From an uncultured bacterium (GTDB taxonomy: Bacteria; Myxococcota_A; Polyangia; Polyangiales; Houyiibacteriaceae): DNA of 32,581 bases. Every line of letters begins with the position of its first letter. Positions within the stretch are counted from its first letter, which is position 1. Location: positions 1 to 32,581 of the forward strand of contig CALLDH010000275.1 of the NCBI GenBank assembly GCA_937998345.1. The letters run 5' to 3'. Of the stretch, positions 1 to 32,581 are shown piece after piece. Under the pieces are notes generated by a model. That model was not told the origin of the DNA. It worked only from the letters and a program-made list of their open reading frames with translations, and did not search any database. The translations under genes and the position numbers were made by a program.

Positions 1-143
1 TCGGCCTGGGTTACAGGACCGGTGAGGGCGGTGGCCGGCTGGTGTATGCGCTTGGCGCAGCTCAGGTCTATGTTGCGAATGGCGGCGTCCCCGACGGGAT
101 CGTCGCCGGCGATGAACAGCAGGGCGAGGACAGCGACAGCCAT
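1..143 (-). CDS. possible partial N-terminal ORF running off the left edge (MAVAVLALLFIAGDDPVGDAAIRNIDLSCAKRI...); the plus-strand frame 3 (3..146) is also open, so strand is ambiguous
   Basis: Open on minus strand from ATG at 143 to the window edge; third-position GC is slightly higher than for the competing plus frame. Too short to decide. Confidence 0.25.
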   Translation of the reverse strand, partial: MAVAVLALLFIAGDDPVGDAAIRNIDLSCAKRIHQPATALTGPVTQA

Positions 144-170
144 TAGCCCCCGCGCGTGAGGAGTTGATCC

Positions 171-722
171 ATGGCCCATGTTTGTCCTTGGTGGTTCGTC
201 CGTAGCTTCGACAATCCGATCCGGCGGAGGTTTCACAACCCCGAGCAGATGTTTGGTACGTTTGTGCGTCCCGGGATGCATGTTCTCGATGTTGGGTGCG
301 GGGCGGGTTTCAACACCGAGGGCCTGGCACGGTTAGTCGGTCCGGACGGGCGGGTTGCCGCCGTCGATCTCCAGCCGCGCATGCTGGAGATGACCAAGCA
401 ACGACTCGAGCGCGGTGGCCTCTCGGCGCGCGCTGAGCTCATCCAAGCCAGCACTCACGATCTGGGGCTTGGCACACAGAGGCGATTCGGGTTTGCCGTT
501 GCTTTCTGGATGGTTCACGAGGTCCCTGACCTCGAGCGGCTGTTTGAGCAGTTGCGTAGCGTGCTGGAGGATGGAGCCTCGCTGCTCGTCACGGAGCCCA
601 AGCTCCACGTCAGCAAGCGTTCCTTCGAGGCTAGCGTGGGAGCCGCGATTCACGCGGGATTCCAACTGCGCGACCGGCCCCCAATCGCGCTGAGTCGCTC
701 GGTGCTCTTGGCGCGCTCGTGA
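171..722 (+). CDS. class I SAM-dependent methyltransferase
   Basis: Motif I VLDVGCGAGFNT, acidic residue AAVDLQPRML, motif IV-like FAVAFWMVHEV; SD-like gaggag upstream of ATG. Confidence 0.85.
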   Translation: MAHVCPWWFVRSFDNPIRRRFHNPEQMFGTFVRPGMHVLDVGCGAGFNTEGLARLVGPDGRVAAVDLQPRMLEMTKQRLERGGLSARAELIQASTHDLGLGTQRRFGFAVAFWMVHEVPDLERLFEQLRSVLEDGASLLVTEPKLHVSKRSFEASVGAAIHAGFQLRDRPPIALSRSVLLARS

Positions 723-802
723 TGCTTGGACCCGGCACAACCGAGGAACTCCGGGCACTACGATCGACATACAGGTCGCAGCGATTCAAGTATGGTGCGG
801 GC

Positions 803-1927
803 ATGCGGATCGCATCCGCCATCCTGGCTTTGGCTCTCGTTTCCTCCACGGCTCGCGCCGAGGACTGGCATGGCTCCGTTGCTGGTGGAGCGGACTTCGC
901 CTTCGTTCCGGAGGCAACTGGCTTCGGGTTCGTCCTCTTCGAGGCGACCGGCAAGGACAAGGTCGGTGAGGGCGACGTTCGGCTCTACTACAACACCGAC
1001 ACCATTCATCTCGAGATCGAACGGATTCCGATGGGCAAGAACTTCGAGTTCTCGGTGGCTCTTCGCGGCGAGATCGCCTTCGCGGGTTTGCTTCATCAGT
1101 ACTATCAGCAGGGGCTTCGTGTCGCGGGCCTCGGTTTCAACGCGAGCTACGTGGTCCTCTTGCCGAAGATCCAGTGGCATGTGGCCGACCATCACACCCT
1201 CGAGCTGCTCACCAACGTCCGGTACTGGTTCTTCGGCGACAAGAATACCGACCCACTCTACACACTCCCCGCCAACACCTTGGTCTTCGAGCCACGGCTC
1301 GGTTACATCTTCTGGAAAATCGATTCGCCCGGTGAGGAGTATCGCGCATCCAAGCTCTTTCCGCGGATCCAAGGCGTGGCCGTCGGCGCATCGGTCGGAG
1401 TCGACGTGCGTTCTGAGGTGCGTGCGTGGGGATTCGTCGGTGATGGGCGAAACGATCCGCGCAAAGCGATCTGGACGCTGAACCAATGGTTGCGCTCGGG
1501 GTGGCAGACCGGAGATCGCTTTCGGCTAGAGCTACAAGAGACGTTCAACTGGGGCTGGTTCCAGGACGACATTACCCGCATGCGTGTCGGCGGCATGAAT
1601 CCCTACGTCCTGGTGATCCCGGGTCTCCCCTGGTCCGCCAACATTTCCGAACGCTTGGCGATCGCGCAGCTCAGCGGACACATCAGGCCCAAGAAGAACA
1701 AGCCACAAGAGCTCGGGCTGCTCGTTTCAGGTGGCGCCATCAACGACCCGCGCCGCCAGGGTCTCCTAGACGACTACGGCGGGCTCGGAGGGCTCGCCCT
1801 GTTTACAGATCTTCGATGGGGCCGCTGGCAGGTTTACGCACGCTTGGGTTGGGCGTTTCCAAGCAACTGGTTGCTCGACAACCCGCATTTCTCGGGGTTC
1901 GTCGGCCTTGGCGTCGACGCGTTTTGA
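803..1927 (+). CDS. exported hypothetical protein, possibly outer-membrane beta-barrel
   Basis: Signal peptide MRIASAILALALVSSTARAED from ATG 803; alternating aromatic/polar strands; terminal Phe. ORF track start 719 is probably too far upstream. Confidence 0.7.
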   Translation: MRIASAILALALVSSTARAEDWHGSVAGGADFAFVPEATGFGFVLFEATGKDKVGEGDVRLYYNTDTIHLEIERIPMGKNFEFSVALRGEIAFAGLLHQYYQQGLRVAGLGFNASYVVLLPKIQWHVADHHTLELLTNVRYWFFGDKNTDPLYTLPANTLVFEPRLGYIFWKIDSPGEEYRASKLFPRIQGVAVGASVGVDVRSEVRAWGFVGDGRNDPRKAIWTLNQWLRSGWQTGDRFRLELQETFNWGWFQDDITRMRVGGMNPYVLVIPGLPWSANISERLAIAQLSGHIRPKKNKPQELGLLVSGGAINDPRRQGLLDDYGGLGGLALFTDLRWGRWQVYARLGWAFPSNWLLDNPHFSGFVGLGVDAF

Positions 1928-1934
1928 TTCCCGA

Positions 1935-2804
1935 TCAACTCTCTGGCTCGACGTGAATCGTCACGTCCTCGACGGACAACTGAGTGCGGAGCTGCTCCTC
2001 GATTGCGTCGGTAATCGCGTGCGCTTCGGCGGTGCTGAGCCCGGAATCCACGGTGACGACCATATCGATAGCCGTCGAGCTTCCTGTTGAACGCGAACGA
2101 ACGGTCGTCACGCGGTGCACGCCGCGAACCGCCCGCGCGACATCGCGGACGGCTTCTGGTTCTACGGCGATGCTGTCGACCAGGATGGGAATCGCCCGGC
2201 GAAAGAGTCCAAACGCCAAGGCGAGCACGAACCCGGCGACGGCTATCGCGCAAACGGTGTCGAGCCAGGGATAACCGCGGGCCGAAAGCTGCCAGCCCAC
2301 GATCACGACGATGGTCGTCAGGACATCGGCAAACGTATGGCGCGCGTCTGCGCCCAAGATGTCGGAGCGCAGGCGGCGAGCCCAGGCGCCCTCCCAGGAT
2401 GCCAGCGCGACGTTGATGACGAGAACGCCCAACATCAGCGGCAAGGTCCACGGGTCGCCGACGGTCGGTTGGGCATCCCGGCGCAGCGCTCCGAGAGCGA
2501 GCTCGATACCCAGCACGGTCAGGAGCGTGGCGAGCACGAACACGGCCAAGGTTTCGAACTTCCGGTGGCCGTACGGATGGTGGCGGTCGGGGGGCTGCGC
2601 CGAAATCCGGACGACAAACCAAGCCACCGCGTTGTTGGCGACATCACTCAGCGAGTGAAGCGCGTCACCTAGGACCGCGAGCGATCCCGTCGACACACCC
2701 ACGACGAGCTTCAGCGCGAGCACCACCACGTTGGCGAGCCCTTCAATCACGATCACCCGGCGAACTTGTCGGTCGCGCTCAGGATCAAACTTGTCGTGGC
2801 CCAC
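1935..2804 (-). CDS. cation diffusion facilitator (CDF) family transporter
   Basis: N-terminal VSTGSLAVLGDALHSLSDVANN, DRHHPYGHRKFE and C-terminal cytoplasmic domain typical of CDF/ZnT proteins. Confidence 0.92.
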   Translation of the reverse strand: MGHDKFDPERDRQVRRVIVIEGLANVVVLALKLVVGVSTGSLAVLGDALHSLSDVANNAVAWFVVRISAQPPDRHHPYGHRKFETLAVFVLATLLTVLGIELALGALRRDAQPTVGDPWTLPLMLGVLVINVALASWEGAWARRLRSDILGADARHTFADVLTTIVVIVGWQLSARGYPWLDTVCAIAVAGFVLALAFGLFRRAIPILVDSIAVEPEAVRDVARAVRGVHRVTTVRSRSTGSSTAIDMVVTVDSGLSTAEAHAITDAIEEQLRTQLSVEDVTIHVEPES

Positions 2805-2898
2805 GGATCACACCCCGCATCTTCGCCCTACTCTAGCGCGAAGCGGCGAGGCATGGGCAATAGAAGACCGAGGAGAACGAACCGCCGTTCGCAGAGCC

Positions 2899-3480
2899 CT
2901 ACTGGAAGGTGACGATCAGCAGCTCGATTTCGACCTCGTCTTCGAGGCTAATCTTGGCAGCGACGCTGTCCGTGCCGATGCCGAACTCGGTTCGGTCGAG
3001 TGTCAGCTTGCCCTTGTAGGTCGTCACATCCACGCCGGCACCGTTCTTACCTTTGGCGACCTTGAACGGAATACTCACCAACTTCGTCTTCCCATGCATG
3101 GTCAGGTTGCCCTTCACCGTGAGCTGACTTCCTTTCGCCTTCACGCCTATCGAAGTGAATCTGATCTTCGGGTATTTGGCTGCGTCGAAGAAGTCCGGGC
3201 TCTTGAGATGGTCGTCCCGCTTTGCGTTCTGCGTATCGATCGAAGCGACGTCGATGCTGGCCTCGACTTTGACGGTCTCGGGCTTGCTTGGATCGCCATC
3301 GATGTCGACGCTGTATTCCCCAAACTCGCCATCCACGTCGAAGATCACCGTGGCCGCCGTGAAGCCCACCTTGCTATGCGTGCGGTCCAGCTTGAGCGCC
3401 GAAAACGCAGCAAAGGCCGTCGAGCTGACCAACACAACCCCGAGCGCCGCTCCGAGCGCATTACGAACCGCATGCTTCAT
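2899..3480 (-). CDS. YceI family periplasmic protein
   Basis: Signal peptide from ATG 3480 (MKHAVRNALGAALGVVLVSSTAFA), LDRTHSKVGFTAATVIFDVDGEFGEY, LTVKGNLTMHGKTK. Confidence 0.9.
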   Translation of the reverse strand: MKHAVRNALGAALGVVLVSSTAFAAFSALKLDRTHSKVGFTAATVIFDVDGEFGEYSVDIDGDPSKPETVKVEASIDVASIDTQNAKRDDHLKSPDFFDAAKYPKIRFTSIGVKAKGSQLTVKGNLTMHGKTKLVSIPFKVAKGKNGAGVDVTTYKGKLTLDRTEFGIGTDSVAAKISLEDEVEIELLIVTFQ

Positions 3481-3605
3481 GAACTTTTCCCTTTCATACA
3501 TGGCCTTCGGTACGCGCCACCCAGCCGGATGTTTCGGTGGCCGCCCGACGTCGCGAAGCCGTTCCGTCGGTAACATCTCTGCTTCGGCGCGTATATACGC
3601 GATCA

Positions 3606-3968
3606 ATGGCCGACTCGGCGACTACAAAAGCCCGCAACTGGGTTCGCATCTCACACCACCCAACGGGGACCCCGCTGGCCGAAGGCCCGGTCGGGTGGAA
3701 CATCATGCCCTTCGAAGGCAACTTCTACATCCGACGCAAGTTCCTCCGGACCGATGGGTTCAAAGTGAATTTCATCCCCGGCCTCTGCGTCTACAAGTTC
3801 CTCTATGTATGGATGGACCTAGTACTCGCGACTGGCGAGCGCGTCCGCAACCTCGGCTGGATGTACTGGCTTCCAAACCCACTCTTCCCCTTCATTTGGT
3901 TCCGAGTGGGCATCCCGCAAAGTCACCCGGAGCTCGAGGTGGAGTATTCGACCGGCCCGCCGTCTTGA
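3606..3968 (+). CDS. hypothetical protein (~120 aa, aromatic-rich)
   Basis: ORF with coding-like composition from ATG 3606 (MADSATTKARNWVRISHHPTGTPL...); no family recognised. Confidence 0.6.
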   Translation: MADSATTKARNWVRISHHPTGTPLAEGPVGWNIMPFEGNFYIRRKFLRTDGFKVNFIPGLCVYKFLYVWMDLVLATGERVRNLGWMYWLPNPLFPFIWFRVGIPQSHPELEVEYSTGPPS

Positions 3969-3990
3969 TTCATGCGCTGTACCAGCCGTA

Positions 3991-4377
3991 CTACCAACCC
4001 AGCAGCGTGCTCAGCATGAAGGCACCCACGGCCATGAAGATCCATGAAATCAGGACCTTCATCTTGTCCGGGTTTACGCGGGCCTGGACCCTCGGGCCGA
4101 GTTGTCCGCCAATGAGCACTCCTGGCACCGTGAACATCGCCACGTTCACCGTTTCCTGGAGCGCCTCGCCACCTCCCTCTTCGATGAAGCCGTAGACGTG
4201 GCCCACCGAGGCGACCAGGACCGTAGTCACGACGACGAAAATCGAGGTTGCCACCGCAACGGGGGACGGCACCTTGCATCGGGCAACCAGATGGTACTCC
4301 TGAAGCTCGGCCAAGCCGACGGAGATCATGCCGAGAAATGCCCCACCCATAGCGGCGGCGGCCTTCAGCTCTCCCAT
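3991..4377 (-). CDS. TauE/SafE-family permease, C-terminal half only
   Basis: GGAFLGMISVGLAELQEYHLVARCKVPSPVAVATSIFVVVTTVLVASVGH and terminal VNPDKMKVLISWIFMAVGAFML resemble the second half of TauE/SafE proteins; N-terminal half absent. Confidence 0.7.
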   Translation of the reverse strand: MGELKAAAAMGGAFLGMISVGLAELQEYHLVARCKVPSPVAVATSIFVVVTTVLVASVGHVYGFIEEGGGEALQETVNVAMFTVPGVLIGGQLGPRVQARVNPDKMKVLISWIFMAVGAFMLSTLLGW

Positions 4378-4394
4378 GTGGAGGCGTACGCTGC

Positions 4395-5039
4395 TCAGCC
4401 TGAAATGCTACGGCCTTCGAAACTGCGAGCCTGGCGCCACACTGCGATTGGCGACTTTCGCTGTCGTGCCGCCGCCACTAGCGTGCCCAGCCACGCGCCC
4501 GGCAGGAACATGAAGTTGATGACGAGCTCGTCGACGAGCCTGCTTCCGGGCACGGGGTTGCCGCGTAGGCGATCAGGAAGGGCGTTGAGTGTGTTGGCGA
4601 TCCTGTTGGCCACCGTCATCACGCGGGCAACGTCTTCCACGTCGCGGTGCGTCTGAACCCCCAGTACCTCGATCAGGGCGTCCTGCGATGCGTCCCAAGT
4701 GACGGGAGCGAAATCCGCCACGACGCGGTCCCGGGCGTGCGCGACCGCGAGCCAGGTTCGCCTGTCAAACGCGTGCTCGTCCATGTTCTCGAGCGCGGCG
4801 AGCTCCGCATCCGAAACTCCCGCTTCGCGCGCCATCCGGCTGTGCGCGTGCTCGCACATGCGGCAAGCGTTGACTTGCGCGACCGCGACGACGACTTTTT
4901 CGCGCAAGTCTCGGGCCAGGCGCCCGCCAATCCAGATCGACCACAGGGCCGGCACGCGCGACACGAGCGATTTCAGGCCTTCGAAGAGCTCAGGCAGCGC
5001 GTACGTGCGGGGAACTGGACGGCCGGAACCTTGCGACAT
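4395..5039 (-). CDS. carboxymuconolactone decarboxylase/AhpD-like protein
   Basis: REKVVVAVAQVNACRMCEHAHSRMAREAG, the CxxC..H AhpD-like motif; start MSQGSGRPVPR at 5039. Confidence 0.82.
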   Translation of the reverse strand: MSQGSGRPVPRTYALPELFEGLKSLVSRVPALWSIWIGGRLARDLREKVVVAVAQVNACRMCEHAHSRMAREAGVSDAELAALENMDEHAFDRRTWLAVAHARDRVVADFAPVTWDASQDALIEVLGVQTHRDVEDVARVMTVANRIANTLNALPDRLRGNPVPGSRLVDELVINFMFLPGAWLGTLVAAARQRKSPIAVWRQARSFEGRSISG

Positions 5040-5041
5040 CG

Positions 5042-5911
5042 CTACTCTCCCGCGGTCCCCAGCAAGCGCTTCACCGTCCCGTGCATCTCGTGAAGACGTT
5101 CGCTCATGTGATCCCTCTGCCTGGTATCGAGTAGATCGTACACGAAAAGAAGAGTCTTGCGACCATCGGCTCGTCGTGCCTCGGCGGAGCGGGTGCCTGG
5201 GCCCCAGTCTTCGCGCTGCTCCCAGGCATTCCACAACAGATCTCGGATGGCTGGCGCACCGGGGTGCTCGCGTAGCCCGTCCGCGATCTCTGCGAGGCGT
5301 TGTTCGTCCGCTCTAAGCCGGTCCGCCGCTTCGTCGGGCATGGCCGCTACATAGACGCGAATCGCTGTCTCTTGCGCGTCACTCAATCGACCCGACCACT
5401 TCTCGATCGCGTCGACGAACTTCTCCTGCCGATTCCGAAGCCGTTCATCCTCGGGCGCGTTGAGCTCGTCGCGTGTCTCTTGAAGACGTTCGTCGAGCTC
5501 GCGCTCGGCATGGTCGATTTGTTCGTCACGCAAGGTCGCCAAGATGGGAGCGGCCTCATCGACGATCCAAAGGACCGCCTTGTCCATGAGAATGTCGACC
5601 TGCCGCTCGATGACGAGCATGTTCTGTTCGTTCAAGCCTTTGGATAGCCCGCGATCGACCGTCGCCACCAGAAGGTCGAGCCGTGGACCCAATACCTCGG
5701 GCGCGCTCGCGATCGCGCGGTCGACTGCCGCTCGCGTGGCGGTCTCCTGAGCCTCGTCGAGATCGAACACCGCGGAGATCTTGTGAGTTGCCCACCGCGC
5801 CCCGATGTTCTGGAGCACGCCTGAGCATCCTGTCGCCAGGATCAGCCAGGCAAGAAGAAAGAAGAACGCCGACCTCCAGCGGCCCTTGGAAACACGATCA
5901 GGGCGACCCAT
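5042..5911 (-). CDS. lipoprotein, probable DUF6279-like helical protein
   Basis: Lipobox LILATGC; long charged helical body; family assignment from memory of the fold pattern only. Confidence 0.65.
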   Translation of the reverse strand: MGRPDRVSKGRWRSAFFFLLAWLILATGCSGVLQNIGARWATHKISAVFDLDEAQETATRAAVDRAIASAPEVLGPRLDLLVATVDRGLSKGLNEQNMLVIERQVDILMDKAVLWIVDEAAPILATLRDEQIDHAERELDERLQETRDELNAPEDERLRNRQEKFVDAIEKWSGRLSDAQETAIRVYVAAMPDEAADRLRADEQRLAEIADGLREHPGAPAIRDLLWNAWEQREDWGPGTRSAEARRADGRKTLLFVYDLLDTRQRDHMSERLHEMHGTVKRLLGTAGE

Positions 5912-6527
5912 ACCCGCCGTCGTCGCCCCACATCAAGCCGATGCCAAGCCCAATCATGGGACCCTTGATCCCAATCCCATCGACGGTAACTGGAATGATC
6001 ACATGGCCAGCACGCGCGTCCAGGCCCACCCAGAACTCTTGGCGAAGCCGCCAATAGAGCAGCGCTCGCAAGTAGGCGCTGAGCTCGAAGTCGTCGCGTG
6101 GACCGACCCGGGCCCAGCCCATGTCCAACATCGCTCCTGCGCCAAACCAACGATCCGTATCGCCGTTGCCCCAGAGCGCGCCCAGGGCTCCGCCGGCCGT
6201 CCGCATCTTCAGCTCCTCATCGGTAACCGAGGTTCGGCTGCCGAATCGAGCAAAGCCTTCGCCCGCGATGTGAAGGCATTTGTCTGTGGGTCGCCACAGG
6301 ACGCCCATCGCGAACCCCATTAGCACCGCATCGGCGTTCGGATAGATCCGAGTGCTCGAAAAGAGGTCGACCATGAGCTCGGGCGCCTCGCTGTCGGCGG
6401 GAGCGTCGGCGGAAGCGATTGGCGCCGAGAGCAGCACCACGACCGCCAGCCCACATTGAAACAATTGGCTCGGCCAAGACTGGAGCGTTCTACCTGGGGC
6501 TCTCATGCTCGGGAATATGGCACCCAT
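5898..6527 (-). CDS. exported hypothetical membrane protein
   Basis: Signal-like LAVVVLLSAPIASADA; Gly/aromatic strands; overlaps the downstream lipoprotein start by 14 bp, suggesting an operon. Confidence 0.6.
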   Translation of the reverse strand: MGAIFPSMRAPGRTLQSWPSQLFQCGLAVVVLLSAPIASADAPADSEAPELMVDLFSSTRIYPNADAVLMGFAMGVLWRPTDKCLHIAGEGFARFGSRTSVTDEELKMRTAGGALGALWGNGDTDRWFGAGAMLDMGWARVGPRDDFELSAYLRALLYWRLRQEFWVGLDARAGHVIIPVTVDGIGIKGPMIGLGIGLMWGDDGGYGSP

Positions 6528-6625
6528 TGGGGTCCGAAGGGGAGGCTCGCCGCCGAAATGCGCAAATTTTGCGTGTAATTTCCACTTGCAGCGCTTCGAC
6601 GCTGCCCGTATCGTTGAAAACGAAG

Positions 6626-7186
6626 ATGAAAGGCGTTTTCAATAGAGCTGCCCTTCTGCTTGCCGTCTCGGCGGTCACCTCCGGGTTGGCCGCGAGTGGT
6701 CACGCGCAGGTCTATTACAGCGTCCGTGGCCTCCTCGCTGAGCAGTTTCAGGGCTCGGACTTGGTGGACTTCCAGCGCATCAAGCTCTCTGCCGATCGCC
6801 GTCAGGGAATCGAACGGCAGCTCGGCCAGAAGCTCGAAAGGGCAGAGTACATCTTCTACGTCGCGCGCTCTGCAGATCATGTCGATGGCTACGCGCTATT
6901 CGACCGCGAGATCGGTCAGCACGAGTACATCGACTTCGCCACCTTCTTCGATTGCGATGGCCGGGTGACACGAGTCGAAGTGGTTGCCTACCGCGAGCCG
7001 TATGGCGAAGGGATTCGCTCGAAGCGTTTCCGCAAACAGTTCGTCGGGAAGGAAGCGGCTAGCGGCTTCAAGCCAGGTCACGACATCGACGTGATCTCCG
7101 GCGCGACGCTTTCCGCGCGCGCGATGGCCAAGGCCGTGAAACGCGCGACCTTGCTACTGCACGACACCGTGCTCACGTCGTCCTAG
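6626..7186 (+). CDS. exported FMN-binding domain protein (predicted covalently flavinylated)
   Basis: Signal peptide MKGVFNRAALLLAVSAVTSGLAASGHA; C-terminal GHDIDVISGATLSARAM matches the D-x-x-S-G-A-T-x-S flavinylation motif. Confidence 0.85.
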   Translation: MKGVFNRAALLLAVSAVTSGLAASGHAQVYYSVRGLLAEQFQGSDLVDFQRIKLSADRRQGIERQLGQKLERAEYIFYVARSADHVDGYALFDREIGQHEYIDFATFFDCDGRVTRVEVVAYREPYGEGIRSKRFRKQFVGKEAASGFKPGHDIDVISGATLSARAMAKAVKRATLLLHDTVLTSS

Positions 7187-7194
7187 CTCGATCC

Positions 7195-7743
7195 ATGCAG
7201 GATTTCACTCGACCGTCCGGCAGGCTGCGCGCCCTACCCTTGGGCGCGCGCGCCGTCTACACGGTGTTCCTCGTGTTCACGCTCGTGGGCTTAGCGCTCA
7301 CGCTCTGGCTCACCCACGACATGGTCGGAATCGACCTGAGCGGAGCCGGCGAATACTACGGAGGCGCATCGGCACCGATCGAAGAGGCAGAGGCGGTCGG
7401 GGGCCCTGCGCTCGTGTTGCCGCCCGACGGCGAGGAGCTCGCGGCGTTCGAGCCCATGCCGCGCCGGAAGCTACTCGAAGTCACCCACTTTCATTTGTTC
7501 TCGATGCCGGTGTACCTGCTGATCCTCAGCCACATGTACATGCTGTCGCGCTCTTCCAAGAAGGCAAAGGCGGCCTGGATCGCCGCCGGGTCGTTCGGAA
7601 CTTTGCTCCACATCTTGGCTCCGTGGCTCGCCGCACACGGCTGCGCGGGGGCGGTCGCGAGCTATGCGGTGTCGGGCGCCCTGATGCTGGTCAGCTACTT
7701 CGTGATGAGTCTCGTTCCCTTGTGGGAAATGTGGCGTCGCTAG
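7195..7743 (+). CDS. multi-spanning membrane protein with conserved-looking histidines (possible redox partner)
   Basis: About 4 hydrophobic helices; EVTHFHLFSMPVYLLILSHMYML; starts 9 bp after the FMN-binding gene. Confidence 0.7.
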   Translation: MQDFTRPSGRLRALPLGARAVYTVFLVFTLVGLALTLWLTHDMVGIDLSGAGEYYGGASAPIEEAEAVGGPALVLPPDGEELAAFEPMPRRKLLEVTHFHLFSMPVYLLILSHMYMLSRSSKKAKAAWIAAGSFGTLLHILAPWLAAHGCAGAVASYAVSGALMLVSYFVMSLVPLWEMWRR

Positions 7744-7774
7744 GCGGCCGCGGCGGACGTGCTAAGACCCCTGC

Positions 7775-8140
7775 GTGGTCGAAGAAGGCAAGTCTGGGAA
7801 GCGCGTCGTTGCCGTTCTGCTCGGCTTGGTTCTCGTCGCCGGGTTGATCGCCTGGCTCGGAGCCAAGCAGCTCGAGAAGAGCAATCGAGAAGGCCAAGGG
7901 CCCGGTGGCGGTGAAGCCACATCCGTATTGAGCGAGGGCGTGTTGTACGAAGCGCAGGGAGGCAACCCGGGCGTCGTCATCGCCAAGGACGTGGGGTCGG
8001 GTAAGGAGCTCTGGCGCGCCGAGCTCGGGGCCGTTGCCGGTGAGCCCACGCTGTCGGTTAGCGAAGCACTTATCGAAGTGCAGATCGCAGGCACCCCCTG
8101 GATGACGCTCGACCGTTCTAGCGGCGAGCCGGTGGAATGA
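7775..8140 (+). CDS. single-pass membrane-anchored protein with PQQ-like repeat character
   Basis: GTG start; TM segment VVAVLLGLVLVAGLIAWL; GVVIAKDVGSGKELWRAELG resembles a PQQ-like beta-propeller repeat. Confidence 0.5.
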   Translation: MVEEGKSGKRVVAVLLGLVLVAGLIAWLGAKQLEKSNREGQGPGGGEATSVLSEGVLYEAQGGNPGVVIAKDVGSGKELWRAELGAVAGEPTLSVSEALIEVQIAGTPWMTLDRSSGEPVE

Positions 8141-8232
8141 CGAGCGACACCGAACCCCAGGTTCTAGAGGGCGGGTGTCACTGCGACGCCGTTCGGTATC
8201 GAGTGATAGCGCATCAGCGCGCCCGTCACTGA
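8137..8232 (+). pseudogene. truncated GFA (glutathione-dependent formaldehyde-activating/Mss4-like) gene remnant
   Basis: ATG overlaps the preceding TGA; translation MTSDTEPQVLEGGCHCDAVRYRVIAHQRARH* carries the GFA N-terminal GxCHCxxVRyrV motif, then stops after 31 residues. Confidence 0.7.
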
Positions 8233-9575
8233 ATCTCGATCGACTGCCAGCGCCCTCCCCGCCACATGAGCGCGAAGGTCAACGACTGGAAACCGCGATA
8301 GATCACCTGGGCCGCGAAGACGAAGACGAGCCCCAGGCCCATCACAGGGCCAATCACGTACACGGCGGGTAGGAAGATCAGCCACTGGAAGCTGGTCCCG
8401 ATGAACATCACGCGCTTTGTGTCTCCGGCCCCAATGAGAGCGTTCATTAGCACCATGCCCACCGAATCGAGAAACAGGAAGCCGGCGACCAAGCGGAGTG
8501 GGGTCTTGGCGAGAGCGAGGGTCGAAGGTTCGTGGATGAAGCCGCTCAGGAGCCATTCTGGGACCAGCACCGCAGGAACGCTGAGCGCGCCGACGACCAG
8601 GACGGCCACCTTCGTGACGTCCCAGCCCCATTGCTTCGCGTCCTCTGCATTGCCCCGGCCGAGCGCCTGACCGGCGAGCGAGGCAGCCGCGAGCCCGAAG
8701 CCAATGCCGGGCAGTATACCAACAAGCATCAAGTCGATGATCACCTTGGTCGCCGCAAGCTCCGGGGTGCCCATGCGAGCCACGAGCATCAGGAAGACCG
8801 TCATGCCTGCCGCGAAGAAGAACTGCTGAAGGCCTGCCGGGGCCGCCAGTCTGATGATGGTGGCCATCGTCCCGCGGCTCGGGAGCCCGTGAAGAAAGCC
8901 GGCATCGCGTGCATAGCTGCGCCCGAGAACGAAGTACGACGCCGCGCCAAACACCGTGGCGATCGCCGAAGCCACGCCCGCGCCAGCCGCGCCGAGCTCG
9001 GGCGCTCCCAGGTTCCCGAAGATCAATACCCAGTTGAGAAAGATGTTGAGCACATGCATCGAGATGAGCGTGCGCATGTAGAGGATCGATTTATCGACGG
9101 CGTTCCAGTACCCTCGAAACGCGAAGTTCATCCCCATGGCGAACATCGCGAACAGGCGTGCCCGAAGATAAGGAACCCCTTGCTCCACCACAGCAACATC
9201 GCCGGTGAGCAGCGGGAAGTACTCCGGAGCGAGCGCGATCAGCGCCGCCGACCAGGGGACGGCGATGGCGAGCGCAAGCAGCAAGCCCCCGTTGAGCGGG
9301 ATAGCCGTCTCCGACAGGCGTCCTTCGCCGACGCGACGCGCCGCCATCGCCTGAACCCCTGCCGAAAGACCCAGGATGAAGGCGGAGAATAGAAAGTTCG
9401 CGAAGCCCCCAAGGCCGACACCTGCGAGCGCCGCGTCCCCCAAGGTCCCAACCATCCCCGTGTCGACGAGGTTCAGCACGTTCTGCGAGAGCATGCCGCC
9501 GATAATGGGAAGCGCGAGCCCGAAGATCCGACGCCGCCGCGCCAGCGGGACACGCAGTTTGGCGAGGTCCGACAA
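8226..9575 (-). CDS. MATE family efflux transporter
   Basis: RIFGLALPIIGGMLSQNVLNLVDTGMVGTLGDAALAGVGLG; 12-TM-like architecture. Confidence 0.93.
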   Translation of the reverse strand: MSDLAKLRVPLARRRRIFGLALPIIGGMLSQNVLNLVDTGMVGTLGDAALAGVGLGGFANFLFSAFILGLSAGVQAMAARRVGEGRLSETAIPLNGGLLLALAIAVPWSAALIALAPEYFPLLTGDVAVVEQGVPYLRARLFAMFAMGMNFAFRGYWNAVDKSILYMRTLISMHVLNIFLNWVLIFGNLGAPELGAAGAGVASAIATVFGAASYFVLGRSYARDAGFLHGLPSRGTMATIIRLAAPAGLQQFFFAAGMTVFLMLVARMGTPELAATKVIIDLMLVGILPGIGFGLAAASLAGQALGRGNAEDAKQWGWDVTKVAVLVVGALSVPAVLVPEWLLSGFIHEPSTLALAKTPLRLVAGFLFLDSVGMVLMNALIGAGDTKRVMFIGTSFQWLIFLPAVYVIGPVMGLGLVFVFAAQVIYRGFQSLTFALMWRGGRWQSIEIQ

Positions 9576-9577
9576 GT

Positions 9578-10342
9578 CTAGCGCGGCGCCATGCGAATGG
9601 CTCCGTCGAGCCGGATGACCTCGCCATTGATGTAGCTGTTCTCGACGATGTGACAGGCAAGCGCGCCGAATTCTTCAGGGCGACCGAGGCGGCTCGGGTG
9701 TGGGATCGTTGCAGCAAGGGCGATGCGAATCTCTTCTGGAAGCATCCCGAGCAAGGGCGTGTCGAAGGTGCCGGGCGCAATCGTCACCACGCGAATTTGA
9801 GCTTTGGAAAGATCGCGCGCTGCAGGGAGGGTCATTCCGACGATGCCACCCTTGGATGCCGAATAAGCGACCTGCCCGATTTGACCGTCGAAGGCCGCAA
9901 CTGAGGCGGTGTTCACCACCACACCACGCTCACCGTCCACAGGCTCGTTCCGGGCCATCGCGGAGGCCGCGAGCCTGAGAATGTTAAATGTCCCAAAGAG
10001 ATTGACCGAGATGACCTTTTGGAAGACCCCAAAATCGTGAGGCGTACCGTCTTTGGCGATCGTGCGCATGGCCATACCGATGCCGGCGCAGTTGATGGCG
10101 GCCCGAAGCGTTCCCATCGAAGTCGCTTGCTCGACCGCAGCTTGGACATCGTCGGCGTCGCTCACGTCGGCCTGCGCGAATGTCGCCACGTCACCGAGCT
10201 CGGCCGCAAGCTTCGTCCCGGCTTCCGCGTTGAGATCGACTATGACCACGCGCCCCCCCTGGCTCACCAACTGGCGAACCGTGGCCTCGCCCAAGCCGGA
10301 AGCTCCACCCGTCACCAGCGCTACTGAACCCTCTATCTTCAT
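9578..10342 (-). CDS. short-chain dehydrogenase, 3-hydroxyacyl-CoA dehydrogenase type-2-like
   Basis: [34 protein letters not shown]; sequence flavour of HSD10/SDR5C. Confidence 0.92.
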
Positions 10343-10453
10343 TGAGACCTCCGGCCGCAGATGCTTGGTCTAACCGGCCCCCCGGTCAAGCAGCTAGCGT
10401 GCAGGGCCGCCTGCAGCTAAAACCGGGCGCGTTCACGCTGGGTAAGGGGACCA

Positions 10454-11881
10454 GTGCTCTTCAACAGCCTCGATTACATTCTGTTCCTGGGCATCGCCGT
10501 CGCAGGATTCTGGCTGTTGGCTCGCCACGCCCAGCTGCGGATCATCTTCGTCTTCGTCGCGTCATGCCTGTTCTACATGGCGTGGCACCCCGCCTACATC
10601 GTCTTGATCCTCGCATCGACCCTCGTCGACTATGTCGTCGGCCTGCGAATCCACGCCACGAACGAGCCAAAGGCACGCAAGCGGTGGTTGATCGTGAGCC
10701 TGGTCTCGAATCTGGGGCTGCTAGGGCTCTTCAAGTATTTCAATTTCGCCTCACAAGCGACGGCTGACGTTCTGGGGTTGTTTTTCGGTATCGAGATCCC
10801 GAACCCACCGTTCCTGGATGTGCTCCTGCCTGTCGGCATCTCCTTTTATACGTTCCAGACCCTGAGCTACACGATCGACATCTACCGGCGGAAGCTCGAG
10901 CCGACCCGCAATTTCTTCCAGTTCGCCTTCTTCGTGACCTACTTCCCGCAATTGGTCGCGGGCCCCATCGTTCGTGCCTCTCAGCTCCTCCCACAGCTCC
11001 AACGCAAGATCACGCTTCGCGACGAGCAGGTCACTCGGGGCCTCTTCCTCATCGCGACCGGCATGGTGAAGAAAGTCGTCATCGCCGACTACCTCTCGGT
11101 CAACCTCGTCGACCGCGTGTTCGATCAGCCGGAGCTCTACAGCGCCGCCGAAGTCGTCATCGCGCTCTACGGCTTCACGATGCAGATCTACTGCGACTTC
11201 TCCGGGTACACCGACGTCGCGCGCGGCTCGGCCAAGCTCATGGGGCTCGAGCTCCCTGAGAACTTCGACCGACCGTACCAGTCCGCAAGCCCCGCAGAGT
11301 TCTGGCGGCGCTGGCACATGACCTTGTCCACGTGGCTCCGGGACTATCTGTATTTCCCTCTGGGCGGCTCCCACGTCGGCCCCATCCGCGCATACTGGAA
11401 CCTCTGGCTCACGATGTTCCTGATCGGCATCTGGCACGGCGCATCATGGACCTTCGTGTTCTACGCGATCCTCCAGTCGATGGCGATGGTGCTCCATCGC
11501 TTCTTCTACCGGCGCTCGGGCCGCACTCGCGACACCGTCGACACCTGGCAAGTCCACGCGTTCAAGGTGTTTTGGGCCCTTCAATTCGTCGTGTTCTCGA
11601 GGATCCTGTTCCGGGCAACGAGCCTTCAGAACGCAGCCGACATCACGCTGAGACTGGGCTCCGGAACCTTGTCCGTCGCGCAGATCTCCCTCGGTGTGTG
11701 GGCGATGCTAATCCTCACATTCGCGGCGCACTACACCCCCAAGCGTTGGTTCGAATCGATCGAGCTCGGATTCAAGTCCATGCCGGCGCCCGCACAGGGC
11801 GTCACCCTAGCGATGCTCGGGTTCGTCCTGAGCGTCGTCGCCACCAGCGAAGTCGTTCCCTATATCTACTTCCAATTCTGA
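10454..11881 (+). CDS. MBOAT family O-acyltransferase (AlgI/DltB-like)
   Basis: MLFNSLDYILFL, YFSPxLVAGPI-like block, RRWHMTLSTWLRDYLYFPLGG, catalytic GIWHGASW. Confidence 0.95.
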   Translation: MLFNSLDYILFLGIAVAGFWLLARHAQLRIIFVFVASCLFYMAWHPAYIVLILASTLVDYVVGLRIHATNEPKARKRWLIVSLVSNLGLLGLFKYFNFASQATADVLGLFFGIEIPNPPFLDVLLPVGISFYTFQTLSYTIDIYRRKLEPTRNFFQFAFFVTYFPQLVAGPIVRASQLLPQLQRKITLRDEQVTRGLFLIATGMVKKVVIADYLSVNLVDRVFDQPELYSAAEVVIALYGFTMQIYCDFSGYTDVARGSAKLMGLELPENFDRPYQSASPAEFWRRWHMTLSTWLRDYLYFPLGGSHVGPIRAYWNLWLTMFLIGIWHGASWTFVFYAILQSMAMVLHRFFYRRSGRTRDTVDTWQVHAFKVFWALQFVVFSRILFRATSLQNAADITLRLGSGTLSVAQISLGVWAMLILTFAAHYTPKRWFESIELGFKSMPAPAQGVTLAMLGFVLSVVATSEVVPYIYFQF

Positions 11882-13494
11882 TGCTCAAACGAATCTACGG
11901 CCAGCTCACGCCCTTGCAGCACCTGACCGCGGTGACCGTGTTCATGTTCGCCGCATGCGCGCTGACGTATGTGATTCCGCCGATGGACGGCCTACGCCCT
12001 TGGATTCCTGGGGAGGAGGACTTTCCCATCGTTCGGCTCTTCAAGCGATGGGGAGAGATCCCCGCATTCGCAGGCCATGGAGGATCGTACCGTGGATCGA
12101 CCCGCACCGAAGCCGGTGCGGAGCGCCTCGCAGAGGCCGTCGGCGAGACGGTGGCGGCCAACCTCGGCTCCAAGCCAGTCGTCGCTCCGCCCGCCGACTC
12201 CGATGAGGGTCCGACGATCGACCCGGCCGAGTACGCCGGGATTTCAATCTACATCGAGGATCCCACCGGTCGCGGGATGCGGTCGTTCTACGAAGCGCTC
12301 GAAAGGACGGCAGCGGCAAAGGAGGGTGCGGTCACTCGCGTCGGGCACTATGGCGACTCGAGCATTGCGACCGATCTAATCACATCAACCGTGCGAGAAA
12401 ACCTTCAGGCCCGCTTTGGAGATGCGGGCCATGGATTCGTTCTCGCCGCAAAAGGGTACATTCCGTACAAGCACCACGGCGTCCGGCAATCTTCGAATCC
12501 CGAGGACTGGGACGTTCGCGAAGTCGTGCGCCGGCAGGATCGCAACGGCCGCTACGGGTACGGGGGCGTGCAATCGCGAGCGGAACCAGGCGCATGGGCT
12601 CGCGTCGGCACGGCCAAGCGAGGCGACGTCGGCACCAAGGCCTCCCGGTTCGACATCTACTACGAAGAACAGCCGCGCGGTGGAAAGTTTTCGGTGCAAC
12701 TCGACCGGGGCACCCGCGAGATCGTATCGACCAAAGCCGACGCTCTCGGCGACGCGGTGTACTCCATCGAGGCGCCCGACGGGCCGCATCTGCTCGAGTT
12801 TCGTTACGCACGAGGCGGGCCAGTCCACTTCTACGGCGTAGTGGTCGAGCGCGACGGCCCCGGCGTGGTCTACGACTCGCTCGGCCTGGTGGGGGCACGG
12901 GCCAATCGCCTGCTCAACTACGACGAGTCCCACATCAGGTCCCAACTCGAGCAGCGGGGCGTCAACCTGATCGTTCTCGGGTTCGGCGGAAACGAAGCGA
13001 GCGACGATCGAACCGAAGAGGCGTTCTACGAGGACTACCTGCAGGTGTTGCACCGTATGCGCCAAGGGCGCGAAAGCCTGGGCTGCCTCGTGTTCGCACC
13101 GCTCGACCAGGCCCGAAGGCATCGCGGACGCATTCGTTCACTGCCAACGATTCCCCTCATCGTCGCAGCCCAGCGGCGCGCGGCCTTCGATTCCGGCTGC
13201 GCCTTTTACGACACCTGGCAGGCGATGGGCGGCCAAGACGCCATGCGCCGCTGGTACAAAGCGCGGCCCCGACTCGCGATGGGCGATTTCCGGCACGCAA
13301 CGCCGGCCGGCTACGAGATCATCGGGAACATGTTCTACAAAGCCCTTCTGGCGGGCTTCGCAGGCTACCTCTCGGGCAAATCTTCCGCGGCGCCTCCGCC
13401 ATCGACCTCGACCAAGGCGGGTTCGGGCTCGGGCCCACCCGATTCGGGCATTCCTTCGAGCAACGCCGACAACAACACCTCACCCAACCGCTGA
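11881..13494 (+). CDS. membrane-anchored SGNH/GDSL-type hydrolase, translationally coupled to the MBOAT gene
   Basis: TGATG stop/start overlap; block I VGHYGDSSIATD, GDAGHGFVLAAKGYIPYKHH, block III GFGGNE, block V DFRHATPAGYEIIG. The upstream extension in the ORF track (11332) is spurious. Confidence 0.88.
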   Translation: MLKRIYGQLTPLQHLTAVTVFMFAACALTYVIPPMDGLRPWIPGEEDFPIVRLFKRWGEIPAFAGHGGSYRGSTRTEAGAERLAEAVGETVAANLGSKPVVAPPADSDEGPTIDPAEYAGISIYIEDPTGRGMRSFYEALERTAAAKEGAVTRVGHYGDSSIATDLITSTVRENLQARFGDAGHGFVLAAKGYIPYKHHGVRQSSNPEDWDVREVVRRQDRNGRYGYGGVQSRAEPGAWARVGTAKRGDVGTKASRFDIYYEEQPRGGKFSVQLDRGTREIVSTKADALGDAVYSIEAPDGPHLLEFRYARGGPVHFYGVVVERDGPGVVYDSLGLVGARANRLLNYDESHIRSQLEQRGVNLIVLGFGGNEASDDRTEEAFYEDYLQVLHRMRQGRESLGCLVFAPLDQARRHRGRIRSLPTIPLIVAAQRRAAFDSGCAFYDTWQAMGGQDAMRRWYKARPRLAMGDFRHATPAGYEIIGNMFYKALLAGFAGYLSGKSSAAPPPSTSTKAGSGSGPPDSGIPSSNADNNTSPNR

Positions 13495-14813
13495 TAGCCG
13501 ACGCGAGTGTAGTGGATGTGATCCTGCGACGCGTACGCAGGATCGCTGGCAGCCCATTGTACCATCGAAAGCGCTCCACCCTGGAATGCCACCAGGTCGA
13601 AGAAACCGCAGCCATGCTCGAGAGCAACCCGATGCTGCACCTCGATCAAGCGAGCCGTCCGGCTCCGGTCTTCAAAGACTCGCTCCTCGACTTGCATCGG
13701 CCGGTCCGATGGGCCGATCAATAGACAGGATGCTTCGGGCGCCACGTCCCGCATGCGCTTGACCACCGCGCGAAGATCAGTCTCGTACTCTTCGAGCGGT
13801 GATTCGTCACCGCTTTCGTTGGTGCCGTAGGCCAGCGCGATCAAGTCGGGATTCCGCCGGCGCAGCTGCTCTCGGTACACCTGGTCGTCCCAGAGAAGCT
13901 GGTATCGAACACGCGATCCGTTGATCCCGAGTGTGTCGACTACCACACCGGGTTGGTCCCGCTCGACTGCGAGCCCATACAGCCAGACGGGGCGTTTGCT
14001 CAGCGTGCGAATCTCGAAGCGATGGGGCGCATCGGGTACACGGAAGGTCGCGTAGCCCGTCGAAATTTGAGCCGCCCGCGTGGAGATGCGCCTGGCTTTT
14101 CTCCCATCGATCAGAACGTCCAGGTCACCGCCGCGAGGGTGCTTCATGTAGTAGAGCTCGAAGAAGCTCGCCGCATGGCCGTACTCGCCCTCCTCGGCCG
14201 TGTACACCGCACCAAACGACGCAGGCCGTTTGCTCATCATCGCGACCCCGGCGATGCCGACGCGCTCGACCTCGGTGTCGCCCACGCGAATTCGCTGCGT
14301 CTCCCATCGCTTGCCGTCGCTCTCGATGTTGATGTCGCGGTGCCGATAGGTTCGCCACGGATGCACCGGAAGTAGAAAGCCGTGGCCGGCGTCGCCGTAG
14401 CGCGTCTGGAGCTCTCGGCGAATGTAGCCGGTGAACAGATCGCTCGCGACATGCGACGCGCCGAAGAAGAGCAGCCGGGCCTGTCCCTCGCCAGCTGCTG
14501 CACGCGCTAGGGCCCGATGCAACGCGGCCATCGACTTTCCGTCTCGATCTTCGATCGCGATGTCGAGGCCGAGCTCGTCGTTCGGGGGAGGCCGCAAGAG
14601 CTTCGGCCCCATACGCTGACGGGCACGGACTGCTGCGACCACTCCGCTTTCATCGATGGAGGCTGGCGTCCTGGGAGAAGTGTCTGCGGAGGTCGTGGAA
14701 GCGCCGTAACCGAGGGTCCAAACGCCCATCACTGCTACCCCGACCAGCACGACCGCCAAGGGCGAGCCCCATAGTTTCCCAAGCCGCACGCCCCCACAAT
14801 GGCGATCCCGCAC
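13365..14813 (-). CDS. SGNH/GDSL-type hydrolase paralog, convergent with the previous gene
   Basis: LFFGASHVASDLFTGYIRRELQTRYGDAGHGFLL, LAYGTNESGDES, SQDHIHYTRVGYQRLGEVLL; N-terminal membrane anchor. Confidence 0.88.
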   Translation of the reverse strand: MRDRHCGGVRLGKLWGSPLAVVLVGVAVMGVWTLGYGASTTSADTSPRTPASIDESGVVAAVRARQRMGPKLLRPPPNDELGLDIAIEDRDGKSMAALHRALARAAAGEGQARLLFFGASHVASDLFTGYIRRELQTRYGDAGHGFLLPVHPWRTYRHRDINIESDGKRWETQRIRVGDTEVERVGIAGVAMMSKRPASFGAVYTAEEGEYGHAASFFELYYMKHPRGGDLDVLIDGRKARRISTRAAQISTGYATFRVPDAPHRFEIRTLSKRPVWLYGLAVERDQPGVVVDTLGINGSRVRYQLLWDDQVYREQLRRRNPDLIALAYGTNESGDESPLEEYETDLRAVVKRMRDVAPEASCLLIGPSDRPMQVEERVFEDRSRTARLIEVQHRVALEHGCGFFDLVAFQGGALSMVQWAASDPAYASQDHIHYTRVGYQRLGEVLLSALLEGMPESGGPEPEPALVEVDGGGAAEDLPER

Positions 14814-14830
14814 GATCGAGTCAAATTGAC

Positions 14831-15385
14831 GTGAAACTCCAACGAAAGTCGGCCATGATGCGCGCCATGAAATCGCGCGAGCTGCTCCTCGACACGCCGC
14901 TCTTCCGGGTCGCTCGCCTGAAATTCGACGGCCCGGATGGCGGAGAGATCGTGCGGAATGTCATCGAGCACCCGGGCGCAGCCGTCATCTTGCCCCTGAT
15001 GGACGATGGCCGGGTGATTCTGATTCGCAACGTTCGCAGGACGGTGGGCAAGGTCCTTTGGGAGCTTCCTGCTGGCACGCTCGAGCCCGGCGAGGCGCCG
15101 GAGGTATGCGCAGCTCGGGAGGTCGAGGAAGAAACCGGTTACCGCGCCGGAACCTTGGCCCCTCTCACGGAGTTCTTCGCATCTCCAGGCATCCTGAACG
15201 AGCGGATGTATGGCTTTCTGGCCACCGACCTCGAGCAGGGCTCACAGGCGCTCGATGACGACGAAGAGATCGAAGTCTTCCCGATTCCGCAATGGCAGGT
15301 GCGAGACATGCTCAGGGACGGGCACATCGAGGACGCCAAGACGATCACCTTACTGCTGTACTGGATGCACCTCTATTCCCCGTGA
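14831..15385 (+). CDS. NUDIX hydrolase (ADP-ribose pyrophosphatase-like)
   Basis: Nudix box GTLEPGEAPEVCAAREVEEETGYRAG; the true start may be an internal Met around 14855-14867. Confidence 0.93.
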   Translation: MKLQRKSAMMRAMKSRELLLDTPLFRVARLKFDGPDGGEIVRNVIEHPGAAVILPLMDDGRVILIRNVRRTVGKVLWELPAGTLEPGEAPEVCAAREVEEETGYRAGTLAPLTEFFASPGILNERMYGFLATDLEQGSQALDDDEEIEVFPIPQWQVRDMLRDGHIEDAKTITLLLYWMHLYSP

Positions 15386-15411
15386 GATCCAACGCCTGAG
15401 CGTCGACGTCG

Positions 15412-16650
15412 ATGGAACTGCTGAGCCGAATTCAAGACAATTGGATCGTCCTCCTGATCCCGCTGATCAGCGCGCTGGTCGGTTGGTTCACCAATGTGGT
15501 CGCCATCAAGATGATGTTTCATCCGGTCGAGTTCGTTGGCATCCCGCCCTATCTCGGTTGGCAGGGCGTCATCCCCGCCAACGCCCTGCGCCTCGCTAAG
15601 GTCTCGAACACGCTGATCACGCAGAAGCTCTTGTCCCTACGGCAACTCTTCGACCAAACCTTCAACGCCGACTCGTTTGCAGGAAAGCTCGGCTTGGTCA
15701 TCGACGACGTGACGGAACAGGTGATCGACGAGGTCGCCAACAAACACGCCAAGGCGATGTGGGACAATGCGGGCGAATTCATGCAGAGCAAGGTGCGTGC
15801 GCACGTGCGAGCCGAGGTGATCGAAGTCTCACGCGCGATCGCCATGGACATGGCCGATGACATCGACAGCATCATGGACATCGAGAAGACCGTCCTCGAA
15901 GCGATGGAGCGTCACAAAGCACTAATGGGCGAGATGTTCTACGAAGTCGGCCGCCAGGAGTTCAAATTCATCGAGCGCTCGGGCCTCTACTTCGGCTTCC
16001 TGTTCGGGGTGTTCCAGATGGTGATCTGGGTCCTCTATCCCGCACCTTGGATCCTTCCCGCTGCCGGGTTCGGCGTTGGCTATCTCACCAACTGGATCGC
16101 GATCAGGCTGGTGTTCTCTCCGCGGGAGCCGGTCAAAATCGGACCGATGACGGTCCAGGGCCTTTTTCACAAGCGCCAGAACGAGGTAGCCGAAGCGTTC
16201 GGCCGGACCGTCGCAACACGTGTGCTGAACGCGGACAACATCGTGACCACCGTCATGGATGGCGAAGGTGCAACGCGGATGAACGAAATCGTCGAGCACC
16301 GCATCAGTGACCTAATCGCGAAGTACGAAGCTCACCCGATGGCCAAGCTGGTCTTGCCGGAGGAGAAGCGCCCTGCCCTCCGGGCCGAGCTCCTCGCACG
16401 AATCCAAACCGAATGGCCAAAGCCCGGAGGCTTCTTTCACACTTTCGCCGGCGAGTCGGTGGACCTCCAAGGCGAGCTCGAACGCCGCATGAAGGGGCTC
16501 GACCGCGAGAGTTACGAAGGGGTACTGAGGCCGGCGTTCCAGCAGGATGAGTGGAAATTGATCGCCGCTGGCGCTGTGCTGGGCACCGCAGCTGGCGTCT
16601 TACAACTGGTCTTTATCTTCGGCGACGCGATGGAGCGCCTGAACAGGTAG
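15412..16650 (+). CDS. DUF445 family membrane protein
   Basis: LIPLISALVGWFTNVVAIKMMFHPVEFVGIPPYLGWQGVIPANA and repeat GYLTNWIAIRLVFSPREPV. Confidence 0.9.
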   Translation: MELLSRIQDNWIVLLIPLISALVGWFTNVVAIKMMFHPVEFVGIPPYLGWQGVIPANALRLAKVSNTLITQKLLSLRQLFDQTFNADSFAGKLGLVIDDVTEQVIDEVANKHAKAMWDNAGEFMQSKVRAHVRAEVIEVSRAIAMDMADDIDSIMDIEKTVLEAMERHKALMGEMFYEVGRQEFKFIERSGLYFGFLFGVFQMVIWVLYPAPWILPAAGFGVGYLTNWIAIRLVFSPREPVKIGPMTVQGLFHKRQNEVAEAFGRTVATRVLNADNIVTTVMDGEGATRMNEIVEHRISDLIAKYEAHPMAKLVLPEEKRPALRAELLARIQTEWPKPGGFFHTFAGESVDLQGELERRMKGLDRESYEGVLRPAFQQDEWKLIAAGAVLGTAAGVLQLVFIFGDAMERLNR

Positions 16651-16698
16651 CTAGGCGGGCGCTGGCCGAACGCTCCCTCAACGGCTAAACACTCAGCT

Positions 16699-17553
16699 GT
16701 GGAACCAACCGCAACCCTGCTCGTCTGCTGCCCGGATCGCAAAGGCCTCGTCGCCGCGCTTGCACAGGTCCTCTATGGACACGGCGCCAACATCCTCGAC
16801 GCAGACCAACATACCGACCCGGTGGCCGGCCAGTTCTTCCAGCGCATCAAGTTCGATCTCTCCGAGCTTCACACGGACCGCACGAGCTTGAAGACAGCGA
16901 TTTCCGAGGTCGCAGCCCGCTTCTCGATGGACTGGCGCCTCGCGGACGGCCATCGCCGCTCGAGGACTGCCATTTTCGTTTCGAAGTACGATCATTGTCT
17001 GTACGACCTGCTGTTGCGGCAGCGCGGAGGTGAGCTGTCCACCGAAATCTCGATGATCATCAGCAACCACGCGGACCTCGAGCCGGTGGCGGAGCAATTC
17101 GGGATCCCCTTCCACTGCCTGCCGATCACCAAAGATACAAAGCGCGCCCAAGAGAACCAGACTCTGGAACTGTTGAGGGAAGCGGACGTCGATCTGGTGG
17201 TACTCGCCCGATACATGCAGATTCTCAGCGACGACTTTCTGAAGAGCTACGAGGGTCGGGTCATCAACATTCACCATTCGTTCCTGCCGGCGTTCATGGG
17301 CAGCAAGCCCTATCACCGCGCGTTCGAAAGAGGCGTCAAGCTGATCGGCGCCACCGCCCACTACGCCACGGCGGAGCTCGATGATGGGCCGATCATCGAG
17401 CAGGACGTCGTGCGGTGCTCACACAGGGACTCGGTGCAGGACCTCGTACGCAAGGGACGCGACCTGGAAAAGGTCGTGCTGGCGCGTGCCGTCCGCCTGC
17501 ACCTTGATGACCGAATCCTCGTCTACGACAACAAGACCGTCGTCTTTAACTAA
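16699..17553 (+). CDS. purU: formyltetrahydrofolate deformylase
   Basis: N-terminal ACT domain (LLVCCPDRKGLVAALAQVL), FVSKYDHCLYDLL, NIHHSFLPAFMGSKPYHRAFERGVKLIGATAHYAT; GTG start. Confidence 0.95.
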   Translation: MEPTATLLVCCPDRKGLVAALAQVLYGHGANILDADQHTDPVAGQFFQRIKFDLSELHTDRTSLKTAISEVAARFSMDWRLADGHRRSRTAIFVSKYDHCLYDLLLRQRGGELSTEISMIISNHADLEPVAEQFGIPFHCLPITKDTKRAQENQTLELLREADVDLVVLARYMQILSDDFLKSYEGRVINIHHSFLPAFMGSKPYHRAFERGVKLIGATAHYATAELDDGPIIEQDVVRCSHRDSVQDLVRKGRDLEKVVLARAVRLHLDDRILVYDNKTVVFN

Positions 17554-17562
17554 GGAGTCCGC

Positions 17563-18357
17563 ATGTCCGAACGTGTCCAGCTCACCATTGACAACCACGT
17601 CGCCACGGTTCGCATGTCACGCCCCGAAAAGCGGAACGCCCTCGACGCAGACATGTTCGACGGGCTCCTCCGCATGGGGAAGCGCATCATCGCGGACAAC
17701 AGCGTCCGAGCGGTCGTGTTGCACGGCGAAGGCAAAGCCTTTTCCGCCGGCCTCGATTTCGCCTCGTTCCTGGGAGCGCCCGACCTGATGCAAAAGCTCC
17801 TCGCACGGGGCGAAGAGAGCCCCGCCAACCTGGCGCAACGGGCGGGTTGGATCTGGCAGGAGGTGAATGTCCCCGTGATCGCCGCAGTGCACGGCTTCGC
17901 CTTCGGCGGCGCCCTGCAGATCGCTCTCGGCGCAGACCTTCGCTACGTCACCGCCGATGCCCAGTTTTCCGTCATGGAGATCAAATGGGGCTTGATCCCG
18001 GACATGAGCATCACGCAGACGCTATTGCGGCTCGTGCCCATCGATGTCGCGAAGGAACTGACGTTCACGGGGCGCATCGTCTCCGGCGACGAGGCCGTCG
18101 AGCTCGGACTCGCCACCAAGGTCTCAGACGATCCGCTCGCGGATGCACTCGAAACCGCCCACTTGATCGCGACCAAGTCGCCGCATGCCATCCGCGCGGG
18201 CAAAACGCTCCTCAGAGATGCGCCGGGCATGTCACGTGCCGACGCGCTCAAGCTCGAGACCGCCCTGCAAGTCGGACTGCTCGGCAGCCCCAATCAAACG
18301 GAGGCGGTGCAGGCGAACATGATGAAGCGAACGCCTTCGTTCAAAGACCCGGAATAG
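17563..18357 (+). CDS. crotonase/enoyl-CoA hydratase family protein
   Basis: RPEKRNALDADMF, GEGKAFSAGLDFASF, VHGFAFGGALQIALGADLRY. Confidence 0.94.
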   Translation: MSERVQLTIDNHVATVRMSRPEKRNALDADMFDGLLRMGKRIIADNSVRAVVLHGEGKAFSAGLDFASFLGAPDLMQKLLARGEESPANLAQRAGWIWQEVNVPVIAAVHGFAFGGALQIALGADLRYVTADAQFSVMEIKWGLIPDMSITQTLLRLVPIDVAKELTFTGRIVSGDEAVELGLATKVSDDPLADALETAHLIATKSPHAIRAGKTLLRDAPGMSRADALKLETALQVGLLGSPNQTEAVQANMMKRTPSFKDPE

Positions 18358-18368
18358 TCAGCCGCCGC

Positions 18369-19439
18369 TCAAGCCGGCTCGGGCGGCCGCGACACGCGGG
18401 GCTGATACTGGCAGCAATCCGGCGGACACTCGTCGCGGTACGGGCCCCGCTTGCCCAAAGCCTGCCGCACCACGACCTTGCCCAGGCGCTCCTCGATGAG
18501 CTCACGTATCATCGACACGAACGCGGGGTGGGTCCCCACCGTAGGCGCCCGCGTCAAGGTGATTCCGAGCTCGTTGGCGTAGTCCCGGGCCTCGTGGTCG
18601 AGATCCCAGATCACCTCCATGTTGTCCGACAAGAACCCGATCGGCGCGATCACCACGTCTTTCACGTTGATTTGTGACAGCGCATCGAGATGCTCGAGGA
18701 TATCCGGACCTAGCCACGGAATGTGCGGTGCTCCGCTGCGGCTCTGATACGCGAGCTGCCAACGCTCGTGGCGGGCGCCCTCGGCCACCAAACGGGCCGT
18801 CTCTTCGAGCTGCTCGGCGTAGTCGGAGGTTTCGGCCATCGCGACGGGAATGCTGTGTCCAGTAAACGCGACACGAGCACATTCGCGCCGCTCCTTGGGC
18901 AAGGTCTCGAGGGCGGCGAGTAGGCGATCGACGTTCGCTTCGATGAAGCCCGGGTGATTGTAGAACGCTCGCAACTTGGCGACGGTGGGTGCACCCTCGC
19001 CGAGCTCTTCGCGCGCCTTCTCGATGTTCTCCAAATACTGCCGGCACCCGCTGTAGCTGCTGTACGCAGAGGTGACGAACGCAAGAGCGCGCGTCTTGCC
19101 GTCGTCGCGCATCTGGCGAAGCGCCTCGAGGATGAACGGGTTCCAATTGCGGTTGCCCCAATATACGGGCAGGTCGATCCCGTTGCCGCGAAGCTCTTCT
19201 TCGAGTGCCGCAATCAATGCGCGATTCTGGTCATTGAGAGGACTCTTGCCCTCGAAGTGATTGTAGTGGGCCGCGACTTCCTTGAGCCGGTCCGAAGGGA
19301 TGTTCTTGCCTCGGACCACGTTCTCGAGGAACGGCATGACGTCCGCGCGTTGCTCCGGCCCACCGAAGGACACCAGGAGAACACTATCGTATTCCGAATC
19401 CGTATCGCTCACGGCCGAACTCTCGCGCCTAAAACCCAC
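18369..19439 (-). CDS. hemH: ferrochelatase, actinobacterial-like cysteine-containing type
   Basis: VLLVSFGGPEQ, SYSGCRQYLENIEKAR, FTGHSIP, PIGFLSDNMEVIWDLDHEA, C-terminal CPPDCC. Confidence 0.93.
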   Translation of the reverse strand: MGFRRESSAVSDTDSEYDSVLLVSFGGPEQRADVMPFLENVVRGKNIPSDRLKEVAAHYNHFEGKSPLNDQNRALIAALEEELRGNGIDLPVYWGNRNWNPFILEALRQMRDDGKTRALAFVTSAYSSYSGCRQYLENIEKAREELGEGAPTVAKLRAFYNHPGFIEANVDRLLAALETLPKERRECARVAFTGHSIPVAMAETSDYAEQLEETARLVAEGARHERWQLAYQSRSGAPHIPWLGPDILEHLDALSQINVKDVVIAPIGFLSDNMEVIWDLDHEARDYANELGITLTRAPTVGTHPAFVSMIRELIEERLGKVVVRQALGKRGPYRDECPPDCCQYQPRVSRPPEPA

Positions 19440-19492
19440 ACTTGCAAGCTAAGAGTCTTGCCAAGCGATTCGAGCTGTGCTCTAGCTTGCGC

Positions 19493-20275
19493 GTGAGGGT
19501 GACGATTCTTGGAAGCGGGAGCGAAGGCAACGCGCTTCTCTTGGAGTCCGGGGCAACCAGCGTTCTGATCGACGCCGGTCTGTCACACCGCAAACTCGTT
19601 CAGCGATTCGCCGCGATCGGCCGTCAAGCGCCGACGAACATCGCAGCCCTAGTCGTGACGCATAGCCATAGCGACCACGCTGCCCACGCATCGACCTACG
19701 CCACCCGCCTTGGTTGTCCAGTTCGCGCCAGCGAAGCAACGATGCAATCCATTCGCCTCAAGCCGACGGTGCAAGCTGAGACGTTCGCCGTCGGCCGGCG
19801 TTTCGTCGTCGGTGACATCACGATCCACTCGCGATCGATTCCGCACGACGCGCCTCAGGTGGCGCTCGTATTCGAAACCAAGGTCACCACGGTAGGTTTG
19901 GTCACCGATCTCGGGCACGTTCCCAAAGGGCTCGGGGCCTTCCTCGGTGAATGCGAGACGCTCCTACTAGAGGCCAATCACGACCCGGACATGCTCGAAA
20001 CGGGTCCTTACCCCACGATGTTGAAACGACGCGTGGGTGGATCTCTCGGTCACCTGTCGAACGGCCAGGCCGGAGACCTGCTGGCGGGGCTTGCGCACGC
20101 CCCGAGACGCGTCGTTTTGATGCATCTTTCGAAAACCAACAACTCACCCCAGCTAGCACGGAGCTCTGCCGAAGCCGCGCTCGGACATCAGAGCACCGAG
20201 CTGCTTCTGGCGCAGCAACAGCAGCCGCTGGAGCTCGGGGCTGTGCGTGACCGGCAACTTCAGCTAGGCCTTTAG
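19493..20275 (+). CDS. MBL-fold metallo-hydrolase (YycJ/VicX-like)
   Basis: VTILGSGSEGNALLLESG, LIDAGLSHRK, VVTHSHSDHAAH, HLSKTNNSP; GTG start at 19493 or 19499. Confidence 0.9.
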   Translation: MRVTILGSGSEGNALLLESGATSVLIDAGLSHRKLVQRFAAIGRQAPTNIAALVVTHSHSDHAAHASTYATRLGCPVRASEATMQSIRLKPTVQAETFAVGRRFVVGDITIHSRSIPHDAPQVALVFETKVTTVGLVTDLGHVPKGLGAFLGECETLLLEANHDPDMLETGPYPTMLKRRVGGSLGHLSNGQAGDLLAGLAHAPRRVVLMHLSKTNNSPQLARSSAEAALGHQSTELLLAQQQQPLELGAVRDRQLQLGL

Positions 20276-20285
20276 CGAGGAACCG

Positions 20286-21344
20286 ATGGGTCTTTGGTAC
20301 GAAGAAATTTTTGATGAGCACACGCGGCTTGGGCTTCTCGTCAAGGAGACCCTATTTTCGGTGCAGAGCCCGTTCCAAAAAATCGAGATCATCGACACGT
20401 CTGGATTCGGGAGGGTTCTGGTCATCGACAACGTCTTCATGACCAGCGAGTACGACGAGTTCCTCTATCACGAGATGCTCGCACACCCGGCGCTGACGAC
20501 CGCGCCGCGCATCAATCGCGTCCTCGTCGTTGGCGGAGGCGACGGCGGCACCGTCCGGGAAGTGCTCCGACATCCCGACGTGAGGGAATGCGTGATGATC
20601 GAGATCGACGAGATGGTCGTCGATGCGTCCAGGCAGTACCTACCCGGCATCGGAACGGCCTGGGACGATCCACGCCTCGAGGTCCGCTTCATCGACGGCA
20701 TCGAGTACGTGAAGAATAGCGCCGACGAAAAGTATGACGTCATCTTGCTGGACGGAACCGATCCTATCGGCCCAGGTGCGGTGCTGTTCGACGAAAGCTT
20801 CTATCGAGGCTGCAAGCGCATGCTCTCCCCCGACGGCGTCATGGCGTTGCAGAGCGAGTCGCCGCTTCTGATGTTGGACATCTTCGTCGAGATTCAACAC
20901 AAGCTCCGCAACCTGTTCTCCGAAGTCCACCCATACCTAGGCCCAGTCCCCCTCTACGGCACCGGAACCTGGAGCTGGACCTGGTGCTCCAACACCGGCG
21001 AACCCCTCCGACCATTCCCGGAACGCCAGGAAGCCATCGTCGAGGGCTCGAAGGCCTACAACGAAGACCTCCACCAGGCGGTCTTCGCCCTACCCACCTA
21101 CGTCAAACGCGCGCTCAAGCTCTACGCGACTGCATCACCGGAGAACGGCGCGCGACGCACGTGCTCACGAGCGGGACCCGCTCGGCCCTCTCTTTACGTC
21201 GAAATACGGCTAGCCTCCCCCCGCTCGCTGTGCCGCACATCGCGAGCCGTTCTCCTGTGTAGAAGTCGACGTACGGAGGGGGTCGCGTGTGACGCACGGA
21301 GCATTAACCCTTTCAAAAAGGGGACTGTCCCCTTTTTCGTGTGA
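20286..21344 (+). CDS. speE: spermidine synthase with repeat-derived C-terminal extension
   Basis: MGLWYEEIFDEHTRLGLLVKETLFSVQSPFQKIEI, VVGGGDGGTVREVLRH, DGTDPIGP, AFALPTYV; residues from ~285 on are encoded by palindromic DNA. Confidence 0.93.
   Translation: MGLWYEEIFDEHTRLGLLVKETLFSVQSPFQKIEIIDTSGFGRVLVIDNVFMTSEYDEFLYHEMLAHPALTTAPRINRVLVVGGGDGGTVREVLRHPDVRECVMIEIDEMVVDASRQYLPGIGTAWDDPRLEVRFIDGIEYVKNSADEKYDVILLDGTDPIGPGAVLFDESFYRGCKRMLSPDGVMALQSESPLLMLDIFVEIQHKLRNLFSEVHPYLGPVPLYGTGTWSWTWCSNTGEPLRPFPERQEAIVEGSKAYNEDLHQAVFALPTYVKRALKLYATASPENGARRTCSRAGPARPSLYVEIRLASPRSLCRTSRAVLLCRSRRTEGVACDARSINPFKKGTVPFFV
21140..21255. repeat. palindromic element A: 16-bp inverted repeat (15/16) enclosing a perfect 17-bp palindrome
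   Basis: GGAGAACGGCGCGCGA (21140-21155) vs TCGCGAGCCGTTCTCC (21240-21255); inner CGAGCGGG-A-CCCGCTCG (21168-21184). Confidence 0.85.
21315..21337. repeat. 23-bp perfect palindrome, copy 1 of a short dispersed element; possible bidirectional terminator
   Basis: AAAAAGGGGAC-T-GTCCCCTTTTT. Confidence 0.9.
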
Positions 21345-21357
21345 GGAGTCGTCCATA

Positions 21358-21543
21358 GGGGCTCGGAAAAACGCGACATGGGGTGGAGTCGGCGTGTGAG
21401 TGACAATCGGCACGACAGCAATCAGCCCCGATTGGCGCGAGCTCCGAGGGGCGCCTTGCGTGGCCTCAGGCCCCAAGCCCCTCCGGCCACATCTGCAAGG
21501 CGCCCCGTCCGGCGCAACCCCGTGTCGTGTTTTTCCGAGCCCC
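21358..21543. repeat. 186-bp nested palindromic element C (27-bp outer stem plus two internal hairpins)
   Basis: Outer arms GGGGCTCGGAAAAACGCGACATGGGGT (21358-21384) and ACCCCGTGTCGTGTTTTTCCGAGCCCC (21517-21543), 25/27; inner CAATCGG/CCGATTG (21404-21410/21428-21434), GGGGCGCCTTGC/GCAAGGCGCCCC (21448-21459/21495-21506), GTGGCC/GGCCAC (21460-21465/21485-21490). Confidence 0.88.
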
Positions 21544-21581
21544 GGTGAACCTGTGAGCACGCCCGACCCGTCCGCAGGGTT

Positions 21582-21609
21582 CCCGTGTCGCGTCCCGCCG
21601 TGCCCCGGT
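21582..21609 (+). repeat. degenerate direct repeat of the right arm of element C
   Basis: CCCGTGTCGCGTCCCGCCGTGCCCCGGT vs CCCGTGTCGTGTTTTTCCGAGCCCCGGT (21519-21546), 22/28 identical. Confidence 0.65.
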
Positions 21610-21612
21610 TTG

Positions 21613-22599
21613 TTACCAGCTCAAAACCAGCTTCCCGAATGTCTCATTCTTGTCCATGCGTTGATGCGCGGTCTGGATGTCGGTCATGGGCAGGACGTCG
21701 TCGATGATCGGCTTCAGCTCGCCTGTGGTGAACCTTTCGAGCATCTCCTCGGTGAACGACCTCGTTAGCTCGGCTTTTTCTGCCGCCGAACGGCTACGAA
21801 GAACGGAGCCGTGGATCGACGCGCGTTTGGCGAGGAGGGTGCCGAGAGCGAGCTCGCCCTTGACGCCGCCCATCAAGCCGATGACGATGATGCGGCCTTT
21901 CTTGCCGATCACTTTGATGTTCTGGGCGAGGTACGCGGCACCTATGGTGTCGAGGATCACGTCGACGCCCTTCGGGGCCGCTTCGAGCACGGCTTCGGCG
22001 AAGCTGCCATCTTCGACGAGCACCGCGTGGTTCAATCCGAGGTCGGTGCATCGCGGGAGCTTGTCGGCGGTGCGTGAGGTGCCGATGGAGGTCGCGCCAA
22101 TCGCGGAAGCCAATTGAATGCCAGCGGTGCCGACCCCGCTGGCGACCGCGTGCAACAGCACCGACTGCCCCGCCTGCAAACCTCCCTGCAACCCGATCGC
22201 GTCGTACGCCGTCAGGAACACTTCCGGAACAGCGGCGGCCTCTTCCAACGACAGTTCCTTCGGAACTGGCATGAGCTCGGCACTCTGGGTCACCACGCGG
22301 GTCGCCATCGAGCCCCCACCCACGATGCCCATGACACGGTCGCCTGGCTTCCAGGTGCTGACCGAGTCGCCAACCGACTCGACCACGCCGGCAAATTCGA
22401 GGCCAGGCACGTCGGCGGGCACTCCGGGGGGCGCCGGATAGAAGCCACGGCGCTGCAGACAGTCGGCGCGGTTGAGGCCGGCAGCAGCGACATCGACGAG
22501 GACCTCTGTCGGCCCCGGCTCGGGCAGGTCGATCTCACCCACATCGAGCACCTCAGGCCCCCCGGGCTCACGAATGCGAATCGCTTTTGCTTTGGGCAT
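21613..22599 (-). CDS. NAD(P)H quinone oxidoreductase (PIG3-like, zinc-less MDR)
   Basis: IRIREPGGPEVLDVGEIDLPEPGPTEVLVDVAAAGLNRADCLQRRGFYPAPPG; nucleotide-binding SGVGTAGIQLA. Confidence 0.94.
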   Translation of the reverse strand: MPKAKAIRIREPGGPEVLDVGEIDLPEPGPTEVLVDVAAAGLNRADCLQRRGFYPAPPGVPADVPGLEFAGVVESVGDSVSTWKPGDRVMGIVGGGSMATRVVTQSAELMPVPKELSLEEAAAVPEVFLTAYDAIGLQGGLQAGQSVLLHAVASGVGTAGIQLASAIGATSIGTSRTADKLPRCTDLGLNHAVLVEDGSFAEAVLEAAPKGVDVILDTIGAAYLAQNIKVIGKKGRIIVIGLMGGVKGELALGTLLAKRASIHGSVLRSRSAAEKAELTRSFTEEMLERFTTGELKPIIDDVLPMTDIQTAHQRMDKNETFGKLVLSW

Positions 22600-22663
22600 G
22601 AGGTGAAGCGTAACCCGCTACCAGTCCGCGTCCAGCTCCGCCTCTCATGCTAGATTCTCCTCG

Positions 22664-24193
22664 ATGAGCGCGAACGTCGGGAGCTTTCTGCATCGCTGGG
22701 CGCAGCAAGACCCTGGGCGAGCTGGCATCATCGATTCCGGCCACGACGACCTCGTGTTCAGCTATGGGGAGCTTGGTCGCCAAGCGTCCCGCGTGGCTGC
22801 GTGCCTGCTCGATCGCGGGCTGGGTCCCGGTGATCGCGTTGCGATCTGCACAGCCAACGGGCTGGACTTCATCGCTGCGTGGTTCGGGACGGTGTACGCG
22901 GGGTGCGCCACCCTTCCGATCCCGGCGATGTCGACAGCCCACGAAGTCGCGTTTCGGCTACAACATGCCGGCTGCAAGGCACTGCTCACCGACGCCGATC
23001 GGTCCGCCGTCGCGCACGAGGGTAAGGCGCGAGCAGGCACGTCCTCCGAAGTCCTTCTCGTCGGAGACGCGATCGCCAGCGCCACGGGCGAGGCGCCGCC
23101 CTGCGATACACCCCCGGACTCACCGGCCATGCTCCTCTACACCTCGGGAACGACAGGAGCTGCCAAATGCGTGTGCATCGCTCACGAATCGCTCGGCGCA
23201 CACACTCAAGCGCTCGTGGAGCAGACACTCCAGCTCACCGAAGATGATCGGGTCCTCGGCACTCTTCCCCTGACGCATTCGTATGGCATTCGCACGACGC
23301 TTCTCGTGCCGTTCTACGCCGGCGCAAGCACTGTGTTCGTCCCGCGATTCTCGCCGTCGCGCACCCTCGAGCTCTGCACCACGCATCGGATTACCTGGCT
23401 CCCTGGCGTGCCGACGATGTTCGTCGCATGGGCGAACGAGGACAGTCAGCCGAAGCCGGGCTCTCTTCGTTGGTGCATGAGCGCCGGGGCGCCGCTCGTC
23501 GAAGATGTGAGGCTGAGAGCGGAGGCACGCTTGGGGGCGCCGGTGCGCCAAGCATACGGGCTCACCGAGGCCAACCTCACCGCCGTCAACGCCCCACCGG
23601 ACAGGGCCGTTCCAGGATCGTCGGGCAAGCCCGTGGCCGGCGTCGATCTGAAAATTGCGGACGACTTTGGCGAAGAGCTTCCGCAAGGGGTGCACGGCGA
23701 AGTGCTGGTTCGCGGGCAGAACGTGATGGCGGGCTACCTCGACGAGAAGCTCGCGACCGCCCATGTGATGCGCGGCGGCTGGCTTCATACCGGCGACATT
23801 GGCTTCGTCGACGACGAGGGCCGCCTCACGATCGCCGACCGCAGCAAGGACCTGATTCTGCGCGGCGGCGCTAGCGTCTACCCTTCGGAGGTCGAAAACG
23901 TCCTCGCTCACCATCACGCGGTCAAGGACGTTGCCGTGGTAGGAAAGCCCGATGACTATTACGGCGAAGAGATCGTCGCTGTGGTCGTTCGCGATCTCGA
24001 TGTCACGGCCCGGCAGCTCGACGACTGGGCGCGAGAACAACTGGCTTCATACAAGGTGCCGCGGCGGTATGCGTTCGTCGAAACCCTTCCCCGAGGAGCC
24101 AGCGGAAAGACGCTCAAGCGTCGGCTTCGGGACCAGCTCGTGTCGGGTGAGCTCGGCGCAGAGCGGTTACCGCCGCACCGGCCGGCTCAGTAG
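22664..24193 (+). CDS. acyl-CoA synthetase / AMP-dependent ligase
   Basis: LLYTSGTTGAAKCVCIAH, AYGLTEANL, WLHTGDIGFVDDEGRLTIADRSKDLILRGG, GKTLKRRLRD. Confidence 0.94.
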   Translation: MSANVGSFLHRWAQQDPGRAGIIDSGHDDLVFSYGELGRQASRVAACLLDRGLGPGDRVAICTANGLDFIAAWFGTVYAGCATLPIPAMSTAHEVAFRLQHAGCKALLTDADRSAVAHEGKARAGTSSEVLLVGDAIASATGEAPPCDTPPDSPAMLLYTSGTTGAAKCVCIAHESLGAHTQALVEQTLQLTEDDRVLGTLPLTHSYGIRTTLLVPFYAGASTVFVPRFSPSRTLELCTTHRITWLPGVPTMFVAWANEDSQPKPGSLRWCMSAGAPLVEDVRLRAEARLGAPVRQAYGLTEANLTAVNAPPDRAVPGSSGKPVAGVDLKIADDFGEELPQGVHGEVLVRGQNVMAGYLDEKLATAHVMRGGWLHTGDIGFVDDEGRLTIADRSKDLILRGGASVYPSEVENVLAHHHAVKDVAVVGKPDDYYGEEIVAVVVRDLDVTARQLDDWAREQLASYKVPRRYAFVETLPRGASGKTLKRRLRDQLVSGELGAERLPPHRPAQ

Positions 24194-25882
24194 CTCGAAC
24201 GCGCCAATCATCACGGCCGCACCGAGGAGCAGCCCCACCCACGGACCGTACCAGCCCGCGGCCACGGGGAGCTCCGCACAGAGCAAGCTGACGCCACCGA
24301 TGAAAAGTGCGTAAGGCAGCTGAGTTCGGACGTGGTCCATGTGATCACAGCTGGTGGCCATCGAGCTGAGAACCGTCGTATCGGAGATCGGCGAGCAGTG
24401 ATCTCCCCAGACCGACCCCGCCAGGATCGACGAGACGGTGCCGAAAAGGATCGTCTCGTTTCCTGGTGCGATCTCATGTGCGAGCGGGACCACCAGCGGA
24501 AACAGAATCGCCATCGTGCCCCAAGAGGTTCCCGTCGCGAAGCTCACCAATGCCGCCATCACGAACACGGTTGCCGGAATCCAGGCTGGCGCGATCCAAT
24601 CGCCTACAGCCCCGATCAGAAACGACGCGGTGTCGAGGTCACGACACACCGCTCCGAGCGACCACGCCAGAACGAGGATCACGGCCGCGAAGAGCATCGA
24701 GCGCATGCCGGACATCCAAGCTTCAATCGACTTGCCGAACGACAGTGCTCCACTCCACACAGAGAGCGCCAAGGCGGCGAGGCAGCCCGCCCCTGTCCCC
24801 CACAGAATCGCCGCGCTCGAGCTGGCCTCACCCACGATCGCCCGAAGAGACGGCTCCATTCCGGCGGACAGGACCTTCGCTCGCCCATCGACATAGATTC
24901 CAATCGCGGCGACGAAGACCACCACGACGACCGGAATCAAGGCGTTCATAGGGCGACCGGGGAGCTCCTCGGGGACCGACTCCTCGTGGAAGTCCGAAGC
25001 GGGTTGGGCTCCGGCACGCGCAAGGAGGCCTTCTTCGAGTGCGCGCCGCTCCGCCCGCAGCATCGGCCCGAAGTCGCGCCCGCGGAACGCGATCCACGCG
25101 ACGAAGATGAGCATGAGGATTGGATAGAACCGAAAGGGGATCGTTTCGATGAACGTCAGGTACGCGTCCCGCTCGATACCGAGGTGGGTAAACTGGTCTC
25201 CGATGTAGCCGACCTCGACGCCGATCCAAGAGGAGATCAGTGCCAGGCTAGCCACAGGTGCCGCGGTCGCGTCCACGAGGAACGCGAGCTTCTCCCGGCT
25301 GATGCGGAGGCGATCGGTAACTGGGCGCATCGAGGACCCTACGAGCAGCGAGTTGGCGTAGTCGTCGAAGAAGACGAGCAAGCCGAGGAACCAGGTCGTC
25401 AGCTGTCCTCGTCGACGGCTCGTCCCGTCGGTGCTCACCCAGGAAGCGAGCCCCTTCGCACCGCCACTTTGTGTCATCAGCCCTAGCATTCCACCGAGGA
25501 GCAAGCTGAATACGAGGATCGACGCGTGCCCTCTATCCGCGATCGCGTTGACGACGTAGGTGTCGAGCAAGCGCGCGAAGGATGCGAAGGGCGACAGTCC
25601 CGAAATCAAGAACGCGCCGAGCCACACCCCGAGGGTCAAGGCGACCAAAACGTGACGAAACAATAACGCCAGGGCGATCGCGAAAAGCGGTGGCAGAATC
25701 GAGACCCACGCGGGGGGGCCGCTCTCCGGACCCCCGTCGGCTACCTCCACCGCCGCGCCCGGTATACTATTCAAGGAAATATTCTGAATGACGGTCGGCG
25801 CGGCGCCGTCATTGGGAATAGCGCTCGCAGTCGCGGCCGCGAAACCACCGACAACCACCAGAACCGCGAGGACCATACGCAT
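24167..25882 (-). CDS. NhaC-family Na+/H+ antiporter
   Basis: LVFFDDYANSLLVGSSMRPVTDRLRISREKLAFLVDATAAPVASLALISSW, GTSWGTMAILFPLVVPLA, GDHCSPISDTTVLSSMAT; ORF track N-terminal extension to 26206 is antisense noise. Confidence 0.92.
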   Translation of the reverse strand: MRMVLAVLVVVGGFAAATASAIPNDGAAPTVIQNISLNSIPGAAVEVADGGPESGPPAWVSILPPLFAIALALLFRHVLVALTLGVWLGAFLISGLSPFASFARLLDTYVVNAIADRGHASILVFSLLLGGMLGLMTQSGGAKGLASWVSTDGTSRRRGQLTTWFLGLLVFFDDYANSLLVGSSMRPVTDRLRISREKLAFLVDATAAPVASLALISSWIGVEVGYIGDQFTHLGIERDAYLTFIETIPFRFYPILMLIFVAWIAFRGRDFGPMLRAERRALEEGLLARAGAQPASDFHEESVPEELPGRPMNALIPVVVVVFVAAIGIYVDGRAKVLSAGMEPSLRAIVGEASSSAAILWGTGAGCLAALALSVWSGALSFGKSIEAWMSGMRSMLFAAVILVLAWSLGAVCRDLDTASFLIGAVGDWIAPAWIPATVFVMAALVSFATGTSWGTMAILFPLVVPLAHEIAPGNETILFGTVSSILAGSVWGDHCSPISDTTVLSSMATSCDHMDHVRTQLPYALFIGGVSLLCAELPVAAGWYGPWVGLLLGAAVMIGAFELLSRPVRR

Positions 25883-26555
25883 GAACAAGGTCAGACATAG
25901 ACAGGAACGCAGCCGAAGGTCAATTTTGACCACGGCCCTAGCGTTGCTCTGTGTCGTCACGGTGATGGTCGCCGCCCCCTCCCGTTCGCTCTCCAGCAAC
26001 GACGCGCTCACCGAGGAGGACAAGAAGCTGCTCATGGCGGGTGAGCTGGTCATGAAGCAGAAGAACGAGCAGCGAGGCTCGCTCAAACTGATCGGCGGGC
26101 AGAGCTGGCAGATCATCGACGTGCCGGTGGATCTCGCCTGGCAGGCTCTATCGGACTTGCCGAGATACAAGAGCTTCATCCCGCTTGCGACGGAAAGCGA
26201 GATCAAACATCAGGCCGGAAACGAAGCCGACTTGGCCATGCGCCAGCAATGGGGACCCATCGACGTTCGCTACGTATTCCAGACGACGCTCGAGCCCGAT
26301 CACCGTTCGATGGTCTTCCGCGTCGACCACTCGCAGGATCACGACATCCGTGCAGGCTGGGGCTTCATGCGGCTCCGGCCGTTCAAAGGGGGGCGAACCC
26401 TCGTCTCGTTCGGCGCACTCGTCGACATCGGCGACGGCGTCTTCGTATCGATCATCCGCCCGGCAATCCGGCGGGACCTGCTGCGGATCCCCTACTATTT
26501 CAAGCGCCATATCGAAGGGGATGGCCGCGCGCTCTACATCGGCGGGGGGCCCTAG
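25881..26555 (+). CDS. SRPBCC/START-like (polyketide cyclase-type) exported or anchored protein
   Basis: N-terminal hydrophobic segment, then QIIDVPVDLAWQALSDLPRYKSFIPLATESEI...RPFKGGRTLVSFGALVDIGDG. Confidence 0.8.
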   Translation: MNKVRHRQERSRRSILTTALALLCVVTVMVAAPSRSLSSNDALTEEDKKLLMAGELVMKQKNEQRGSLKLIGGQSWQIIDVPVDLAWQALSDLPRYKSFIPLATESEIKHQAGNEADLAMRQQWGPIDVRYVFQTTLEPDHRSMVFRVDHSQDHDIRAGWGFMRLRPFKGGRTLVSFGALVDIGDGVFVSIIRPAIRRDLLRIPYYFKRHIEGDGRALYIGGGP

Positions 26556-27964
26556 AGCAGCCGCTTGATCCAGCGCAGCTTCCGAGCGGAGTACGGCGGG
26601 AAGAGCATTGGTGGATCGGGGAGCAGCGGCTTTTTTAGAACAGCGCGCCGGTGCGAGAATGTCTCGAAGGAGCGGTGGCCGTGATAGGCGCCCATTCCAC
26701 TGTCGCCCACGCCGCCGAACGGAAGCTGGAGCACCCCTACGTGAAGCCAGATGTGGTTGATCGTCGTGCCGCCAGCGCTGGTGCCAGCGAGGACACGATC
26801 CTGTGTGTCCTTCTCGCGTGCAAAAACATAGAGCGCCAAGGGCTTGGGGCGCTCGTTGACGAAGCGGATGGCGGATTCGACGCTTGGGACTGATATTACG
26901 GGCAGAATCGGGCCGAAGATCTCCTCCTGCATCACCGAGTGATCTCCGCTCACGTTCCTCAGGATGGTTGGTGCGATGTAGCGGTCTGACAGATCGGTTT
27001 CGCCGCCAGTAACGACATCCGCGTCCGCGAGCAAGCGAGTCAATCGCGCATGATGTCGCTCGTTGACGATGCGAGCGTAGTCAGGGCTCTGCTGGGGGTC
27101 ATCTCCGTAGAACTCCCGAATCGCGGAGACCATGCGATTGACCAGCGCGTCGTGAACACGGTCGTGGACCAGCACGTAGTCCGGGGCCACGCAGGTCTGG
27201 CCGGCGTTGAAGAACTTGCCGTACACGATCCTCTTGGCAGCCAGGTCTAGGTCGACGTTCTCGTCAACGATGCATGGGCTCTTGCCGCCGAGCTCGAGGG
27301 TGACGGGCGTGAGGTTCTTTGCCGCCGCCTGCATGACGATGCGACCAACCGTCCCGTTACCCGTGTAGAAGACGTGATCCCACTTCTCGCGCAACAACGC
27401 GGTTGTTTCGGGGACGCCACCTTCCACGACCTTCACCGCCTTCGGATCGAGATACTTGGGCACCCACTTGGCAACCAACGCTGAAACATTCGGTGCAACC
27501 TCAGAGGGCTTGAGCACCGCGCAGTTGCCAGCCGCGATTGCGCCGACGAGTGGCAATAGCACCAGCTGGAGCGGGTAATTCCAAGCCCCTATGATCAGAG
27601 TTACACCGAGGGGCTCTCTGTAAATGTGGCTGCGGCCCGGCATCGCTACGGCCGAAGTGCCGACGCGCTCGGGCTTCATCCACGAACGGAGCTTCTTGCG
27701 CGAGAGGCGGAGCTCCGTCAGCGTGACCCCAATCTCCGCACCGAATGCCTCCGTGGCGGGCTTCCCGAGGTCAGCCGCAAGCGCGGCGAAAATGTCTTCT
27801 TCGCGCTCCATGAGGAAATGCCCGATCGCGTCGAGTTGTCCGAGGCGCCAAGACAGCGGCCTCGTGGCTCCCGTCTCGAAATAGCCACGAAGGGCGCGAA
27901 CCAGCGACGGCGCCGGCCCCTCGGGAACCTCTGTGGGGGTCGAAACGAGCTGTAATTCAGACAT
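26552..27964 (-). CDS. aldehyde dehydrogenase (class 3/coniferyl-type ALDH)
   Basis: PLGVTLIIGAWNYPLQLVLLPLVGAIAAGNCAVLKPSE, LELGGKSPCIV, FFNAGQTCVAPDYVLV. Confidence 0.96.
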   Translation of the reverse strand: MSELQLVSTPTEVPEGPAPSLVRALRGYFETGATRPLSWRLGQLDAIGHFLMEREEDIFAALAADLGKPATEAFGAEIGVTLTELRLSRKKLRSWMKPERVGTSAVAMPGRSHIYREPLGVTLIIGAWNYPLQLVLLPLVGAIAAGNCAVLKPSEVAPNVSALVAKWVPKYLDPKAVKVVEGGVPETTALLREKWDHVFYTGNGTVGRIVMQAAAKNLTPVTLELGGKSPCIVDENVDLDLAAKRIVYGKFFNAGQTCVAPDYVLVHDRVHDALVNRMVSAIREFYGDDPQQSPDYARIVNERHHARLTRLLADADVVTGGETDLSDRYIAPTILRNVSGDHSVMQEEIFGPILPVISVPSVESAIRFVNERPKPLALYVFAREKDTQDRVLAGTSAGGTTINHIWLHVGVLQLPFGGVGDSGMGAYHGHRSFETFSHRRAVLKKPLLPDPPMLFPPYSARKLRWIKRLL

Positions 27965-28062
27965 GAGCGGACCTCCCAGGAGACGGAGGCATCAAGAATT
28001 GCCTCGGTATTTCAGACCGTTACGGAGAGCGCGAAACAATTTCGAAATGATCCTAATCTCTG

Positions 28063-28068
28063 TATAAT
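28063..28068 (+). promoter_or_regulatory. candidate sigma-70 -10 element upstream of a small ORF
   Basis: Perfect TATAAT in an AT-rich stretch (tttcgaaatgatcctaatctctgTATAATcacg); -35 weak. Confidence 0.4.
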
Positions 28069-28107
28069 CACGCGACCGGGGTACGTCATGCCCGAACGGA
28101 GGCCTTG

Positions 28108-28188
28108 ATGCACAGCAGCGAACGTAAATGGCAACCTGAACAAAGACCTGCTCCCTGGTGGGCGCATATCCTACGTTGGTGGCTGTAG
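28108..28188 (+). CDS. candidate 26-aa Trp-rich small protein
   Basis: MHSSERKWQPEQRPAPWWAHILRWWL*; GGAGG about 6 nt upstream of ATG; TATAAT ~40 nt upstream. Below the ORF-track size cutoff. Confidence 0.45.
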   Translation: MHSSERKWQPEQRPAPWWAHILRWWL

Positions 28189-28223
28189 AGCACCCCCGTA
28201 AAGCTCGGCCACGGGGCTTCGCC

Positions 28224-29147
28224 CTAGGCGGCCAGACTTAGTTTCTCGCCCCCGCTCTCAGTGACGCCGTCTCGGTCGTCGACCTCGCCCCTGTCGCGGC
28301 GACGCCCCTCTTGGAGGACGCGTTCTGGGACTGCACGGATGTCCCACACGAGCCCGACCCAGCTCAACATCCTGAGCGTGTAATAGGTCACGTCGACTTC
28401 CCACCAGTAGAAGCCCTGGCGGCACGAGGACTGGTAATGGTGGTGGTTGTTGTGCCAACCCTCTCCGAGCGTCAGCAAGGCCGTCAGCATGTTGTTGCGG
28501 CTCTGGTCGGTCGTATCGAAGCGCTTCGTGCCCCAGATGTGCGTGAGCGAGTTGATCAGGAATGTGTTGTGCCAAAGCAGCACGGTGCTCCCGAAGAACC
28601 CAATGAACAGCCCGGGCCAGCCGGCAATCAGGAAACATACGGTCGCGAGAGCGGCCGGTGGCACGGCCCAGTACTTGTTGAGCCATCGAAGCTCGGGGTA
28701 CTTCGCGAAGTCCCGGATTTTGTCCCAGCGCGTTTCCTCTGTGTCATCGAAGATCCAGCCGACATGCGCATAGAATACGCTGTTCAGAATCGGAGAGTGA
28801 ACGTCGCCGGGTTGATCGGAAAGCTTGTGGTGCACGCGGTGGTGCGCGGCCCACCAGAGCACGCCTTTTTGTGAGCTGCTTTGCGCTAGCACAGCGAGGA
28901 AGAGCTGGAAGGCGCGGCTGGTCTTGTAGGTACGATGGGAGAAGTACCGATGGTAGCCCGCGGTGACACCCCACAAACGAACGAACAGGAGCACGAAGCA
29001 CAGCACCACGGCCTGCCAAGTCACTCCAGACCAGAACGCTCCGAGCACGGCAAGGTGCGAAAGCACGAATATCGTGGACCGTCGCCACTGCTCACCTCGA
29101 CTCAGGGAGCTCCTGGCTGGCTTCGCCTCCAGAACCGTCGTTTCCAT
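28224..29147 (-). CDS. acyl-CoA desaturase (delta-9 type fatty acid desaturase)
   Basis: Histidine boxes HRYFSH, HRVHH, and GEGWHNNHH. Confidence 0.96.
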   Translation of the reverse strand: METTVLEAKPARSSLSRGEQWRRSTIFVLSHLAVLGAFWSGVTWQAVVLCFVLLFVRLWGVTAGYHRYFSHRTYKTSRAFQLFLAVLAQSSSQKGVLWWAAHHRVHHKLSDQPGDVHSPILNSVFYAHVGWIFDDTEETRWDKIRDFAKYPELRWLNKYWAVPPAALATVCFLIAGWPGLFIGFFGSTVLLWHNTFLINSLTHIWGTKRFDTTDQSRNNMLTALLTLGEGWHNNHHHYQSSCRQGFYWWEVDVTYYTLRMLSWVGLVWDIRAVPERVLQEGRRRDRGEVDDRDGVTESGGEKLSLAA

Positions 29148-29215
29148 CCCCCGAAGCTATCCCAGCCCCAGCAATACGACCGTCACCGTTTACCCCCCTT
29201 TTGTCATAGTTATGT

Positions 29216-29238
29216 AAAAAGGGGTCTGACCTCTTTTT
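29216..29238. repeat. 23-bp near-perfect palindrome, copy 2 of the dispersed element; terminator-like, directly after the response regulator stop
   Basis: AAAAAGGGGTC-T-GACCTCTTTTT (one mismatch in the arms); same architecture as 21315-21337. Confidence 0.85.
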
Positions 29239-29955
29239 CTACGCGATGAACTTGTAGCCGGCGCCTCGGACGGAGAGGATGTGGGTGGGGGAGCCCGGGT
29301 TTTCTTCGAAGCGGCGGCGGAGACGGGAGATGAAATTGTCTACGGTGCGGGTGTTGCCGTAGTTGCGGAGCTTCCACACTCGCTCGAGGAGCTCGGTGCG
29401 GCTCAGGACGCGGCCGGCGTTCTCGGCGAAGTAACGCAGGAGGTCGAGCTCCAGCTGCGTGAGCTGCACCTCCTCACCAGAAACCGTGACCTCGTGGGTG
29501 TCGAAGTTGATCTCGGCCGTGCCGAACGAGAGCGTGGTGGCTTTCGCGCTGTTGCCGGAGACTTGCTCCCAGCGCTGGCGCCGCAGCACCGAACGCACCC
29601 TGGCGAGCAGCTCACCGAGCTCGAACGGCTTGACCATATAGTCGTCTGCACCCGCCTCGAGGCCGAGCACCCGGTCTTCGGGCGACGAGCGCGCCGTCAG
29701 CATGATCACGGGTACGAAATTGCCCGCGTCTCGGAACCTCTTGCAGAGGTCGAAGCCGTTGACGTCGGGGAGCATGACGTCCAACACGATGGCGTCGTAG
29801 CCACTGGGATCAAGCAATCGCTGACCCGCCTCTTTGGCGTTTGCCGCAACGTCGACGCGGTACCCCTCGAGCTCGAGGTTTAGTTTGAGGCCAGCCGCAA
29901 GGTGTTCTTCGTCTTCGACGATCAGGAGCCGTTGCGCTTCGTGGCTGGTCATCAT
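29239..29955 (-). CDS. OmpR-family DNA-binding response regulator
   Basis: LLIVEDEEHLAAGLKLNLELEGY, IVLDVMLPDVNGFDLCKRFR, C-terminal winged helix NTRTVDNFISRLRRRFEENP. Confidence 0.96.
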   Translation of the reverse strand: MMTSHEAQRLLIVEDEEHLAAGLKLNLELEGYRVDVAANAKEAGQRLLDPSGYDAIVLDVMLPDVNGFDLCKRFRDAGNFVPVIMLTARSSPEDRVLGLEAGADDYMVKPFELGELLARVRSVLRRQRWEQVSGNSAKATTLSFGTAEINFDTHEVTVSGEEVQLTQLELDLLRYFAENAGRVLSRTELLERVWKLRNYGNTRTVDNFISRLRRRFEENPGSPTHILSVRGAGYKFIA

Positions 29956-30893
29956 CCGCTCACCACAGGGGTCACGGGGAGCTCGACGCGCATAGTGGTG
30001 CCCTGCCCTCGCCCCTCGGAAGACGCCTGTACCTTACCACCCAGCTGCTTAACCAGCGCCCAGACGACGAAAAGCCCGAGCCCCGTCCCCCGGCGCTCTC
30101 GTACCTCTTGATCCTCCACTCGATAGAAGCGGTGGAAGACTCTCTTCAAGTCCTTTCGATCGATCCCGATGCCGTTGTCGCTCACCTCGACGCGGACCGT
30201 TTCGTTCGATACTCTACGCGCCACGACCTCGACTCGAGCCGGACGCTCCGAGTACTTGGCTGCGTTGTCGATCAGATTCTTCACCACAATCTCGAGTGCT
30301 GCGCGATCGGTCGACACGATGATCTCCGGGTCGACGTCGACGAGCACTTCGGTGGGTTCGAGCTTGTGCCGAGCGCGAACGGATGCGGCACACTGCTCGA
30401 CCAGCTGAGCGAGTGACACGTCACTGAGGTTCAACATCCCGGGTCGCGCATAAGACAGACGGTTCGCCTCCAAAACGTCATCGATGAACGCGCGCAGACG
30501 GTCGACGTCTTCGAGCATCATGCGGCGCAGCCTCTCGCGCGCGTCTCCTTCGAGACCTTCGCGCCCGAGCGTCTCCAGACACAGCTGCAGCGACGCAAGC
30601 GGACTCTTGAGCTCGTGCGTGACCGAATCGATGAAGGTGTCTTGCTTGCGCACTTCGATGATTCCGCGGGCAAGCGAGATCACGAACAGCACCAGCACGA
30701 CGATGATCAGCACGAAGGAAAGAGCGCCCAGCACGAGGAGCCAGACATCGCCCGCGATGTCGGCTGAGCGGGTGATCTTCTGGCCGAGGAGGAACGACCA
30801 GCCGACCAGGAGTGCGATGCTCAATAGAACGGTGATCGCACCCAGGGTGATGGGGATCGAGATCGAGGACCGGATTTTGCGACGACGTGCCAT
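29952..30893 (-). CDS. sensor histidine kinase (2 TM, HisKA/HATPase)
   Basis: FIDSVTHELKSPLASLQLCLE, NLIDNAAKYSERPA, VSDNGIGID, RGTGLGLFVV; 4-bp overlap with the response regulator gene. Confidence 0.96.
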   Translation of the reverse strand: MARRRKIRSSISIPITLGAITVLLSIALLVGWSFLLGQKITRSADIAGDVWLLVLGALSFVLIIVVLVLFVISLARGIIEVRKQDTFIDSVTHELKSPLASLQLCLETLGREGLEGDARERLRRMMLEDVDRLRAFIDDVLEANRLSYARPGMLNLSDVSLAQLVEQCAASVRARHKLEPTEVLVDVDPEIIVSTDRAALEIVVKNLIDNAAKYSERPARVEVVARRVSNETVRVEVSDNGIGIDRKDLKRVFHRFYRVEDQEVRERRGTGLGLFVVWALVKQLGGKVQASSEGRGQGTTMRVELPVTPVVSG

Positions 30894-30911
30894 CGGATTA
30901 GTTGAGACGAG

Positions 30912-31679
30912 TCATTGGCCTCGCAACAAGCGCCATAGGTTCTCTTTCTGCCATTGCTGTGCGGCAGAGTGGTACTCGAAGCTTCTCTCCCGCGTTCGAA
31001 ACGCTCGGGTATGATAGTGGCGGCGGCCGTTCTGCACGACCGCCGGCATATCGTGATGCAGCATCTCGTGAAACACCACAGCCTCGACGAAAAAGCCGGG
31101 CACCCAGGGCTGGTCGAGCACGGGATGGATCCGGATCAAGCGCTCTTCGGGGAGATATGTCCCAAGTTGCAGAGAACGCTGACGGCGCTTCGGCCGGACG
31201 CGCTTGCCCCAGGTGATGCGAACATCGGCGTCACCGCCAAAATGCCGCCGCGCCAAGTCGTCCGCGATCGCCCGCAGGTCATGGTGGCTCCCTTCGGAGC
31301 GCAAGGCTTCTTGGGGCGGGCCGGGCGCGACGAAACGCGCGCGATTCTATTCGACGAACCGGTCGATCATGCTGGCCGCCCGGGCGTCGCTATCGCTCAA
31401 ATAGTCACCCACTGCGTCGAGGATGTTCTCGTCGGCTGTCAGGAACATGTGATGGAGGCGCACCTCGAGCCGCCCACCTTTGGGGCGAGCAACCAGCATG
31501 GTGCTCCGGTTGTCGGTCACCACTAGGCGCACCGGCTGCCCCAAACGCGCCGCCAGGGTACGGCTCCACCCGGAAGCGCGGGCGTAGGCCCGGCCCAGAT
31601 CGTCCTCGCGACGCTCGGTGACCCGGGGCTCCGCGATCGTCGGCGATTCGCCGGCAAACTCGAAGGAAAGTTGGAGCAC
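30912..31679 (-). pseudogene. SprT/M48-like zinc metallopeptidase-type gene split by an in-frame TAG (31347-31349) into 31347..31679 and 30912..31304
   Basis: Both ORFs are in the same minus-strand frame; readthrough gives ...AASMIDRFVE*NRARFVAPGPPQEALRSEGSHHDLRAIADDLARRHFGG...FFVEAVVFHEMLHHDMP. Second half alone would need a TTG start. Confidence 0.65.
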
Positions 31680-31759
31680 GCCATTTGGGGCTAGAGGTTT
31701 GGCGCATCCTTGTCAACCGCGCTTTCGGAGAGTCGATCGGCAGGCTAGAATCAGAGAGG

Positions 31760-32581
31760 ATGCGTGCTGCCACTCGGGAACGGCTTGAAGGCCTGACGGT
31801 CTTGCACAGACTGACCTCCTCCGAGCAGCGGGAGGCCGCGTGGCGTCAGGGTATCGCGACCCTCGCACGGTCGGTCGTGGACGAACGCCGGCCTGTCCCG
31901 CTCGAGGGGCTCGACCCCGACGCATTGTTGCGGAGCCTCGAGGTCGCGGTCGAAGCTGGCCTCGTGGAAAGGCTCGACTGGCTCTCAGGACCGGCGGCCG
32001 CCGCCGCGCTCTACGAGGTCGCTGCAGCGCTCCCCTCGAGCCCCGTCAAACGCCAACTGGGCCGGATGGTCCTTCAACGTCTCCGGAAGGGAGACGCAGC
32101 AACGTTCGTGTCGGTAGCCACGCAGCTGGCCCTCGGCTCTCAGCGAGCCCTGAGCGGCCGCTCGATCCGCGCTCGCGTTGCACTCGCGCTGAGCCTGCCG
32201 ATCGGCACCGTCAACAACGTCGATGCGCTCGCTCTCGCCTTGATCTCCCGGCAGGACTCCAGCCGTGACTGGCTTCTCACGCCAGCGACCGGCTCGCTGC
32301 CATCCCGACGCCTCGCTGCGCGCTTGCTGGAACGCGCAGCGCGAGAAGCGGCGCGCCGTGCTGCCGAGGGCGATGACACCGGTGTCCGCGTCTTCTGCAC
32401 CGTGGCGGTCCGAGAGGCCTGGGACCGTCTGCTGGCGGACCGCGAGACCTTGGTCTGGCGGCACGTCGCGTCCGCACGGGGTCTGCTCGCTTCATCCATG
32501 CCAGTCTTCCAGCAAGAGATGCAGCGGCACCTCGACCCGGAGTTCACCGTCACCGAGTGGCGGCGCGCGGCGGCGTCGCTT
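31760..32581 (+). CDS. partial protein of unknown function, continues past the right edge (274 codons visible)
   Basis: Open without a stop from ATG 31760 to the edge (MRAATRERLEGLTVLHRLTSSEQREAAWRQGIATLARSVVDERR...); Ala/Arg/Leu-rich helical composition; SD-like gagagga upstream. Absent from ORF track because no stop is in the window. Confidence 0.75.
   Translation, partial: MRAATRERLEGLTVLHRLTSSEQREAAWRQGIATLARSVVDERRPVPLEGLDPDALLRSLEVAVEAGLVERLDWLSGPAAAAALYEVAAALPSSPVKRQLGRMVLQRLRKGDAATFVSVATQLALGSQRALSGRSIRARVALALSLPIGTVNNVDALALALISRQDSSRDWLLTPATGSLPSRRLAARLLERAAREAARRAAEGDDTGVRVFCTVAVREAWDRLLADRETLVWRHVASARGLLASSMPVFQQEMQRHLDPEFTVTEWRRAAASL

Follow-up and report, generated by a model that had tools for sequence, protein, structure and literature searches.

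Our data suggest that the palindrome at 21357-21544 of the window (the whole stretch of 32,581 nucleotides analysed here) is one copy of a non-coding repeat of ~190 nt that is dispersed in intergenic gaps, mainly between convergent genes, whose + strand forms a three-way junction that probably acts as RNA, and which would spread non-autonomously, a reading that we consider likely as a whole if far from secure. Comparison of aligned copies indicates that the structure is conserved far beyond the sequence, across several bacterial families. The repeat has apparently not been described so far; literature searches on palindromic repeats or MITEs of myxobacteria gave no result.

The first-pass annotation had described a nested palindrome at 21358-21543 with a 27-bp outer stem around two hairpins, and this geometry was confirmed. 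The stretch 21358-21384 (GGGGCTCGGAAAAACGCGACATGGGGT) pairs with 21517-21543 (ACCCCGTGTCGTGTTTTTCCGAGCCCC) at 27 positions, the two deviations (G21373/T21528 and T21379/G21522) are both G-U in a + strand transcript, and the inner 7-bp hairpin (21404-21434) and the 18-bp hairpin with a 4-nt bulge (21448-21506) are present. A slight correction concerns the ends, since what is conserved among the copies runs from 21357 to 21544 (AGGGGC...GCCCCG, ~188 nt); the covariance model R1 scores 210.9 bits on the + strand at exactly these coordinates, and the same ends recur in more than 60 fetched copies. Within this unit, all on the + strand, the long closing stem P1 consists of a 5' arm (21359-21384) and a 3' arm (21517-21542) joined by 25 model pairs, 15 of them double-changed within the genus and 23-24 across the order. 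The outer stem extends inward at the junction as P2, where 21389-21392 pairs with 21509-21512 (three of four pairs double-changed). The first inner hairpin, P3 (21393-21446), carries a GUGnCAA...UUGGCGC core with five double-changed pairs and with the letters GUG, CAA and UUGG invariant across the order, and P4 (21448-21506; CUUGCGUGGC...GCCAC-nnnn-GCAAG) has 8 of 15 pairs double-changed in the genus and keeps its bulge. The minimum free energy of 21340-21560 is -127.1 kcal/mol for the + strand and -126.3 kcal/mol for the - strand (z -7.1 and -7.7, respectively), far beyond the shuffles, none of 200 shuffled sequences folding equally well. Six-frame ORFs across the palindrome revealed no credible gene, in line with the earlier statement that no CDS explains it. 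Nor was any named family found where none had been recognised before: Rfam returned no match above the gathering threshold and no credible one at permissive E-values, weak matches to plant miRNA precursors being long-hairpin artefacts.

In its own genome, most copies of this core lie within a larger composite of a repeat 'A', a short AAAAAGGGGACTGTCCCCTTTTT palindrome and the core, to which several add an inverted terminal repeat. In the window, the companion palindromic repeat A (21138-21262, - strand) stands head-to-head with the core, the short palindrome (dozens of dispersed copies in the genome) occupies 21315-21337 (+ strand), and the terminal repeat of the composite occupies 21129-21173 (+ strand). 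This terminal repeat is found inverted at the far end in other copies; the right-hand one is absent from the window copy, which has in its place an additional 3' half belonging to a second subfamily (21564-21609, + strand). This truncated tandem copy is 72% identical to 21501-21546 and 100% identical to the corresponding half of subfamily b, and it stops 3 bp before the convergent gene's stop codon. Repeat A may itself represent another family of structured repeats, to judge from an alignment of 46 distinct copies in which 11 of 24 pairs of the consensus fold are double-changed and the wobbles on its - strand are G-U in 90 cases vs A-C in 14. The short palindrome (AAAAAGGGGACTGTCCCCTTTTT; AAAAAGGGGACTGTCCCC) flanks a Y1 transposase gene on both sides at locus L195, in a relative, and is similar to the GGGGWSAS-type terminal inverted repeats (TIRs) described for tyrosine transposases (PMC3733652). 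A third dispersed repeat (GGCAGCGCGAGCCCGAAGGGCGAAGCCCGGCGC...) often lies 5' of the core in genomes G002, G005 and G006 and elsewhere (loci L218, L240, L246 and L262; gene-end intergenic regions). Genus-wide, the conserved stretch contracts to ~21357-21544, the palindrome itself, and the core is therefore the independent unit.

BLAST searches gave dispersed matches in the host MAG (3.47 Mb) and in congeneric genomes. The query 21340-21560 matched 24 places in its own genome, many of them at the ends of contigs, as a repeat should, and all 18 other genus genomes were hit by the 486-bp composite, which beyond the genus matched only 1, weakly, of 39 other genomes of the family and order. R1, built from 53 copies, yielded ~460 matches in 18 of the 19 genus genomes (17 of 18 congeners and the host), with 1 to 65 per carrier genome. 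Used together with the order-wide model R2, it recovered full-length but very divergent copies in other genera of the order (g4, g5 and g7 of family f1; g26 and g37 of f9; g21 of f10), which brings the carriers to seven genera in three families of one order. No copies were found outside the order among 379 Myxococcota genomes under strict filters with six candidates per genome scored. Genomes with an exact core match were uncultured Polyangiaceae/Myxococcales MAGs, and phage or plasmid cargo was rejected, with no match in viral contigs (exact pattern), plasmids or phages. Two near-complete genomes of the genus, G016 and G018, each hold a single divergent copy with a different P1 (L285 and L286), possibly a low-copy ancestral state.

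The strong covariation expected of a structured RNA is seen in an alignment that was not fitted to structure. In the MAFFT alignment of 53 copies (A2), the RNAalifold structure has 57 pairs, 31 of them double-changed, and 98.2% of pair cells are paired vs 88.4% in shuffles (0 of 500 shuffles reached this), a share that drops to about 38-45% when partner columns are slid by one to three. In the order-wide alignments A4 and A5, 40 and 41 of 57 pairs are double-changed, respectively (98.7% of pair cells are paired in an alignment of 42 sequences with 40 such pairs), the order-wide ones being fitted to the model and hence biased towards the modelled structure. P1 has been rewritten between genera with its pairing kept (AGGGGCTCGGAAAAACGCGACATGGGG in the window and AGGTGCTTCGGGGGCGGTTACGTGGGTGCGCGG in G047, both matched by a complementary arm) and is near-perfect in most copies. 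The inner core letters are conserved across the order (GGGC..CGUGnCAA..UUGG..CGAG..CUUGCG..UGCAAG..CG..CC). In P3 a U-G pair is fixed in 52 of 53 sequences and an A/G mismatch is kept, as is the 4-nt bulge of P4. Such paired mutations are as expected of a working RNA, or of a folded single-stranded DNA. The repeat is thus multi-copy and conserved, with abundant compensatory changes, whereas a single-copy, unconserved sequence without such changes had been named in advance as the case against a functional or mobile element.

The two strands are not equivalent. Wobble cells read on the + strand are G·U in 225 cases vs A·C in 9, the strand-specific tolerance of wobbles that a structured RNA should display, and because they are almost never A·C the + strand is the selected fold. 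R1 scores 211 bits on the + strand vs 42 on the -, and this asymmetry of wobbles and model scores together points to selection acting on the folded + strand and speaks against simple correction of a palindrome. The wobble asymmetry suggests that the + strand fold acts as RNA; G-T pairs in folded single-stranded DNA would be expected to leave a similar pattern.

In the window the repeat lies between convergent genes for a spermidine synthase and a zinc-type alcohol dehydrogenase. Of the 59 copies whose flanks were usable, 30 have convergent neighbours, 15 tandem and 3 divergent ones, and 11 lack a clear left gene (gene calls for these counts being ORF/GC3-based). The copy's 3' end and the opposing stop codon are 2-11 bp apart in ~22 copies, and 14-100 bp apart in most copies of other genera, a similar placement pattern. 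Since either orientation between convergent genes points the 3' end at the opposing gene, this proximity counts as placement only and was dropped as an orientation rule. Copies that lie close together face each other head-to-head: G047 and G058 hold five such pairs, spaced by 166-247 nt, and the A/core pairs of the window and of G016 are arranged likewise. The spermidine synthase ORF (20286-21344, Pfam PF01564) extends about 70 codons into repeat A. Its homologues in G015, G017 and G008 end where the window reads CTCTACGCG, so that the stop codon was apparently lost to the repeat and the protein lengthened, unless the extension is an assembly error.

Copies have sharp ends and unrelated 3' flanks. 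Amplification is genome-specific, as judged by the relationships among copies: the nearest relative of a copy lay within its own genome for 47 of 70 copies vs 4.4 expected with shuffled labels. Occupancy varies between orthologous gene ends. The end of an aspartyl-tRNA-synthetase-like gene is occupied in G006, G011 and apparently G012 (where the contig ends inside the copy) and vacant in G005 and G013. At the end of the window's dehydrogenase gene, only ~10-16 bp separate the two genes in G007 and G010, and G013 carries a core copy at the site corresponding to that in the window. Single copies are dispensable, because the orthologous site L246 (G005:C69:42000-43000) retains only a 23-bp core remnant (AGGGGCGCGGAAAAAGCGCCCCG) from an internal deletion in the palindrome, which shows one route by which copies decay. 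A clean empty site at base resolution was not found, the sites being occupied, rearranged, too diverged or, in this one case, reduced to an internal-deletion remnant. Among the fetched loci no autonomous partner with the same ends was seen, in assemblies that break at copies and with Y1 as the only transposase family searched.

The strongest rival to an RNA is a single-stranded DNA mobile element recognised by its fold, like attC or the substrates of IS200/IS605-RAYT, in which the top strand would fold at replication, a recombinase would cut at the base of P1 and structure would be selected for mobility. It would account for arms that vary freely yet stay complementary, for the sharp ends, the one favoured strand, the missing target duplication and the bursts in single genomes. 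However, the fixed U-G pair in P3 and the general tolerance of G-U are more typical of RNA, neither attC boxes nor GTAG/CGTC tags were seen, and Y1 (PF01797), the sole HUH family tested, does not track copy number. It was found in 13 of 19 genomes and in neither of the high-copy genomes G010 (53 copies) and G002 (36 copies), both 80% complete; G009 has one Y1 match and zero core copies (these MAGs being incomplete), and the core was absent from all 11 Y1 loci tested. Mobilisation by a RAYT was rejected, since Y1 presence is unrelated to copy number, and we regard the wider single-stranded DNA explanation as unlikely, if one to be taken seriously. Far less probable is that the covariation is a functionless product of template-switch correction. 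Long inverted repeats are prone to correction of one arm by the other and P1 is nearly perfect in most copies, but such correction would erase wobbles and bulges, whereas the G-U pairs, the P3 mismatch and the P4 bulge are kept, the wobbles are strand-biased and the core letters are conserved across the order.

An ordinary MITE, with P1 as the TIR pair bound by a DDE transposase made elsewhere, would fit the size, the TIR-like arms, the intergenic dispersal and the composite with a second terminal repeat of ~45 bp in this genus. We consider it improbable, as between genera P1 keeps its pairing alone and not its sequence, the internal hairpins also covary, which TIR binding does not require, and target-site duplication is absent (a 4-nt repeat at 6 of 66 copies vs 7.7 in shuffles, and at none of 16 distant copies). 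The earlier reading of a structured RNA or a non-autonomous palindromic mobile element is therefore borne out with each half holding in part: the repeat is dispersed and amplified by lineage like a mobile one, while a classical MITE with sequence-conserved TIRs and target duplication is not supported, and the + strand appears constrained like an RNA, with many compensatory changes. Least credible of all is a retron-like origin, in which msr-msd copies would have multiplied by retrotransposition; this has been proposed for the msDNA-like repeats of Nannocystis exedens (Lampson & Rice 1997, as cited in PMC6868368). The shared phylum, the long inverted repeat around two hairpins, the repeated copies and, so far as that citation conveys it, the precedent itself speak for it. 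Against it, RVT_1 reverse transcriptase is missing from 17 of the 19 genus genomes, the host included, and complete carriers, high-copy genomes among them, are without it; no core copy adjoins either of the two RVT_1 genes, the one in G013 reads like a group II intron reverse transcriptase, and Rfam gave no retron match. Retrotransposition was rejected on these grounds.

Under our preferred explanation, of a new family of mobile intergenic repeats working as RNA, copies would spread into gaps between genes, chiefly convergent ones, and persist there. The + strand would fold as a three-way junction in which a P1 of 25-33 bp and free sequence encloses two hairpins with conserved cores, and the RNA would arise when a co-oriented neighbouring gene is read through its 3' end. 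Just short of the opposing gene, P1 may then clamp and protect the end of the RNA or mark it as an RNase III substrate, and the copies would be non-autonomous units, mobilised by a machinery that reads the fold and not the end sequence. We would suggest only tentatively that this three-way junction is a mobile structured nucleic acid of a new class, with ends defined by fold and not by sequence, that multiplies in genomes without a reverse transcriptase by way of a fold-recognising machinery and serves as an RNA boundary element between convergent genes. The usual dispersed repeats of bacteria are short palindromes or elements with sequence-defined TIRs; here a branched fold of 190 nt is kept in at least seven genera and three families despite a rewritten closing stem, yet is absent from Rfam. 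The family is a natural case in which to ask whether dispersed palindromes are retained for their RNA or for a fold of single-stranded DNA, and with the covariance model hundreds of intergenic copies that now lack annotation can be annotated.

In integron attC sites one strand folds, and the arms are complementary and free in sequence. The repeat shares the single folded strand and the complementary arms of free sequence, but it is larger and branched, and its ends do not by eye resemble RYYYAAC/GTTRRRY boxes. Its covariation is at the level of the curated structured bacterial ncRNA classes of Rfam 15, although none of its families was matched by the window or by nine loci that carry distant homologues. 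Within the phylum the nearest precedent, as far as the citation of Lampson & Rice 1997 in PMC6868368 describes it, is the msDNA-like repeats of Nannocystis exedens, likewise myxobacterial and repeated; most carriers of the present repeat lack a reverse transcriptase, which disfavours this precedent, and there is no retron match. REP, BIME and REPIN sequences are dispersed intergenic palindromes, mostly 3' of genes and between convergent or tandem ones, often in inverted doublets, for which RNA roles have been proposed; REPs measure 20-40 bp, bear GTAG or CGTC tags and have associated RAYT (TnpA-REP) genes (PMC3733652; PMC3116915). The repeat resembles them in its extragenic 3' position with a convergent bias and in its inverted doublets (the five head-to-head pairs), and departs from REPs in its length of ~188-190 nt, its three-way junction, its 5' flanks, which vary between genera (TATGG, CCCAGT, ACATGC, GACGTC) and share no common tag, and the want of a cognate RAYT gene flanked by the repeat. 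ERIC, NEMIS and RUP are bacterial MITEs of 70-300 bp, non-coding and foldable as RNA, with TIR-like arms (PMC3733652), traits which the core shares, whereas its ends are not conserved in sequence across genera, it has no target duplication and its internal hairpins are structurally conserved. Although it lacks the tags, conserved TIRs, target duplication and tracking transposase of these systems, the core repeat is best read as working like BIME/ERIC-type 3' elements.
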